Source: Sideroxydans sp.
GTDB taxonomy: Bacteria; Pseudomonadota; Gammaproteobacteria; Burkholderiales; Gallionellaceae
Direction of reading: 5' to 3'
DNA length: 64,000 nt
Assembly: GCA_028707175.1 (NCBI GenBank)
Contig: JAQTUV010000004.1
Location: 310,001-374,000, forward strand
Every line of letters starts with the position of its first letter. Position 1 is the first letter of the stretch. Below the pieces are notes generated by a model that saw only the letters and a list, made by a program, of their open reading frames with translations, was not told where the DNA came from and made no database searches. Both the position numbers and the translations under genes were made by a program. This document shows, piece by piece, positions 1 to 64,000 of the stretch.

Positions 1-72
1 AGTGACAAAACGAAAGATTTGTATGGACTGTTTGATGACACGATCGCGCGCTTGCTTGCAGGAGTTAAATAG
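1..72 (+). CDS. 3' end of a truncated upstream gene, product unknown
   Basis: An open frame enters from the left edge and stops with TAG at 70-72, eight bases before the CobW-family start. Only about 23 codons are visible, ending in ...IARLLAGVK. That is too little to name a product. The tight spacing to a CobW GTPase and a ZnuB-like permease makes a metal ABC transporter subunit a reasonable guess, for instance the binding protein or ATPase, but this is inferred from neighbours only. Confidence 0.4.
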   Translation, partial: SDKTKDLYGLFDDTIARLLAGVK

Positions 73-80
73 TCGAAGTC

Positions 81-1097
81 ATGGATAAACGCATCCCCGT
101 CACCCTTCTCACCGGCTTTCTCGGCAGCGGAAAAACGACGCTGCTACAAAAGCTGTTACACCATGAAGGGATGAAAGACACCGCCGTCATCATTAACGAG
201 ATCGGGGTGGCGGGGCTGGATCACATCCTCGCGCGCAATGTTGAAGACAACTACGTAAAGGACAACACAGTCTTGCTGGGATCGGGCTGTTTGTGCTGTA
301 CCTTGCGTTCTGAGTTGGCAAGCACCATGCGTGATCTGTTCTTCAAACGCGAGCTGAATGCTGTGCCCCATTTCACACGCCTCGTGATTGAAACAACCGG
401 CCTGGCTGATCCTGCGCACATCCTCGCCAACCTACTAAACGAGGACATCATCATCGATCACTACCGTTTGGATGCGGTGATCGTGACTGTCGATAGCCAA
501 TATGGGATGGAGCAAATCCAGCGACACGCAGAAGCCAGAAAACAGGCTGCAATTGCAGATGTCTTGCTCACATCTAAAGTAGATCTGGCAAGCAACGCAC
601 AATTGGAGGCCCTATCTTCCGAACTAAAAAATATCAATCCCGGTGCGACACAGCACCACATCACGCACGGCGAAATCGAGCCGAAAGCAATAATTGACGT
701 TGGATTATTCAACTTCGCCAGCAAGCAAGCCCAGCCACTACGCTGGTTACGCGCCCCTACCTCATCTCCGACAAAATATGCCGCCTTAGCGCAACCAGTG
801 CATGACGATGCAGTGCGCAATTTCACCGTCACCCTGCCTGCCCCGCTTTCATTCTCGCAACTCGAACCCGCACTGATCAGTCTATGCCAGACTTATCACG
901 AGAGGTTGTTACGAATGAAAGGTATTTTGCATGTGAGCGACTATCCTGCCCCACTGGCGATCCACGCTGTGCAACACACCTTATATCCCTTCACACCACT
1001 CGTTGGATGGAGTGAAGAAAATCCTCAGTCGCGCCTCGTATTTATCGGCAAGGGCTTGGACGAAATGGCGATCAGAAAAAAATTGATGCAAATCTAA
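81..1097 (+). CDS. CobW/YjiA-family metal-binding GTPase
   Basis: A 338-residue cytoplasmic G3E-family GTPase of the COG0523 group, whose members are thought to deliver zinc or other metals to client proteins. The P-loop GFLGSGKTT lies at residues 12-20 and the family metal motif CLCC at about 71-74 (GSGCLCCTL). The GTPase core has ETTGLADP near 104 and a base-recognition segment TSKVDL near 163. The CobW C-terminal domain (about 240-338) ends in a GWSEENPQSRLVFIG-type sequence typical of the family. It is followed after 20 bases by a ZnuB-like permease, so it probably sits in a metal-uptake operon. COG0523 genes in such settings are often zinc-starvation induced, but I could not identify a Zur operator. 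Which metal it serves is inference. Confidence 0.88.
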   Translation: MDKRIPVTLLTGFLGSGKTTLLQKLLHHEGMKDTAVIINEIGVAGLDHILARNVEDNYVKDNTVLLGSGCLCCTLRSELASTMRDLFFKRELNAVPHFTRLVIETTGLADPAHILANLLNEDIIIDHYRLDAVIVTVDSQYGMEQIQRHAEARKQAAIADVLLTSKVDLASNAQLEALSSELKNINPGATQHHITHGEIEPKAIIDVGLFNFASKQAQPLRWLRAPTSSPTKYAALAQPVHDDAVRNFTVTLPAPLSFSQLEPALISLCQTYHERLLRMKGILHVSDYPAPLAIHAVQHTLYPFTPLVGWSEENPQSRLVFIGKGLDEMAIRKKLMQI

Positions 1098-1117
1098 AAT
1101 TGATTGGATAAGGCAAA

Positions 1118-1864
1118 ATGAACTCTCCCGAACTAAGCATCCTCATCCCGGCTTTCATCGCTGGGCTATTGGTACTTACCACCCATATCCCTTTCGGCAT
1201 GCGCGTTTTACAACGCGGTGTGATTTTTGCCGACCTTGCCATTGCCCAGATCGCGGGTCTAGGTGTCATCATCGCCGCCCTACTCGAACTTGATCACAAA
1301 CCATTATTGGTACAACTCATCGCAGCCAGCAGTGCGCTATGTGGCGCGGGCTTGTTGACATGGATTGAACGCAGCGTCCCCGAAGTAAAAGAAGCTTACA
1401 TCGGCCTCACTTTCGTACTTTCAGCCAGCTTAGGCATCCTGTTGATGAGTCACGACACCCATGCTGGGGAACACCTACAAGACTTATTAGTCGGGCAGAT
1501 TCTGTGGGTAAACACCACACAACTCATTGCGACAGCATTATTGAGTGGCTTACTACTCATCGCATGGCGTAGCTTGCGCAACAACAAAAGCCATTTTGCG
1601 TTCTATGCTGTATTCGCACTCGCCGTCACCGCCTCGGTACAACTCGTCGGCATCTATCTCGTATTTACCAGCCTCATCGTTCCCGCCTTGTCTACGTACA
1701 AACTGCAACAACATAGACTACTTTATGCCTTCGGTATCGGCATCGCTGGCTATACCATTGGCTTGCTACTTTCGGTATGGTTCGATCTACCCTCTGGGGT
1801 CACGATCGTGTGTGCAATGGCAGTGATTGGTTTGCTGACAGCGTTACTGAAGCGGGCAGATTAA
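1118..1864 (+). CDS. metal ABC transporter permease, ZnuB/MntB family
   Basis: A 248-residue, very hydrophobic inner-membrane protein with about seven or eight membrane segments, matching the ABC-3 permeases that import Zn2+ or Mn2+. Family-like features are the FGMRVLQRGVIFADLAIAQIAG segment near the N-terminus, where transporters of this family couple to the ATPase, and the later VFTSLIVPAL segment near 188. The start ATG lies 20 bases after the CobW-family gene, preceded by a GGATAAGG-like ribosome site. The ATPase and binding-protein genes are not complete in this window; they would be expected to the left. Zinc is the most likely substrate given the CobW neighbour, but manganese or iron cannot be excluded. 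Confidence 0.85.
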   Translation: MNSPELSILIPAFIAGLLVLTTHIPFGMRVLQRGVIFADLAIAQIAGLGVIIAALLELDHKPLLVQLIAASSALCGAGLLTWIERSVPEVKEAYIGLTFVLSASLGILLMSHDTHAGEHLQDLLVGQILWVNTTQLIATALLSGLLLIAWRSLRNNKSHFAFYAVFALAVTASVQLVGIYLVFTSLIVPALSTYKLQQHRLLYAFGIGIAGYTIGLLLSVWFDLPSGVTIVCAMAVIGLLTALLKRAD

Positions 1865-1905
1865 GCCGTTATAATCCGCGCACTTTTCAAAACGCCTACA
1901 CTCAC

Positions 1906-2715
1906 ATGACTGACAAATACGCCGTCATCGGCAACCCCATCAACCATAGCAAGTCGCCGCTCATCCATTCGATGTTCGCGCAGCAAACCAACCAAGACAT
2001 CAGCTACGAGGCCATCGAATCACCTCTCGATGGCTTCGCTGACACCATCGCGCGTTTACGCGCGGAGGGCTACAAAGGCTGCAACGTCACGGTGCCCTTC
2101 AAGTTCGAAGCCTTCAAATTGGCGACGCAACGTAGTGGTCGCGCCAACGATGCCAATGCAGTGAATACGCTCATCTTCGAAGGGAACGAGATTTTGGGCG
2201 ACAACACCGATGGCGCCGGCTTGCTGAAGGATATCGAGAAGAACCTGAAATTCGAACTCTATTTCAAAGATGCCCTCATCCTCGGTGCTGGCGGTGCAGC
2301 AGCAGGCGTATTGTCACCCTTGTTCAACGCGGGCGTCGGCATCATCATCGCCAACCGCACACTGGAAAAAGCACAAGCGCTGGTCGCCCCGCTTGAGGAA
2401 GTCGGTACGGTATTCGCCAAACGTTACGAAGACTTGGCAGGTCGCAGCTTCGACATCGTCATCAACGCCACGTCTACTGGTCTATCAGATGAGTTGCCAC
2501 CATTGCCGGACGGCCTATTCAAGCGTGATGCGCTCGCCTACGACATGGTGTATGGCAAAGAGACGCCCTTCTTGAAGTTCGCTCGTGCACAAGGCGCGAC
2601 GGTCATTGCTGACGGCCTAGGCATGTTGGTGGAACAAGCCGCCACCTCGTTCGCCCTATGGCGCAAGGTGCGCCCAGACACCCAGCCCGTACTGGCGGCA
2701 ATGCGTTCACTATGA
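1906..2715 (+). CDS. aroE: shikimate dehydrogenase (NADP+)
   Basis: Reduces 3-dehydroshikimate to shikimate with NADPH, the fourth step of the chorismate pathway. I chose the ATG at 1906, giving 269 residues and the standard N-terminus MTDKYAVIGNPINHSKSP; the frame is open further upstream but that part is not family-like. Visible motifs are the substrate-binding NHSKSPLIH, NVTVPFK with the catalytic lysine, DNTDGAG, the nucleotide-binding GAGGAAAGV, NRT after the beta-2 strand as in NADP-specific members, and NATSTGL. Its stop overlaps the mtgA start (ATGA), an arrangement commonly seen in betaproteobacteria and implying translational coupling. Confidence 0.95.
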   Translation: MTDKYAVIGNPINHSKSPLIHSMFAQQTNQDISYEAIESPLDGFADTIARLRAEGYKGCNVTVPFKFEAFKLATQRSGRANDANAVNTLIFEGNEILGDNTDGAGLLKDIEKNLKFELYFKDALILGAGGAAAGVLSPLFNAGVGIIIANRTLEKAQALVAPLEEVGTVFAKRYEDLAGRSFDIVINATSTGLSDELPPLPDGLFKRDALAYDMVYGKETPFLKFARAQGATVIADGLGMLVEQAATSFALWRKVRPDTQPVLAAMRSL

Positions 2716-3407
2716 AGATGCCGCGCAGCTTATTCTGGCGCATCGTACTCGCCTTCTTCGCCTTGATTGTGTTGTATCAATTGTGGCTGTTCGCTCATAT
2801 CGTGTGGTGGATCAAATTCAATCCCGCCACGAGTGCTTTCATGGAAGATCGCTTGGAAGTGATGCAGGACAAAAATCCTGATGCCGAACTGAAGCACAAG
2901 TGGGTAGATTACGAAAAAATTTCCAAGAACTTGAAGCGTGCGCTGATCGCCTCAGAAGATGCGAAGTTCGTCGACCACGAAGGCTTTGATTGGGAAGGCA
3001 TCCAAAAAGCCTACGAAAAGAATTTGAAGAAGGGCAAGATCGTGGCGGGCGGCTCCACCATCAGCCAACAATTAGCCAAGAATCTTTTCCTCTCCACTAA
3101 ACGTACTCCCTGGCGTAAAGGCGAAGAAGTCATCATTACACTCATGCTGGAAGCCGTAATGGACAAGCAGCGCATCTTTGAGATTTACTTGAATGTGATC
3201 GAATGGGGCAATGGTGTATTCGGTGCCGAAGCCGCGGCGCGTCACTATTACGGCATCAGCGCCGCTCAGCTTTCAGCAGAACAAGCCGCTCGCCTCGCCG
3301 CGATGGTGCCCAACCCCCGCTACTACGACACCCATCGTGAAGCACGCGGCATGTTGCGCAAGACCTCCATCATCTTAAGTCGCATGCCGGGCACGGATAT
3401 CCCTTGA
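2712..3407 (+). CDS. mtgA: monofunctional biosynthetic peptidoglycan transglycosylase
   Basis: Polymerises lipid II into glycan strands at the inner membrane. The start at 2712 gives 231 residues, the usual MtgA length, and overlaps the aroE stop by four bases. One N-terminal membrane anchor (residues about 8-28) precedes a GT51 domain with the catalytic segment ASEDAKFVDHEGFDW, the second conserved block GGSTISQQLAKNLFL, and the EIYLNVIEWGNGVFGAEAAA block. There is no transpeptidase domain, separating it from class A PBPs. Confidence 0.95.
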   Translation: MKMPRSLFWRIVLAFFALIVLYQLWLFAHIVWWIKFNPATSAFMEDRLEVMQDKNPDAELKHKWVDYEKISKNLKRALIASEDAKFVDHEGFDWEGIQKAYEKNLKKGKIVAGGSTISQQLAKNLFLSTKRTPWRKGEEVIITLMLEAVMDKQRIFEIYLNVIEWGNGVFGAEAAARHYYGISAAQLSAEQAARLAAMVPNPRYYDTHREARGMLRKTSIILSRMPGTDIP

Positions 3408-3566
3408 GCGCCACCTTGAAGAGGGGGGTAATTAGGGACTACTGAGATCGCCCCATCCAATCTCAATTCAAAATATCCACCCCGCGCTCCTCTGCCATAT
3501 GCCGAATTATTCGAACGGTTTTTGTACAAGTTAATTACAATGGCGCGCAATTAAATGAGGTGAACG

Positions 3567-5024
3567 ATGACCGCCACACCCACAGATCCCCATTACACCG
3601 AAAACGTCCAAGATCACCTCATTCAAGTTCAGCGCTTGCTGGATAAACACGCCTTAGTAGAAACCGTCGCTCACAACCAGTCTTTACCTCGCGATGAGCG
3701 GCATGAGCTGCTAGACAAGATGCTGCACAAGCGACATCTGGCCGAATTACGTGAGCGCTTGGCCGACCTTCACCCTGCTGATATCGCTTACATCCTCGAA
3801 GCGCTACCCATCGAGCAACGCCTGTTAGTTTGGGAACTCGTCAAAGCTGATCGTGACGGTGAAATTCTGATTGAAGTATCAGATGCGGTACGCGAATCAC
3901 TCATTGCCACAATGAGCCGCGAAGAACTGCGAGAAGCTGCCGAACAACTGGATACCGACGAGATCGCCGACCTCGCGCCCGACCTTCCACAGAATGTGAT
4001 GCGAGATGTTTTCAAATCACTCTCCATCGAAGAGCGAGAGCAGTTACGTGCGGCCATGTCCTACTCAGAAGATTCTGTTGGCGCATTGATGGACTTCAGC
4101 ATGGTGCATGTGCGTGAAGATGTCACACTCGAAGTGGTTTCACGCTATCTCCGTCGCTTTGATGAGTTACCCGATCACACCGACCAAGTTTTCGTCGTTG
4201 ATCGCGACGACAAATTCAAAGGTGTTTTACCGATCAATCTCATCGTGGTTAACGAACCCGAAATGGTTGTCGGCGACCTCATGATCACCGACACCATTCA
4301 GCTACATCCTGATGAGAAAGCAGACCAAGCGGCACAGTCTTTCGAGCGCTACGATTTGGTCTCTGCCCCCGTTATCGACGAAGACAATAAATTGATTGGG
4401 CGCGTCACGGTCAACGTTGTACTCGACTTCATCCGTTCCGAATCTGAAACAGATTTATTGAATCAGGCAGGTCTACGCGAAGAAGAGGATATTTTTGCAT
4501 CCGTGTGGAAATCAGCCCAGAACCGATGGGCGTGGTTGGCATTGAATCTCTGTACCGCATTCTTTGCATCTCGTGTCATCGGCGAATTTGAAAATACCAT
4601 CGTACAGTTCGTTGCCCTTGCTACCCTGATGCCTATCGTGGCAGGGATTGCTGGCAACTCAGCCAATCAAACAACAACCATCATCATCCGTTCTCTTGCC
4701 TTGGGACAAATCACTCAAGGCAACGCAAGCCGTTTAATGGTCAAAGAACTCGCTATCAGCGGATTTAATGGATTGGTTTGGGGGGGGATCGCTGGATTAT
4801 TCGCCTACTTCTTGTACCACAGCGTCCCGCTTGGCTTGGTCATGATGAGCGCAATGATGCTCAATTTGATATTGGGGGCTTTGGTTGGAATTGGCATTCC
4901 ACTGGCGATGCAGAAACTCGGGCGCGATCCAGCTATCGGAGCCAGTGTGATGCTCACCGCCATCACTGACAGCGGGGGGTTCTTCATCTTCCTAGGATTG
5001 GCCACCATATTTCTTATCTCGTGA
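3567..5024 (+). CDS. mgtE: magnesium transporter MgtE
   Basis: A 485-residue Mg2+ channel/transporter of the inner membrane. The order is an N-terminal helical MgtE-N domain (about 20-150), two CBS domains (about 155-285, including LMDFSMVHVREDVTL and DLMITDTIQLHPDEK) and a five-helix pore domain (about 310-485) with the family signatures MPIVAGIAGNSANQTTT and DPAIGASVMLTAITDSGGFFIF. In known MgtE proteins the N and CBS domains sense cytosolic Mg2+ and gate the pore. The gene stands alone after a 159-base gap that holds no obvious gene and ends ahead of a strong intrinsic terminator. Confidence 0.95.
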   Translation: MTATPTDPHYTENVQDHLIQVQRLLDKHALVETVAHNQSLPRDERHELLDKMLHKRHLAELRERLADLHPADIAYILEALPIEQRLLVWELVKADRDGEILIEVSDAVRESLIATMSREELREAAEQLDTDEIADLAPDLPQNVMRDVFKSLSIEEREQLRAAMSYSEDSVGALMDFSMVHVREDVTLEVVSRYLRRFDELPDHTDQVFVVDRDDKFKGVLPINLIVVNEPEMVVGDLMITDTIQLHPDEKADQAAQSFERYDLVSAPVIDEDNKLIGRVTVNVVLDFIRSESETDLLNQAGLREEEDIFASVWKSAQNRWAWLALNLCTAFFASRVIGEFENTIVQFVALATLMPIVAGIAGNSANQTTTIIIRSLALGQITQGNASRLMVKELAISGFNGLVWGGIAGLFAYFLYHSVPLGLVMMSAMMLNLILGALVGIGIPLAMQKLGRDPAIGASVMLTAITDSGGFFIFLGLATIFLIS

Positions 5025-5064
5025 TGCGCACATAATCCCGACCAAGGACAAAAAATAGACAACA

Positions 5065-5088
5065 AAAAACCCGCTTCTGCGGGTTTTT
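5065..5088 (+). terminator. intrinsic terminator after mgtE
   Basis: A perfect 10-bp stem (AAAAACCCGC / GCGGGTTTTT) with a TTCT loop, where the A and T runs make it usable from both sides. It closes mgtE on the plus strand and could also stop transcription of the minus-strand histone-like gene. Confidence 0.85.
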
Positions 5089-5172
5089 CTTTGCTCAACA
5101 GATCATCTGATTAAAGCAAAGTACGTAGAAAGGGCGAAACGCAGACTCGGCGCCCGCCCCAATCTACAAAGC

Positions 5173-5686
5173 TTAGGCGCCGAGGATACCCTTACCTGCA
5201 ACTTTTTTCGCTGCTGGCTTTTTCGCTGCCGGTTTTTTGGCGGCTACTTTTTTAACTGCGGGCTTCTTCGCTGCTACAGCTTTTTTCGCTACTGGCTTCT
5301 TAGCTGCAACTGCTTTCTTAACTACTGGCTTTTTCGCTGCTACAGCTTTTTTCGCTACTGGTTTCTTAGCTGCAACTGCTTTCTTAACTGCTGGCTTTTT
5401 CGCTGCTACAGCTTTTTTCGCTACTGGCTTCTTAGCTGCAACTGCTTTCTTAACTGCTGGCTTTTTCGCTGCTACAGCTTTTTTCGCTACTGGCTTCTTA
5501 GCTGCAACTGCTTTCTTAACTGCTGGCTTTTTTCGCTACTGGCTTCTTAGCTGCAACTGCTTTCTTAACTGCTGGCTTTTTCGCTGCTACAGCTTTTTTC
5601 GCTACTGGCTTTTTTGCTGCTACAGCTTTCTTCGCCGCCGGCTTTTTGGTTGTGGTGCTTTTTGCTTTGGTATCTGCAGTTGCCAT
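5173..5686 (-). pseudogene. histone H1-like Ala/Lys/Pro repeat protein, frame disrupted
   Basis: Reading from the ATG at 5686, the product starts MATADTKAKSTTTKKPAAKK and continues in repeats of the type AVAAKKPVAKK, like the C-terminal tails of bacterial H1-like nucleoid proteins (AlgP and Bordetella BpH1 families) that bind DNA nonspecifically. The frame stops at 5516-5518 after 56 residues. The same repeat continues in the neighbouring frame from about 5526 to a TAA at 5173-5175, ending KVAGKGILGA. The break lies where one 42-base repeat is 17 bases shorter than its sisters, leaving six T at 5528-5533; with five T the whole gene would be one 170-residue frame. It is either a homopolymer or assembly error in a repeat, or a real slippage mutation. 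The plus-strand open frame here is an antisense shadow. Confidence 0.75.
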
Positions 5687-5859
5687 ATTTATTCCTTCTT
5701 AAAGTTTGATGGACTAACTAGGTACTTCTTTTCACGTGCAATCACTGCACTTCCGATGCGCCTTTAACCAACCAAACACTCCCAAATCGCACGGTGGCTG
5801 CATTCTATGCGCGAATATTTTTTTTACGCAATAGATTTATGCAATTAAGTGCGAAAAAA

Positions 5860-7107
5860 TCACGCAATGATTTTCTCTGCTGCAAACAACTGACTCACTA
5901 GCTCTCGCTCACGAATCACATGAATCGCTACGCCATCCACCATGATTTCTGCAGCACGAGGACGCGTGTTGTAGTTAGAACTCATGCTCATTCCGTAAGC
6001 ACCTGCGGACATTACACCTAGCGTATCGCCTTGTGTCACGGCCAGCTCACGGCCACGACCAATAAAATCACCTGTCTCACAAATAGGGCCGACGATGTCG
6101 TAATGCTGAGCAGCTTCATCACGTTCTCTCAACGGCAAAATTGCGTGATAGGCATCGTAAAGTGCGGGGCGCATCAAATCATTCATCGCCGCATCCACAA
6201 TGGCAAAGTTTTTTTCTTCGCCATGTTTGATGTATTCAATACGCGTCAACAAAACGCCCGCATTGCCAACCAACACTCGGCCAGGCTCAACAATCAATTT
6301 ATGCGGACGTCCCTCCAAAGCATTCAACAGTGATTGAGCATAATCGGCAATCGCAGGAGGTGTCTCATCGTCATAACGAATTCCCAAACCGCCCCCGAGA
6401 TCAAGGTGCTCCAAAACAATCCCTGCCGCTTCCAATTGATCCACTAATGCCAGCACCTTTTCTGCTGCCGCGATGAATGGGCTGGTTTCTGTAAGTTGCG
6501 AGCCGATATGACAATCCATGCCGGTGATACGAATGTGTGGCATAGCAGCGGCTTTTCGATAGATAGAAAGAGCCTCTGTGTAAGCCACGCCAAATTTATT
6601 TTGTTTGAGTCCGGTTGAGATGTACGGGTGCGTCTTCGCATCAACATCTGGATTCACGCGCAAACTAATGGGAGCGACTTTCCCCATGCTTGCCGCGACT
6701 GAATTCAAACGATCCAATTCGGGGGCAGATTCCACATTGAAACAAAGAATCCCCGCCTCAAGTGCCATCCTCATTTCTTCTTCTGTCTTGCCTACCCCAG
6801 AGAACACCACCTTGTTGGCTTGTCCTCCTGCCGCCAGCACGCGTTGCAATTCGCCCCCCGATACGATATCGAAGCCTGCGCCCAATCTGGCAAACACATT
6901 CAATATCGCCAAGTTTGAGTTCGCCTTAACCGCATAACAAATGAGGTGTTCACGACCTTTCAGTGCATCGGCAAACTGACGATAGCCATCAGTCAATGCG
7001 GCACGTGAATAGACATAACAAGGAGTGCCATAGCGTTGCGCAATCGACTCTAAGGGAACGCTTTCAACATAAAGTTGTGCTTGCTGATATTTAAAGTATT
7101 CGGTCAT
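5860..7107 (-). CDS. lysA: diaminopimelate decarboxylase
   Basis: A 415-residue PLP enzyme converting meso-diaminopimelate to L-lysine, the last lysine step. It is a fold-III decarboxylase: the Schiff-base lysine lies in CYAVKANSN near residue 60, followed by the glycine-rich phosphate-binding HLDLGGGLGIRY and EPGRVLVGNAG. The active-site cysteine motif GPICETGDF is near 340. The start at 7107 lies two bases beyond the lptM stop, and lptM-lysA with cyaY divergent is the standard betaproteobacterial order. Confidence 0.96.
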   Translation of the reverse strand: MTEYFKYQQAQLYVESVPLESIAQRYGTPCYVYSRAALTDGYRQFADALKGREHLICYAVKANSNLAILNVFARLGAGFDIVSGGELQRVLAAGGQANKVVFSGVGKTEEEMRMALEAGILCFNVESAPELDRLNSVAASMGKVAPISLRVNPDVDAKTHPYISTGLKQNKFGVAYTEALSIYRKAAAMPHIRITGMDCHIGSQLTETSPFIAAAEKVLALVDQLEAAGIVLEHLDLGGGLGIRYDDETPPAIADYAQSLLNALEGRPHKLIVEPGRVLVGNAGVLLTRIEYIKHGEEKNFAIVDAAMNDLMRPALYDAYHAILPLRERDEAAQHYDIVGPICETGDFIGRGRELAVTQGDTLGVMSAGAYGMSMSSNYNTRPRAAEIMVDGVAIHVIRERELVSQLFAAEKIIA

Positions 7108-7109
7108 GG

Positions 7110-7241
7110 TTAAGTGTGTAGCGTAATTTGAAGTGAGGATTGAGATTTAGTGTCGGCATGCTTAGGCAAAAATAAAGGGCCTTTGCGTCCGCAACCTTGC
7201 AGGATGAGTGCCAACAACAACATAATGACTAGGGTACGCAT
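7110..7241 (-). CDS. lptM: LPS translocon maturation chaperone LptM (YifL-type small lipoprotein)
   Basis: A 43-residue lipoprotein. The ATG at 7241 gives MRTLVIMLLLALILQGCGRKGPLFLP, a signal peptide with lipobox LQGC and then the family hallmark CGxKGPL(F/Y)LP. Longer upstream readings add an unlikely 43-residue leader. In Enterobacteria LptM (formerly YifL) assists oxidative maturation of the LptD/E translocon. It is divergent from the frataxin-like gene, with only 39 bases between starts, and probably co-transcribed with lysA. Confidence 0.88.
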   Translation of the reverse strand: MRTLVIMLLLALILQGCGRKGPLFLPKHADTKSQSSLQITLHT

Positions 7242-7280
7242 GACAGCATGCTTTCTCCAAATAAAAACGCCTGCGATTAT

Positions 7281-8609
7281 ATGACGGAAAACACACACAA
7301 CGAATTGGCCGGCAACTTGTTTGCACGCATTCAGCACATCGTAAACAAACGAGGTGTGGATATTCAGCAAAATTTAAAGGGACATGCACTCCACCTCGTT
7401 TTCGCGGATGGACAGCGTATTCTCATCAATGTCGATCCGAGTAATAACAATGTGTGGCTCGCCACACGCAACGGCGGAATAGAGTTTTTTCTGCAGGGCG
7501 GAGAATGGCGTACAACAGATAAGACCGAACTGTTGGCACACTTAGAAAACACCATCGAACTCACTATTCATAGCCACCCTCTCAACACACGTACGCCAGA
7601 CCAAGTCATCAAACCAGTCGTAGCGCAGGCGCACATCGAGACTGCGCCCACGCCAACGTCACATTGGCTACGGAATTCATTGGTTGTTGTGTTGGCGGGA
7701 CTGATTGGATTTTGGGGCGCGCTGAGGCTACTACAGCCTCAAGATAGACAATCCATTCAAACGCAATCGCAAGTACCCTCACAGACACTATCGCAATCCC
7801 AAACCAACACGCCCAGCCAGTGCGAAAGTGCCTTCCCTGAAAATGGCAAAATTAGCCTTTTCCCTGATTCATCATTGCATACCGACATAGCTGGTGATCC
7901 TGAAATTACCCTCAATAATAATCATGCACACCCGCTACTTTTGATTATCGCCACACCCAACACACTCAAGCCACTTGCCTCTGTGATGCTTCATGCCCGT
8001 CAGAGCTCACACTTACATCTACCCATTGGGCAATACGATATTTTGTTTTCCAGCGGAACAACATGGTGCAATGCATACGATGGATTTGCAGGTGGCAATA
8101 TGCTCAAGTTCAACCAAGCGATCATCGTACAAGCTGGTAAGCCCATGCAATTGGCTATGCAATCTTCGGGAGCGAGTACGTATGACTTTCAACTGTTCGT
8201 CAAAACGATCGAACCGCAAGAGGCTACTCCACCACCGCCCACGTTCACTGGCGACGGTAGTATGGAAGTTCAACGTCATGCGAATGGACACTTCTACCTA
8301 CCGGGTACGATTGCCAATGCACCCGTTACGTTCATGGTAGATACGGGTGCGTCGATCACTACCGTCTCTAGCGACATTGCCAGACAAGCTGGGGTTCACA
8401 ATTGCAAAGAGGTGCAATTCCAAACGGCGAATGGAACTGCCATCGGATGTGTCGCTCTCGTGCCCAAAATGACCATCGGTAATTTCTCACTTGAAAACAT
8501 CACCATCGCGGTATTGCCCAATTTAGAAACCAATCTGTTGGGAGCCAATGTATTACGCAACTTTCAAGTCAGTCAAAGCGATAGCATGATGTTGCTAGGA
8601 CGCAAATAA
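7281..8609 (+). CDS. frataxin-like domain fused to a membrane-anchored retropepsin-like aspartic protease
   Basis: A 442-residue protein from the ATG at 7281 (an alternative ATG lies at 7248). Residues about 8-95 align by eye with the CyaY encoded next door: LAGNLFARIQ at the start, then NNVWLATRNGGIEFFLQGGEW matching EIWLAAKSGGFHYAIQAGRW. A linker leads to one membrane helix (about 130-152). Next comes a Ser/Gln/Thr-rich stretch (about 155-180), an unassigned beta-rich region (about 181-330) and a C-terminal clan AA protease domain (about 335-442) with the catalytic motif MVDTGAS (Asp354) and the later LLGANVLRNF block. All four cysteines (181, 263, 375, 390) lie after the helix, consistent with a cytoplasmic frataxin domain and a periplasmic, disulfide-containing protease. 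It heads a run with cyaY and a BCS1-like ATPase. The fusion is seen in the sequence; the function is unknown. Confidence 0.85.
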   Translation: MTENTHNELAGNLFARIQHIVNKRGVDIQQNLKGHALHLVFADGQRILINVDPSNNNVWLATRNGGIEFFLQGGEWRTTDKTELLAHLENTIELTIHSHPLNTRTPDQVIKPVVAQAHIETAPTPTSHWLRNSLVVVLAGLIGFWGALRLLQPQDRQSIQTQSQVPSQTLSQSQTNTPSQCESAFPENGKISLFPDSSLHTDIAGDPEITLNNNHAHPLLLIIATPNTLKPLASVMLHARQSSHLHLPIGQYDILFSSGTTWCNAYDGFAGGNMLKFNQAIIVQAGKPMQLAMQSSGASTYDFQLFVKTIEPQEATPPPPTFTGDGSMEVQRHANGHFYLPGTIANAPVTFMVDTGASITTVSSDIARQAGVHNCKEVQFQTANGTAIGCVALVPKMTIGNFSLENITIAVLPNLETNLLGANVLRNFQVSQSDSMMLLGRK

Positions 8610-8622
8610 CCACGGACATACC

Positions 8623-8934
8623 ATGATAGAAAATGAATTCAACAGCGCAGCAGACCAAGTCTTTCAACGCATCGAATCTGCCCTCGACAACGCGGAAGAA
8701 GATATTGATTACGACAACAATGGGGTCGTGATGGAGATCGAATTCGAGAATGGCAACAAGATCATCGTGAATCGCCATCAACCTAATCAAGAGATTTGGT
8801 TAGCTGCAAAATCAGGTGGATTCCATTACGCGATTCAGGCAGGTCGCTGGATCAGTCAACGCGACGCGAGCGAACTGTTCTCGAAGCTCAGCAACTTGTT
8901 CCTCGAACAAGGTGTCTCGATTCAATTCGACTAG
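8623..8934 (+). CDS. cyaY: frataxin-like iron-binding protein CyaY
   Basis: A 103-residue bacterial frataxin, full length for the family. In E. coli CyaY binds iron and IscS and modulates Fe-S cluster assembly. The acidic ridge of helix 1 is intact (NAEEDIDYDN near 24-33), followed by the beta-sheet segments MEIEFENGNKIIVNRHQPNQ and EIWLAAKSGGFHYAIQAG. It starts 13 bases after the frataxin-protease gene and is followed nine bases later by the BCS1-like ATPase, so the three are probably one transcript. It is the canonical copy of a tandem frataxin pair. Confidence 0.95.
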   Translation: MIENEFNSAADQVFQRIESALDNAEEDIDYDNNGVVMEIEFENGNKIIVNRHQPNQEIWLAAKSGGFHYAIQAGRWISQRDASELFSKLSNLFLEQGVSIQFD

Positions 8935-8943
8935 GAGCAGACC

Positions 8944-10176
8944 ATGTTCGATGCGCTATGGAATCTGATCCAAGCCCAATCCAATAACCAGCTTTTTGTC
9001 GGCGGATTCGTACTGGGATTGATGGGGCTACTCGCCGCTTGGTTACGTAAAGTGCCGGGCATGTTGTGGTCTTATTTCAATCGAGTCTTTATCGTGACCG
9101 CCGTCATCGATAGTCGTAACGATCTATTCAGTGCGCTCATCACTTGGCTCAACGACCTGCCGTTTGGTAGAACGAGTCGCTTCTTCACTGTCATCCAAGA
9201 AAACGCCGATCCAGATGACGAAAGCAGCGCTAACGGCTTGCCGCAATTACTCTACAGCCCTGCACCAGGCTTCCATATTTTTTGGTTTCAAGGCCACCTC
9301 ATGTGGATCGAACGCGAGGTGAATATGAATCTGCAAGTCGTCGACACTTTGCGCATCCATGTATTGTTTGGTTCGCGTCGCTATCTTGAAACCTTGCTGG
9401 ATGATGTACTCAAACGGACTTATTCACGCCTCGCCAATCACACCCTAATGTTCACTGTCGACAACTGGGCGGAAAGTTGGCGCAAGGCCGATGCACGCCC
9501 ACGACGTGACATTACTTCCGTTGTGCTGGATGGTGAGATTCGCCAGCGCCTACTTGAGGATGTGCGCGGCTTTTTTTCCAAGCGTAGTTGGTATGCGCAG
9601 ATGGGCATCCCCTGGCGTAGAGGGTATTTACTGTATGGCCCACCCGGAACAGGTAAGACCAGCATGGCGTTCGCGCTCGCAGGCGAGTTGCATCTAAACC
9701 TCTGCTGGCTATCGCTCACCAACCCCAAGTTGAATGATCAAACGATTGCGATGTTGTTACAAAAGACACCTGCACGTTCACTGATACTGATCGAAGATGT
9801 AGATGCGTTCTTTGCCGCACGCCAAAAACAAGATGAGCGGATCGCAGTGAGTTTTAGCGGTTTACTCAACGCATTGGATGGCGTGGCTGCACAAGAAGGG
9901 CGCATCATCTTCCTCACTACGAATCACCGCGAGATACTGGATCCAGCTCTCATCCGCCCAGGTCGCATCGATGTGGAATTCAAGCTAGACCTCGCTTCTC
10001 GTGAGCAAGTCGCCACCATGTTATTGCGCTTCCATCCTGGAAAAGAAAAAGAGATCGATATCTTGACTGCCGAACTGCCTGAGCGCTTCTTCAGTCCCGC
10101 ACAGATTCAACAAGCCTTACTATCGCAACCTGAGTTTGAAGCCGTTTCTGCTTCACTTCGAGCGCAATCCAAATAA
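8944..10176 (+). CDS. BCS1-like membrane-anchored AAA ATPase
   Basis: A 410-residue AAA protein resembling mitochondrial Bcs1, which translocates the folded Rieske Fe-S protein. There is one N-terminal membrane segment (about 17-35), then a BCS1_N-like region (about 40-200), then the AAA module. Bcs1-type signatures are GIPWRRGYLLYGPPGTGKTS with Walker A at about 232-239, Walker B LILIEDVDAFF at about 280-290, and the second region of homology TTNHREILDPALIRPGRID, including two arginine-finger candidates. A good ribosome site (AGGAG) precedes the ATG at 8944. By analogy the N-terminus faces the periplasm and the ATPase the cytoplasm. The client is unknown; the neighbouring frataxins make an Fe-S protein an attractive inference. 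Confidence 0.88.
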   Translation: MFDALWNLIQAQSNNQLFVGGFVLGLMGLLAAWLRKVPGMLWSYFNRVFIVTAVIDSRNDLFSALITWLNDLPFGRTSRFFTVIQENADPDDESSANGLPQLLYSPAPGFHIFWFQGHLMWIEREVNMNLQVVDTLRIHVLFGSRRYLETLLDDVLKRTYSRLANHTLMFTVDNWAESWRKADARPRRDITSVVLDGEIRQRLLEDVRGFFSKRSWYAQMGIPWRRGYLLYGPPGTGKTSMAFALAGELHLNLCWLSLTNPKLNDQTIAMLLQKTPARSLILIEDVDAFFAARQKQDERIAVSFSGLLNALDGVAAQEGRIIFLTTNHREILDPALIRPGRIDVEFKLDLASREQVATMLLRFHPGKEKEIDILTAELPERFFSPAQIQQALLSQPEFEAVSASLRAQSK

Positions 10177-10208
10177 AGAGAAATAAATAATTTCGCAGTT
10201 CGAACGCA

Positions 10209-10229
10209 GCCTGAGGCAAGCCCTCAGGC
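10209..10229 (+). terminator. possible terminator hairpin after the BCS1-like gene
   Basis: An 8-bp perfect stem (GCCTGAGG / CCTCAGGC) with a 5-base loop lies 32 bases after the stop. No T-run follows on either strand, so it is a weak candidate. The rest of the gap 10177-10295 shows nothing else. Confidence 0.35.
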
Positions 10230-10295
10230 GAGGGTGATGCAATACATCAGTTTTATCTTCCGGAGTAAAGGCAGATCAAAATTTCTATAGCTCAA

Positions 10296-11033
10296 TTACT
10301 CCGCGATCCCATACCCATGTAACTCCTTACGGCAGGCCTTGTACGCTGGACAGGCACTTTCCACCACTCGCCAGAATGCCGCAGAATGATTCATCTCAAC
10401 CAAGTGAGCCAGTTCGTGCACCACCACATAATCGATGAGATGGAGTGGCATCTTCACTAATTGCCAATTGAGCCTGACCACGCCACGTGCCGTACAACTG
10501 CCCCACTGCGTGCGCGCCGAGGAAAGCTTCACCTCACTCGGCGATACATTTAATAGCGGCGCAAAATAAGCGACGCACTCCTCGAACACGTGTAACGCCT
10601 CAACGCGATACCACTGCGTCACACACTTTTCGATACGTACCGCATCCGCTTCCCCCCCCACTGGCAGCAACAACATCTCGCCTTGTAGTTTGGGTTTTGC
10701 GGCGCGTGTGTATGGGGTGATTTGCAACGTAAACACCTCGCCCCGAAAAGGAATCTGCGCACCATCGCGCCACTCAATCGTCGGCACTTTTTTAGATTGC
10801 CATCGATTTAACTTCTCAATCACCCAATCCGCTTTTTCCAGCAGCACGCTGTTCAGCCACTTTTCTGAAGCACGTAAAGGTGCACTGACCGTCAATCCGC
10901 GATCATCAATGCGTAGGCCGATACTGCGACGTTTGCTGCGTTTTAAAGTGTAGCTGATATGCTGATTTTGCAATTGCAGCGAACGCTGCTCGATAAGCGA
11001 AGGGGACACTGCGGGAAGAAGCGCTTTGAACAT
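10296..11033 (-). CDS. YgjP/M48-type zinc metallopeptidase (DUF45)
   Basis: A 245-residue protein of the YgjP-like family related to SprT and WLM peptidases. Visible is the zinc motif VVHELAHLVEMNHSAAFW (HExxH with a third ligand His nine residues on) at about 190-207, preceded by SARTQWGSC and the N-terminal KRSKRRSIGLRI segment typical of the family. No signal peptide is seen, so it should act in the cytoplasm; the substrate is unknown. The ATG at 11033 lies immediately after the plsC terminator T-run; a GTG at 11060 would place the start inside that hairpin. Transcription may therefore depend on read-through or on a promoter overlapping plsC. Confidence 0.85.
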   Translation of the reverse strand: MFKALLPAVSPSLIEQRSLQLQNQHISYTLKRSKRRSIGLRIDDRGLTVSAPLRASEKWLNSVLLEKADWVIEKLNRWQSKKVPTIEWRDGAQIPFRGEVFTLQITPYTRAAKPKLQGEMLLLPVGGEADAVRIEKCVTQWYRVEALHVFEECVAYFAPLLNVSPSEVKLSSARTQWGSCTARGVVRLNWQLVKMPLHLIDYVVVHELAHLVEMNHSAAFWRVVESACPAYKACRKELHGYGIAE

Positions 11034-11037
11034 GTAT

Positions 11038-11061
11038 AAAAGGTGGGCTGAATAGCCCACC
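11038..11061 (-). terminator. intrinsic terminator after plsC
   Basis: Read on the minus strand, an 8-bp GC-rich stem (GGTGGGCT / AGCCCACC) with a 4-base loop is followed by TTTT. It lies nine bases past the plsC stop and closes the glyQ-glyS-gmhB-plsC run, just ahead of the metallopeptidase start. Confidence 0.75.
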
Positions 11062-11069
11062 CATTGAGG

Positions 11070-11774
11070 CTACGCAAGCTTGACCATCTCACCTTCGATC
11101 CACTCTTCCGTGAGTCGAATGATCTCGTCCGCTTTTAAGCCCGTCGTTACGATAGGTTTGCCAATCACCATAATGATGGTGCCGGGATATTTACGCACAG
11201 AATTCCTTCCCCAATACTTTCCCGCATTATGTGCCACAGGTAAAACCATCGCGCCGCTTTGCTCAGCCAACATCGCACCGCCCAACTTATACTTACCGCG
11301 CTGACCAAAGGGAATGCGCGTCCCTTCAGGAAACATGACGACACAAAAACCATCCATCAGTTTTTGCTTCCCCTTCTCCAAAACTTGGCGCATCGATTCT
11401 TTGCCTTTACTTCGATCCAGCGCGATGGGATTGGACAAGGCCAACAACCAGCCAAAAAAAGGAATCCACAACAAAGAGCGTTTAGCCACCCATACATGCT
11501 GAGGCAACACCATCTGCAACGACACGGTCTCCCAAGCGGATTGGTGCTTACTCAACACCACGCATGGCTGCGTGGGGATGTTCTCTGCGCCACGCACCTC
11601 CATACGAATACCGCAAATAACTTTTAGCAACCACAGCGTGCCGGGTGCGTACCCAGACAACAAGCGAAACCGCATGTGCTGACCAAACAGAAAGATGATG
11701 GGAGAAAACAACGCATACACGAGCGTAAAAGCCCATTGCGCGATCAAGAAAATAATCGAACGGATAAGGGTCAT
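11070..11774 (-). CDS. plsC: 1-acyl-sn-glycerol-3-phosphate acyltransferase
   Basis: A 234-residue membrane acyltransferase that makes phosphatidic acid from lysophosphatidic acid. An N-terminal hydrophobic stretch (about 5-30) anchors it. Motif I is VLSKHQSAWET, so the usual H(x4)D is H(x4)E here, as in a recognised subset of PlsC-like enzymes. Motif III FPEGTR is present near 150 and a motif IV-like VLPVAHNAG follows. It overlaps gmhB by four bases, and gmhB-plsC is a common betaproteobacterial pair. The Asp-to-Glu change leaves some doubt about the exact substrate. Confidence 0.88.
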   Translation of the reverse strand: MTLIRSIIFLIAQWAFTLVYALFSPIIFLFGQHMRFRLLSGYAPGTLWLLKVICGIRMEVRGAENIPTQPCVVLSKHQSAWETVSLQMVLPQHVWVAKRSLLWIPFFGWLLALSNPIALDRSKGKESMRQVLEKGKQKLMDGFCVVMFPEGTRIPFGQRGKYKLGGAMLAEQSGAMVLPVAHNAGKYWGRNSVRKYPGTIIMVIGKPIVTTGLKADEIIRLTEEWIEGEMVKLA

Positions 11775-12301
11775 AGCAAACTCGCAACAACAGCGGAAAG
11801 ATCTGGCAAGATCACCGTGCCTTCGGGCAATCCCCCTTTGGCTTGGGTTTTAGTACCCTTACCTGTGAGCACTAGATAAGGCGTCGCACCTAGGCGTGCT
11901 GTAGCTTCTAGGTCGCGCAATGAATCCCCCACTGCGGGCACTCCCTGCAAGCTACAACCATAACGCGCCGCAATTTCTTCCATCATCCCGCTCTTGGGTT
12001 TACGACAAGTGCAATTGGATTCACTGGTGTGCGGACAAAAAAAGATCGCATCTACACGCCCCCCAACCAGTGCCAATGACTTGTGCATCTTGTCGTGAAT
12101 CGCATTCAACGTGGGCATATCGAACAACCCGCGCCCAATGCCTGATTGATTGGTCGCCACCACCACGCGATAACCCGCTTGGTTCAAGCGTGCGATGGCT
12201 TCCAAGCTCCCCGCGATGGGTTTCCATTCATCAGGGCTTTTAATGAATTGGTCTGAGTCATGGTTAATCACGCCGTCGCGGTCAAGAATGATAAGTTTCA
12301 T
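11771..12301 (-). CDS. gmhB: D-glycero-beta-D-manno-heptose-1,7-bisphosphate 7-phosphatase
   Basis: A 176-residue HAD phosphatase of ADP-heptose synthesis for the LPS inner core. It has the nucleophile motif LDRDGVINHDSD at 5-16, the substrate loop ATNQSGIGRG near 50, and the zinc-binding CPHTSESNCTCRKPKSGM near 95-112, which is characteristic of GmhB rather than histidinol phosphatase. The last HAD motif VGDSLRDLEAT follows. It lies 19 bases beyond the glyS stop and overlaps plsC. Confidence 0.94.
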   Translation of the reverse strand: MKLIILDRDGVINHDSDQFIKSPDEWKPIAGSLEAIARLNQAGYRVVVATNQSGIGRGLFDMPTLNAIHDKMHKSLALVGGRVDAIFFCPHTSESNCTCRKPKSGMMEEIAARYGCSLQGVPAVGDSLRDLEATARLGATPYLVLTGKGTKTQAKGGLPEGTVILPDLSAVVASLL

Positions 12302-12320
12302 AGTTATCGCCTGTGCAAAC

Positions 12321-14429
12321 TTACGCTGCTAGTTTCGAAATATCAGCTGACTGATTCATCAGTTTGCCAAGTTGCTGCAGCAACACCGCACGATTCAAGC
12401 GCAAGGCTTTGTCTTCCGACATCACCATCACCTTATCAAAGAAATCATCGATGAAAGGTTTAAGCGTGACCAGCGCCTTCAGATTGCTCGCATAGTCACC
12501 ACGCTCGTAATAACTGCGCGCCATTGGGGTGATATCTTCGATCGCTTGGTGCAGGTCGCGTTCTGCCGCATCTTGCAACAACTCATTTTTGATCGGCATA
12601 TGCGAGATATCGCCAAGCTCTTCACGATTTTTACGCATGATGTTCTGCACACGCTTGTTCGCTGCAGCCAGATCTTTCGCCACCTCAAGTGCCGCAAACG
12701 TGCGGATACCATTCAGGCGCGGCAAAGCCTCATGCAAGCGCCCCTTCAACACCGCCAATACAGCCTCGATCTGTGCCACTTCAAAGTTGCGGTCACGTAA
12801 ATAGCCACGCAGACGATCCATCATAAAGCTCTCGACATCCACAGCCACTGTTGGACTCAACATGCCTGCGGGGAAATTATCAGCCGTCGCTCTCAACAAT
12901 GCAGGCAACGATATCTCCAGTGGTGTCTCGATCAAGAGACGTAAGATACCCAATGCCTGACGACGCAGACCGAATGGATCTTTATCACCAGTGGGCACTT
13001 GTCCAACACCGTAGATGCCGATGATGGTTTCCAATTTATCTGCCAAAGCGACTGCGCAAGCCAATGGACTTTGAGGCAATTTATCGCCGGCGAATCGAGG
13101 GCGATAATGCGCTTCGATGGCATCTGCCACTTCGGCTTTTTCACCATCATGTAATGCGTAATAGCGCCCGATGATGCCTTGCAATTCGGGGAACTCACCC
13201 ACCATGTCGGTAAGCAAATCGGCCTTGCTTAAACGTGCAGCTAATTCTGCATCTGTTTTCTCAGCACCGAGTAAACGCGCGATCATGCCAGCCAAAGTGG
13301 CGATGCGTTCAACGCGTTGCAACTGAGAACCCAGCTTGTTGTGGTACACCACATTGCCCAACTTCTCGACACGTGATTCCAACTTCTGTTTGCGGTCTTG
13401 GTTGAAGAAGAAGCGCGCATCCGCCAAACGTGGACGCACCACCCGTTGATTACCTTCGATCACGAGATGAGGATCGGCGGGCGAAATGTTCGACACGATC
13501 AAGAATTTATTAGTCAGCTTGTCGTTGGCATCTAGCAAGGGGAAATATTTTTGATTCGCCTTCATGGTCAAAATCAAACACTCCTGCGGCACTTCTAGAT
13601 ACTCCATCTCAAACTGCCCCAACAACACATTGGGACGTTCTACCAACGCAGTCACCTCATCCAACAAGGCTTCATCATCGATGGGCTTAAGTCCTTCTTT
13701 GGCAGCAGCAACACCCAGTTGCTTAGCGATCTCAGCGCGACGATCTGTGAAACTCGCAATCACTGCACCTTCTTCCGCCATCTGTTGCGCGTAATTGTCT
13801 GCGTGCTTGAGTACCACGCTAGCGTGCTTTGCCTCAAAGCGATGGCCTTGAGTCTCGCGCCCAGATTGCAAACCGAGCACGCTGATGTTGACCACCTCGG
13901 CATCATGCAGCGCTACCAAACCATGCGCTGGGCGCACAAAATTCACACTGCTCCAGCCATCTGCCAGTTGATAGGTCATCACCTTGGGGATAGGTAGTTT
14001 TGCGATAGCTTGATTCAACGCCACCAACAGTCCATCGCTCAGCACCGCACCAACCACCGTATTTTTTGCAAACAAGGTCTCAGCTTTACCATCAACACGG
14101 CGAATCAACGCTGAGCCATCCCCCACATCAACACCCATGGCCTGTGTTCTTTTCAGCAATGCTGGGGTCGGCTTACCTTCAGCATCCAATCCCACGCTGA
14201 CCGGCATCAACTTAACCTCGACTTCTTGATCCGCCGCACGTGCGATAACGTTCTGCACATGCACCGCCAAACGACGCGGGGAGGCGAATGCGGTGAATGC
14301 AAACTCGCCATTAATCAATCCTTGCGACTTCAAACTTTCTGCCAACACCTCAGCAAAACTATCGCCCAATTTTTTCAGCGATTTCGGCGGTAGTTCTTCA
14401 ACAAATAATTCGACTAATAAGTTACTCAT
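12321..14429 (-). CDS. glyS: glycine--tRNA ligase beta subunit
   Basis: The 702-residue beta chain of the heterotetrameric bacterial glycyl-tRNA synthetase, needed for tRNA recognition. The N-terminus [15 protein letters not shown] is family-defining, and [16 protein letters not shown] and [20 protein letters not shown] are conserved blocks. The C-terminal [26 protein letters not shown] region precedes an anticodon-binding DALR-like tail ending with [21 protein letters not shown]. It overlaps glyQ by four bases. Confidence 0.97.
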
Positions 14430-15460
14430 GCTGCCACCTTCTTTTCAATCTGCGCCAACACTTCATCCGCCCATGCTTTAGGCGCCATCGGAAAACCCAA
14501 GCGTGCGCGACTATCCAAATAGGCGGCTGCCACACTACGCGCCAGATTACGGATGCGACCAATGTAGGCGGCACGTTCTGTCACCGAGATTGCGCCACGC
14601 GCATCCAGCAAGTTAAAGCTATGCGCTGCTTTCAACACTTGCTCGTAAGCAGGTAAAGCCAGTTGTTGCTCCATCAGATACTTCGCTTGTTTCTCGTGAC
14701 TGCCGAACGCACCCAACAAGAAATCCACATCACTGTGCTCGAAGTTGTAAGTGGATTGCTCCACCTCGTTCTGATGATAGACATCGCCATAACTCACTCC
14801 GGGCGCCCATGTCAGGTCATACACACTCTCCACACCTTGCAGATACATGGCCAAGCGTTCCAAACCATAAGTGATTTCACCCGTGATCGGCTTGCAGTCG
14901 ATACCGCCCACTTGTTGGAAATAGGTGAACTGAGTCACTTCCATCCCGTTCAACCACACCTCCCAACCCAAGCCCCACGCACCGAGTGTTGGATTCTCCC
15001 AATCATCCTCAACAAAACGAATGTCGTTCTGCTTCAAATCAAAACCCAATGCCTCCAATGAACCCAGATACAACTCAAGGATGTTGGCAGGTGCGGGTTT
15101 GAGCACCACTTGATATTGATAGTAGTGCTGCAAGCGATTGGGATTCTCGCCATAACGCCCATCCTTAGGGCGACGCGAAGGTTGCACATAAGCCGCCTTC
15201 CAAGGCTCTGGACCCAGCGCGCGCAAGAAAGTCGCCGTGTGCGAAGTGCCCGCACCAACTTCCATGTCATAGGGTTGCAGCAAAGCACAACCTTGCTTGT
15301 CCCAATAATTTTGCAAAGTCAGGATGATTTGTTGAAAGCTGAGCTTGCCCAGCTTCGGCGTAGACTCATTCCCGCTTTGAGGCGTGATGTCGGAGCCAAA
15401 AGTTGACGTAATTGAAGACTCATGCGCGGAGCGCGTGATGTCGGAATCCAAAGTGCTCAT
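14426..15460 (-). CDS. glyQ: glycine--tRNA ligase alpha subunit
   Basis: The catalytic alpha chain of glycyl-tRNA synthetase. The standard GlyQ sequence begins at [19 protein letters not shown] and continues through [19 protein letters not shown], with [12 protein letters not shown] later. Relative to the common family start there is an extra, low-complexity Ser/Thr-rich N-terminus of about 38 residues when read from the ATG at 15460, which has an AGG-type ribosome site; a further ATG lies at 15493. The extension contains two similar DNA segments encoding SDIT. Either it is a lineage-specific tail or translation begins at an internal codon. Confidence 0.93.
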
Positions 15461-15502
15461 ATGAAAACCTGCATGATTAGCGAAGGCGCGCATTTTACGG
15501 GT

Positions 15503-15760
15503 TTAAGAGGTCTGCGTCATCCCGCACAACAGTCGCTTTTGAGCACGAGAAAAGGACTTAATTTGTCGTTCGCGTTTCAACGCTGCCGATTTGTCTGCAC
15601 ACGCTTCCTGATACACCAACATCAAGGGTGCTCTGCCCCGTGTGTATTTCGCGCCTTCACCTGCGTTGTGAGCGGTGAGGCGCTTGTCTAGATTGTTGGT
15701 GATGCCGCAGTAGAGGGTGTTGTCGGCGCATTGTAGGAGGTAGCAGACCCAAGCTGTCAC
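15503..15760 (-). CDS. GIY-YIG nuclease family protein (YhbQ/UPF0213)
   Basis: An 85-residue single-domain GIY-YIG protein. It has [20 protein letters not shown], corresponding to the GIY...YIG strands, then [20 protein letters not shown] with the catalytic arginine region, and a conserved glutamate in ALKRERQIK. Family members are small nucleases of poorly known role, possibly in DNA repair. It lies between lnt and glyQ on the same strand, about 10 bases after lnt in coordinate terms. Confidence 0.88.
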
Positions 15761-15770
15761 AAGTGCTCCC

Positions 15771-17279
15771 TCACCCTAATGCCTCGATGGATGCACGACG
15801 GCGTTGCCACCACGCGATGCCGAGCATCAATACTGCCAACAGCAACATTGCAGCATTACCCCAACGCACATAAGGTGTACTGCCTGTATAGCCTTGTACC
15901 TGTGCAGTAAGCACGCCTTCTTGGTGTTGCGCTAGTTGAGCTTGTATTTGCCCATCCACGCCGATGATGGAGGTGACGCCGGTGTTGGTGGCACGTAGCA
16001 CAACACGGCCAGTTTCGAGGGCTCGCATTTGCGAAAGCTGGTTGTGTTGTTCGGCAGCATGCGATTGTCCATACCACGCATCATTGGTGACGTTCACCAA
16101 GAGTGTAGCTTGCGGTAACGCATGGATGACCTCTTCGCCAAAAGCATCTTCGTAGCAAATGTTCACCGCGACTTGCTGACCGGCAACGTTGAGTGGTGCT
16201 TGGTTTGCTCCGCCACTACTTAGATCGCCCATCGGGATTTGCAATAGGTCGTTGATGATCCATCCCAATAAGCTGCGTAGCGGAATGAATTCTCCAAACG
16301 GTACTAAATGATCTTTGTGGTAACGCTGACTTTCCGAGGTGCCCAGCGAGTAAACGCTGTTGTAGTAATGCTCATTGTCACGCTCGAATGCACCGATGAG
16401 GATGTCGCCGCCATTCTGGCGCACGTGATCACTTAATCTACGTTCGTATTCTTGCGGGACGTTATCACGCAACAATGGAATGGCCGTTTCGGGCATGACG
16501 ATCAAGCGCGCGTCACTGCTTTCAGCCAAGCGACGATAAATCTCCAAAGTTGAGATCAATGCATCTTCAGCGAACTTGGTGTCTTGTCCGATATTGCCTT
16601 GAAGTAGGCTGACGTTGACGGGAGCACCTTGTGGTTGCGTCCATTCAACGACGCGTAATGCAGCACCACTCGCCCACAACCCTAGCAATACGATGAGTGC
16701 GAACCGCCCCTGAGGCTTACCACGCGCATTCCAAAAACTCAGTAACAAACCTGCACTCACGGCGACGACGAGCGACACACCGAACACGCCCAACAGGGGG
16801 GCATAACCCGCTAACGGACTTGATGGCGCTTGAGTGTAGCCCATCGACAACCACGGAAAACCTGTAAATAAAAATCCACGAAACCATTCGGCCAATGTCC
16901 AGATTGCAGGCATAACATAAATGATGCGCAAACTCACAGCCCCCTTGAATCTGGCCTGGATATAGCCTGCCAAAGCGGGAATGCTGGCATTCACAGCAGC
17001 GAAAAGCGCGGTAGCGATGGCCGCAAGAATTGGATGCATATAGCCATATTCATGCAGTGCGACATAGATCCAGCTCACACCAACACAAAACAGTCCCATA
17101 CCAAAAGCGAATCCAATCCACGCGGCTTGTGAGGGACGCTCTGTTTTGCTCCAAAGCCAGAACAAGGCCGCGAGCGACAATACCGAGACAGGGAACAAGC
17201 CGAAGGGTGCAAAGCCCAGTACGGCAATGGCTCCGGCAACAAAAGCCAGTAAGAGAGGGCTGGATAGGAGATATTTCAC
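15771..17279 (-). CDS. lnt: apolipoprotein N-acyltransferase
   Basis: A 502-residue inner-membrane enzyme adding the third acyl chain to lipoproteins. The N-terminal half has about six to eight membrane helices, including the conserved [21 protein letters not shown]. The periplasmic nitrilase domain (about 220-460) shows the catalytic triad: Glu in MPETAIP, Lys in [15 protein letters not shown] and Cys in [11 protein letters not shown]. It is commonly downstream of corC; here a plus-strand three-gene block separates the two. Confidence 0.95.
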
Positions 17280-17357
17280 GTGCCAATAAGTTCGAGTTGA
17301 TTCAGCTGATTATACGGTGTAACTTCCGCGCCACTTCAATCCCCCTTTCTCAAACTC

Positions 17358-17831
17358 ATGCAAGAACGTTCATCATTACAGGAAGAGATCAGCACGATGC
17401 TGATTGATTGCGAACTGTTTGCTCAATTGAATGCTGCTGAACTTCGCGTTGCCGCACACTATTTTGGCTTAAACAACGTCGATAAGGGCCATGTGATTTT
17501 CAATGAAGGTGATCTCGGCAACTTCATGTGCATCGTTGAAACAGGTAGCGTTGTTGTGATCAAAGCCAATCACCATGAAGAGCTCATCGAAATGGTGAAG
17601 TTAGGACATGGCCGCGCCTTCGGAGAGATGGCCGTTCTCGATGGAGAACGCCGCTCTGCGACCTGTAAAGCGGTAGAGAAAAGTACCATTCTGACGCTTT
17701 CAAAAGAAGCGCTGGATAAAATGCTCGAAGAACATCCGCGTACTGGCGCGCGCCTGATTCGTGCCATCGCCGTCAGTTTGTCGCGCCGCCTACGCATGGC
17801 GGTTGGCAAACTTGTCGATCATATCGAGTGA
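17358..17831 (+). CDS. cyclic nucleotide-binding domain protein
   Basis: A 157-residue stand-alone cNMP-binding (CAP-like) domain with no DNA-binding helix-turn-helix. Recognisable are DKGHVIFNEGDLGNFMCIVETGSVVV and the phosphate-binding-cassette region GRAFGEMAVLDGERRSATCKA. The C-terminus is helical. ATG 17358 has a poor ribosome site; ATG 17397, nine bases after AGGAAGAG, is a credible alternative giving 144 residues. It overlaps or abuts the following MarC gene. Ligand and partner are unknown. Confidence 0.8.
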   Translation: MQERSSLQEEISTMLIDCELFAQLNAAELRVAAHYFGLNNVDKGHVIFNEGDLGNFMCIVETGSVVVIKANHHEELIEMVKLGHGRAFGEMAVLDGERRSATCKAVEKSTILTLSKEALDKMLEEHPRTGARLIRAIAVSLSRRLRMAVGKLVDHIE

Positions 17832-17842
17832 TCCACCCCGCC

Positions 17843-18469
17843 ATGCTCGATTTCACCGAATACACCAAAATCTTCATCAGCCTATTCGCCATCATCGATC
17901 CGGTGGGCATCATTCCGATCATCATTGCGTTCACGGCTGGCATGACAGCGCAAAAACGCGAACGTGTGGGACGCATTGCTTCGTTCTCGGTGCTGGTGAT
18001 TTTGCTCGCCACGTTGTTGCTCGGTGAAGCCATACTAGAATTTTTTGGCATCAGCATTCACTCCTTCCGCACAGCAGGCGGCATCTTGCTGCTGCTGATG
18101 GCGATCAACATGCTCATCGGCGATAAACCCAAGCTTGCGCCGGATGACAAAGCGGACGGAGATGCGACCTCATCTATCGCCATCGTGCCTCTTTCAACAC
18201 CTTTATTGGCAGGTCCCGGTGCGATCAGCACCGTCATCCTAGATGCGCACAAAGGTAGTGGCACTGGGCACTACGGCGCAATGGTGCTGGTGCTTATTGT
18301 GCTGAGTATCACCGTATGGATAACCTTCCTGATTGCGCCTTGGGTCTCGCGACGACTAGGACGAATCGGTAGCAATATCGTGACTCGACTCATGGGCTTA
18401 CTACTTGCCGCCATCGCCGTGGAATTCATGGCTGGCGGTCTGCGTGGATTATTTCCGGCACTGGGTTAG
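17843..18469 (+). CDS. MarC family integral membrane protein
   Basis: A 208-residue protein of the MarC/UPF0056 family with six predicted helices. Family segments are FAIIDPVGIIPIIIAFT near the N-terminus, FRTAGGILLLLMAINML and VPLSTPLLAGPGAISTVI. Transport of amino acids has been proposed for some relatives, but the function is unsettled. I prefer the ATG at 17843; a GTG at 17828 overlaps the preceding stop (GTGA) and would suit translational coupling. Confidence 0.88.
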   Translation: MLDFTEYTKIFISLFAIIDPVGIIPIIIAFTAGMTAQKRERVGRIASFSVLVILLATLLLGEAILEFFGISIHSFRTAGGILLLLMAINMLIGDKPKLAPDDKADGDATSSIAIVPLSTPLLAGPGAISTVILDAHKGSGTGHYGAMVLVLIVLSITVWITFLIAPWVSRRLGRIGSNIVTRLMGLLLAAIAVEFMAGGLRGLFPALG

Positions 18470-18558
18470 CGGTGCTGTGAGAAAATCCCGCCCCGCATAC
18501 TCCCCGCACCGTCGAGAGTTGAAATCAAATACGGCTTCACGCTAGAAATACACAAATC

Positions 18559-19290
18559 ATGGAAAAAATCAGACTCTCAAAACTCATGTCCGAACAAGGA
18601 CTCTGCTCACGTCGCGAAGCAGACGACTACATCGCACGAGGCTGGGTAAAGGTAGATGGCGTGCTTGTGAGTGAGCTCGGTTTTAAGATTCTGCCGACTC
18701 AAAAGATCACCCTAGAAAAAGCAGCGCAAGCGCAGCAGCAAGGCCGCGTCACGATTTTGCTACACAAACCTGTCGGCTTCGTTTCGGGCCAAGCAGAAGG
18801 TGGCTATAAACCAGCCATCCTGCTTTTCGACCAATCCACCCGTTGGGAAGAAGACAAATCACCTCACCGCTTCCATCGCAGCCAGTGTCTGGGCCTTGCG
18901 CCCGCAGGACGTCTAGACATCGATTCCACTGGGCTACTCGTACTGACCCAAGATGGTCGCGTAGCGAAACAACTCATCGGCGAAGACTCGCAGATCGAAA
19001 AAGAATATCTGGTTCGTGTTCAAGGCAAGATCGATACAAATGGTTTAGCCATGCTCAATCATGGCTTATCGCTAGACGGCAAAAAACTCAAGCCCGCCAA
19101 AGTGAGCTGGATGAATGACGATCAGCTGCGCTTCATTCTTAAAGAAGGTAAGAAACGCCAGATCCGCCGTATGTGTGAGATGGTAGGGCTACGTGTTAGC
19201 GCACTGAAGCGCATACGTATCGGAAAAGTCAGGTTGGGGGAATTGCCGCAAGGACAATGGCGCTACTTGAATGAGGACGAGACGTTCTAA
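18559..19290 (+). CDS. rRNA pseudouridine synthase, RsuA/RluB/E/F family
   Basis: A 243-residue protein with an N-terminal S4 RNA-binding domain (IRLSKLMSEQGLCSRREADDYIARGWVKVDG) and a catalytic domain containing the family motif AGRLDIDSTGLLVLTQDG with the catalytic Asp. EGKKRQIRRMCEMVGL follows near the C-terminus. The spacing between YLLHKP-type sequence and the GRLD motif includes an insertion (EGGYKPAILLFDQSTRWEEDK). RluF is the closest E. coli model I would suggest, but the target uridine cannot be read from sequence. Confidence 0.87.
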   Translation: MEKIRLSKLMSEQGLCSRREADDYIARGWVKVDGVLVSELGFKILPTQKITLEKAAQAQQQGRVTILLHKPVGFVSGQAEGGYKPAILLFDQSTRWEEDKSPHRFHRSQCLGLAPAGRLDIDSTGLLVLTQDGRVAKQLIGEDSQIEKEYLVRVQGKIDTNGLAMLNHGLSLDGKKLKPAKVSWMNDDQLRFILKEGKKRQIRRMCEMVGLRVSALKRIRIGKVRLGELPQGQWRYLNEDETF

Positions 19291-19304
19291 ACTTCTGCGG
19301 CAAA

Positions 19305-19330
19305 AAACGGTGTCTATAGCAACACCGTTT
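19305..19330 (-). terminator. intrinsic terminator after corC
   Basis: On the minus strand a 9-bp stem (AAACGGTGT / ACACCGTTT) is followed by a run of T. It lies 35 bases past the corC stop and ends the miaB-ybeY-corC unit, so lnt must be transcribed separately. Confidence 0.7.
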
Positions 19331-19364
19331 CCCACCGCCCAGTTCGCAAACTGAGCATTACAAA

Positions 19365-20213
19365 CTATTCATCAATCTCAACCTGTGGCAAACAACGCTC
19401 TGCCAGCAATGAGTACAACCGACGGCTATCGGCACGCAAGACTGTGAACTGCCAATCTCCCACTTGCACGATTTCGCCGCGCTTAGGAAGTTGTCCTGCG
19501 GCATTGAGTACCAACCCACCCACAGTGTCGTAATTCTCATCACTAAACTCTGTAGCCATTTCCCTATTGAAATCGGCAATCTCGGTTTCCGCCTTGATAC
19601 GCCAATGTGCATCGTCCTGACGCAGGATGTTGTCTTCATCCTCGTCAAAGTCGTACTCATCATCAATGTCACCTACGATTTGCTCAAGCACGTCTTCAAT
19701 GGTGACCATGCCAGAAACACCGCCATACTCATCAACCACGAGTGCAATGTGATTACGATTGCTACGAAAGTCTTTCAGCAAAACATTCAGGCGCTTGGAT
19801 TCAGGTACAAAAACGGCGGGACGTAACATGTCTCGCACATCAAACTCTTCACCTGCGTAATAGCGCAATAAATCTTTGGCTAGCAATATGCCGATGATGT
19901 GGTCTTTATCACCATCCGTAACAGGGAATCGTGAGTGAGCCGTTTCAATAACATGAGGTATGAACTGCTGCGGCGGCAGATTGATGTCGATCACATCCAT
20001 CTGCGCACGAGGAATCATAATTTCGCGAACTTGTCGCTCTGAGACTTGGATCACCCCCTCCATCATGGAGAGCGCCTCAGCATCTAGCAGATTGCGTTGA
20101 TATGCATTATGTAGCAGGGCAATCAACTGCTCGCGATCTTCTGGCTCCCGCAATAACAAGGTGGAGAGCCTTTCCAACAAGGTGGGCTTGTGACTACTTT
20201 CTGAACCGTCCAT
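19365..20213 (-). CDS. corC: CorC/YbeX-type CBS-domain protein (Mg2+/Co2+ efflux)
   Basis: A 282-residue soluble protein with two CBS domains (about 60-190: REIMIPRAQMDVIDI and FVPESKRLNVLLKDFR...IALVVDEYGGVSGMVTIED) and a C-terminal transporter-associated CorC_HlyC domain (about 200-280). This is the short YbeX form lacking the DUF21 membrane domain. Roles in ribosome or membrane homeostasis and cation efflux are reported for relatives. It sits in its usual place after ybeY, nine bases downstream. Confidence 0.92.
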   Translation of the reverse strand: MDGSESSHKPTLLERLSTLLLREPEDREQLIALLHNAYQRNLLDAEALSMMEGVIQVSERQVREIMIPRAQMDVIDINLPPQQFIPHVIETAHSRFPVTDGDKDHIIGILLAKDLLRYYAGEEFDVRDMLRPAVFVPESKRLNVLLKDFRSNRNHIALVVDEYGGVSGMVTIEDVLEQIVGDIDDEYDFDEDEDNILRQDDAHWRIKAETEIADFNREMATEFSDENYDTVGGLVLNAAGQLPKRGEIVQVGDWQFTVLRADSRRLYSLLAERCLPQVEIDE

Positions 20214-20222
20214 TACTTAATT

Positions 20223-20669
20223 TCAACTAACAAGATAGGGTGCAGGATACCTTAATTTGAGCATCAACGCAGTTTCCAGCGCCTCCATTTTGACTGCATC
20301 ACGCGCAGTTTCATGGTCATAGCCTTGCAGATGCAGCGCTGCGTGTATCGTTAAATGCGCGAAATGCGCCCGCAGCGATTTGCCCTGCTCTTTTGCTTCT
20401 CTTGCCACCACGGGCGCACAAATAACCACATCCCCATACAAAGGATCGCTATCGTCGTACACAAAGGTCAGCACATTCGTCGCATAGTCTTTACCGCGAT
20501 AACTCTGATTCAGCGCACGCCCTTCAATTTCATCAACGATACGCAAGACCATCTGTACATCTTGTAATAGAGCAACGCTCACCCAACGACGAAACTGTGA
20601 ACGTGTTGGGACTTCTTTCGCGTTACTCGCATACTGCACCGATAAAGATAACTTATGACTTGAATCCAT
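20223..20669 (-). CDS. ybeY: endoribonuclease YbeY (16S rRNA 3' end maturation)
   Basis: A 148-residue UPF0054 metal-dependent RNase acting in 16S rRNA processing and ribosome quality control. The metal motif HAALHLQGYDHE (HxxxHxxGYDH) near 109-120 is intact, preceded by NQSYRGKDYATNVLTF. The ATG overlaps the miaB stop by one base (TAATG). The usual upstream phoH/ybeZ gene is absent between miaB and ybeY. Confidence 0.95.
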   Translation of the reverse strand: MDSSHKLSLSVQYASNAKEVPTRSQFRRWVSVALLQDVQMVLRIVDEIEGRALNQSYRGKDYATNVLTFVYDDSDPLYGDVVICAPVVAREAKEQGKSLRAHFAHLTIHAALHLQGYDHETARDAVKMEALETALMLKLRYPAPYLVS

Positions 20670-22024
20670 TATTCGATCACCAATTCACCACGCAAAGTAT
20701 GCAGCGTACCCGACAAAATTCGCACATCCACATAGCGCCCCAGCATGCCGGGCGATCCTGCAAAGTTCACGACACGATTATTGTCAGTGCGCCCCGCCAT
20801 TTCTTGCGAATTTTTGCGCGAAACATTTTCAACCAAAACACGCTGCACCGTACCCGCCATTGAATCACTCACCCGTTGCCCCAACTCTGCAATACGAGCT
20901 TGTAGCCTATGCAACCTAGCCAACTTCACCTCAGCTGGCGTTTCATCCACCATTTCTGCTGCGGGCGTCCCGGGGCGAGGACTAAAAGTAAAACTAAAGC
21001 TTGCATCAAATTCAACCTCGTCAATCAATTTCATTGTCGCTTCAAAATCAGATTCTGTCTCACCGGGGAATCCCACGATAAAATCTGACGTAACAGAAAT
21101 ATCAGGGCGAGCAATACGTAAACGCCGCACGATTGATTTGTATTCCAACGCAGTGTAACCGCGCTTCATCGCAGCTAATATTCGATCAGAGCCTGACTGC
21201 ACTGGCAAATGTAAATGCCCAGCCAGCTTAGGCAGTACGGCATATAGATCGATCAAACGTTGCGACATCTCACGCGGATGAGATGTACTAAAACGCAATC
21301 GTTGCACACTAGGCAGGGCCGCCACTGCTTGTAATAAAAAAGCAAAATCAACCGCCTCTCCATCCTCAGCGACACCTTGGTATGCATTCACATTCTGCCC
21401 CAACAGCGTAAATTCACTCACCCCCTGTGCAGCCAAACTCTCAACCTCTCGAATGATATCGTCCACCGGTCGCGACAGCTCCTCACCACGGGTATAAGGC
21501 ACCACACAAAAGGTGCAGTACTTACTACACCCTTCGATGATAGAAACGAACGCACTGCCATGCGTTGTTGGTGTTGAGGGTAAATGATCGAATTTTTCAA
21601 TCTCAGGAAAACTAATATCTACCTGCGACTTACCCGTAGCCAAACGAGCCGCCATCAGCGCAGGTAAACGATGCAATGTCTGTGGGCCGAATACGAAATC
21701 CACGTAAGGAGCACGCTTAAGAATAGCCTCGCCTTCTTGACTACCTACACACCCTCCCACACCGATCAGCAAATGGGGATTCAATTTCTTAATCTCGCGC
21801 GCACGCCCCAAATCAGAAAACACCTTCCCCTCAGATTTTTCACGGATTGAGCAGGTATTGAATAACATGACATCAGCGCTTTCCGGCGAATCAACCTGCT
21901 CCATACCCTCGCAAACCCGCATCACATCAGCCATCTTTTCAGAATCATATTCATTCATCTGACAGCCATAAGTTTTGATGTAAAGTTTTTTTTGCACGCC
22001 ACTCACCTCTCTATCCACACCCAT
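20669..22024 (-). CDS. miaB: tRNA-2-methylthio-N6-dimethylallyladenosine synthase
   Basis: A 451-residue radical SAM methylthiotransferase that modifies i6A37 in tRNAs reading UNN codons. It has an N-terminal UPF0004 domain with three cluster cysteines ([35 protein letters not shown]), the radical SAM motif [13 protein letters not shown] near 160, and a C-terminal TRAM domain. The start is ATG 22024, with a GTG one codon upstream. The first gene of the miaB-ybeY-corC unit. Confidence 0.96.
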
Positions 22025-22178
22025 CACCCTTTTAAAATATAGGGCTTAGTTAAAATGTGGGAATTCCCTACAAATTTACTCATATAATTATCCCTACTTT
22101 AGTCAACTATTATCAATCCTTAGCTGACCATCGTAAAAATACAAAATTAATTACAACCAACCTTCAGGGAAACTTCGT

Positions 22179-22274
22179 ATGTCATACATCGCAGACTTTA
22201 CAGCAATCGGCGTCGCCATCTTCGCAGTCGGGTTCGCAATCTGGATCACGATGGAAACAGTCAAAGGTCGTTAA
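22179..22274 (+). CDS. 31-residue single-helix membrane peptide (copy 1 of a tandem pair)
   Basis: A short open frame with a clear ribosome site (AGGGA, about eight bases before ATG). The product starts MSYIADFTAIG, continues as a hydrophobic helix through AVGFAIW, and ends in a short polar tail KGR. About 16 of 31 positions are identical to the peptide at 22450, including MSxIAD, AIGxAI, AVGF and W22. Conservation of sequence, length and ribosome site between two copies argues that both are real genes. I do not recognise the family; small membrane regulators, type I toxin-like peptides and phage coat-like peptides are all conceivable. Confidence 0.65.
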   Translation: MSYIADFTAIGVAIFAVGFAIWITMETVKGR

Positions 22275-22284
22275 TCTTCAAACT

Positions 22285-22308
22285 GCTAGAGGGCAATAGC
22301 CCTCTAGC
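22285..22308 (+). terminator. perfect hairpin between the two small membrane peptides
   Basis: A 10-bp perfect inverted repeat (GCTAGAGGGC / GCCCTCTAGC) with an AATA loop starts ten bases after the first peptide stop. A C-run rather than a T-run follows, so it may be an attenuator, mRNA-stabilising hairpin or factor-dependent terminator. Confidence 0.5.
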
Positions 22309-22449
22309 CCCCCATCACCGAAACAAACCATTACCTAGACTTTTGCTCGGGTACTAGGTCGCCTAAACTCGCGCGTCAATCTGAATGTGCTACGATTCTC
22401 CCTGTTGTTTTTGTTGGTATGTTTAACCTCATCTCTGGGAGGAGAAAAA

Positions 22450-22545
22450 ATGTCATTTATCGCTGATATTTCCGCAATTGGTACTGCAATTTTGGCTGTT
22501 GGTTTTTCGTTGTGGATGATCAAAGAACTGTTCTCCGATAAATAA
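22450..22545 (+). CDS. 31-residue single-helix membrane peptide (copy 2 of a tandem pair)
   Basis: Same length as the peptide at 22179 and clearly homologous: MSFIADISAIG, then a hydrophobic helix AILAVGFSLW and a charged tail ending SDK. The ribosome site is strong (GGAGGAG, five A-rich bases before ATG). It has its own 175-base upstream region and a strong terminator 18 bases after the stop, suggesting an independently expressed unit. Small residues recur along the helix (A9, G11, A13, A16, G18), as in helices that pack together. Function unknown. Confidence 0.7.
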   Translation: MSFIADISAIGTAILAVGFSLWMIKELFSDK

Positions 22546-22563
22546 TTAATCGGCAGTACAAAT

Positions 22564-22593
22564 AAAAAACTCCAGCTTAGGCTGGAGTTTTTT
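22564..22593 (+). terminator. intrinsic terminator after the second small peptide
   Basis: Stem CTCCAGC / GCTGGAG with a TTAG loop, flanked by A6 and T6, so it works on either strand. It closes the small-peptide gene and could also stop the minus-strand tRNA transcript. Confidence 0.88.
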
Positions 22594-22596
22594 ATT

Positions 22597-22673
22597 TGGT
22601 GGTGATAGGTGGACTTGAACCACCGACCCCAGCATTATGAGTGCTGTGCTCTAACCAACTGAGCTATATCACC
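22597..22673 (-). tRNA. tRNA-Met (anticodon CAT, elongator)
   Basis: A complete 77-base cloverleaf on the minus strand: acceptor GGTGATA/TATCACC, D-arm AGCTCAGTTGGTTAGAGC, anticodon stem CAGCA/TGCTG around CTCATAA, TTCAAGT T-loop, and encoded CCA. The anticodon-arm context GAGCACxxCACTCATAATGxxGGGGTC resembles elongator tRNA-Met of E. coli more than tRNA-Ile2. The initiator tRNA is excluded because the three G-C pairs of its anticodon stem are lacking. Confidence 0.93.
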
Positions 22674-22747
22674 GAACCTCGCGTCTCGCCACTAAAGGCG
22701 CGACAACCAAAAAGAGGGCGGCATTGTGCTGATTTCGCGCCCCTCTG

Positions 22748-23446
22748 TCAATTGCAGTCGACAACTTTCAACACATTATCTGGAAATTGTTTACTTACCT
22801 CCCGCACACCTGCACTCAATACAGCATCTAAATCTTTCAATTCGAACACAGTGGATTTGAGTTTGCTCTTGCGGGCGCCAACTTTCGCGCTGATTACACT
22901 TTTATCACGCATCACCATCAAATACTTTTGCGCGGCCTCTTCCGTCCTAAACACCCCCAAAGAAATAGCATTCAACCACTCACCTGACTCTTGCACCACA
23001 AAGTAATCCGTCACACCGCGTTGCTTCAACTGTTCAATCTTGCGTTGCACCTCAACTGAGGACTTAAGTGGAGCTATATAAACCCAGAACCCGCTTTCGT
23101 GCTCTAGCGTCCGCTGGGCCATACGGTTACCTAGATTTAACTTTGCAAGCTCAGCCTTCACTTTTTCCAGTCCGCCCCCAGAAAACTCACCCCATTCCAT
23201 ACATTGATTATTCGCTTTTTTGTTTGGCGCCAGCACGGATGACTGCGCCACGACAGATGAAGCAAGCAAAACGTCCGCACTCACCACTGACGAAGGGATC
23301 TCCGATAGCAGACGAATCTTGTCCGCATTGAGCGGCGCCTGCGCTTTCAATGCATCAACATCTACCGTCAACCCGCTCCCCCAATACATCACAGAAAAAA
23401 ACAGCACATTGGCAATGAATAACAAACCCAGCAACCACCTTATCAT
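22748..23446 (-). CDS. SPOR-domain protein
   Basis: A 232-residue protein with an N-terminal membrane anchor (about 3-21) and a SPOR domain (about 82-160) recognisable from CMEWGEFSGGGLEKVKAEL, FWVYIAPLKSSVEVQRKIEQLKQRGV and ISLGVFRTEEAAQKYL. SPOR domains bind denuded septal peptidoglycan. The start overlaps the coaX stop by four bases, and birA-coaX-SPOR is a recurrent order in betaproteobacteria. Confidence 0.85.
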   Translation of the reverse strand: MIRWLLGLLFIANVLFFSVMYWGSGLTVDVDALKAQAPLNADKIRLLSEIPSSVVSADVLLASSVVAQSSVLAPNKKANNQCMEWGEFSGGGLEKVKAELAKLNLGNRMAQRTLEHESGFWVYIAPLKSSVEVQRKIEQLKQRGVTDYFVVQESGEWLNAISLGVFRTEEAAQKYLMVMRDKSVISAKVGARKSKLKSTVFELKDLDAVLSAGVREVSKQFPDNVLKVVDCN

Positions 23447-24165
23447 TTCGGCTCATCCCCTATTACTTCCAATCCGCGCAAAACGAGATTGTCTTCAAAT
23501 GTCGCATTCCACTCTAAATAAGGCAGCACTTGATCAGCCGCCCCGCCACTTACTAAGCAATGAACTTGCTTGGTCGTCACACTCAACAATGCAATTTGTT
23601 TTTCAACCGCGCCTAGCGTGGCACGTATCACGCCGCTCCAGATTGCATCCGCCGTATTACAAGGGAAATCTTGCAGCCTACCTGGCTCCAAATCTAATTG
23701 CGCAGTCCCTTTAGCTAAACTACGGCACATCATCGACACACCGGGCAATATCAGCCCGCCCATGAATACACCTTCCGCAGAAAGCGCGTCAATCGTCGTT
23801 GCTGTCCCGCAGTTCACCACGACACAGGCGCCTTGTTTTACATGCCAAGCAGCAATCAACGCCGCCCAGCGATCACTTCCCAGTTGAGACGGAACTAAAT
23901 AGCTATTCACCACACCACACTGACGCTCTTTTGCCACCACAAAATCAATAGGACAACGCCACTGCACGCACGCTGCCAGCACTTTTTCAGCCATCTCCTG
24001 ACCAGCCACATTTGAGACAAGCACGCGACTCGGTGAGGCCAATTTAGCAAATTCGTTTGCCAACGTATCGATATGGCAGTTGTCCAATGATTCGCTGTGC
24101 GTCCAAACACCCGCAGATACTTGCGTCCATTTAACTCTGCTGTTACCTATATCAACCAATAACAC
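23443..24165 (-). CDS. coaX: type III pantothenate kinase
   Basis: A 240-residue ASKHA-fold kinase for the first step of CoA synthesis. It has the phosphate motif LLVDIGNSRVKW at the N-terminus, QLGSDRWAALIAAW, and the adenosine/phosphate motif VVNCGTATTIDALS followed by GGLILPGVSMM. It begins one base from the birA stop. Type III enzymes are typically insensitive to CoA feedback. Confidence 0.94.
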   Translation of the reverse strand: MLLVDIGNSRVKWTQVSAGVWTHSESLDNCHIDTLANEFAKLASPSRVLVSNVAGQEMAEKVLAACVQWRCPIDFVVAKERQCGVVNSYLVPSQLGSDRWAALIAAWHVKQGACVVVNCGTATTIDALSAEGVFMGGLILPGVSMMCRSLAKGTAQLDLEPGRLQDFPCNTADAIWSGVIRATLGAVEKQIALLSVTTKQVHCLVSGGAADQVLPYLEWNATFEDNLVLRGLEVIGDEPK

Positions 24166-25161
24166 TCACGCACTCCTAAGACTAATATCGCCCGCATTGA
24201 ATAGCTGCTCGCCGTGAGCCGTCCTCATGCGTAAAGCCCCTTCATTATTGATTCCTAACACCACACCTTCCACCACCTGCCCATTGGGCATGAACAAGCG
24301 TGCATCACAATGCTGTAGGCGATGGTAGCTTTCCCACTCAGCTCGCAATCCAGCAAATCCTTCCACCGAAAACTGCTTTAGCATCACAGCCAGATGCTTC
24401 AAAAGTAAGGCTAATACTTGGTTGCGATCTTTCAGCGCCACCCCTTGCGTGAGCAAGTCACTGATGGGCTGATCGACTTTAGTACGTAATGCCGTGGGCT
24501 GCGACAGATTCATGCCGATGCCAATCACCACGGCACTAGGCCCCAACATATCACCATGAGCCTCCAACAATATCCCCGCCAACTTTCCATCGGGCAAAAG
24601 CACATCGTTCGGCCACTTTAAACCGGCCTGCGTGACACCCAACTCGCGCAAAGCACGTACAACAGCCACGCCTACTGCCAAACTCAAACCTGAAAGTGCG
24701 GCCAAGCCGCGTTCAAATCGCCACAACAACGAAAACGTGAGCGCATCACCTAAACCTGAATGCCATTGACGCCCCATACGGCCACGGCCTGCGCTTTGCC
24801 ATTCGACTGCCAATACGCTACCGCTTAATGCACCTGAAGCGACTCGCTGCAACAACATGGCATTACTCGACATTGACTGATCGACGATTTCCAGATGAAG
24901 TGCTCCTTGTGCTTCTCCCAATAAACGCTGAATCTCCGCAGCATCTAGCCAATACAAAGGTTTCGCCAATTGATAACCCCGTCCGCGCACTCGATGCAAT
25001 ACCAGCCCCAATTCACCCATAGATTGCAAAGCGCTATGAATCGTCGTCCGCGCAACATCAAATTGCCGCGCCATGGATTCACCCGAGTGAAATTCACCGT
25101 CAGCCAATACTCTAAGCAAGGCAAACGTCAGTGGTTTAATTAAGGGGACAGGCAAACTCAT
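24166..25161 (-). CDS. birA: biotin--[acetyl-CoA-carboxylase] ligase / biotin repressor
   Basis: A 331-residue bifunctional BirA. An N-terminal winged-helix region (about 10-65: LRVLADGEFHSGESMARQFDVARTTIHSA) suggests DNA binding in addition to catalysis. The catalytic domain has SSNAMLLQRV, the biotinyl-AMP loop EWQSAGRGRMGRQW and KWPNDVLLPDGKLAGILLE, and a C-terminal SH3-like domain follows. The ATG at 25161 overlaps the patatin stop (ATGA); a longer reading to 25179 is less likely. Confidence 0.93.
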   Translation of the reverse strand: MSLPVPLIKPLTFALLRVLADGEFHSGESMARQFDVARTTIHSALQSMGELGLVLHRVRGRGYQLAKPLYWLDAAEIQRLLGEAQGALHLEIVDQSMSSNAMLLQRVASGALSGSVLAVEWQSAGRGRMGRQWHSGLGDALTFSLLWRFERGLAALSGLSLAVGVAVVRALRELGVTQAGLKWPNDVLLPDGKLAGILLEAHGDMLGPSAVVIGIGMNLSQPTALRTKVDQPISDLLTQGVALKDRNQVLALLLKHLAVMLKQFSVEGFAGLRAEWESYHRLQHCDARLFMPNGQVVEGVVLGINNEGALRMRTAHGEQLFNAGDISLRSA

Positions 25162-26330
25162 TGCGATAAATCGTTGCACATTGCCGTGCCACCTTGCTCT
25201 AAGAAATACAAAATTTCCTCTCTGCGCTTGAACGCATCTTGATAGCCCAGATCAATCAAAGCTCGACAATAGTGTTTATCAAATAACAAATAGCTTACCA
25301 AGTTCGCACCGCTACCACGCATAACTCCCACCAACCTTAGTAATAAGCGAATGGTCCACGGAAGGTGAGCGATATGACGTTCAGCGATCTTCTCTAGCGG
25401 CTGGCTTGGCGTAATCACGAGTGCTTCGATATGTTGCAAATTCACCGTAGCGCGTGCCTCTTCGGGAACCATTGAGATGGTTCGATTGATACGTTGCAAA
25501 CGCTCCAGATCGACTTCCAATCCATCGATAAAAATACTATCCAAGGCATGACCGCCAATCTCTGCAAGAGAAGGGTAACTATCGATCTTGGCACGCCGAC
25601 TTTGCCCATCTAAGATTTGGTGCCCCACTCCCACCACAAGCACTCGCTCAGCGCCCAGATGCAAGGCTGAGCTGATGGGTGCAATCTGCCGCATCGAACC
25701 GTCGCCAAAAAACTCCCGGTTCACATGTACCGCAGGGAAAATAAATGGGATCGCAGAAGAGGCCAGCATATGCTGAATAGAAAGTTGCGTGGGCACGCCT
25801 AAACGACGCGCCCGCTTCCAAGGTTTGATGTCCGAAGCGCCTTGATAGAACGTCACCGAATGACCTGAACCATAACCCGATGCGGTCACGCTCACTGCAT
25901 GTACCAAACCATCATCAATGTTCTGTTGGATCAACTCACACGGCAGCGTGCGTTCTAGGAAAGTGCGGAGCGGGCGGTTATCCAGCAAGGAGATGCGATT
26001 ATAGTGTTTGATGCCCACCATGCTGAGTAACAGACCTAAAATCCAGCGCCCACTATTGGTAGCCACCCCCAGCACATCCGTACGATAGATATCGCTGACG
26101 TGAGCATTGTTCCAAATATTGTGAAGATAACGCACCCCTTTGCGGAAGTGCCGTGCATTAACAGCCAGCGTGATAGTGTTCAATGAACCTGCCGATGTAC
26201 CACACACAATATCAAACGGGATATGTGCTCGATACGGCATAAACTCGGCGATTGCCTTCAGCACGCCCACCTGATAAGCCGCTCGTGCGCCGCCCCCAGT
26301 GAGAATGAGCCCGATCTTTTGCCGCTTCAT
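25158..26330 (-). CDS. patatin-like phospholipase family protein
   Basis: A 390-residue predicted serine lipase. It has the oxyanion loop LTGGGARAAYQVGVL at 9-23, the nucleophile elbow GTSAG at about 44-48 and the catalytic Asp in FFGDGSMRQ near 210, completing the Ser-Asp dyad. The C-terminal part contains a PNPLA-associated helical region. There is no signal peptide or autotransporter barrel, so it is probably cytoplasmic or membrane-peripheral. It lies eight bases beyond the small coiled-coil gene and overlaps birA. Confidence 0.88.
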   Translation of the reverse strand: MKRQKIGLILTGGGARAAYQVGVLKAIAEFMPYRAHIPFDIVCGTSAGSLNTITLAVNARHFRKGVRYLHNIWNNAHVSDIYRTDVLGVATNSGRWILGLLLSMVGIKHYNRISLLDNRPLRTFLERTLPCELIQQNIDDGLVHAVSVTASGYGSGHSVTFYQGASDIKPWKRARRLGVPTQLSIQHMLASSAIPFIFPAVHVNREFFGDGSMRQIAPISSALHLGAERVLVVGVGHQILDGQSRRAKIDSYPSLAEIGGHALDSIFIDGLEVDLERLQRINRTISMVPEEARATVNLQHIEALVITPSQPLEKIAERHIAHLPWTIRLLLRLVGVMRGSGANLVSYLLFDKHYCRALIDLGYQDAFKRREEILYFLEQGGTAMCNDLSQ

Positions 26331-26338
26331 GCGACGAC

Positions 26339-26575
26339 TCAGCCCACCGTTTGAGCTTGAACAGACTCTAGTGCGTCCTGCAACGTCTCTTCTGGCAAGC
26401 GATTGAGCAGCTCAGAAAGCAGCTCAGCCGCATCTACTGCATTCGGTTGCAACAGCGCCGCATCAGCATTCGCCACAAGCACCGCAGCCGCACCAACCAC
26501 GCGCAGCAGAGTTGTACGTTCTGCCATCAACATCTCGACCTCTTGACTCAATAATTCAACTTCTTGTTTATTCAT
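26339..26575 (-). CDS. small helical protein, function unknown
   Basis: A 78-residue acidic protein from the ATG at 26575, which has a GGAGAG ribosome site. The N-terminus (about 3-25: EVELLSQEVEMLMAERTTLL) looks like a short coiled coil. It is followed by an Ala/Val-rich helix and a Leu-rich C-terminal helix (AAELLSELLNRL). I do not recognise a family. It sits 15 bases from the maeB stop and is followed by the patatin gene in the same direction, so it is probably co-transcribed. Confidence 0.65.
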   Translation of the reverse strand: MNKQEVELLSQEVEMLMAERTTLLRVVGAAAVLVANADAALLQPNAVDAAELLSELLNRLPEETLQDALESVQAQTVG

Positions 26576-26590
26576 CTTGCTCTCCATTCA

Positions 26591-28861
26591 CTACTTTGCA
26601 TTCACTCCAGCCACAGCCAGAGCACTCATATTCACGATGCGGCGCACCGTCGCGGTCGAAGTCAAAATATGCGCCGACTTGTTCGCGCCCAACAGTATGC
26701 CACCGATGGTGACGCCTTCGCCTGCCGTCATCTTCAAAAGATTGTAGGCGATGTTCGCCGCATCCAAATTAGGCATGATGAGCAAGTTGGCACAGCCTTT
26801 CAAATGCGAGTTAGGGAAAGTCGCACTCCGCAATTCTTCCGACAACGCGGCATCACCGTGCATCTCGCCTTCCACCTCCAACTCGGGGGCGGTTTGCTCC
26901 AATATCTCGCGAGCACGACTCATCTTCAGTGCCGAGGCATTATCGTGACTGCCGAAGTTCGAGTGCGACAGCAACGCCACTTTCGGCACCAGACCAAAAC
27001 GCCTTACTTCGGCTGCGGCCAACAAAGTCATCTCAGCGATCTGCTCTGCCGTCGGATCCAGATTCACATGCGTATCGCAAATAAACAAAGTATGGCTGGG
27101 CAATAACAACAGATTCATCGCTGCATACACATTGCTACCCGGACTATGTCCTAACACTTGATCGATATACAGCAGATGCATCAGTGGCTGGAAGAGTGTG
27201 CCGCACAGCAAGGCATCTGCCGCCCCCATACGCACCAACATCGCCGCGATCAAGGTGCTGCGCCTACGCATCTCACGTTTCGCGGTGTCCAGCGTCACAC
27301 CTTTGCGCTCGACCAAGCGGTGATACTCCGCGCAATATTCACGGTAACGCGAATCATTTTCAGGGTTCACCAACTCGAAATCCACACCGGCACGGATACG
27401 CAAATTATGTTTGGCGATGCGCGCTTCCACCACAGATGGACGCCCCACCAAGATAGGGAATGCCAGTCCATCATCCACCACCGTCTGCACAGCATGTAAC
27501 ACGCGCCAATCTTCACCTTCGGCATACACCAAGCGTTTAGGTGACCTTTTCGCAGCATCGAACACCGGCTTCATAATCATGTTCGAGTGATACACAAAAC
27601 CGTTCAATCGCTCGTGGTAGACCTGCATGTCCGCGATAGGACGCGTCGCCACTCCACTATCCATCGCGGCTTGCGCCACAGCGGGCGCGATACGCAAGAT
27701 GAGGCGTGGGTCGAAGGGTTTGGGGATGAGGTTCTCTGGGCCGAACGGCGCACTCTCCTCACCATAGGCGGATGTTCCCATATCCGACTGCTCGGCCTGC
27801 GCCAGCTCGGCGATGGCATGCACCGCTGCCAATTTCATCGCCTCATTGATAGTGGAAGCACCGACATCCAAGGCACCACGAAAAATATAAGGGAAGCACA
27901 ACGCGTTGTTCACTTGGTTGGGATAGTCGGAACGCCCCGTCGCGAGGATGGCATCGGGACGCGCTGCTTTCGCCACCTCCGGCATGATCTCGGGTGTCGG
28001 GTTCGCCAACGCAAAAATGAGCGGGCAATCTGCCATCTGCGTCACCATCTCAGACTTCAGCACATTGCCAGCAGACAGCCCTAGGAATACATCCGCATTG
28101 GCGATGACATCCCCCAAAGTGCGCGCCTGGGTATCTTTGGCGTAGCGCGCCTTGTTGGCATCCATCTCCTCCACGCGCCCGGTGTACACCACACCCTTAA
28201 TGTCGGTGACGATGATGTTCTCCATCTTCACGCCGAGCGTCACCAACATATCGAGACAGGCCAACGCCGCCGCACCCGCACCACTTGCCACCAACTTGAT
28301 GTCTTCGATCTTTTTGCCGACCACCTTCAGCCCGTTCAGCAACGCCGCGCCGACGATGATGGAGGTGCCGTGTTGGTCGTCGTGAAAGACGGGGATGTGC
28401 ATGCGCTCACGCAGCTTGCGCTCGATATAGAAACACTCAGGTGCTTTGATGTCTTCCAGATTGATACCGCCGAAGGTAGGCTCCAGAGCGGCGATGATGT
28501 CCACGAGTTTGTCGGGGTCGTTCTCAGCGATTTCGATATCGAACACATCGATACCCGCGAATTTCTTGAACAACACCCCTTTACCTTCCATCACCGGCTT
28601 GGCTGCCAGCGGCCCGATGTTGCCCAGCCCCAACACGGCAGTGCCATTGGTGATAACCGCCACCAAATTGCCGCGCGCCGTCATGTTCCGCACTTCAGCG
28701 GGGTTTTCCACAATGAGCTCACACGCCGCCGCCACCCCCGGGGAATAGGCAAGCGATAAATCACGTGCGGTATGCATCGGCTTACTCGCATTCACCGATA
28801 TTTTCCCAGCTGGGGATTGGCGGTGATATTGCAAAGCTGCTTCGCGTAATTGCTTATCCAT
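26591..28861 (-). CDS. maeB: NADP-dependent malic enzyme, MaeB type
   Basis: A 756-residue enzyme decarboxylating malate to pyruvate. The ATG at 28861, with an AGGGAT ribosome site, gives the usual start [14 protein letters not shown]. The malic-enzyme domain (about 1-410) shows [31 protein letters not shown], the metal-binding [18 protein letters not shown] and the dinucleotide motif [11 protein letters not shown]. The C-terminal about 330 residues form a phosphotransacetylase-like domain, which in MaeB enzymes has a regulatory rather than catalytic role. Together with mqo in the same window it gives two fates for malate. Confidence 0.94.
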
Positions 28862-29051
28862 GGCATCAATCCCTCGTGTACATTGAGTCATCAATTATAT
28901 TCCTGCACGCCCACATCACTACGCAATTAAGCCCTTAAAGCCATTAGGGCAGTATGTTTATCTGCGAATTGAAAATTACACTTTAGGATTACAATCGAGA
29001 CGACTTTATCTTCAATAGGCTCCGCATACTCACAACGGATCGGAATCCACA

Positions 29052-32000
29052 ATGAAACTTATCCCTATGATGAAAAAGTTACAAGGATGGCGACTTATTT
29101 CCTTGATCAGCTTGTTAATTTTGATTCCAGTAGAACTCATCGTCTCAATGATGGACCTATTGCTTCATGGAGAAGTCTCGTCAGACTATTTACTCACGGG
29201 GCTGGTTGCCGCCAGCTTAGTCGCGCCTGCTACGCTCGCCTTTTTAAATCACGTTCTGCGCACAATTACAGCAGATACGCTAGAGGCACTCGAAGAGAGT
29301 AAAGAGCGCACCAAGTCTGATCTGAACATGGCCATTGAAGCCGCACAGATGGATCTATGGGAGTTCGATCTCGCCACACACAGCATCAAATACAATACAG
29401 CCAGAATCAAGATTCCTGGATTTTCTGCCGACAACCCACCTCGCAATTTACAAGATTGGCTGGTGTCGATTCATCCCGATGACGTTGCGTCATTTCAACA
29501 AAAGATGCAGCGTGCAATGCAACCCAATGCAGCCAACTTTGATTTTGAATATCGCGTTGCGTTGAATGAGGGGCAGTGGGCTTGGGTACATACACGTGGC
29601 GGCATCATCAAACGCGATTTATCCGGCAAACCACTCTTAGCTGCAGGTAGTACGATCAACATTACCGCACGCAAACAAGCCGAACTTGAAGAACAAGAAG
29701 CCAATCAGCGCTTCGCCCTTTTCTTTAATAACAATCCAGATTTGATGCTTATCAGCCGCCTAGAAGATGGGCGAATCACAGATGTGAATGATATGTTCGT
29801 GCGCGCATCTGGCTATAGCCGAGAAGAAGCAATTGGCAACACCACGATTGGGCTGGGACTGTGGTCGAATAGTTTGGACCGTGACCGTATGGTGGCCGAA
29901 CTTAAGTCCAAAGGGATCAGCGATCACCTTGAAGCTGAGTTTCACACCAAATCTGGGGCGCCCCTTATCGGCTCCTTGGCTGCTGTTGTGACGCAGCTAA
30001 ACGGCGTGCATCACATCTTGAGTACCGTACGTGACATTTCAATCGAAAAACAAGCTGAAGCACTCATACGACGGAGCGAGACATTACTTCGTGCCACGCT
30101 GGAATCGACTGATGAAGGTATTTTGATGGTCGCCCATGATGGGCACATACTTTCTGCCAACAAGCGCTTCGCCGAACTTTGGCAAATCCCGCAGACCCTC
30201 GTTGACTCTGGGGATCGCGAACAACTCTTAGCAAGCATGCTTGAGCAGCTCGTCGATCCTCAAGCCTTTCGCGACCAAGTTGAGAAAATGTATGTGAGTG
30301 ATCTCGATGCGCGCGATACCTTACATTTCAAAGACGGGCGTGTATTCGCGCGCTTTACCAAATCCTTGCAGATTGGTGAAGAAAACGGGCGTATCTGGTG
30401 CTTGAAGGACATCACCGAGCAATATCGAACAGAAGAGAATCTCAAGGCCACCAAGGAACGCTACGACTTTGCCACACGCGTCGGCAAGGTGGGCACTTGG
30501 GACTGGAGTCCCGCAACAGGGATGCTGTTCTGGAGTGACGAGACATTTCGCCTAATGGGGTTCGAACCTGGCGCCATCACACCCACCTACGAATTATATC
30601 TTGGGCTCGTTCATCCCGATGACCGTGATTATTTAAACAAAGGCGTACAGGACGCTCTGCAAAGAAAGAAAAGTTATTCACTTGATTGTCGCATCGTGCT
30701 ACACAACGGTACAGAAATCGTCTGTCATGTGACCGGCAAGGTGGAATTCGATGCACATGACCAGCCACTGCGCATGCTGGGAACGATACAAGACGTTACT
30801 CAGCGTAAACAAGCCGAGGTTGCACTTCGCATAAGTGAACAAAAACTACTGACTATCCTAGATAACGTAGATGCGTACATCTACCTAAAAGATCAAAAAG
30901 GACATTATCTTTTTGCAAACCAGCCTGTGCGGGAACTGTGGCAAGCCGAAATGGCGGATATCGTAGGTTTTGGTGATGAGAAGTTCTTTAATGATGAGAC
31001 CACTCAAAATATCCGACACAACGACAGAGGCGTACTAGATCGAGGCGAAACACACAGTACAGAAGAGACGAATACCGTTACCGCAACAGGTAAAACCTTT
31101 ACCTATCTTTCGACCAAACTCCCTTTACGAAATGAAGATGGCAGCATCTACGCATTGTGCGGAATATCGACAGACATCACACACCGTAAACAAACCGAAC
31201 TCGCCTTGATCGCCAGCGAAGAACGCGCGCAGAACTTAGCCACCCTTTTGCGACTCATTACTGACAACGTGCCCGATATGATTTGGGCAAAGGATCTAGA
31301 CCAGCGTTACCTATTTGCCAACCGTGCGATCTGCGAAAACCTACTCAGTGCAAAAGATACCGATGAACCTATCGGTAAAGACGATATGTTCTTTGCGCGA
31401 CGCGAACGTGAGGCACATCCAGAAGACATGTCTTGGCATACATTTGGTGAACTCTGCCAAGATAGTGATGCCATCACTTTGCAAAATGGCAAACATTCTC
31501 GTTTCGACGAGTTCGGCAACATCAAAGGAAAGTTCTTATACCTTGACGTACACAAAGCCCCCTTTATCAACGATAAAGGGGAGCTACTTGGCGTAGTCGG
31601 CTCTGCGCGCAACGTGACTGACCAACGGGTAGTCGAAGAAAAGCTACAACTTGCGTCGATGGTACTGGAGAACAGTAGCGAAGCAATGTTCATCACGGAT
31701 GAACATCACTTCATCCTTGAAGTGAACCCCGCGTTCACCAAGCTCACGGGGTACACGCCCGCAGAAGTGCTTGGCAAGACCCCAAAATTGATGCGTTCCG
31801 GCCGACACGATCCCGCTTTTTATAAAGCCATGCAGCAAGAACTCGCCCAAAATGGGCATTGGCAAGGTGAGATCTGGAACCAGCGCAAGAACGGGGAGAT
31901 ATTTGCCGAGTGGCAGACCATCAATACGGTCTATCGTGAAGATGGCTCGGTACACCGTCATGTCGCATTATTCTCTGACATCACCGAGCGTAAGAAATCG

Positions 32001-33302
32001 GAAGAGTTGATTTGGGCTCAAGCCAACTTCGACCAACTCACCGGCTTACCCAATCGGCGTATGTTCCGAGATCGCCTCACGCAAGACATCAAAAAAGCAC
32101 ATCGTGCCAATTTAAAGTTAGCGCTGCTATTCCTTGATCTTGATCGTTTTAAAGAAGTGAACGATTCACTGGGTCACGACCGAGGTGATGCGCTGCTGGT
32201 GGAAGCTTCAGTGCGAATCACCGCTTGCGTACGCGAATCGGACACCGTTGCTCGCTTGGGAGGGGATGAGTTCACCATCATATTGGCAGAACTCGATGAT
32301 CGCGCCAGCGTAGAACGCATCGCTGAGTCCATCCTGCTTTCGATGGCGCAACCCTTTAACCTAGGCAATGAAGTCGCCTACATCTCGGCCAGTATCGGCA
32401 TCACCTTGTATCCCGATGATGCAACTAGTTTAGAAGATATGCTGAAGAACGCCGATCAGGCTATGTACGTTGCAAAGAATGCAGGGCGCAACCGCTTCAG
32501 TTATTTCACCAACGCGATGCAGGAAAAAGCTTTGTACCGCTTGCATATGCTGACCGATCTACGTCGAGCACTGGCTGAAAACCAACTTCAACTGTACTAC
32601 CAACCTATCGTAGAGATTAAGACTAGCAAGATCCAAAAGGCAGAATCCTTGTTACGCTGGTTCCATCCGAAACGGGGATTGATTAGTCCATCCGAGTTCA
32701 TTCCGCTCGCAGAAGAGTCTGGACTCATCCACGAAATCGGCGATTGGGTGTTCGAACAGGCTGTAACTCAAACGCTTCACTGGAGAGATCACTTTGATGC
32801 CAACTTCCAAGTCAGCGTGAACCAATCCCCCCTGCAGATCCAATCAAAACCCAGCCACTGCAAATGGAAAGCATGTCTGTCCGACGCCGGACTATCTGGC
32901 AAAAATCTAGTGATCGAGATCACCGAAGGTGTACTGCTAGATACGTCCCCTACCGTCATCTCCGAACTATTAGCCTTCCGCGATGCAGGGATCCAAGTCG
33001 CCATTGATGATTTTGGCACCGGATACTCCGCCTTGTCGTATCTCAAAAAGCTCGATATCGATTACGTCAAAATCGACCAATCATTCATCCGCAATCTAGA
33101 AACCGATGCAAGTGACATGGCACTGGCAGAGGCAATCGTGGTGATGGCACACAAACTAGGCTTGAAGGTTATTGCAGAAGGTGTAGAGACACAGGAACAA
33201 CTTGATTTGTTAGCCAGGATGGAATGTGACTACGCACAAGGATTCTTGTATTCCAGAGCCTTGGCACCGCAAGAGTTTGAAAAATTTCTGGCTAATTCAT
33301 AA
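29052..33302 (+). CDS. multi-PAS diguanylate cyclase/phosphodiesterase (GGDEF-EAL)
   Basis: A 1416-residue inner-membrane signalling protein. Two N-terminal helices (about 14-36 and 44-70) are followed by about seven PAS domains (roughly 95-985), the last with the classic VNPAFTKLTGYTPAEVLGK segment. The GGDEF domain (about 990-1150) has ARLGGDEF and, five residues before it, RESD fitting the RxxD inhibitory site, so cyclase activity with product feedback is plausible. The EAL domain (about 1165-1410) has the first motif as ESL rather than EAL, but keeps ITEGVLL, DDFGTGYS, KIDQSFI and AEGVET, so it may still hydrolyse c-di-GMP. It is monocistronic. The input signal is unknown. Confidence 0.93.
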   Translation: MKLIPMMKKLQGWRLISLISLLILIPVELIVSMMDLLLHGEVSSDYLLTGLVAASLVAPATLAFLNHVLRTITADTLEALEESKERTKSDLNMAIEAAQMDLWEFDLATHSIKYNTARIKIPGFSADNPPRNLQDWLVSIHPDDVASFQQKMQRAMQPNAANFDFEYRVALNEGQWAWVHTRGGIIKRDLSGKPLLAAGSTINITARKQAELEEQEANQRFALFFNNNPDLMLISRLEDGRITDVNDMFVRASGYSREEAIGNTTIGLGLWSNSLDRDRMVAELKSKGISDHLEAEFHTKSGAPLIGSLAAVVTQLNGVHHILSTVRDISIEKQAEALIRRSETLLRATLESTDEGILMVAHDGHILSANKRFAELWQIPQTLVDSGDREQLLASMLEQLVDPQAFRDQVEKMYVSDLDARDTLHFKDGRVFARFTKSLQIGEENGRIWCLKDITEQYRTEENLKATKERYDFATRVGKVGTWDWSPATGMLFWSDETFRLMGFEPGAITPTYELYLGLVHPDDRDYLNKGVQDALQRKKSYSLDCRIVLHNGTEIVCHVTGKVEFDAHDQPLRMLGTIQDVTQRKQAEVALRISEQKLLTILDNVDAYIYLKDQKGHYLFANQPVRELWQAEMADIVGFGDEKFFNDETTQNIRHNDRGVLDRGETHSTEETNTVTATGKTFTYLSTKLPLRNEDGSIYALCGISTDITHRKQTELALIASEERAQNLATLLRLITDNVPDMIWAKDLDQRYLFANRAICENLLSAKDTDEPIGKDDMFFARREREAHPEDMSWHTFGELCQDSDAITLQNGKHSRFDEFGNIKGKFLYLDVHKAPFINDKGELLGVVGSARNVTDQRVVEEKLQLASMVLENSSEAMFITDEHHFILEVNPAFTKLTGYTPAEVLGKTPKLMRSGRHDPAFYKAMQQELAQNGHWQGEIWNQRKNGEIFAEWQTINTVYREDGSVHRHVALFSDITERKKSEELIWAQANFDQLTGLPNRRMFRDRLTQDIKKAHRANLKLALLFLDLDRFKEVNDSLGHDRGDALLVEASVRITACVRESDTVARLGGDEFTIILAELDDRASVERIAESILLSMAQPFNLGNEVAYISASIGITLYPDDATSLEDMLKNADQAMYVAKNAGRNRFSYFTNAMQEKALYRLHMLTDLRRALAENQLQLYYQPIVEIKTSKIQKAESLLRWFHPKRGLISPSEFIPLAEESGLIHEIGDWVFEQAVTQTLHWRDHFDANFQVSVNQSPLQIQSKPSHCKWKACLSDAGLSGKNLVIEITEGVLLDTSPTVISELLAFRDAGIQVAIDDFGTGYSALSYLKKLDIDYVKIDQSFIRNLETDASDMALAEAIVVMAHKLGLKVIAEGVETQEQLDLLARMECDYAQGFLYSRALAPQEFEKFLANS

Positions 33303-33336
33303 ACAGAATTCAGGACTCACTAAAGGTTCCCCAACA

Positions 33337-33363
33337 CTAGCCTCTCCCAATAGGAGAGGCTAG
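33337..33363. terminator. hairpin between convergent genes
   Basis: An 11-bp perfect stem (CTAGCCTCTCC / GGAGAGGCTAG) with a 5-base loop lies between the GGDEF-EAL stop and the mqo stop. The T-runs are short, so it may act as a modest bidirectional terminator. Confidence 0.6.
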
Positions 33364-33376
33364 TCAAAAATCAAAC

Positions 33377-34876
33377 CTACGACTTACCCGCCCGATGCTC
33401 CAAACCCAAAGTCCCTAACGTGCGGTTACGCACTTCGTGCAACAACGCCACATTCTCATCCAGAGATTGACCGTAGGAAGGAATCATCTCTTTCATCTTG
33501 CTCTGCCACTCAGCAGAATTCATACGTTGTTTGAAGCAGCGCTCAACCACCTCGATCATTGCCTGCACAGATGTAGATGCACCGGGGGATGCCCCTAACA
33601 ATGTCGCCAACGTTCCATCTTGCGCGGTAACGATCTCGGTGCCGAACTCCAATTTCCCACCGTTGGTGTCGCACCCCTTAATGATCTGCACACGCTGCCC
33701 TGCAGCGGCCAATTCCCATTGATTCTCAGATGCCTCAGCATAGAACTCGCGCAAGCTATCTACACGTTCCTTGTGCGATTTGAACGCCTCGCTCACCAGA
33801 TAACGCGTAAGGTCCATGTTGTCGCGTGCAACGGACAACATCGGTTTCAGATTGGCGGATTTCAATGACGAGAACAGATCAAGCACCGACCCTTCTTTCA
33901 GGAACTTGGTGGTGATGCTGGCGAACGGCCCGAACAACAACACCGACTCACCGCCGATGATGCGCGCATCCAGATGCGGCACCGACATCGGTGGTGCGCC
34001 CACTGCCGCACGACCATACACCTTGGTGGTGTGCTGACGCACGATCTTAGGGTCATGGCAGATAAGCCATTGACCACTGATAGGGAAGCCGCCGTAGCCC
34101 TTCGCTTCTGGGATGCCCGATTTCTGCAGCAGCGGCAATGCACCACCACCCGCGCCGAGGAACACGAAACCTGCGTCGATGGTCTTCGTCTTGTCGGTAT
34201 GGTTATCGGTCACACGCACATGCCAGCGACCATCTTCATGCTGCTTCAAACTGTTGATGGTGTGGCTCAACTTCAACTCGAAGTTATCCAGTTTCAACAA
34301 AGCCTTCACCAGCTTGCGCGTGAGGAAACCGAAGTCGATGTCCGTGCCATGCTTCACCTGCGTCGCGGCTACTTTTTCTTTCGGGTCGCGGTGGCGCATC
34401 ACCAGCGGCATCCACTCACGCAACACCGCATGGTCCTCGCTGTACTCCATCTCTTCGAACAGATGATGTGTGTGCAACGCTTGGTAACGTTTGCGCAAGA
34501 AAGCGACGTCCGCTTCGCCATGCACGAAACTCTGGTGATAGACGGGATTGATGAACTTCTCAGGCTGCGGCAACAAGCCTTGCTCGACGAGATACGACCA
34601 GAACTGCAAAGACACCTCGAACGCCGCATTGATCTCCAACGCACGATTGATCTTCACGCTGCCGTCAGGCTGTTCGGGCGTGTAATTCAACTCACAGTAA
34701 CCTGCGTGGCCCGTGCCTGCATTGTTCAATCCGTGCGAGCTCTCGTTCGCCACCTTGGACTGGCGCTCCACCATCATTATCTTCAGCGACGGATCGAGTT
34801 GCGCCAACAGCTTACCCAGCGTCGCACTCATCACCCCCGCACCGACCAACAATACGTCTACTTTTTTGACTGACAT
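33377..34876 (-). CDS. mqo: malate:quinone oxidoreductase
   Basis: A 499-residue FAD-dependent peripheral membrane enzyme oxidising malate to oxaloacetate and reducing quinone. The N-terminal FAD motif is DVLLVGAGVMSATLG, followed by MVERQSKVANESSHGLNNAGTGHAG, which is very characteristic of Mqo. Later come VFLGAGGGALPLLQKSGIPE and the C-terminal LLGASPGASTSVQAMIEVVE. Full length for the family. A 119-base gap without visible genes separates it from hrpA. Confidence 0.97.
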   Translation of the reverse strand: MSVKKVDVLLVGAGVMSATLGKLLAQLDPSLKIMMVERQSKVANESSHGLNNAGTGHAGYCELNYTPEQPDGSVKINRALEINAAFEVSLQFWSYLVEQGLLPQPEKFINPVYHQSFVHGEADVAFLRKRYQALHTHHLFEEMEYSEDHAVLREWMPLVMRHRDPKEKVAATQVKHGTDIDFGFLTRKLVKALLKLDNFELKLSHTINSLKQHEDGRWHVRVTDNHTDKTKTIDAGFVFLGAGGGALPLLQKSGIPEAKGYGGFPISGQWLICHDPKIVRQHTTKVYGRAAVGAPPMSVPHLDARIIGGESVLLFGPFASITTKFLKEGSVLDLFSSLKSANLKPMLSVARDNMDLTRYLVSEAFKSHKERVDSLREFYAEASENQWELAAAGQRVQIIKGCDTNGGKLEFGTEIVTAQDGTLATLLGASPGASTSVQAMIEVVERCFKQRMNSAEWQSKMKEMIPSYGQSLDENVALLHEVRNRTLGTLGLEHRAGKS

Positions 34877-34995
34877 TCTGATTTCCTTGACTTCATTTTT
34901 TGTAGTACTGCACTCCCCACAACCCTCTCTACCACATCCCCTCCCCCATGCAGGGGAGAAGGAACTGATTTAGTACTAGGTAATTGAGAATCATT

Positions 34996-37900
34996 CTACC
35001 TGTTCATCTCCGCCAACATCTTCTCCAATCGTTTGACCGAGACGATAACGGGCGTTTTCAATTCCTGTGCAAACAACGACACGCGCAACTCCTGCACCAT
35101 CCAGCCAAAGTCCGTCAACCGCACATCGACTTCACCCTGCTGCGCCGAAAGCTTGCGCCCCCATTGCTGCAACAGCGGATTCATCTGCGCCAGATTCTGC
35201 GCATCACGCGCTGGATTCGCTTTCAACTTTTCCAGCCGCACATTGATCGCCTTCAGATAACGCGGCATGTGCTGCATGCGTTCGTAGGGCGTGCGCCCCA
35301 CCCACTCCTTGCCCAGCAACCATTCGCACTGGCTGCGGATGTCCTGCAACACTTGGGCGTGTGCCTTGAACTGCGGCAAGGCTTTCTGCAAAGCATGGTG
35401 ATCTGCCAACACCGCCGCGACCAAGCGTGCGATTTCCTGCGCCACCAGATTCAATCGCCCTTTCGCATCCTTGCACCGCTCGGCGAACGCCTTCTCGGTC
35501 TCGGGCAACGGCTCGTTGAGCGAACAACGATCAAAGGTCACCGCGATGATCTGCCGCTGCAAATCTTGCTGCGAACCGAAAGGCAAGAATTGCATGGTCA
35601 TCGCTTGTAGTCCCGGCAGGTTCTTCTCCAGATACTTAACCTGCTCTTTCAGCGCTAGCATGAATAGACGACGCAAACCGGCACGATGCACCGCTTGCGC
35701 CTCTTCACGTGTGTCGAAACTTTGCAGGCTCACCGCATCGCCCTCATCTACCAAGGCATTGAACACGGTGATGGTCTGGCCTGCGCGTTGCTCGCTGCGG
35801 GTCGCAGGAAAATCGCCGAAGCGCCATTCCGTGTATCGCTCCCCGCTCGTTTTTGCCTGCGCCACGGCTTGTTTAGCCACGGGTGAGGAAGTAACGACTG
35901 CCTGCTTGGGGGCCCACTCCCCGCGCAACGCCGCAAAATTGCGCGACATGCCCAGCTGCCGGCCATGCTCATCCACCACACGGAAGTTCATCAGCAGATG
36001 CGGCGGCAATTGTTCCAAGCGGAATGCATCCAGCGGCACCTCGATCTGCCTTTGCTCGCGGATGAATCTTGCCAACGCTTGCAGCAACGGCGTGTCGGAA
36101 GGCTTCACAGATCCCGCAAAAAAAGCTGCGAACTCAGGCACGGGAACACAATTGCGGCGCAATTTCTGCGGCAGTGACTTCACCAACTGCGCGACTTTCT
36201 CCGCCAATACCCCTGGCACCAGATACTCGCAGCGCGCCGCCGACACCTGATTCAGCAAGGCTTGTGGTACGGTCAGCGTCACACCATCGTCGTTCTTGCC
36301 GGGCGCGAAGTTGTACGCCATCGCGTAGCTCACATTGTTCATCACCATCTGCGGCGGAAAGTGCTCGGTGGTGATGCCTGCCGCCTCGTGGCGCATCAAG
36401 TCGTCTTTTTTGAGGTAGAGCAACTTGGGCTGTTCGCGCTCGGCTTCCTTGCGCCATTTCTCAAATGCCGCACCGTTGTGCATGCCCGCGGGGATGCGCT
36501 GGTCGTAGAAGGCGAAGATAAGTTCGTCATCCACCAACACATCAGGACGACGCGACTTATGTTCCAGCGCCTCGATGTCTTCGATCATCTTTTGGTTGTG
36601 CGCGAAGAACGGCGCGAGTGTGTTGAACTCGCCATTCACCAGCGCTTGGCGGATAAATACCTCGCGCGATTCTTCTGGTTGCATCGGCCCGTAGTGCACG
36701 CGTTTCTTGGGGTTGATGAGCAGGCCAAACAAGGTGCTGCGTTCCCATGCCGCCACCTGCGCCGCCTTCTTCTCCCAGTGCGCGTCGAAGTAACTGCGCT
36801 TGATGAGATGCGCCCCCACCTCTTCCAACCACTCTGGTTCGATACGCGCCATGCAACGCGCGAATAGCTTGGTGGTCTCCACGATCTCTGCGGCGAACAC
36901 CCACTTCGCCCCCTTCTTCGCCAGCACCGAATTCGACGCGATGAAGAACTTGATCTCGCGCGGGCCAAGATAGTGCGGCTCACTGGTGGAACGGCAACCG
37001 ATGTTGCCGAGCAGACCAGTGAGCAAGGCTTTGTGGATCTGCTCGTAGGTAGCGGGCTGCTCGTTGAAGCGCATTCCCATCTCACTCACTTGTGCATGCA
37101 ACTGTTGGTACAACTCATGCCATTCGCGCAAACGGATAGGCGACAAGAACTTCTCGCGGCATTCCTGCGCCCATAGCTTGTTGGTTTTCTTATGTTTCAC
37201 CGCCTCTTGAAACCACGCCCACAACTTGATGTAGGCAAGGAAATCCGAACGCTCATCGTTGAAACGCTGATGTGCCGCATCCGCCGCTTCGCGTCGTTCT
37301 GCGGGGCGGTCACGCGGGTCTTGCAACGCCAAGGCACTGGCGATGATAAGGATCTCGTTCAGACAGTGATACTGCCGCCCCGCCAACAACAAGCGCGCCA
37401 CCTTGGGGTCGAGCGGCAATTTGGCGAGTTCGTGGCCGAGGGGCGTGAGCTGACGTTTATCGTCGATGGCGTTCAACTCTTGCAACAGCTGGTAACCGTC
37501 TGCGATGGCGCGCGAACCGGGCGGCTCGATGAACGGGAATGCTTCGACCTCGCCCAGCCCCAGCGCACTCATACGCAAGATGACCGTCGCCAGCGACACC
37601 CTGAATATCTCTGCATCGGTAAATTCTGGGCGCAGTAAGAAATCCGCCTCTTCGTAGAGACGAATACAGATACCACTCATCACACGACCGCAACGACCGG
37701 CACGTTGATTAGCCGCCGCGCGCGCGATGTTCTCGATGCGCAACTGCTCCACCTTTTGCCGCACGCTGTAGCGGTTGATACGCGCCAAGCCACTGTCGAT
37801 GACGTAGCCGATATTAGGCACGGTAAGTGAGGTCTCCGCCACGTTGGTGGCCAGCACCACACGGCGCATGCCCGAAGCGGGTTTGAACACACGGTCTTGC

Positions 37901-38748
37901 TCGGCGATAGAGAGGCGGGAATACAGCGGCAGGATCTCGATGCCTTTGTGCTGATGCTTGCGTAATGCCTCGGCGGTATCACGTATCTCACGCTCACCTG
38001 GTAGAAACACCAACACATCGCCGCGCAAGCCACCGATGCTCAACTCATCCAGCGCACTACAGATCGCCTGCGGTACGTCCTGCGTATCGCCCTCCTCATT
38101 CTGCTGCGGCGGACGGTAGCGCACCTCGACCGGATAGGTGCGACCGGAGACTTGCAATACGGGCGCGTTCAGGAAATGTTTGGAGAACCTTTCCGCATCA
38201 ATCGTCGCGGAAGTGATGATGACCTTCAGGTCAGGGCGGCGTGGCAACAGTTGGCGCAGATATCCCAGCAGGAAGTCGATGTTGAGCGAGCGCTCGTGCG
38301 CTTCGTCGATGATGAGAGTGTCGTAATTTTTCAGCAGGGGATCGTGATGTATCTCGGCCAGCAAGATACCGTCAGTCATTAGCTTGATACAGGTGTCGGG
38401 CGATACTTTGTCGTTGAAGCGCACCTTGTAACCGACCAGCCCGCCCAACTCGGACTTCAACTCTTGTGCGATGCGTGCCGCCACCGAACGTGCCGCCACG
38501 CGACGAGGTTGTGTGTGTCCGATGACACCCAACACCCCGCGCCCCAAGCTCAAGCATATCTTGGGAAGCTGCGTAGTCTTACCCGACCCCGTTTCGCCAC
38601 ACACAATGACGACCTGATGTTTCTCGATGGCCTGCGCAATATCCTCACGCCGCGCCACCACGGGTAGGTCAGCGGGATATTCGATTGCGGAAAGTTGTTG
38701 GATGCGCGCCAGACGACGCTGGGCGATATTCGATAGTGCTGGATTCAT
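34996..38748 (-). CDS. hrpA: ATP-dependent RNA helicase HrpA
   Basis: A 1250-residue DEAH-box helicase from the ATG at 38748 (MNPALSNIAQRRL); the open frame continues upstream to 38835 without homology. Motifs are I GETGSGKTTQLPK, Ia TQPRRVAARSVA, II DEAH, III SATIDAERF, V TNVAETSLTVP and VI QRAGRCGR. A HA2/OB-fold and the long C-terminal DUF3418 region (about 600-1250) complete the HrpA form. HrpA is implicated in mRNA processing and rescue of stalled ribosomes in Enterobacteria. Confidence 0.96.
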   Translation of the reverse strand: MNPALSNIAQRRLARIQQLSAIEYPADLPVVARREDIAQAIEKHQVVIVCGETGSGKTTQLPKICLSLGRGVLGVIGHTQPRRVAARSVAARIAQELKSELGGLVGYKVRFNDKVSPDTCIKLMTDGILLAEIHHDPLLKNYDTLIIDEAHERSLNIDFLLGYLRQLLPRRPDLKVIITSATIDAERFSKHFLNAPVLQVSGRTYPVEVRYRPPQQNEEGDTQDVPQAICSALDELSIGGLRGDVLVFLPGEREIRDTAEALRKHQHKGIEILPLYSRLSIAEQDRVFKPASGMRRVVLATNVAETSLTVPNIGYVIDSGLARINRYSVRQKVEQLRIENIARAAANQRAGRCGRVMSGICIRLYEEADFLLRPEFTDAEIFRVSLATVILRMSALGLGEVEAFPFIEPPGSRAIADGYQLLQELNAIDDKRQLTPLGHELAKLPLDPKVARLLLAGRQYHCLNEILIIASALALQDPRDRPAERREAADAAHQRFNDERSDFLAYIKLWAWFQEAVKHKKTNKLWAQECREKFLSPIRLREWHELYQQLHAQVSEMGMRFNEQPATYEQIHKALLTGLLGNIGCRSTSEPHYLGPREIKFFIASNSVLAKKGAKWVFAAEIVETTKLFARCMARIEPEWLEEVGAHLIKRSYFDAHWEKKAAQVAAWERSTLFGLLINPKKRVHYGPMQPEESREVFIRQALVNGEFNTLAPFFAHNQKMIEDIEALEHKSRRPDVLVDDELIFAFYDQRIPAGMHNGAAFEKWRKEAEREQPKLLYLKKDDLMRHEAAGITTEHFPPQMVMNNVSYAMAYNFAPGKNDDGVTLTVPQALLNQVSAARCEYLVPGVLAEKVAQLVKSLPQKLRRNCVPVPEFAAFFAGSVKPSDTPLLQALARFIREQRQIEVPLDAFRLEQLPPHLLMNFRVVDEHGRQLGMSRNFAALRGEWAPKQAVVTSSPVAKQAVAQAKTSGERYTEWRFGDFPATRSEQRAGQTITVFNALVDEGDAVSLQSFDTREEAQAVHRAGLRRLFMLALKEQVKYLEKNLPGLQAMTMQFLPFGSQQDLQRQIIAVTFDRCSLNEPLPETEKAFAERCKDAKGRLNLVAQEIARLVAAVLADHHALQKALPQFKAHAQVLQDIRSQCEWLLGKEWVGRTPYERMQHMPRYLKAINVRLEKLKANPARDAQNLAQMNPLLQQWGRKLSAQQGEVDVRLTDFGWMVQELRVSLFAQELKTPVIVSVKRLEKMLAEMNR

Positions 38749-38880
38749 GGCGCGGGATTTTACCTCCCACGGCTTTACTGCGCATAAAAAACAGGGGAGA
38801 CGGAATAACCAGACACTTAGCACAGTCCTTATCACGCTTAGTGAATGGCTAGTAGTTTCACCAGCGACCCTTCTAATAAA

Positions 38881-38910
38881 AAAACAGCGGGGCCAAAGCC
38901 CCGCTGTTTT
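38881..38910 (-). terminator. strong intrinsic terminator after the Cyc2-like gene
   Basis: A 13-bp perfect stem (AAAACAGCGGGGC / GCCCCGCTGTTTT) with a CAAA loop lies 65 bases past the stop of the minus-strand cytochrome-porin gene and continues into a T-run on that strand. It also isolates hrpA. Confidence 0.88.
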
Positions 38911-38974
38911 TGTTACTACTTAGCTTTTGTGTGATGACTTCGCTTGCGCTAGTTCATCCTACGTGAGCTTTAAC

Positions 38975-40255
38975 TTACCAAGCCATTTCCAACATGCCCA
39001 AGAACTCGGACTTTGTGCCGCCGGTCTTAGTTGCATCAGAACCGCTGTAGCTTGTGTAGTCAGCGTGCAAAGCAACGTTTTGTACCAGGTCATACACTGC
39101 AGTTACAGTGAATGCTTGGTTAACGTTGTTTGTACGACCACCTGTACGTGCATCACGGTATGCAGCACCCAAAGTCAACACGTGAGGAATCACAGTAACT
39201 TCACCGCCCAAAGAGGCAGCCTTACGTGCGAGAGCGCCTGTATTGTGCGCACAGTCAGCTGCAGCAGCAGTTGTACATGCTGGGGCATTTGCATATTGTG
39301 CATACACGCCTGCTTCCATATCAGCCACTACGCCATGAGCTTGGAAGTCGAAAGTGGTTTGGTTAGCTTCAACACGAGCACCAGCAACGTTGCCGTAAGA
39401 AGAGCCAGACTCAACGCCGAAACCAGTCACGATATCGAAACCAGCGATGTTTGGAGTTGCTGCAACGCGAACATAGCTTTGACCAAAGTTGGTAGATGGA
39501 ACGCCACCGCCGTTAGCGCCAGGAGCGAAAGACGAAGACCACTTAGTCAAGTTGATAAAGCCCATTTCGTTTTCAACAACGAAAGCGAAACCAGCGGCTT
39601 GACCAGCATCAGAACCACGGTCAGCGTTGTACTGAATCGCAGAGGTTGCACGACGGTTTTCAGCCCAACGGTTAGCACGCATCACGCCGCCAGAAGACAG
39701 TTCGAAGCCATAAGCTGCGCCCAATGCATCAGTTGTAAATGGAACAACGTGTACTTTAGCAGCGCCCAAATCAACGTTCACAGGAACGCGCAAGCCAGCC
39801 AACATACCATTAGCAGCATTACCACCTGCCATGTTGTTTTCATTCAAGAAACCGATTGTGAAATGTTCTGTTTCAGCGATACGACCGCCGAAGAACAGAC
39901 TTGTTTCGTCGCCCATTTGCCATTGACCATCAGCAGCACCAGTTGCAGCTGTTACGCCAGCACCTGCAGTTGCAGGAGCATCAGTCTTTTGGTAGCGGAA
40001 CTTGAACAAAGTAGATGCGTTCAACACGCCTGGAATAGACAGGTGTTCGCCTTCAACTTTTTCTTGTGCGCCCATCATGGTGTAGCCAGCTGCCTTAAAT
40101 GCGCGACCGAAACCATTCAGAACTGGGAATTTTTGGAAGTGGCAAGAAGAACAAGCCATGCCTGTTTGACGTGCGAAAGACGGAATTGCGGATGCTTCTG
40201 GTGCGAAGGCTGCTGCAGCCAATACGCCTGCCAGAGAGAGAGCGATTTTCTTCAT
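38975..40255 (-). CDS. Cyc2-like fused monoheme cytochrome-porin (outer membrane)
   Basis: A 426-residue secreted protein with signal peptide (about 1-23, cleavage after ASA). The mature protein begins IPSFARQTGMACSSCHF with one c-type heme motif CSSCH (Cys35, Cys38, His39), then FGRAFKAAGYTM. The remainder is an alternating-hydrophobicity beta-barrel ending in LEMAW, a typical outer-membrane C-terminal signal. This architecture and the ARQTG...CxxCH...FGRxFK spacing match Cyc2, the iron-oxidising cytochrome-porin of acidophilic and neutrophilic Fe(II) oxidisers. A broader related porin-cytochrome family also exists, so the substrate is not proven. The ribosome site is excellent (GAGGAG). The single-gene unit has its own terminator and an upstream FNR-like site. 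Confidence 0.72.
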   Translation of the reverse strand: MKKIALSLAGVLAAAAFAPEASAIPSFARQTGMACSSCHFQKFPVLNGFGRAFKAAGYTMMGAQEKVEGEHLSIPGVLNASTLFKFRYQKTDAPATAGAGVTAATGAADGQWQMGDETSLFFGGRIAETEHFTIGFLNENNMAGGNAANGMLAGLRVPVNVDLGAAKVHVVPFTTDALGAAYGFELSSGGVMRANRWAENRRATSAIQYNADRGSDAGQAAGFAFVVENEMGFINLTKWSSSFAPGANGGGVPSTNFGQSYVRVAATPNIAGFDIVTGFGVESGSSYGNVAGARVEANQTTFDFQAHGVVADMEAGVYAQYANAPACTTAAAADCAHNTGALARKAASLGGEVTVIPHVLTLGAAYRDARTGGRTNNVNQAFTVTAVYDLVQNVALHADYTSYSGSDATKTGGTKSEFLGMLEMAW

Positions 40256-40313
40256 TATTTCTCCTCGAAATTATTTGCGGATTACCCTTTGAATGATTTT
40301 TTGATCTGCATTT

Positions 40314-40327
40314 TTGATGTAGGTCAA
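40314..40327. promoter_or_regulatory. FNR/CRP-type site upstream of the Cyc2-like gene
   Basis: TTGATGTAGGTCAA matches the FNR consensus TTGAT-N4-ATCAA at nine of ten half-site positions. It lies 59-72 bases before the start codon at 40255. It suggests oxygen- or redox-responsive control by an Fnr/Anr/Dnr-type regulator. Confidence 0.5.
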
Positions 40328-40384
40328 TTAACCATCGGGGCGCACCTTAACGAAGTGAGGCAAGCGGTGTCAAAAGGTTTATCT

Positions 40385-40410
40385 GCTGTGTTGCAGTTTT
40401 GCAACACAGC
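40385..40410. repeat. perfect inverted repeat between histidine kinase and Cyc2-like gene
   Basis: A 10-bp perfect palindrome (GCTGTGTTGC / GCAACACAGC) with a 6-base spacer lies just past the stop of the histidine kinase gene. No T-run follows, so it could be an operator or a weak terminator. Confidence 0.45.
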
Positions 40411-40419
40411 ATCACTCAT

Positions 40420-42144
40420 CTAGTCGTTTGCTGCGACAAATTCAAATATCACAGAGCCCGCACGGTTGCTTTTCAGGCTGAGTCGATACCCCAATTGTTG
40501 CGCCCATCTAGCCGCTTGGTACATGCCCACCCCCAAGCCGTTTTCAGAGGGCACGACGGTGCGCAACAAGTTTCGGGCGATGTTGTCAGGCACTGCACTG
40601 CCCGTATCCACGACCTCAATATGCAGCGGCTCTGGCTTTAGACGTACTTCAATCCGGATGTTGGGTTCATTCAGACGCTTATTGCATGCATTCTCAAAAA
40701 GATTGTCGAGTACGCAATCAAACAGCGGGGCGGGGATGAGCTTGCAGTTACGTAGCATGGCGGCTTGCTCCTCCCCACTTCCCCCCTCCCATGTCCACTC
40801 AACGCCTCGATGTTGGTGGCGTTGGCGCACCCCCTCCCACCAGTTTTCTAAGGGCACAAGGCTTTCCTCATCCCCTTCTCCTGGGGCTTTAAGTTTTGTC
40901 AGCAACGATTCGATGCGTTGCGTCAAGATGGGCAGTTGGTTCTTTAAGATGGGCTGCGCTTTTGCAGCATCGTGCTGTGCAACCGAGGTCAGCGCGAACA
41001 ATGATTGCAGCATGTTTTTTAGGTCGTGCGTCAATCTTGCGCCGGTCTCATAGATGGTTTGCTGACGGGTGATCTCACGCAAGTGTTGTTCTCGTCGCTT
41101 AGCTTGGTAAAAGTGCCCTAATACCTGCGCCAGCAATCGCATGTGCAACAGAACGGTCGGTGAGATCGCTTGGCGTGAAAATAAGGTAAGCACAAGATCT
41201 TCTTCCACCAGTTCGACTCGATGCAAACTCGACACCCCTAAGTTGCCATGACCTTCTTCGCACAGCCAAGCCATTCCTACGATTGACGGCATCTCGACGA
41301 GATAAGCGGTAGCACGTTCAATAAAGGCCACTGGGGTATGTTCTTGCTTGGCGGCAGCTGCAATCTTTTTTAGCCACTCCTCTAGGGGGGTACCAATAGA
41401 TAAGACATAACGTGAAAAGCTGGCTTGTAAGCCCGCGAACCCCATTCGGGGGCTCCATAAAATACCCAATGCAAATAAGGCGACAGCCAATATAGTCAGA
41501 GTTCTTAACAAGGCGGGGAAATAGGCCATGCGCCCTAGCAGCATGGATGCGAGGCTTCCCAACACTAATAATGCTAGGAGCAAAAACAATAGCAGGACAT
41601 AAAAAAAATCGACGGCTTGTGTCTCGTTTGATGATTCCGGTTCAACCGGCAACGCTGCCATGACGAGCAAGGGAATCAGCAACACTAAGCTAAATACGCC
41701 ATGCGCAGCTTCTTCGAACATGGGTATGCCAAACATTTGCGGCGCAACGAATAACAATAGCACTGCCAAGAGATAAGCCATCATCAACAGGTAGTACATA
41801 CGTTGCCAACGCGAACTGAAGGCGAACACCCTACCACCCACCAGCGAGAACAACCCCCCAAGCCAAAAAGCCAAAACCCACCAGTTCAACCAAATCAACG
41901 CAACTAAACTAACAGCCAATATCCCCGCCACATGTTTGCTGCTTAACTTAGTTTCCCCTCGCCACAATGGCTGCCACACTAGAAAAACACCTAGATGCGC
42001 CAATAAAATAGCGCGTACCCAAGGGTGCTGGATGTCTAATGACAAGGCGAGATGCAATAAAACCAGCATGACAAAGGACAGCCAGCGGCTTGAATGCCAC
42101 CACCCAGCCCCCCCAATCGTCGAAATTCCGTCGTTATTTGCCAT
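40420..42144 (-). CDS. orphan membrane sensor histidine kinase (PrsK-like)
   Basis: A 574-residue protein with about eight N-terminal membrane helices (about 20-240), a GAF-like middle region (about 260-360) and a histidine kinase core. The H-box is ETGARLTHDLKNMLQS with phospho-acceptor His in HDLKN. The ATPase domain has LDNLFENACNKR (N-box), VDTGSAVP (G1) and GLGVGMYQAARW (G2). The layout resembles PrsK kinases of PEP-CTERM/exopolysaccharide systems, but no PrsR-type response regulator or EPS gene is nearby. It is upstream of and co-directional with the Cyc2-like gene, with a 164-base gap that holds an inverted repeat and the FNR-like site. Confidence 0.82.
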   Translation of the reverse strand: MANNDGISTIGGAGWWHSSRWLSFVMLVLLHLALSLDIQHPWVRAILLAHLGVFLVWQPLWRGETKLSSKHVAGILAVSLVALIWLNWWVLAFWLGGLFSLVGGRVFAFSSRWQRMYYLLMMAYLLAVLLLFVAPQMFGIPMFEEAAHGVFSLVLLIPLLVMAALPVEPESSNETQAVDFFYVLLLFLLLALLVLGSLASMLLGRMAYFPALLRTLTILAVALFALGILWSPRMGFAGLQASFSRYVLSIGTPLEEWLKKIAAAAKQEHTPVAFIERATAYLVEMPSIVGMAWLCEEGHGNLGVSSLHRVELVEEDLVLTLFSRQAISPTVLLHMRLLAQVLGHFYQAKRREQHLREITRQQTIYETGARLTHDLKNMLQSLFALTSVAQHDAAKAQPILKNQLPILTQRIESLLTKLKAPGEGDEESLVPLENWWEGVRQRHQHRGVEWTWEGGSGEEQAAMLRNCKLIPAPLFDCVLDNLFENACNKRLNEPNIRIEVRLKPEPLHIEVVDTGSAVPDNIARNLLRTVVPSENGLGVGMYQAARWAQQLGYRLSLKSNRAGSVIFEFVAAND

Positions 42145-42262
42145 TATTTAGCCGAGCCCTCTCATACCCCACGCAATTTCCCTCACTTTTGCCTACCTCG
42201 CGAATGCTCTAAGTCGATGTGGATACCCCACTCTGCCAACGAACACCCGCTCCTTGAAGCTG

Positions 42263-42279
42263 TTGGCACGCAATTTGCT
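42263..42279 (+). promoter_or_regulatory. consensus sigma-54 promoter of the pilin gene
   Basis: TTGGCACGCAATTTGCT matches the -24/-12 consensus TGGCACG-N4-TTGCW exactly, with 10 bases between the invariant GG and GC. It lies 55 bases before the prepilin ATG. An enhancer-binding activator would be required; none is encoded in this window. Confidence 0.85.
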
Positions 42280-42334
42280 GGAATTGCCAGCGTAGTAGGT
42301 AACAAAAATCAAATACTTTTGACGTGGAGGAAAC

Positions 42335-43006
42335 ATGAAACGCAATCAATCTGGCTTTACTTTAATCGAAATCGCCATCGTTCTGGTGATTATTGGCCTG
42401 CTTCTCGGCGGTGTTTTGAAAGGGCAAGAACTCATCAATAGCGCCAAAGTGAAGAACCTAGCCACTGACTTTAAAAACATCCCTGTGTATGTGTACGGCT
42501 ACCAAGATAAGTACCGTTCAATGCCAGGCGATGATGCAACGCCGGCAAGCCATGTTACGGGCGGAACAAAATGCACTCCCGACTCTACAAGCCATTGTGT
42601 TGCTGCAAACGGAATTATTGACGGGAATTGGAATGCATCTGGTGTAGCCGATGAAAGCTCATTGTTCTGGCAACATGTGCGCTTAGCTGGTTTCGCGGCT
42701 GGCACGACAGATACAGCCACAACACTTCAACCGACTAATGCAGTCGGTGGTTTGATTGGCGTAACCAATGCCCAGCTCTCTCCCGCAAGTGGCATCACCG
42801 GCTCTTTTGTGATTTGCTCGAATGGTATTTTGGGCAAATTCGCGAAGCAACTCGACATCACAATGGATGACGGCAATACTGCAACAGGCACACTTCGTGT
42901 GGCAGCAGCAAATACAGCAACAAATAATAATAGCGCTACGGACAATGAAATCACAAATACCGAAATCAATGACGACACACCTTACCTAGTCTGCCAAGGT
43001 AACTAA
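42335..43006 (+). CDS. type IV prepilin-like protein
   Basis: A 223-residue protein with a class III prepilin signal: MKRNQSGFTLIEIAIVLVIIG, cleaved by prepilin peptidase after Gly7 and carrying the conserved Glu at +5. The next segment LKGQELINSAKVKNLATDFKNI is the usual N-terminal helix. The exposed domain is rich in Thr, Asn, Asp and Ala and has four cysteines (two pairs are likely). The ribosome site GGAGGA is strong. It is monocistronic, behind a sigma-54 promoter and ahead of an intrinsic terminator, and no pilus assembly genes are adjacent. It could be a major pilin, a minor pilin or a type II secretion pseudopilin. Confidence 0.88.
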   Translation: MKRNQSGFTLIEIAIVLVIIGLLLGGVLKGQELINSAKVKNLATDFKNIPVYVYGYQDKYRSMPGDDATPASHVTGGTKCTPDSTSHCVAANGIIDGNWNASGVADESSLFWQHVRLAGFAAGTTDTATTLQPTNAVGGLIGVTNAQLSPASGITGSFVICSNGILGKFAKQLDITMDDGNTATGTLRVAAANTATNNNSATDNEITNTEINDDTPYLVCQGN

Positions 43007-43024
43007 GTCGTACCGTAACACCTT

Positions 43025-43054
43025 AAAAATCCCGCTGTTCGCAGCGGGATTTTT
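43025..43054 (+). terminator. intrinsic terminator after the pilin gene
   Basis: A 13-bp perfect stem (AAAAATCCCGCTG / CAGCGGGATTTTT) with a TTCG tetraloop and a following T-run, 19 bases past the stop. Confidence 0.9.
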
Positions 43055-43113
43055 TTCGTCCGAACAAAGCTGGAGATAAAATATCCAGCCGTTTTTTTAA
43101 TTACGCATCAATC

Positions 43114-43277
43114 TGTCGGGCTGAAGCCCGACCTACAAAACTACCTCTCTCTGCAGATCAGGATTTAAACCGACCATCTTGCGGCTGAGCTAAAGCCCGA
43201 GATACAAAACCACCTCTCTCTGTAGGTCGGGTTTTAACCCGACTAGGTTGTTGTCAGGCTGAAGCCCAACATACAAA
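43114..43277. repeat. cluster of degenerate palindromic repeats (GTCGGGCT..AGCCCGAC type)
   Basis: The 354-base gap between the pilin and the antiporter holds, after the terminator, about four related palindromes of the form GTCGGGCTGAAGCCCGACCTAC. A direct repeat of about 40 bases (at 43134 and 43203) gives a period near 69. A related set occurs at 57930-58029. These look like dispersed intergenic REP-like elements; spacing and spacers are not CRISPR-like. Confidence 0.65.
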
Positions 43278-43360
43278 AAAGGGGGAATTAGGGGAGCAAT
43301 GCTATAAGGGCTGATTCTGTCGCGCTCCCAATGAATTCGGGGTGCTGTACTTTTAAAATT

Positions 43361-45331
43361 TCAGCCTTCCAGCAAACTTTTCTCAGCCGCTTCTAGCATG
43401 ATGGGCTGTCCAAGCAAGAGCAAGACATCGCCTTCTCGCAAGATCATTTCAGGAGCCGGTTCGTTACCCAGCATGTTGTGGCGACGTACGCCTTTGACTT
43501 GGATGTTCAGCGCACCCAAATTGATTTCACCCAATTGCTTGCCTACCGCAGCATGGCGCGCACTCAACATCACGTTGTGGAAACGGGGTTGCATACTTTC
43601 AGTACCGTCACCTACGTCGGAAGACGCATCATTTAGATAGCCGCTGAACATGCTGTAACGTTTTGCCCGCGCTTCTTGCACGCGACGCACGACTCGACTG
43701 AGCGGTATGCCCGCCATTAAGAGCGCTTGGGACGCCAACATGACGCTCCCCTCCAACACTTCGGCGACCACTTCTGTCGCACCCGCTTTTTTCAATAGCT
43801 CGACATTGGTATCGTCGGCGGTGCGCACAATAACAGGCAGATCTGGACGGGTGCGCTGCACGTTATGCAATATCTTTAAGGCAGAATGTTTGTCGTCGTA
43901 GGTGATGACCAATGCTTTGGCGCGCATCAATCCGGCAGCTTGCAACACTTCATTCTTGGCCGCATCACCATAGACTACTCGCTCTCCCGCTGCGCTGGCT
44001 TCTTGCACGTGACGGGAATCAAGGTCAAGCGCGATAAAACTAATGCCTTCCATTTGCATGAATTTTGCCAACGCCTGTCCACTACGCCCGTATCCGCAGA
44101 TGATGATGTGCTGTTTCGCAGCCATGCTTTTTACGGCGATTTGATGCATCTGCATGGCGCGATTCTCCCATTCCTCAGGAGATATGCGACGTGCTATCGC
44201 TTCCGAATACTGGATTAGGAAGGGGGCGATCAACATCGATATGAGCATGGCTGCCAACACGTTCTGCATCACGTCGGCGGGCAAAATATGTACCCCCCCT
44301 GCCAACGTAAGCAACACAAAGCCAAATTCACCTGCTTGAGCCAAACCCAGCCCTGTGCGCAAGGCGGCACCCCAACCTCCGCCGAAACCACGAACGAGCG
44401 CAGCCACAACCAGCGCTTTGAACGGCACTAGAATCAGTAACAGCAACAATATCCAAGCCCATCCCGTGGCTATCGCGTGAACATCAAGCATCATGCCGAT
44501 GGTGACGAAGAATAGCCCTAGTAATACGTCACGGAACGGCTTGATGTCTTCTTCAACTTGATAGCGGTATTCGGTTTCAGAGATGAGCATACCTGCAACG
44601 AATGCGCCCAAAGCCAAGGACAGACCGCTCAATTCGGTAAGCCATGCCATGCCAAGTGTGAACAACAACACGTTGAGCATGAACAACTCAGACGATTTTT
44701 GTTGTGCGACCAAGTGAAACCACGGACGCAGTAGCTTTTGCCCGAAAAAAAGCAGAGCAAATAAAACAAGTGCGGCCTTGAACATCGCCACTACGAGTGT
44801 GCCTCCCAAGCCGCCTTCGCTTTGTGCAAGGGCGGGAATAACAATAATGAGTGGCACGACAGCCAAGTCTTGGAACAGCAGCACGCCCATGATCTTCTGA
44901 CCATGCGGCGCATTAAGTTCGGCACGTTCGACCAGCATCTTGCTAACGATGGCGGTAGAGGACATCGCCAAGATGCCGCCCAACGCCAACCCAGCCCGCC
45001 AATCCATACCAAAGACCAAACAAGCCAACATGACCATCACAAGGGTGGAGAGAACTTGAGCAGTACCTAAACCAAACACAAGGCGATGCATCGCTCGCAA
45101 CTTGGCTAGGCTGAACTCCAGTCCGATGCTGAACATCAAGAAGACCACGCCGAATTCGGCAAGATGGCGCGTCTCAGGTGCGTCGGGTATCCAACCCAAT
45201 GCATGAGGCCCAATCAATATGCCAACGATGAGATAGCCCAACATGGCGGGCAGATGCAATAAACGGAACAACACCACGACGCCAACTGCCGCCGCTAATA
45301 AAATCAACAGTAAATGTAATGAGCTATCCAT
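43361..45331 (-). CDS. CPA2-family cation:proton antiporter with TrkA domains (YbaL/KefB-like)
   Basis: A 656-residue protein from ATG 45331. About 12 membrane helices (about 5-385) carry FLMFSIGLEFS and LALGGILAMSSTAIVSKML, typical of KefB/C-like antiporters. A cytosolic TrkA-N NAD-binding domain (about 410-530: IIICGYGRSGQALAKFM and VVYGDAAKNEVL) and a TrkA-C domain (about 570-655) follow. These exchange K+ or Na+ for H+. YbaL is nearer than glutathione-gated KefC, but this cannot be settled by eye. It is divergent from kdsD with a 74-base gap. Confidence 0.88.
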   Translation of the reverse strand: MDSSLHLLLILLAAAVGVVVLFRLLHLPAMLGYLIVGILIGPHALGWIPDAPETRHLAEFGVVFLMFSIGLEFSLAKLRAMHRLVFGLGTAQVLSTLVMVMLACLVFGMDWRAGLALGGILAMSSTAIVSKMLVERAELNAPHGQKIMGVLLFQDLAVVPLIIVIPALAQSEGGLGGTLVVAMFKAALVLFALLFFGQKLLRPWFHLVAQQKSSELFMLNVLLFTLGMAWLTELSGLSLALGAFVAGMLISETEYRYQVEEDIKPFRDVLLGLFFVTIGMMLDVHAIATGWAWILLLLLILVPFKALVVAALVRGFGGGWGAALRTGLGLAQAGEFGFVLLTLAGGVHILPADVMQNVLAAMLISMLIAPFLIQYSEAIARRISPEEWENRAMQMHQIAVKSMAAKQHIIICGYGRSGQALAKFMQMEGISFIALDLDSRHVQEASAAGERVVYGDAAKNEVLQAAGLMRAKALVITYDDKHSALKILHNVQRTRPDLPVIVRTADDTNVELLKKAGATEVVAEVLEGSVMLASQALLMAGIPLSRVVRRVQEARAKRYSMFSGYLNDASSDVGDGTESMQPRFHNVMLSARHAAVGKQLGEINLGALNIQVKGVRRHNMLGNEPAPEMILREGDVLLLLGQPIMLEAAEKSLLEG

Positions 45332-45405
45332 AGCCCGATGATGCCTCACTTTTTAAACGATGCAAAATCATTCCAGCACAAAACGTCACTGCTATAATTT
45401 GGCTC

Positions 45406-46392
45406 ATGAATAAACCCCTTACTGCCGCCCCCCACGCCCTCGACCTTGCTCGCCAAGTTTTGAATATCGAAGCCGCTGCGATTCAAGCATTGGTTGCACG
45501 CATCGACGATCAATTCTTACAAGCCCTCAACCTCATCCTTTCGTGCGAAGGACGAGTGATCGTAAGCGGCATGGGTAAATCTGGGCATATCGCCCGCAAG
45601 ATCGCTGCGACCCTGTCTAGTACGGGCACCCCCGCATATTTCGTCCATCCAGGCGAGGCCAGCCACGGCGACTTAGGCATGGTGACAGCGCACGATGTTT
45701 TCATCGGCATCTCCTATTCCGGCGAAAGCCAAGAGTTGTTGACCATCGTTCCAGCACTTAAACGCCAAGGTGCGAAACTCATCACCATTACGGGCAAGCC
45801 ACAATCCAGTTTGGCGCATGATGCTGATGTGCATCTGGATGGCTCCGTTGCACAAGAGGCATGCCCGATGGGGCTTGCGCCGACCGCAAGCACGACGGCC
45901 GCACTTGCTTTGGGGGATGCGCTAGCCGTAGCGCTGCTAGATGCAAAAGGATTCGGCGAGGCGGATTTTGCTCGCTCTCACCCCGGCGGCAGTTTGGGCC
46001 GTCGATTGCTCACCCATGTACGTGATGTGATGCACACCCATGCCAGCATCCCAAGTGTGCGCGAAGATGCCACACTGGCAGATGCCGTATTAGAGATGTC
46101 TCGAAAAGGCCTAGGCATGACGGCCATCGTTGACGCGAATCATCACCTACTCGGCATCTACACAGACGGCGACCTACGCCGCACCTTGGAGAAGAAGGTG
46201 GATTTCAGCACGACTTCTGTGAATAGCGTGATGTCGCGCACTCCCCGCCATATCGGACCTGACGCCTTGGCTGTGGACGCCGTGCAGTTGATGGAGCAAT
46301 ACAACATCAGTCAGTTACTGGTATTGGATGCACAAAACAAAGTGGTCGGCGCATTGAATATGCACGACCTATTAAAGGCAAAGGTCATCTAA
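45406..46392 (+). CDS. kdsD: D-arabinose-5-phosphate isomerase
   Basis: A 328-residue enzyme interconverting ribulose-5-P and arabinose-5-P for KDO synthesis. It has an N-terminal SIS domain (about 40-175) with IVSGMGKSGHIARKIAATL and FVHPGEASHGDLGMV, and two C-terminal CBS domains (about 205-325). It begins the conserved kdsD-kdsC-lptC-lptA-lptB run, directly abutting kdsC. Confidence 0.95.
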   Translation: MNKPLTAAPHALDLARQVLNIEAAAIQALVARIDDQFLQALNLILSCEGRVIVSGMGKSGHIARKIAATLSSTGTPAYFVHPGEASHGDLGMVTAHDVFIGISYSGESQELLTIVPALKRQGAKLITITGKPQSSLAHDADVHLDGSVAQEACPMGLAPTASTTAALALGDALAVALLDAKGFGEADFARSHPGGSLGRRLLTHVRDVMHTHASIPSVREDATLADAVLEMSRKGLGMTAIVDANHHLLGIYTDGDLRRTLEKKVDFSTTSVNSVMSRTPRHIGPDALAVDAVQLMEQYNISQLLVLDAQNKVVGALNMHDLLKAKVI

Positions 46393-46914
46393 ATGAGTCT
46401 GCCTGAACGAATCAAAACGCTACGTCTGATCGCTTTCGATGTCGATGGTGTATTAACCGATGGCGGCTTATATCTGAGTGATTCAGGCGAAGAATTCAAA
46501 CGTTTCAACTCGCTGGATGGTCATGGCTTGAAGATGCTAAAAAACTCGGGAGTTGAGCTCGCAATCATTACAGGGCGCTCCTCAAAATGCGTCGAATTGC
46601 GCGCCAAAAACTTAGGGATCACGCACCTATATCAAGGCGTAGAAAACAAACTTGCCGCCATGCAATCTCTTTTAACGAAGTTAGATATTGCGCCTGAGTT
46701 CGCAGCTTTCATGGGGGATGATGTAATTGATCTCCCCGCGATGCGCCATGTTGGAATAGCCATCTCTGTGCCTGCGGCCCCCCAAAACGTGCAAGATCAT
46801 GCGGATTACGTGAGCCAACGCGAAGGCGGTCACGGTGCTGTTCGTGAGGTATGCGAACTCATCATGAACGTCCAATGCACTTTCGATGCGCAACTAGCGA
46901 CTTACTTGAAATAA
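46393..46914 (+). CDS. kdsC: 3-deoxy-D-manno-octulosonate-8-phosphate phosphatase
   Basis: A 173-residue HAD phosphatase releasing KDO. It has the nucleophile motif AFDVDGVLTDGGLYL, TGRSSKCVELRAKNLG, and MGDDVIDLPAMRHVG as the metal-binding motif. The compact C0-type HAD size fits KdsC tetramers. The stop overlaps the lptC start (TAATG). Confidence 0.95.
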   Translation: MSLPERIKTLRLIAFDVDGVLTDGGLYLSDSGEEFKRFNSLDGHGLKMLKNSGVELAIITGRSSKCVELRAKNLGITHLYQGVENKLAAMQSLLTKLDIAPEFAAFMGDDVIDLPAMRHVGIAISVPAAPQNVQDHADYVSQREGGHGAVREVCELIMNVQCTFDAQLATYLK

Positions 46915-47495
46915 TGGAACATCGCAGCATCTTCAACACCTTACGCTCGTGGCTTCCGTTGCTACCTTTTGTGCTTTTATTGGGCGCAAGCTACTGGCTA
47001 AGCCTGCAAGTGCAACCACTGCCCACCCTTGATAAGACCGTGCGTCACGAGCTTGATTACACCATCGACAAGCTGAGCTCAACGACGCTCAACGAAATGG
47101 GCACCCCCCACTTCACACTATCCGCTGAAAGGCTGTGGCACTATCCGGATGACGACAGCACACACCTCAGCTTGCCAAACCTGAATTACTTCACCATCGA
47201 TCGCCCGCAGATCCATGCTTCTGCAAAGCTCGGTACGCTCAGCAATAAGGCTGAACACCTATTTTTGCAGGACAACGTACAACTCACCATGACATCCGAT
47301 AAGCTCGAACGTAGCTTTACAACAGAATATCTACACATCATCCCAGAACGCGAATGGGCGGAAACCGACCGTGCCGTGACCTTACAAAATGGCCGTAGCA
47401 CGATAAGCGCGATTGGTATGGAAATAGATAATCCAGCGCATACCCTCAAATTGCTTTCCCAAGTTAGAGCTGAACATGAACCGACCAGAAAATAG
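46914..47495 (+). CDS. lptC: LPS export system protein LptC
   Basis: A 193-residue bitopic inner-membrane protein from ATG 46914. The N-terminal helix (about 14-32: LPLLPFVLLLGASYWLSLQV) anchors a periplasmic beta-jellyroll (about 45-190) that receives LPS from LptBFG and hands it to LptA. DYTIDKLSSTTLNEMGTPHFTLSAERLWHYP is the family-type first strand region. It overlaps lptA by 20 bases. Confidence 0.92.
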   Translation: MEHRSIFNTLRSWLPLLPFVLLLGASYWLSLQVQPLPTLDKTVRHELDYTIDKLSSTTLNEMGTPHFTLSAERLWHYPDDDSTHLSLPNLNYFTIDRPQIHASAKLGTLSNKAEHLFLQDNVQLTMTSDKLERSFTTEYLHIIPEREWAETDRAVTLQNGRSTISAIGMEIDNPAHTLKLLSQVRAEHEPTRK

Positions 47496-48069
47496 CCTCT
47501 TATTCATCACCTTGGCTTTTTTCATTTCAATGAATCTCGCCTACGCAGAAACGGCTGATCGCAACAAACCGTTGCATCTGGAAGCGAACCGAGTGTTGAT
47601 TGACGATGCAAAAAAGATCAATCGATTTGAAGGTAACGTGCAAATGACCCAAGGTACTTTGCTCATTCAAGCTGACAGCATCGAAGTCACGGAAGATGCC
47701 GCAGGAATGCAACGACTGATCGCCACAGGCCACCCTGTCAAATTTCGTCAACGTTATGAAGGTTCCTCTGATTACGCCGAAGGTTATGGCAATCGTATCG
47801 AATACGACACCAATGCTGAGACCGTCGATTTTTACGACCATGCTCGAATCAAACGAGGCACGGATGAAGTTCAAGGTGCACACATAGCCTACAGCACCAA
47901 GACCGAGATATTCCAAGCTCGCGGCGCCATCCTCAATGACGAGGCCGATCCAAGAAACAGTCGCGTGCATGCTGTCATACAGCCCAAAAGGAAGGAAGCG
48001 CCTAGCGACACGCCACTTGTCATTCAACCCATTCCCGAATTGCCCGCTGGCGCATCTGACCATGAGTGA
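47476..48069 (+). CDS. lptA: LPS transport periplasmic protein LptA
   Basis: A 197-residue periplasmic bridge protein. Signal peptide about 1-24 (cleavage near AYA), then the OstA/LptA fold with [23 protein letters not shown] and [17 protein letters not shown]. The C-terminal about 40 residues are charged and Pro-rich. It overlaps lptB by eight bases, consistent with translational coupling. Confidence 0.94.
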
Positions 48070-48784
48070 ACTGCAAACTGTATCGCTAAAGAAAAGTTAC
48101 CGTGCACGCACCGTAGTACAAGATGTATCACTGACGGTAAAAAGTGGCGAAGTCGTAGGGTTGCTGGGGCCGAACGGTGCAGGCAAGACAACGAGTTTCT
48201 ACATGATCGTCGGCCTTGTTGCTGCAGATGGCGGCGAGATCACCATCGATGGCGAAAATGTCACACACCTGCCCATACACCGCAGAGCACGTTTAGGCTT
48301 AGCTTACCTCCCTCAAGAAGCCTCGATCTTCCGCCGCATGACCGTCACGCAGAACATCCAAGCAGTCTTAGAGTTGCACGGCTACACATTGGAAGAGCAA
48401 AACCAGCGTCTTGAAGCGCTGCTCACCGACCTACATATCACGCACATTCGCAATAACCCAGCGGTAGCCCTGTCCGGTGGAGAACGCCGCCGAGTCGAAA
48501 TCGCGCGCGCACTGGCAACCGACCCTCGCTTCATCTTGCTTGATGAACCCTTCGCCGGCGTCGATCCAATTGCGGTTATCGACATCCAAAAAATCATTCG
48601 CTTCTTGAAGGAGCGAGGGATTGGCGTACTCATCACGGACCATAACGTACGTGAAACTTTAGGCATCTGTGATCGTGCATATATTATCAACGCAGGATCA
48701 GTGATGGCCGAAGGAAAGCCCGAAGAAATCATCTATAATGAGGGCGTGAGGAAAGTATATCTGGGTGAGCATTTCAAACTATAA
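48062..48784 (+). CDS. lptB: LPS export ABC transporter ATPase LptB
   Basis: A 240-residue ATPase powering LPS extraction by LptFG. ATG 48062 gives [16 protein letters not shown]. It has Walker [14 protein letters not shown], the Q-loop in [11 protein letters not shown], signature [15 protein letters not shown], Walker [17 protein letters not shown] and the H-loop [10 protein letters not shown], which match LptB closely. lptF/G are not in the window. Confidence 0.97.
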
Positions 48785-48814
48785 AGACCGCCGCCACAGA
48801 CCAGACCAATTGCA

Positions 48815-50248
48815 ATGAAACCAGCTCTTCAACTTAGGCAATCCCAACAACTGCTGCTAACGCCGCAGTTGCAGCAAGCCATCAAATTATTACAGCTCTC
48901 TACGCTGGAAATCAATCAAGAGACTTCTCGTTTATTGGATGAAAATCCATTCCTTGAACGCGAGGACGATAACGGCAATCAAACCTACAGTGGCAGTAGT
49001 AGCACGACCGTCGCTACCAGCACAGAGTCTGCTCAAAGTGACCCGCAGCCCACTGAATCGACCTCGCGTGCCGATGATGGAGAGTGGCCTGAGCCCAGCT
49101 TCACCGCCTCCAACTCCGGCAACCCCGATGATGAGGATGAAGGGTATAGCGAAGTTGCTGCCGACCGCCCAAGCTTGCGCGAACATCTGTTGTGGCAACT
49201 CAATATGAGTCAACTGGACTCTCGCGATAAGAAAATCATCGCTTTGCTCATCGATGCATTAGACGAAAATGCCTATTTGTCACAACCGCTGGAAGAGATT
49301 TTCGAACTACTGCCCGCCGAACTCGACATCAGCCTAGATGACCTTGAAACTGCGCTCGTACAACTGCAACACCTTGATGAACCCGGTATCGGTGCGCGTA
49401 CACTCAGCGAATGCTTGGCCTTGCAGTTGCAACAGATGTCAGAAGATGTACCAGGGCGCGACCTAGCACTCGAACTGGTCAATCATCATCTAGCCTTGCT
49501 TGCCTCAAGGGACTTTAGCAAACTAAAAAAGATCCTACATTGTGATGATGAAGCCTTACGTTGCGTGCAAGAACTCATCGTTCGCTTACAGCCCAAACCC
49601 GGCATGGCGTTCGAACAACGCGCCGCAGACTATGTCGTTCCAGATGTGCTAGTTGAACGTATCGGCGGCATTTGGCGTGCACGCCTGAATCCAGAGGCCA
49701 TGCCACGGCTACGCGTAAATCAGATTTACGCCAACATCATGCAACAACGTAACGACAGCAACGCACAAGGCATGGTGACGCAACTCCAAGAAGCGCGCTG
49801 GTTCATTAAAAACTTACAGCAACGCTTTGAAACCATTTTGCGGGTGGCACAGGCCATCGTAGAGCGGCAACGCCAATTTTTCCAATTTGGTGACATTGCG
49901 ATGCGCCCCTTGGTGTTACGTGAGATCGCAGAACAGCTTGAACTCCACGAATCCACCATCTCGCGCGTCACCACGCAGAAGTTCATGCATACGCCTCGTG
50001 GCATCTATGAATTTAAATATTTCTTCGGTAGCGGCCTCGCCACCGAAGCTGGCGGCGCGTGTTCATCCACCGCTATTCGTGCGCTCATCAAGCAGATGGT
50101 CAGCGAAGAGGATGCGAAACATCCCCTAACTGACAGCCGCATGTCCGAAATCCTGGCACAGCAGGGCATAATAGTAGCCCGCCGTACCGTGGCAAAATAC
50201 CGGGAATCAATGAGTATCCTCCCGGTAAATCTTCGTAAATCACTCTAA
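48815..50248 (+). CDS. rpoN: RNA polymerase sigma-54 factor
   Basis: A 477-residue alternative sigma factor for nitrogen, motility and pilus genes. Region I is Gln-rich (LRQSQQLLLTPQLQQAIKLLQ); an acidic Ser/Asp/Glu-rich region II spans about 50-115; the core-binding and DNA-binding parts end with the RpoN box ARRTVAKYRE near 455. Followed by hpf and ptsN in the usual order. The pilin promoter at 42263 is a likely target. Confidence 0.97.
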   Translation: MKPALQLRQSQQLLLTPQLQQAIKLLQLSTLEINQETSRLLDENPFLEREDDNGNQTYSGSSSTTVATSTESAQSDPQPTESTSRADDGEWPEPSFTASNSGNPDDEDEGYSEVAADRPSLREHLLWQLNMSQLDSRDKKIIALLIDALDENAYLSQPLEEIFELLPAELDISLDDLETALVQLQHLDEPGIGARTLSECLALQLQQMSEDVPGRDLALELVNHHLALLASRDFSKLKKILHCDDEALRCVQELIVRLQPKPGMAFEQRAADYVVPDVLVERIGGIWRARLNPEAMPRLRVNQIYANIMQQRNDSNAQGMVTQLQEARWFIKNLQQRFETILRVAQAIVERQRQFFQFGDIAMRPLVLREIAEQLELHESTISRVTTQKFMHTPRGIYEFKYFFGSGLATEAGGACSSTAIRALIKQMVSEEDAKHPLTDSRMSEILAQQGIIVARRTVAKYRESMSILPVNLRKSL

Positions 50249-50264
50249 CTAATAGGAGCAGGCA

Positions 50265-50588
50265 ATGAACCTCAACCTCACAGGACATCATCTAGAAATC
50301 ACCCCTGCGATCCGCGAACACGTGATTGGCAAACTGGATAAAGTCAAACGTCATTTTGACAATGTGATCGACATCAACGTCATCTTGTCGGTAGACAAGT
50401 TGGTACAAAAAGCTGAAGCCACTGTACATCTTGCTGGCAAAAGTATTTTTGCAGAAACTTCAGACAGCAATCTGTACGTCGCGATTGATGCATTGGTCGA
50501 CTCTTTGGATCGTCAAGTACTGAAGCACAAGGAAAAACGCACTGCGAGCCGTCATGACGAATCTGGGCAACATCCAGTAGCAGAGTAA
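50265..50588 (+). CDS. hpf: ribosome hibernation promoting factor (short form)
   Basis: A 107-residue HPF/YfiA protein starting MNLNLTGHHLEITPAIREHV, with the conserved HFDNVIDINVIL and YVAIDALVDSLDRQVLKHKEK. Short HPF helps form inactive 100S ribosomes in stationary phase. A GGAGCA ribosome site precedes it. A terminator separates it from ptsN. Confidence 0.94.
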   Translation: MNLNLTGHHLEITPAIREHVIGKLDKVKRHFDNVIDINVILSVDKLVQKAEATVHLAGKSIFAETSDSNLYVAIDALVDSLDRQVLKHKEKRTASRHDESGQHPVAE

Positions 50589-50595
50589 AGTGATG

Positions 50596-50627
50596 CGGGG
50601 CGACCAAATGGTTGCCCCGTTTTTTTA
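50596..50627 (+). terminator. intrinsic terminator between hpf and ptsN
   Basis: A 10-pair stem (CGGGGCGACC / GGTTGCCCCG, with one G-T pair) around AAAT, followed by seven T. Read-through would be needed to link hpf to ptsN. Confidence 0.85.
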
Positions 50628-50641
50628 TTTGGTGAGGCACC

Positions 50642-51097
50642 ATGACTTTGATCAGTAAAATTTTAACGCCCGAATGTATCCTTTTGGACAGCGAATCCAC
50701 CAGCAAGAAGCGTGTCTTCGAACGTGTTGGCATCTTGTTCGAGAACTCTCAGAGCATCGCACGTAGCCAAGTATTCGACAGTCTATTCGCTCGCGAAAAG
50801 CTAGGATCGACAGGTTTAGGACAAGGCGTAGCGATTCCGCATGGACGCGTTAAAGGTTTGCGTGATGCTGTCGCCGCATTCGTCAAAATGGACAATGCCA
50901 TCCCTTTTGATGCACCAGACGGCCTTCCCGTCAATTTCATATTCGTGTTGCTCGTTCCCGAACGTGCAACTGATTTGCATTTACAGATTCTGGGCGAACT
51001 CGCACAGATGTTCTGCGACACCAATTTCCGCGATCAGCTACTACAAGCGAACGACCCTGCCACCATCTATGCCCTCTTCACACAGTGGCAAGTCTAA
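50642..51097 (+). CDS. ptsN: PTS IIA-like nitrogen regulatory protein
   Basis: A 151-residue EIIA-Ntr protein. The phospho-acceptor His lies in GLGQGVAIPHGRVKG near 70, and VNFIFVLLVPERATDLHLQIL is conserved. It works in the nitrogen PTS with HPr-like partners and controls K+ uptake and other functions in relatives. It lies six bases ahead of hprK. Confidence 0.94.
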   Translation: MTLISKILTPECILLDSESTSKKRVFERVGILFENSQSIARSQVFDSLFAREKLGSTGLGQGVAIPHGRVKGLRDAVAAFVKMDNAIPFDAPDGLPVNFIFVLLVPERATDLHLQILGELAQMFCDTNFRDQLLQANDPATIYALFTQWQV

Positions 51098-51103
51098 GCA
51101 CTC

Positions 51104-52042
51104 ATGTCTAACGTCAATATCCGACAGCTTTTCCAAGATAAACAAGAACGCTTAAGCCTAGCTTGGGTAGCCGGTGCGGAAGGTGCTGATCGTATTCTTG
51201 ATAGTGAGACTGTAAATGCCTCCAATCAAGGTCTGATTGGGCACATGAACCTGATCCACCCTAACTGGGTTCAGGTATTGAGTAACACCGAGCTGGATTA
51301 CTTACATTCGCTCCCCCCTGCCGAACTCGCCACGTCACTACAACGATTAGCCGATGGTAAACCTTCTTGCTTAATCGTGGCTGGCGACACCGAAATTCCC
51401 AAAGGTCTGATCGACTTTGCCAACCAGACGCAGACGCCTCTATTCCATTCACCGCTCGGTAGCGTGCATCTCATGTGGATGGTGCGTCACTACATGGTCA
51501 AAGCACTGGCCGAAGCCACGACACGTCACGGCGTATTCATCGATGTACTCGGTGTCGGCGTCATGATCACAGGGGATAGCGGCGTCGGTAAAAGCGAACT
51601 TGCGCTCGAACTCATCACGCGCGGCAACGGCCTGGTCGCGGATGACATCGTCGAGTTGTACCGCATCTCCCCTGAAGCCCTTGAGGGACGTTGCCCAGAA
51701 CTATTGCGTGACTTCTTGGAAGTACGCGGCCTAGGCATCCTGAATATTCGCACCATGTTTGGTGAGACCGCTGTGCGTCGTAAAAAAAGTATCAAACTTA
51801 TCGTGCACCTCTATCGTCCATTGCTCGACGACCTATCAAAGCTTGATCGCCTGCCACAAGCTGGCCGCGAAGAGATCATGGGCGTCTCCATCAGCAAGGT
51901 CGAAATTCCCGTCATGGCAGGTCGTAACTTAGCGGTTTTGGTTGAAGCTGCTGCACGCAATTTCGTGCTTCAACAACGTGGCATCGACACCATGCAAGAG
52001 TTCATCACTCGGCAAGAACAGCATCTCATTGGGGATCGTTAA
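51104..52042 (+). CDS. hprK: HPr kinase/phosphorylase
   Basis: A 312-residue enzyme that phosphorylates and dephosphorylates HPr at serine. The N-terminal domain is followed by a catalytic domain with the P-loop [17 protein letters not shown] near 152-168 and [26 protein letters not shown]. Its HPr and EI partners are not encoded in this window. Confidence 0.95.
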
Positions 52043-52043
52043 G

Positions 52044-52880
52044 ATGCAGCTGTTCCTCATCAGTGGACTATCCGGATCTGGAAAAAGCGTCGCCCTAAAG
52101 ACGTTAGAAGATTCTGGCTTCTACTGCGTGGACAACCTACCTGTCGAACTGCTGTCCGCCCTCATCGACAATCTGCAACAAGCAGACTACACCCGCATGG
52201 CGGTAAGCATTGATGTGCGCAGCGGCAGCAGCGTGCAGCTGCTACCGCAATATATCGAATCGATGAAACAGCATGGCCTCGACGTACATCTGCTATTCCT
52301 TGACGCTCACACCGACACCTTAGTAAAACGCTTTTCAGAGACACGCCGCTCACATCCGCTGAATGATGGCATTCGCACCTTACCCGAATGCGTATCGTAC
52401 GAACGCGAACTGCTCACCGAAATCAGCGACTTGGCTCATCACATTGACACTACCGAACTAGGCGCAAATGCTTTACGTGCTTGGGTTAAAGCTTTCATCA
52501 ATTTGGATCGAGCACGCCTCACGTTGTTATTCGAATCATTCGGATTCAAACACGGCATCCCTCTCGATGCCGATTTGGTGTTCGACGTGCGTTGCCTCCC
52601 CAACCCACACTACGACCCACTATTGCGCCCCCTTACCGGACGTGACGCACCCGTTGTGCAATTTCTTGAGCAAACACCACTCGCGCAAAAAATGTTCAAT
52701 GATGTACGCACCTTCATCGAGAATTGGCTGCCCAGTTACATCGCTGACAACCGTAGTTACCTCACCGTTGCTATCGGTTGCACGGGTGGACAACATCGCT
52801 CGGTTTACCTTGCTGAACGATTAGCCGCACATTTCAATACTCAGCAACAAGTGCTGGTGCGCCATCGTGAATTCCTATGA
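52044..52880 (+). CDS. rapZ: RNase adapter protein RapZ
   Basis: A 278-residue nucleotide-binding protein from ATG 52044. The Walker A is [19 protein letters not shown], followed by [12 protein letters not shown]. The C-terminal domain has [17 protein letters not shown], the conserved ligand-binding region. In E. coli RapZ senses glucosamine-6-P and guides RNase E to GlmZ. It begins one base after the hprK stop. Confidence 0.95.
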
Positions 52881-53253
52881 GGCTATTCGCTCATCTATTA
52901 AAGCAGGCGATTGGCTAACAGTCCTGCTCGGCATTTTATGTGTCGTGCTCATCACACTAAAATTATGGAATGGCGAACAAGCCGATCGCGCCATCATCCG
53001 TAGCGCAGGAAAAATATTCAAAGAAGTACCACTTTCACGCGACACACAAATTGAAGTACCCGGCCCCCTCGGCATCAGCATCATCAACATCGAAAAAGGC
53101 AAGGCACGCATCACCAGCGACCCCAGCCCCAGACAATATTGCGTGCGTCAAGGTTGGCTACAACAAGCAGGCGAGATCGCCATCTGCCTGCCCAACCAAG
53201 TGAGTGTGGAATTAACCGGCAGCCAGAAAAAATATGACAGCCTCAACTATTAA
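52867..53253 (+). CDS. NusG domain II-containing membrane protein
   Basis: A 128-residue protein starting at GTG 52867, overlapping rapZ by 14 bases. There is one N-terminal helix (about 17-34) and then a small beta domain (about 45-120) with the NusG_II pattern ending [26 protein letters not shown]. Such proteins commonly occur beside a Gx transporter gene, as here, and are thought to be envelope-associated; their role is unknown. The domain should face the periplasm. Confidence 0.78.
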
Positions 53254-53773
53254 GCTGACCGCCACCCCTGAAGATCACCACGTCGCTAAAATGGCAGCAG
53301 TGGCACTGGGGCTCACGGTATTAGAGAACGCTATCCCCTCCCCGCTGCCCGGCGTAAAGCCAGGACTCGCTAACATCGTCACCCTCATCGTGTTAGCGCG
53401 TTACGGTTGGCGCATGGCAGCATGGGTATCCTTACTGCGCGTCGTTGCAGGCAGTTTGTTGTTTGGGAATTTCCTCGCCCCAGGATTTTTCTTGAGCTTG
53501 AGCGGCGCTGTGTTCAGCCTTGCCGCACTCGCGATAAGCATGCACTTACCTCAACGCTGGTTCGGCGCGGTAACGCACAGCATCCTCGCCGCCTTCGCCC
53601 ACATCGCAGGCCAGATGATGGTCGTCTATTTGTGGCTCATCCCACACAGCGGCATCGCCTATCTCATCCCCATCTTTGCTACCGCCGCCTTGGTATTCGG
53701 CACCGTGAACGGCATAATCGCCGCACGCTTCATCGAAGCCGCTGAGCAACCTCAAACGGAACCACACGCATGA
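53234..53773 (+). CDS. Gx transporter family membrane protein
   Basis: A 179-residue protein with about five or six membrane helices. KMAAVALGLTVLENAIPSPLPGVKPGLANIVTLIVL is the family hallmark, with GVKPGLAN the signature. It is related to ECF-type substrate-binding (S) components and is sometimes annotated as heptaprenyl diphosphate synthase component I, which is probably misleading. It overlaps the NusG_II gene by 20 bases and ubiX by four. Confidence 0.82.
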   Translation: MTASTIKLTATPEDHHVAKMAAVALGLTVLENAIPSPLPGVKPGLANIVTLIVLARYGWRMAAWVSLLRVVAGSLLFGNFLAPGFFLSLSGAVFSLAALAISMHLPQRWFGAVTHSILAAFAHIAGQMMVVYLWLIPHSGIAYLIPIFATAALVFGTVNGIIAARFIEAAEQPQTEPHA

Positions 53774-54369
53774 AAACGATCACGTTAGCACTCACTGGCG
53801 CATCAGGCCTCCCCTACGGCATGCGGCTTTTAGAGACGCTCTTGAAGGGCGGCCATCGCGTACATCTGGTGTACACCCAAGCCGCCCAAATGGTGGCCAA
53901 ACAAGAATTAGATTTTGTACTTCCCACACGCCCACACGATGCCGAGCAAATGTTCAAAGAACGCATCGGCGAATTCAGCGGCGAACTCAAAATATTCGGC
54001 ATTCAAGACTGGTACGCTCCCATGGCGTCCGGCTCAAACCCCGGTGACGCGATGGTGGTCTGCCCGTGCACCATGGGCACACTTGGCAAGATAGCGGGTG
54101 GCATCAGCGATGACCTCATCGCCCGCGCCGCCGACGTCATGCTCAAAGAAAAACGCACGCTCATCATCGTCCCGCGCGAGATGCCATTCTCATCCATCCA
54201 CCTTGAGAACATGCTCAAACTCTCCCACGCCGGCGCCGTCATCATGCCCCCCAATCCCGGCTTCTATCACCACCCGCAGAGCGTGCAAGACATCGTAGAT
54301 TTTGTAGTGGCGCGCATACTCGACCATCTAGGCGTGGAGCAGACGTTGATGAAAAAGTGGGGAGAGTAA
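53770..54369 (+). CDS. ubiX: flavin prenyltransferase UbiX
   Basis: A 199-residue enzyme joining dimethylallyl phosphate to FMN to make the prenylated cofactor of UbiD in ubiquinone synthesis. It has LALTGASGLPYGMRLLETLL, the SGSNPGDAMVVCPCTMGTLGKIA active-site block, VPREMPFSSIHLENMLKL and a C-terminal PQSVQDIVDFVVARILDHLG. Its start overlaps the Gx gene. Confidence 0.95.
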   Translation: MKTITLALTGASGLPYGMRLLETLLKGGHRVHLVYTQAAQMVAKQELDFVLPTRPHDAEQMFKERIGEFSGELKIFGIQDWYAPMASGSNPGDAMVVCPCTMGTLGKIAGGISDDLIARAADVMLKEKRTLIIVPREMPFSSIHLENMLKLSHAGAVIMPPNPGFYHHPQSVQDIVDFVVARILDHLGVEQTLMKKWGE

Positions 54370-54482
54370 AACTCCCCGTGCGCAACCCGCTTGTTCGTAA
54401 ATAATCGAGGGAACCGCGCAGCGACGGAAAACAGGGGGGTGCCGACTCGGGATGAATGGTTTTAGGTAATTACCTGAATCAC

Positions 54483-55511
54483 CTAAGCCAGCTTCTCTAA
54501 CATCGCCCTCACCGGCGTCGGAATCGCCGCCCGCAAGGCCTCATCCACATCCAACCACACGCTCCCCGCCTGCATCACCTTCACCGGTTTGTGTTCTAGT
54601 TCGATCTTCAAAGGTGCGATATGCAATTTGAAGTGCGTGAACGTGTGAGTGAATTGTTCCAAACGTTGCCCCGCGCTTGCGTCCATTCCGTTATTCACGA
54701 ACCATGTCTTTGCAGTTTCTTCATCATCAAACTGTGGTGGACACCACATCCCGCCCCAGATACCGCTACTTGGCCGCTTCTCTAGCAAAATATCGTTGCC
54801 GTGAATGAGCAATAAAAAGATTGCGTGTCTTTCTGGCACGGTCTTCTTCGGGCGGGGTGTGGGCAGGGTGTTGATGCGATCTGTTTGCAAAGCAACACAA
54901 TCGGCTTGCACGGGACATAACACGCATTTTGGTTTGCTACGTGTACAGACGGTAGCGCCCATATCCATGAGAGATTGGGTATAAACCGCTACATCTTCGC
55001 TCGGCAGTAGCGCTTCGGCTTCTTGCCAAAGTTGCGCTTCGACTTTTTTATCCCCCGCCCAACCTGCGATGCCGCGATGCCTTGCCAGCACGCGCTTCAC
55101 GTTGCCATCCAAGATGGCACGATGCTGGTGGAAAGCCAGCGCGCACACAGCGGCGGCCGTAGAGCGACCGATGCCGGGTAGCGCGATGATGTCGTCAAAG
55201 TTACTCGGGAATTCGCCGTTGAAACGAGCAACAATGAGACGCGCCGCTTTGTGCAGATTGCGCCCCCGTGCGTAGTAGCCTAAACCACTCCAATGCGCGA
55301 GCACTTGCTCTTCACTTGCCGACGCGAGTACGGCGATGGTGGGAAAAGAGGTGATGAATTTCTGAAAATACGGGATGACCGTGGCGACCTGCGTCTGCTG
55401 CAACATGATTTCGGACAGCCACACGCGGTAGGCATCTTGTCCTTGCCACGGCAAACCATGACGGCCATGCACACGCTGCCATGCGATGAGGCGGGAAGCG
55501 AACGAAGTCAT
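54483..55511 (-). CDS. mutY: A/G-specific adenine glycosylase
   Basis: A 342-residue DNA repair enzyme removing adenine opposite 8-oxoG. It has LPWQGQDAYRVWLSEIMLQQTQV, the helix-hairpin-helix LPGIGRSTAAAVCA with the catalytic Asp in HRAILDGNVKRVLARH, the 4Fe-4S cysteines in CTRSKPKCVLCPVQADC, and a C-terminal NUDIX-like 8-oxoG recognition domain (about 225-340). The gap to ubiX has no recognisable feature. Confidence 0.96.
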   Translation of the reverse strand: MTSFASRLIAWQRVHGRHGLPWQGQDAYRVWLSEIMLQQTQVATVIPYFQKFITSFPTIAVLASASEEQVLAHWSGLGYYARGRNLHKAARLIVARFNGEFPSNFDDIIALPGIGRSTAAAVCALAFHQHRAILDGNVKRVLARHRGIAGWAGDKKVEAQLWQEAEALLPSEDVAVYTQSLMDMGATVCTRSKPKCVLCPVQADCVALQTDRINTLPTPRPKKTVPERHAIFLLLIHGNDILLEKRPSSGIWGGMWCPPQFDDEETAKTWFVNNGMDASAGQRLEQFTHTFTHFKLHIAPLKIELEHKPVKVMQAGSVWLDVDEALRAAIPTPVRAMLEKLA

Positions 55512-55542
55512 CGTTGCATGAATCCGTTGCTCCCCATCGCCA

Positions 55543-57846
55543 TCACTTGAACAAACCGCCCAAGCCCTTCTTCAACTCAGCCTCTGCTTTGGCTTTTGCA
55601 GCGGCCTTTTGCGCCTCAATCTCTTGCTGAGCTTTCAGCTTAGCGGCATCTGTCGCAGCACTTACTTTTTGCTTCGCAGCATCCACTGCGGCAGCAGCTT
55701 GTTGCTTCGCCTCATCTGCAAGCATCGAGCCAAATTCGAGTTTGAATTTTAGGTCAGTGAAGAGGCCGCTCACACGCACGGGGACAGTCAATCCGCCCAC
55801 ATTGTCTTTGCCGCCTTGTCCTTCAGTCGTACTGGTGACGGTCGCCTTCACGAGGTAATCCAAACTATCGTTACCGACATTGATATCCCCCTTGCCGCCC
55901 ACACGAATGAATGGAGATTTCATGGACAAATCTTCGTTATGCGCCACACCGTTGCTGATTTTGAACGACGCTTTCAACTCACTGAAATCTGTCTTTTCGG
56001 CCGCATCTGCACCTTGAGTCTTATCGCCCCCTTTACCCACTTCGCGCACGCTCTTGGCAAGATTAATACCCTTCACTGCACCATCCGTAAGATTTACTGA
56101 CAAAGAACCATTCAACGCTTTCTTCAGCAGACTAACCATATTGCCTTGCGTGGTGACATTGATACCGACGCTGCCCTTACCGTTGACGAAATCCATATCC
56201 AACGCATCTTTCAGCAGCGGGCCGATTTCAATCGCGTTCAATTTTGCATTCACCGCAAACGCAGGTTGCGCCTTATTCGCATCCACGCCGATATCACTCA
56301 AGATGCTACCGCCATACAAGTTGGCTGATAAGGGCGCAACTTTAACCACGCCATCTTTCGCCTTCACATCAACGCGCAATTGATTCACTTTCACATTCGC
56401 CGCTTTGAGTGCGCCAACGCGCAAGCTACCCTCGATGTTGAGGGGCTTCAGCGCGGTCAGATCGAATGGCTGCTCTGGTTCAGTAGATTTTTCTTTTTTC
56501 GCGCCATCGCTCTTAGGCATGTACAGATCGGCATCGAACTGGTCGATCTCCAAGTCATAACGAATCGCAGGAGCGGCAAAATTCGTCATGCCCAACTTAG
56601 CTTTGATCTGACTTTGCAACAACCCACCCGCTAGATTCGCTTGGACACTCTGACGCCCCAAGTCCGCTTGCACACTGCCCTTCAATTCGCTGCTCACACT
56701 CTTGCCGGGCAACTGATCGCCTGTCGCATTCAATGCGATGACGAGATCAGACAGATTGAATTGTTGCGTTTTCAGATTGGCGGCCACGGGAGTGGAGAGT
56801 TTCAATTTAAAAGCTTGCTCCGGCTGCTTCACATCCACGTTCAGCGTGAGATTGCTCAACTTGAACGTCTCCATATCGCCCTTGACTGAAGGCAAGGTCA
56901 TCGCTGCCACCACATTGCCAAACGCTGCGTCCAACTGCGCATTCAACGCGATGCCATCCACCGCGATATCGTTCTTCACCATGCTCAACGCGGGCGCATC
57001 CAACTTGGCATCAAACTTATCTTTACCCTTCAGACCACTTGCCGTGAACACGAACTTCTTCGCGGAATAATTCTGCTCACCCAGATTGGCATCCGCATCC
57101 AAACCCAATTTCACCACCAGGTCAGTGATATCGAGTACCGCGCCTTTTGCCTGCACATCCAAGCCTTGAACTTGATAGATGTTCTTATCCAAATCGAAGG
57201 TCAGCGTCGTCTTCAACTGCGTTTCAATATCCACTTTAGGTTGGTTCGCCAAAATGTGCGCGGCTAACTCGATCTTGCTCGGCACACCGTTAGCAATACG
57301 CCCCGTGTGCAGACTGAAATCTTTCACACTGTACTGCGCGCCCGTTGCCTCATCGCGATAAGCAAACTCGGTATCGTCGATACGCACAGAAGCTACGTCG
57401 AATTTGATTGGCGAGGAAGCCTCTTTAGCTTGTTCTGGCTCTGCGCTCTTGCTCAACAAGTCATCCAGATTGCTTGTGCCATCTTTATATTTGATGATTT
57501 GCGCCTTCACGCCTTTCACCATCACTTCATCCACCACCACCTGCTTCGCCAACAAGGGCATGAACGCCAGTGAGACGCGCGCCTCACCGATAGCCGCAAA
57601 TTCTTGCTCACTCTTAAATTCAGACAGAGACACTTGGCCCAGGCTCGCGCCGATGTTAGGGAAGAAGAACAGCTTGATATCACCGTCCAATTTCAGCGTA
57701 CGCTGCTTGCTGTCTTTTACTGCTTGGATGATTTGCGGCTTATACGAATTAGGATCAAACGTCAGCGCCACATAAGTAACCGACCCCGCCAACAAAACCA
57801 CCACACCACCGAAGGACATCAAGCCATATTTAAGATATTTATTCAT
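55543..57846 (-). CDS. AsmA family protein
   Basis: A 767-residue protein from ATG 57846. One N-terminal helix (about 5-27) is followed by a long beta-rich periplasmic region with an AsmA-type N-terminal motif (FDPNSYKPQIIQAVKDSKQRTLKLDGDIKL) and C-terminal AsmA_2-like segments (LNGSLSVNLTDGAVKGINLAK and SMKSPFIRVGGKGDINVG). AsmA-like proteins are thought to form grooves that carry phospholipids to the outer membrane. The last about 80 residues are an Ala/Lys/Gln-rich helix, probably a coiled coil. Directly downstream lies mutY. Confidence 0.9.
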   Translation of the reverse strand: MNKYLKYGLMSFGGVVVLLAGSVTYVALTFDPNSYKPQIIQAVKDSKQRTLKLDGDIKLFFFPNIGASLGQVSLSEFKSEQEFAAIGEARVSLAFMPLLAKQVVVDEVMVKGVKAQIIKYKDGTSNLDDLLSKSAEPEQAKEASSPIKFDVASVRIDDTEFAYRDEATGAQYSVKDFSLHTGRIANGVPSKIELAAHILANQPKVDIETQLKTTLTFDLDKNIYQVQGLDVQAKGAVLDITDLVVKLGLDADANLGEQNYSAKKFVFTASGLKGKDKFDAKLDAPALSMVKNDIAVDGIALNAQLDAAFGNVVAAMTLPSVKGDMETFKLSNLTLNVDVKQPEQAFKLKLSTPVAANLKTQQFNLSDLVIALNATGDQLPGKSVSSELKGSVQADLGRQSVQANLAGGLLQSQIKAKLGMTNFAAPAIRYDLEIDQFDADLYMPKSDGAKKEKSTEPEQPFDLTALKPLNIEGSLRVGALKAANVKVNQLRVDVKAKDGVVKVAPLSANLYGGSILSDIGVDANKAQPAFAVNAKLNAIEIGPLLKDALDMDFVNGKGSVGINVTTQGNMVSLLKKALNGSLSVNLTDGAVKGINLAKSVREVGKGGDKTQGADAAEKTDFSELKASFKISNGVAHNEDLSMKSPFIRVGGKGDINVGNDSLDYLVKATVTSTTEGQGGKDNVGGLTVPVRVSGLFTDLKFKLEFGSMLADEAKQQAAAAVDAAKQKVSAATDAAKLKAQQEIEAQKAAAKAKAEAELKKGLGGLFK

Positions 57847-57929
57847 ATGCACACCTATTTTCAGACAATTCGTCAATTATAAACGACACGCCCGCCAGCT
57901 CGGAACATACCGTGAACAGGGTGAACATT

Positions 57930-58029
57930 GTGTAGGTAAGTGTCGGAGTAAATCCCGACCTACGGGTGAAGATTTTGTAGGTCAGGCTTCAGCCTGATAG
58001 CCCCGCGTCGAACTCAAGCCAGACCTATA
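57930..58029. repeat. degenerate palindromic intergenic repeats, same family as at 43114
   Basis: Between the AsmA-like start and the radical SAM stop lie palindromes such as GTAGGTCAGGCTTCAGCCTGA and a GTCGG...CCCGACCTAC pair. They share the core GTAGGTCxGGCT with the cluster near 43.2 kb and look like a dispersed element. Confidence 0.6.
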
Positions 58030-58037
58030 ACAAAAAA

Positions 58038-59105
58038 TTAAAACAAACTCTGCTGCCCACTCAGATTAGGCCTAGTAAATTTGCGTGTATCAAGCGGCAC
58101 GCGCTCACCTTGGTTCAACCCCAAGCGCTCACACGCCAACTGAAAACGTTTCGCTAGTAATTCTGCAAATAAACCCTTACCCCTGAAGCGCGATCCAAAT
58201 TCGGCATCATTTTCTTTACCCTCGCGCATGTCACGCAAGCGGCTCATCACATGCTCCGCCTTCAACGGGTAATGCACTGCGAGCCAATCTTTGAACAAGT
58301 CTTTCACCTCATAGGGCAGTCGTAGCAAAACATAATTCGCTGAACGCGCGCCATGCTCACACGCCGCCTGCAAAATATTTTCTAATTCTGCATCCGTCAG
58401 AAAAGGAATCACCGGCGCCACCATCACAGCGCAAGGCACACCCGCATCATTCAACGTCTGGATGGTGCGTAACCTGCGCTGCGGTGATGCCGCACGGGGT
58501 TCCAGTTTGCGTGCCACCTCTGTATCCAAGGTGGTCACCGTTATGATGACCTGCACTAAATTATCCCGCGCCATCTGCGTGAGTAAGTCAAGGTCGCGCT
58601 CAATCAGCGCAGACTTGGTCACGATGGAGAACGGATGCTTGCTCTCCGCCAGCACCTCTAATATCTGCCGCGTGATCTGCCAATCTCGCTCGATAGGTTG
58701 GTAATGATCGGTGTTCGCCCCCAAAGCGATGGGAGAGCAAACATAAGAAGGTTTCGCCAACTCCGCACGCAACAACTTCGCCGCATCCGGCTTGGCAAAC
58801 AACTTAGATTCAAAATCTAATCCCGGCGAAAGATTCAGGTAGGCATGCGAAGGTCGGGCATAACAATAGATGCAACCATGCTCACAACCGCGATAGGCAT
58901 TCAATGAATATTCGAATGGTAGGTCGGGCGAATCGTGGCGCACGATGATGCTCTTCGCCTTCTCCACCGTCACCGTGGTCTTGAACGGCGGCAGCGCTTC
59001 TTCGGGCGTATTCCAACCATCCTCCACACGCTCACGCGCCACCGCCTCGAAGCGCCCTTCGATCTGCAACGTCGCGCCACGGCCTTTTGTTATTTCGTGT
59101 TTCAC
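58038..59105 (-). CDS. PA0069-family radical SAM protein (SplB-like)
   Basis: A 355-residue radical SAM protein. The cluster motif is CEHGCIYCYARPSHAYL, i.e. Cx3Cx2C. It continues GLDFESKLFAKPDAAKLLR and GANTDHYQPIERDWQITRQILE, as in the PA0069/SplB-like group. The C-terminal half has the family MVAPVIPFLTDAELENIL and YVLLRLPYEVKDLF. The substrate is unknown; similarity to spore photoproduct lyase does not imply DNA repair here. Confidence 0.9.
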   Translation of the reverse strand: MKHEITKGRGATLQIEGRFEAVARERVEDGWNTPEEALPPFKTTVTVEKAKSIIVRHDSPDLPFEYSLNAYRGCEHGCIYCYARPSHAYLNLSPGLDFESKLFAKPDAAKLLRAELAKPSYVCSPIALGANTDHYQPIERDWQITRQILEVLAESKHPFSIVTKSALIERDLDLLTQMARDNLVQVIITVTTLDTEVARKLEPRAASPQRRLRTIQTLNDAGVPCAVMVAPVIPFLTDAELENILQAACEHGARSANYVLLRLPYEVKDLFKDWLAVHYPLKAEHVMSRLRDMREGKENDAEFGSRFRGKGLFAELLAKRFQLACERLGLNQGERVPLDTRKFTRPNLSGQQSLF

Positions 59106-59133
59106 AATACGAATCTAGCGTACACGCAACGGC

Positions 59134-59517
59134 CTAAATCTCATCACCGTTTTCGTCCAAATAAAATTCGTTCAGGGCGCGTTCCACCTCGGCCATATGC
59201 GTCAACACCGGCCCACCGCCCATCATGATGCCGATAGCACAAACCTCCATGATCTCTTCTAGCGTGACACCTGCCTGCTTACAGGAGCGGATATGTAACG
59301 CAATACAGTAATGACATTGCTGCGTCATCGCCATACCCAACGCAATACGCTCTTTTTCCTTTTTATCCAGCACACCCGGCAACATCGCTTCCGCCATAAA
59401 GGCTTGCACCTTACCCATCAACTTGGGCTTGTATTCCGTGATCAGTTGCAACCCTCGGTGTGCATGTTCAAGCACCTTGCGTTCACTATCCGAGCCTTTT
59501 GTTTTTTTAGCCGCCAT
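59134..59517 (-). CDS. carboxymuconolactone decarboxylase/AhpD-like protein
   Basis: A 127-residue all-helical protein with the AhpD-type redox motif CHYCIALH near 64-71, preceded by a conserved glutamate region (KKEKERIALGMAMTQ), and followed by GVTLEEIMEVCAIGIMMGGGPVLTH. Such stand-alone domains are probable peroxidase or thiol-redox partners. The product is Lys-rich at the N-terminus, without a signal peptide. Confidence 0.87.
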   Translation of the reverse strand: MAAKKTKGSDSERKVLEHAHRGLQLITEYKPKLMGKVQAFMAEAMLPGVLDKKEKERIALGMAMTQQCHYCIALHIRSCKQAGVTLEEIMEVCAIGIMMGGGPVLTHMAEVERALNEFYLDENGDEI

Positions 59518-59717
59518 AACATCTCCAGTTCTTCATTAAATTGAAAGCCAACACACCGTTTGATTTACTCGCTCCCCATTCTAGACCTCTGTAGCAGTAG
59601 ATACTGTCAATGATGCACTATAAGTTTATGAGTGAATCACATTGGATGCTTTGAATGTATTGCAGGCATTTATGGGAGTCGTTACAGTGATTGCCGCGAT
59701 TAGAACAGAAATATCTT

Positions 59718-60011
59718 ATGAAAATCTTCATAGTGACTATTGGGCTATTTATCTCTTGGGCTGCACACGCACAAGACCTCAAATGCCAAATGTTGGAACA
59801 GATCATCCTGCGGCAACAAGGACTTTCGGAAACAGACGCATGCCATCAGATGTATGTGGATTGCCTCAATCGCCCCAAGCCCGAGAAAGACCCGATCCGC
59901 AAATCCAGATGTATGGAACTCGTTTACTGTGGCGCGAGATGGTGGACACCCTCACCTCATCAACGATCCAGCGCTTCCAACATCGAACTGTTCAAACAAG
60001 ACTGCGAGTGA
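59718..60011 (+). CDS. small secreted cysteine-rich protein, function unknown
   Basis: A 97-residue product from ATG 59718: MKIFIVTIGLFISWAAHA is a clear signal peptide, cleaved after AHA. The mature protein has six cysteines, an even number, suggesting disulfides in the periplasm. I do not recognise a family. The plus-strand DUF4442 gene follows 25 bases later. Upstream, 59518-59717 shows no other gene. Confidence 0.62.
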   Translation: MKIFIVTIGLFISWAAHAQDLKCQMLEQIILRQQGLSETDACHQMYVDCLNRPKPEKDPIRKSRCMELVYCGARWWTPSPHQRSSASNIELFKQDCE

Positions 60012-60036
60012 TCGCATCACACAAAGGCCCAGAAAC

Positions 60037-60528
60037 ATGAGCGGATTGCTCGGACTACTTAGCGACAAGACCCGCGAGACACTCTCGCTGTGTTGGTTCG
60101 GTCTCACCAAGATACCCGTGCTGTTCTACTTCGGCGTATCGGTGACCGAGATATCGAAAGAGCGCATGGTCGTGCGCATCCCCTTACGACGCAGAACGAA
60201 GAATCATCTCGGCTCCATGTACTTCGGCGCACTCTGCGCAGGGGCCGACTGTGCGGCTGGCGCATTCGCCATGCACCTCATCAAACAACAGCCCAAGCAC
60301 GTCTCACTCGTATTCAAAGACTTCAGTGCCGAGTTCCTCAAACGTGCGGAAGGCGATGTGGATTTTTGTTGTGCGCAAGGTAAAGAGATCGCCGAACTCG
60401 TCGCGCAAGCAGTGGCTTCGGATGAGCGTGTCGAACGCCAGCTGGATGTGATCGCCACCGTGCCATCGTTAAGTGATGAACCCGTCGCCAGATTCAAATT
60501 GACGCTGTCGTTGAAGCGGCGTGTTTGA
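60037..60528 (+). CDS. DUF4442 hot-dog fold protein (thioesterase-like)
   Basis: A 163-residue protein from ATG 60037. It shows the DUF4442 pattern VVRIPLRRRTKNHLGSMYFGALCAGADCAAG, where NHLGSMYFGAL corresponds to the hot-dog helix region of PaaI-like thioesterases. A later VSLVFKDFSAEFLKRAEGDV beta segment fits the fold. The substrate, probably an acyl-CoA or acyl carrier protein, is unknown. Upstream readings of the same frame are shadows of the small secreted protein. Confidence 0.8.
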   Translation: MSGLLGLLSDKTRETLSLCWFGLTKIPVLFYFGVSVTEISKERMVVRIPLRRRTKNHLGSMYFGALCAGADCAAGAFAMHLIKQQPKHVSLVFKDFSAEFLKRAEGDVDFCCAQGKEIAELVAQAVASDERVERQLDVIATVPSLSDEPVARFKLTLSLKRRV

Positions 60529-60674
60529 CTCTGTCCTCACGAATAAATACCAACTATTTTTTATAACTATTCCATCTCAAACCAAACAATTTTTTATTGC
60601 TTAAGGCACAATACCGCCGCACAAAAATTGCACGATCCCATTTCTTCAATAGTCCAAGATCGCTGGGAGGCGGA

Positions 60675-62219
60675 ATGAATAAAGAAGAAGAGTTGTTAGC
60701 CATCCGAAAGCTGGTTTATGAGCTCACGATCGCAAGCAATCTCAATAGCGACCTAGATTCATTATTGGCGCACATGTTCTCCATGCTGGGTAGCGTACCC
60801 GACCTCCCCCTGCAGCAGCGCGGCGTCATCCTGTTGCTCAATCCGCGCGGTCAATATTTTCAAATCGCCCAGTTCGGAGTCTCTCCTGCTTGGGAAAAAC
60901 CTGCCTCTTGGAATTCTGATTCACTCAAAAATCGCACAGTAGCCAAACACTGCCTGATCGAAGACATCTTACTGGGCGGTGATTCCACCTTGACCCGCAT
61001 GGTGTTATTGCCTTTGCACATCAGCAACAACGGGGTCGGCTACGTTGCTCTATGCATCTCGCCCGACTATACGATGGGCTCGATACATGCCGACTTCTTT
61101 AACGACCTCGCACGAGCCTTATCCGGCTTGGTTCAGCGCGCATTGATCAACGAGACATTGTGCGTGCGCGAACTCGAACTGGAAGAAGCGCGTGCGGAAG
61201 CGATCCGCAGCTTGGGTATCGCCTCCGAATACCGCGACAATGAGACCGGCTGGCACATCATGCGCATGACCAACTTTGCGCTCGCCATCGCCAAAGCGAT
61301 GCGCCTCCCCGAAGAACAGCGCGATCTCCTTGTCGTAGCGGCTCCCATGCACGATGTCGGCAAGATCGGTATCGCCGATTCAGTCTTACTCAAGCCCGGA
61401 AAGCTGACACCCGAAGAATTCGAGATCATGAAGGGACACGCGAGTATCGGTGCCAAGATATTAGATGGGAAAGATTCACTCATCGTCGCCGCCCGCGAAA
61501 TCGCCAACTCACATCACGAACGCTGGGATGGCAAGGGATATCCCAATGGACTCGCAGGAGAAGCTATCCCCTTGCTGGCACGTATCTGCGCAGTCGCCGA
61601 TGTATTTGATGCACTCACCTCGACGCGCCCCTACAAACAACCGTGGACAGTGGATGCCGCCTACGATTGGGTCATCTCCGAATCGGGAAAACATTTTGAT
61701 CCAGCCATCGTCAGCGCCTTCAGCGAAGCGATGCCTGAAATATTGCGAATCCGCGAACTCTACCGCGACGACATCATCGATCCCAAACAAGTCCTGACCT
61801 TACCCCCCATCCGGCGGCGCGAGAACGTATGGATAACTTGGGATGACGAATTAGATATCGGCATCGACATCATCGACGAACATCACCGTTATCTGTTCGA
61901 CTTGATCAACGACCTGCATGCCGTCATCGTGAACAAACGCGGCACTCGACAAGTGGCTCGCCTGATCAAATCACTAGATGCCTACGCCAAAGTACATTTC
62001 CGCGCTGAAGAACAGATGATGGAGCACTATGGATATGCGGGGATGGGGAGGCAACTAAAACAGCACCACGCCTTCGAAGCAAAGATCGCAGAGTTCTATG
62101 ACGAATTGCACGTGAACCCTTTGGTCGCGCAGTTCGACGTTCTCTCGTATATGAAAGATTGGCTCATCCACCATATCAATGTGGAAGATATCCAGTTGAT
62201 CAGCTTGGCTAAGAAGTAA
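60675..62219 (+). CDS. HD-GYP phosphodiesterase with N-terminal GAF-like and C-terminal hemerythrin domains
   Basis: A 514-residue cytoplasmic protein; ATG 60675 follows a strong GGGAGGCGGA ribosome site. Residues about 1-165 look like a GAF sensor. The HD-GYP domain (about 195-375) has the metal motif HDVGKIG, HASIGAKIL, HHERWDGKGYPNGLAGEAIP with the GYP signature, and ADVFDALTS. A C-terminal hemerythrin domain (about 390-510) has the non-heme diiron ligand pattern: DEHHRYLFDLIN, HFRAEEQMME, KQHHAFEAKI and WLIHHINVED. The combination suggests cyclic-di-GMP hydrolysis gated by oxygen or redox state. It is monocistronic. Confidence 0.9.
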   Translation: MNKEEELLAIRKLVYELTIASNLNSDLDSLLAHMFSMLGSVPDLPLQQRGVILLLNPRGQYFQIAQFGVSPAWEKPASWNSDSLKNRTVAKHCLIEDILLGGDSTLTRMVLLPLHISNNGVGYVALCISPDYTMGSIHADFFNDLARALSGLVQRALINETLCVRELELEEARAEAIRSLGIASEYRDNETGWHIMRMTNFALAIAKAMRLPEEQRDLLVVAAPMHDVGKIGIADSVLLKPGKLTPEEFEIMKGHASIGAKILDGKDSLIVAAREIANSHHERWDGKGYPNGLAGEAIPLLARICAVADVFDALTSTRPYKQPWTVDAAYDWVISESGKHFDPAIVSAFSEAMPEILRIRELYRDDIIDPKQVLTLPPIRRRENVWITWDDELDIGIDIIDEHHRYLFDLINDLHAVIVNKRGTRQVARLIKSLDAYAKVHFRAEEQMMEHYGYAGMGRQLKQHHAFEAKIAEFYDELHVNPLVAQFDVLSYMKDWLIHHINVEDIQLISLAKK

Positions 62220-62428
62220 TGTGGGATTTTGTAGCTACAAGATAAATAGAGCGCCGTACCGGGCGAGCAACATTGGACTGAGTTGTTGTTTCATGTTGAG
62301 CTAGTCCAACTCCTTCGCAAAAAATCAAACTGGCAATACACGCTGCTGCATCTCCCTGTTGAATCCGAACCGAACTGCTGGCATTCAATTTGCATCTGCT
62401 AGAACTCTGCTGTTCAACCGCAAAGATC

Positions 62429-63289
62429 ATGAGCGAAAAACTGAGCCAACTGATGTCGCTACAACTTCATCCCGATCTGGGCATATTGCGCATAGCCGCG
62501 CTGGCGGCGAGTCAAGGTAGGGAGTTGGATGAAGAGACTCAGGGCTTGATGTTGCTGCAAGTGAGTGCTGGGGTGCTGCGTGATTTATCGCCCACTGCGG
62601 CATGGCAAGAGTTGCTGTCGGGCCTGATGGCTGAGACACCATCCCGCATGTTGAGCGCTCTGCACAATTGCGGCGCGCTGGCTGAAGTATTACCCGAGGT
62701 TGCCGCTTTGTTCGGTGTGCAACAAATCGCCAGTGATCCGCAGCAAGTTGACATTGGTTGCCATCTGTTACGCGTACTGGACGAGACGGCGCGTTGTCAT
62801 GCCCCGTTGCCAGTGCGCTTTGCGGCACTGGTGATAAACGTTGGCAAATCCGACTCTCCGCCCGAACACTTGCCGGTGCACTATCGCCATATCGAACGCG
62901 GACATCCGCGCATCGAGCAAATCTGCGCGCGCTTTGGTGTGCCGCAAGATTGCCGCGAGCTGGCGCTGTTGGCACTGGCTGAATGCGAACGCGTGCATCG
63001 CGTGACGGAAGTGCGCGCCGGTCCAGTGGCGGCCATGTTGCAACGATTGGGCGCTTTCGCCGATACGGCTCGCTTCGAGCAATTGCTGTTGCTGTGCGCC
63101 TGCGACTACCGCGCCTATCCCGGATTGGACGGGAAGGAATATCCCAAGGCCGAGTTGCTGCATGTCGCACTGCAAGCCTGCGCCGATATTGATGAAGCTG
63201 AATTCAGCGGCGACAGCTTGCAAGAGGCGCATGCGCTGGCAATCGCCGCAGCGTTTCGCTCGGAACGCTGGTCGGAGAGTCAGCCATGA
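62429..63289 (+). CDS. degenerate Cca-tail (tRNA nucleotidyltransferase C-terminal) protein lacking catalytic head and HD residues
   Basis: A 286-residue protein from ATG 62429. It aligns by eye with the C-terminal half of proteobacterial CCA-adding enzymes: LRIAALAASQGRELDEETQGLM, AWQELLSGLMAETPSRMLSALHNCGALAEVLPEVAALFGV, then CHLLRVLDETAR and PLPVRFAALVINVGKSDSP. In intact Cca the last block reads ALLHDLGK; here the His-Asp pair is replaced by Ile-Asn. The nucleotidyltransferase head (GSxxR, DxD) is absent. So it is neither a nucleotidyltransferase nor an HD phosphohydrolase as written, yet the frame is open and coupled to the next gene. A new RNA-binding or regulatory role, or early decay, are both possible. 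Confidence 0.75.
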   Translation: MSEKLSQLMSLQLHPDLGILRIAALAASQGRELDEETQGLMLLQVSAGVLRDLSPTAAWQELLSGLMAETPSRMLSALHNCGALAEVLPEVAALFGVQQIASDPQQVDIGCHLLRVLDETARCHAPLPVRFAALVINVGKSDSPPEHLPVHYRHIERGHPRIEQICARFGVPQDCRELALLALAECERVHRVTEVRAGPVAAMLQRLGAFADTARFEQLLLLCACDYRAYPGLDGKEYPKAELLHVALQACADIDEAEFSGDSLQEAHALAIAAAFRSERWSESQP

Positions 63290-63639
63290 AGCCCCGCGCA
63301 GCCGCAGACTATCCTGCCGCGCAATGGGCGCTTGAGGTCGGTTTCAATGTGGAGCAGGTGGACTGCACCACCACGGTGGTGCTAAAGATTCTGGACAATA
63401 AATGCAAGATGCTGCCGGGCGAGATGGCCGCCATATTGGCGATCTATGATGTTGTCTTCAACATGCCTACGCCCTTGTTCGGCAGTGAGGTGCATGAGGC
63501 AATCCACCTGATGCGCACTCAGCCCACGGACGAGACTCGGGATCGCATCCATCTGCTGCGCATTCAGGCCGAGGCCGCTATTCCCAAGCCGACGATGAAA
63601 AGTTACAAGGCATTTTTGCGCGATGGGTTGTTTGGTTGA
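63286..63639 (+). CDS. conserved-looking protein of unknown function, coupled to the Cca-tail gene
   Basis: A 117-residue soluble protein whose ATG overlaps the preceding stop (ATGA). It is mostly helical by composition (MLPGEMAAILAIYDVVFNM, VHEAIHLMR, TRDRIHLLRIQAEAAIP) with a single pair of Cys residues. I do not recognise a family. Coupling to the degenerate Cca protein suggests a shared function. Confidence 0.62.
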   Translation: MKPRAAADYPAAQWALEVGFNVEQVDCTTTVVLKILDNKCKMLPGEMAAILAIYDVVFNMPTPLFGSEVHEAIHLMRTQPTDETRDRIHLLRIQAEAAIPKPTMKSYKAFLRDGLFG

Positions 63640-63739
63640 AATCAAATAATTCCAACTCTATTTCAATACTTGAATTTACTCCCTTCCCCCGCAGGCGGGC
63701 GAGGGACTTCCGGTGGCATCCTACTTTTTTCATACTGGC

Positions 63740-64000
63740 TCAGTAGGCAGTTGGCTTTTCATAATCCAGCCCGCGAAATACCGAGCAACGTTTGAACGCA
63801 TCTAGGTCAGGCGGTAATTGTTTCTGGTGACAGTATTTCGCTACCAGTTTGGTCAGCCCCTTGATGTCGCGACCGGATGCGGCGGGAAAAAGATCGGCCA
63901 AGCGAAACAACAAATCATCATCCACCGCTAACTGGAATTGTTCTGTCATCACGCGCCAGATACGGCGTCTAGCCTCCGCTTCTGGGTGGTGATATTTGAT
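63740..64000 (-). CDS. C-terminal part of an AAA ATPase, truncated by the window edge
   Basis: The minus-strand frame is open from the right edge to the stop at 63740, giving 87 residues. YHHPEAEARRRIWRVM and LFPAASGRDIKGLTKLVAKYC resemble the lid region of AAA ATPases, where SGRDIKG is the sensor-2-like helix. The Walker motifs lie outside the window. The internal ATGs near 63952 are not the true start. The 100-base gap to the preceding gene shows only a GC-rich weak hairpin. Confidence 0.6.
   Translation of the reverse strand: MKYHHPEAEARRRIWRVMTEQFQLAVDDDLLFRLADLFPAASGRDIKGLTKLVAKYCHQKQLPPDLDAFKRCSVFRGLDYEKPTAY

Follow-up and report, generated by a model that had tools for sequence, protein, structure and literature searches.

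Frataxin is a small, free, iron-handling protein, and the retropepsin-like protease APRc (RC1339) of Rickettsia conorii is not known to have a frataxin domain. The solved chains of APRc (5c9b, 5c9d, and 5c9f) comprise the protease only, and its expression in Escherichia coli leads to accumulation in the outer membrane (PMC4140852). The same paper names PerP as a bacterial retroviral-type protease; because a Caulobacter control genome scores above the cut-off of the TIGR02281 profile, we infer that PerP of Caulobacter belongs to that family. PMC12239564 describes periplasmic retropepsins, among them RloA of Pseudomonas, as homodimers whose disulfide is conserved in periplasmic but not in cytosolic orthologues. 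RloA would resemble the protein described here in forming periplasmic dimers with a conserved disulfide but differs in having signal peptides and in the placement of its disulfide, which connects the C-terminal tail with the strand that follows the flap. SpoIIGA of Bacillus subtilis, a signal-transducing membrane aspartic protease in PMC13174948, at most works alike: it has five membrane helices and cleaves pro-sigma-E, whereas our protein has one predicted helix and a predicted periplasmic protease. On the frataxin side, PMC6205161 and PMC8199681 place binding of iron and the desulfurase complex on the α1–β1 acidic ridge of human frataxin and binding of the scaffold protein on its sheet. CyaY of E. 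coli has overlapping surfaces for iron and for IscS (PMC5801593).

We analyzed a 64,000-nucleotide stretch of DNA (the window) from Sideroxydans, a genus placed in the Gallionellaceae, order Nitrosomonadales. One gene of the window unites a frataxin domain with a membrane helix, a β-sandwich, and a retropepsin-like protease (Table 1). Its product scores 37.4 bits with the frataxin profile PF01491 (curated cut-off 21.3), 55.0 with TIGR03421 (just over the cut-off of 53.25), and 71.2 with TIGR02281 (cut-off 57.95), and it shares the DTG of the TIGR02281 clan AA proteases. The predicted structure matches CyaY in its alpha-beta sandwich fold and APRc in its retropepsin fold, and it contains one membrane helix; when the first 260 residues are scanned, the most hydrophobic 19-residue segment starts at positions 125–133 in every fusion. 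A sequence-only reading had proposed a frataxin fold at the N terminus, a retropepsin-like protease at the C terminus, and one membrane helix between them. Profile searches and structure prediction both return frataxin, and a non-frataxin alternative was not borne out; the protease assignment is upheld by the predicted fold, the TIGR02281 score, and the DTG at Asp354, and the helix by the model, the homologues, and the conserved hydrophobic segment. The same reading held the architecture to be undescribed, which agrees with our search of mostly open-access papers, some of them on Gallionellaceae, in which no account of a frataxin–retropepsin fusion was found.

Table 1. Features of the fusion gene and its neighbors in the window (names marked "presumably" are our assumption).
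Feature	Coordinates	Strand	Remarks
Decarboxylase, presumably LysA-type	5860..7107	-	PF02784 243.4 bits; flanking marker of the site
Small lipoprotein, presumably LptM-like	7110..7241	-	divergent neighbor, marks the insertion site
Frataxin–membrane helix–sandwich–retropepsin fusion gene	7281..8609	+	442 aa, one ORF
Frataxin-fold domain, residues 1-98	7281..7574	+	acidic ridge mostly lost
Linker, residues 99-128	7575..7664	+	weakly conserved; low pLDDT at 109-124
Single membrane helix, residues 129-151	7665..7733	+	helix in predicted model; hydrophobic segment in every fusion
Ser/Gln/Thr-rich linker, residues 152-180	7734..7820	+	low pLDDT at 152-164 and 171-178
Ig/transthyretin-like beta-sandwich, residues 181-315	7821..8225	+	without a sequence family
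Sandwich cysteines C181 and C263	7821-7823 and 8067-8069	+	
Retropepsin-like protease domain, residues 324-442	8250..8606	+	TIGR02281/APRc-like
Catalytic Asp354-Thr-Gly (DTG)	8340..8348	+	
Predicted flap hairpin	8403..8450	+	C375 at 8403-8405, C390 at 8448-8450; probable disulfide
L419-L420-G421	8535..8543	+	hydrophobic-hydrophobic-Gly motif of clan AA
Ordinary CyaY	8623..8934	+	13 bp downstream of the fusion; PF01491 94.5 bits, TIGR03421 111.2
BCS1-like AAA ATPase	8944..10176	+	BCS1_N 93.6 bits; 9 bp after cyaY

A profile built from 18 fusions was searched against 158 Gallionellaceae genomes and found the full-length fusion in 29, the window's genome included. Bearers, freshwater bacteria related to iron oxidizers, fall in 2 of the 15 genera, namely 26 of 34 genomes of the Sideroxydans-type genus of the window and three (G161, G163, and G169) of the genus that contains Ca. 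Nitrotoga; the other 13 genera show none. Three genomes (G001, G018, and G024) have only C-terminal pieces of the fusion, at contig ends, and in G008, G010, and G029, which are 63–73% complete, no fusion was detected; in G002 (53% complete) and G012 (80% complete), both of the window's genus, the LysA–lipoprotein–CyaY site is present and the fusion absent. By organism name, 23 loci with full-length matches are divided among Sideroxydans (10), Sideroxyarcus (1), Gallionellaceae (3), Ca. Nitrotoga (1), Nitrosomonadales (3), Gammaproteobacteria (4), and Proteobacteria (1); we derive the label Sideroxydans-type from these names. An order-wide sample of 399 genomes yielded the fusion only in the window's genus (four genomes), and in a phylum-wide sample of 398, where 104 genomes have frataxin at E 1e-6, a second, fused copy occurred only in two genomes of that genus.

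The 28 other fusions are 40–62% identical to the window's protein. Among the 14 closest pairs, one of which has an altered DTG, dN/dS obtained by a simple counting method over few sites was 0.07–0.22 for the frataxin part, 0.08–0.27 for the sandwich, and 0.03–0.26 for the protease, compared with 0–0.85 for the membrane helix, 0.18–1.07 for the first linker, and 0.19–2.4 for the second; CyaY, in 11 of these pairs, gave 0.04–0.20. These ratios indicate purifying selection on the folded domains. The chance that two genes were wrongly joined in assembly or annotation is negligible, since the full-length fusion recurs as an uninterrupted reading frame in 29 genomes, at the divergence given above, under purifying selection, and linked to cyaY. 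We therefore discard this artifact: the fusion is real, conserved, and, as far as searched, undescribed.

In the loci read from the window's genus, the fusion sits between the LysA–lipoprotein pair and cyaY. Of 23 loci measured, 22 have 8–15 bp between its stop codon and the cyaY start, and the remaining one (L055) has 105 bp; the gaps in two more loci, L012 and L024, are 13 and 14 bp long. Nine loci of other genera have cyaY directly after the LysA–lipoprotein pair (the lipoprotein being unmatched in L131). G163 of the Nitrotoga-type genus has the fusion at the LysA–lipoprotein–cyaY site with one gene intervening before cyaY (locus L130, 1502-2926, minus strand), which encodes an exported-looking protein of 474 aa. 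The operon linkage is not universal because in G161 and G169 neither LysA nor cyaY lies within the 4.5–12.5 kb read around the fusion. The BCS1-like ATPase gene follows cyaY in only 3 of 23 loci (the window, L038, and L042), although some loci end soon after cyaY, and it probably stands outside the fusion/cyaY system. Mitochondrial BCS1 moves the Rieske Fe-S protein; the protein in the window has, by eye, a hydrophobic N-terminal segment and matches IetA weakly in PADLOC (54.1 bits). Upstream, at 5204-5647, lies a tandem array in which a 66-bp unit recurs at 5247-5537 (96% matches); its minus strand would, by eye, encode a Lys/Ala/Pro-rich, histone-H1-like protein. The window's genome has an iscS-iscU-iscA-hscB-like cluster (IscU identified by PF01592, the other genes named by eye).

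The fused frataxin shares with CyaY its fold, core, Asn50, and Trp59 but differs in being joined to a predicted membrane anchor, in lacking most of the acidic ridge, and in having another sequence in place of the NRH motif. Counting residues in 35 CyaYs and 29 distinct fusions, we found that the ridge on helix 1 and strand 1, the iron- and desulfurase-binding feature of CyaY, is mostly missing from the fusions: position E18 is acidic in 34 CyaYs versus 4 fusions, D22 in 35 versus 7, D/E29 in 35 versus 1, D31 in 25 versus 2, and E38 in 35 versus 0. E57, also of the iron/desulfurase surface, is acidic in 35 versus 1. Two acidic positions are better kept, D27 (32/35 versus 25/29) and E40 (35/35 versus 19/29). 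Net charge of the frataxin part is −2 to −7 in 25 fusions versus −5 to −15 in the 35 CyaYs. Four residues common to all the CyaYs (R51, H52, H68, and R80) are replaced in every fusion, and residues particular to the fusions stand at three positions (Q45 and E68 in 29/29, D52 in 26/29). F41, W59, A61, and W76 are retained throughout, and N50 in 28/29.

We take the sheet columns to correspond to human N146, Q148, W155, and R165, a mapping of our own in which Asn50 and Trp59 are N146 and W155. On this assumption, the scaffold-facing sheet keeps Asn50 and Trp59 almost throughout, with positions 52 and 68 changed in all fusions. Human N146 and W155 contact the desulfurase–scaffold complex (PMC8199681). 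Since, in the sources cited above, iron and the desulfurase complex bind the acidic ridge of human frataxin and the iron and IscS surfaces of E. coli CyaY overlap, weaker binding of iron and IscS is expected of this domain, and a partner may bind through the kept Asn/Trp face of the sheet. A working iron-binding frataxin was considered and rejected, with most of the acidic iron/desulfurase surface gone and fusion-specific invariant residues gained. Because most iron-holding features are lost, the frataxin part probably steers or docks the protease rather than handling iron.

Relatives of the fusion that lack the frataxin part suggest how it arose. In the 399-genome order sample, matches at E 1e-30 without frataxin occur in five genomes, four from a single other family and the fifth from yet another; the match in G407 covers only the stretch from residue 197 on. 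Among the named loci, two Nitrosomonas (L056 and L057) are relatives of this kind and have helix, sandwich, and protease, and no match there outside Gallionellaceae-type loci spans the frataxin part. The three relatives that were read keep these three parts and all four cysteines, but their N-terminal tails are short and basic, and in the stretches read they are not at a cyaY site. A frataxin gene was found at E 0.001 in none of the five sampled genomes (G051, G336, G424, G480, and G407). A helix–sandwich–protease protein in genomes without a frataxin match points to the frataxin part as an added CyaY duplicate, and the simplest history would be that a Nitrosomonas-like membrane protease gained a cyaY duplicate as a new cytosolic domain. 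A tree of 92 rows (29 fusions, 35 Gallionellaceae CyaYs, and 28 others) groups the fusion frataxins in a single clade (support 100/99). This clade joins the CyaYs of other Gallionellaceae genera by a long branch whose exact place is unsure. G163 is sister to the remaining fusions, and the other two Nitrotoga-type rows are nested next to L038 and L043, which makes transfer of the fusion gene between the Sideroxydans-type and Nitrotoga-type genera possible.

Within the fusions, the charges on either side of the membrane helix do not discriminate between the two orientations. The frataxin-less relatives are more informative, with 9, 8, and 6 Lys/Arg versus 5, 4, and 3 Asp/Glu in the three N-terminal tails and few charges just after the helix. 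These basic tails, and the position of all four conserved cysteines after the helix, favor an N-in, C-out (type II) orientation in the inner membrane. C375 and C390 are present together in 29/29 fusions, compared with only 6 of 54 standalone TIGR02281 proteases parsed from 55 loci, in which the flap cysteines occur both or not at all; a C375–C390 flap disulfide is probable from this pattern. The same pair occurs in the standalone clan AA proteases L058-L063, L065, and L067; copies from Aromatoleum (one of them plasmid-borne), Ralstonia, and Pigmentiphaga are near-identical, which suggests a mobile element.

The reading we prefer, with a probability of about one-half, is that of a type II inner-membrane protease of the TIGR02281/APRc kind in which frataxin has been neofunctionalized into a cytosolic docking or regulatory tail. 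That the duplicate is instead a passive soluble cap, captured at the insertion site as a mere stable N terminus or translation start for an ordinary membrane retropepsin, is doubtful but a serious contender. Such a cap is consistent with the frataxin-less form in genomes lacking a frataxin match (0/5), in which the protease module evidently does not need frataxin, but the surface of such a cap would be expected to drift more than that of a domain that has invariant residues of its own and is mostly under stronger selection than the linkers. Alternatively, the protein could be mainly a binding scaffold that can do without proteolysis, some lineages having lost it. The DTG is intact in 26 of the 29 fusions (L135 read by eye); the three exceptions lack its glycine and keep the remaining protein, reading DTDS in L050 (G022) and L024 (G004) and DPDT in L021 (G028). 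Their protease domains still show dN/dS of 0.18–0.32, and each of these genomes carries a separate TIGR02281 protease over the cut-off. Proteolysis is thus not essential everywhere, but the three group in the tree (89/83) and may reflect one loss, and with protease dN/dS as low as 0.03 elsewhere, we regard a general scaffold role as very unlikely.

The sequence-only reading had gone further, to a cytosolic frataxin domain that senses iron or the state of Fe-S assembly and alters proteolysis in the periplasm. The place of the fusion just ahead of cyaY in all 23 loci measured within the genus, the ISC-type genes, the retained Asn50 and Trp59 with their human counterparts, and the precedent of SpoIIGA all speak for sensing, which is nevertheless unlikely given the erasure of most of the iron/desulfurase ridge. 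The proposed coupling is unsupported, and the protease module also occurs without frataxin, in genomes without a detected frataxin gene. Neither is iron oxidation a likely reason for the fusion, since Ca. Nitrotoga, which has it, is a genus not known to oxidize iron (PMC10734462), and 13 of the 15 genera of the family show none; this distribution also counts against sensing.

Under the docking-tail reading, a CyaY duplicate would have replaced the short cytosolic tail of a membrane protease in an ancestor of the Sideroxydans–Nitrotoga branch. By analogy with its family, the periplasmic protease would work as a homodimer with one Asp354 per chain and a flap stiffened by the C375–C390 disulfide, and the sandwich may hold the substrate or the dimer. 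The frataxin-derived domain, no longer a CyaY-like iron handler, would be a cytosolic docking or oligomerization module, with CyaY (encoded in the same putative operon) or the IscS–IscU complex as first candidate partners through the Asn50/Trp59 sheet. Docking to either, or self-association, would place or gate the protease, a step proposed from conservation. A more specific version, in which the frataxin-derived domain, via CyaY or IscS–IscU, joins or parts two chains and so controls the two-Asp periplasmic active site from the inside, is distinctly unlikely; if true, it would be a reverse-direction counterpart of SpoIIGA linking Fe-S assembly to remodeling of periplasmic proteins.

Overall, the fusion is a bacterial membrane retropepsin variant with a neofunctionalized frataxin tail, new as far as searched. 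It is also an annotation trap, passing the curated cut-off of TIGR03421, a model named 'iron donor protein CyaY'. With its iron surface mostly dropped and its fold and sheet kept, it amounts to a natural experiment in which frataxin's two faces are separated. In these relatives of iron oxidizers, it also makes a possible connection between Fe-S assembly and proteolysis in the envelope testable.
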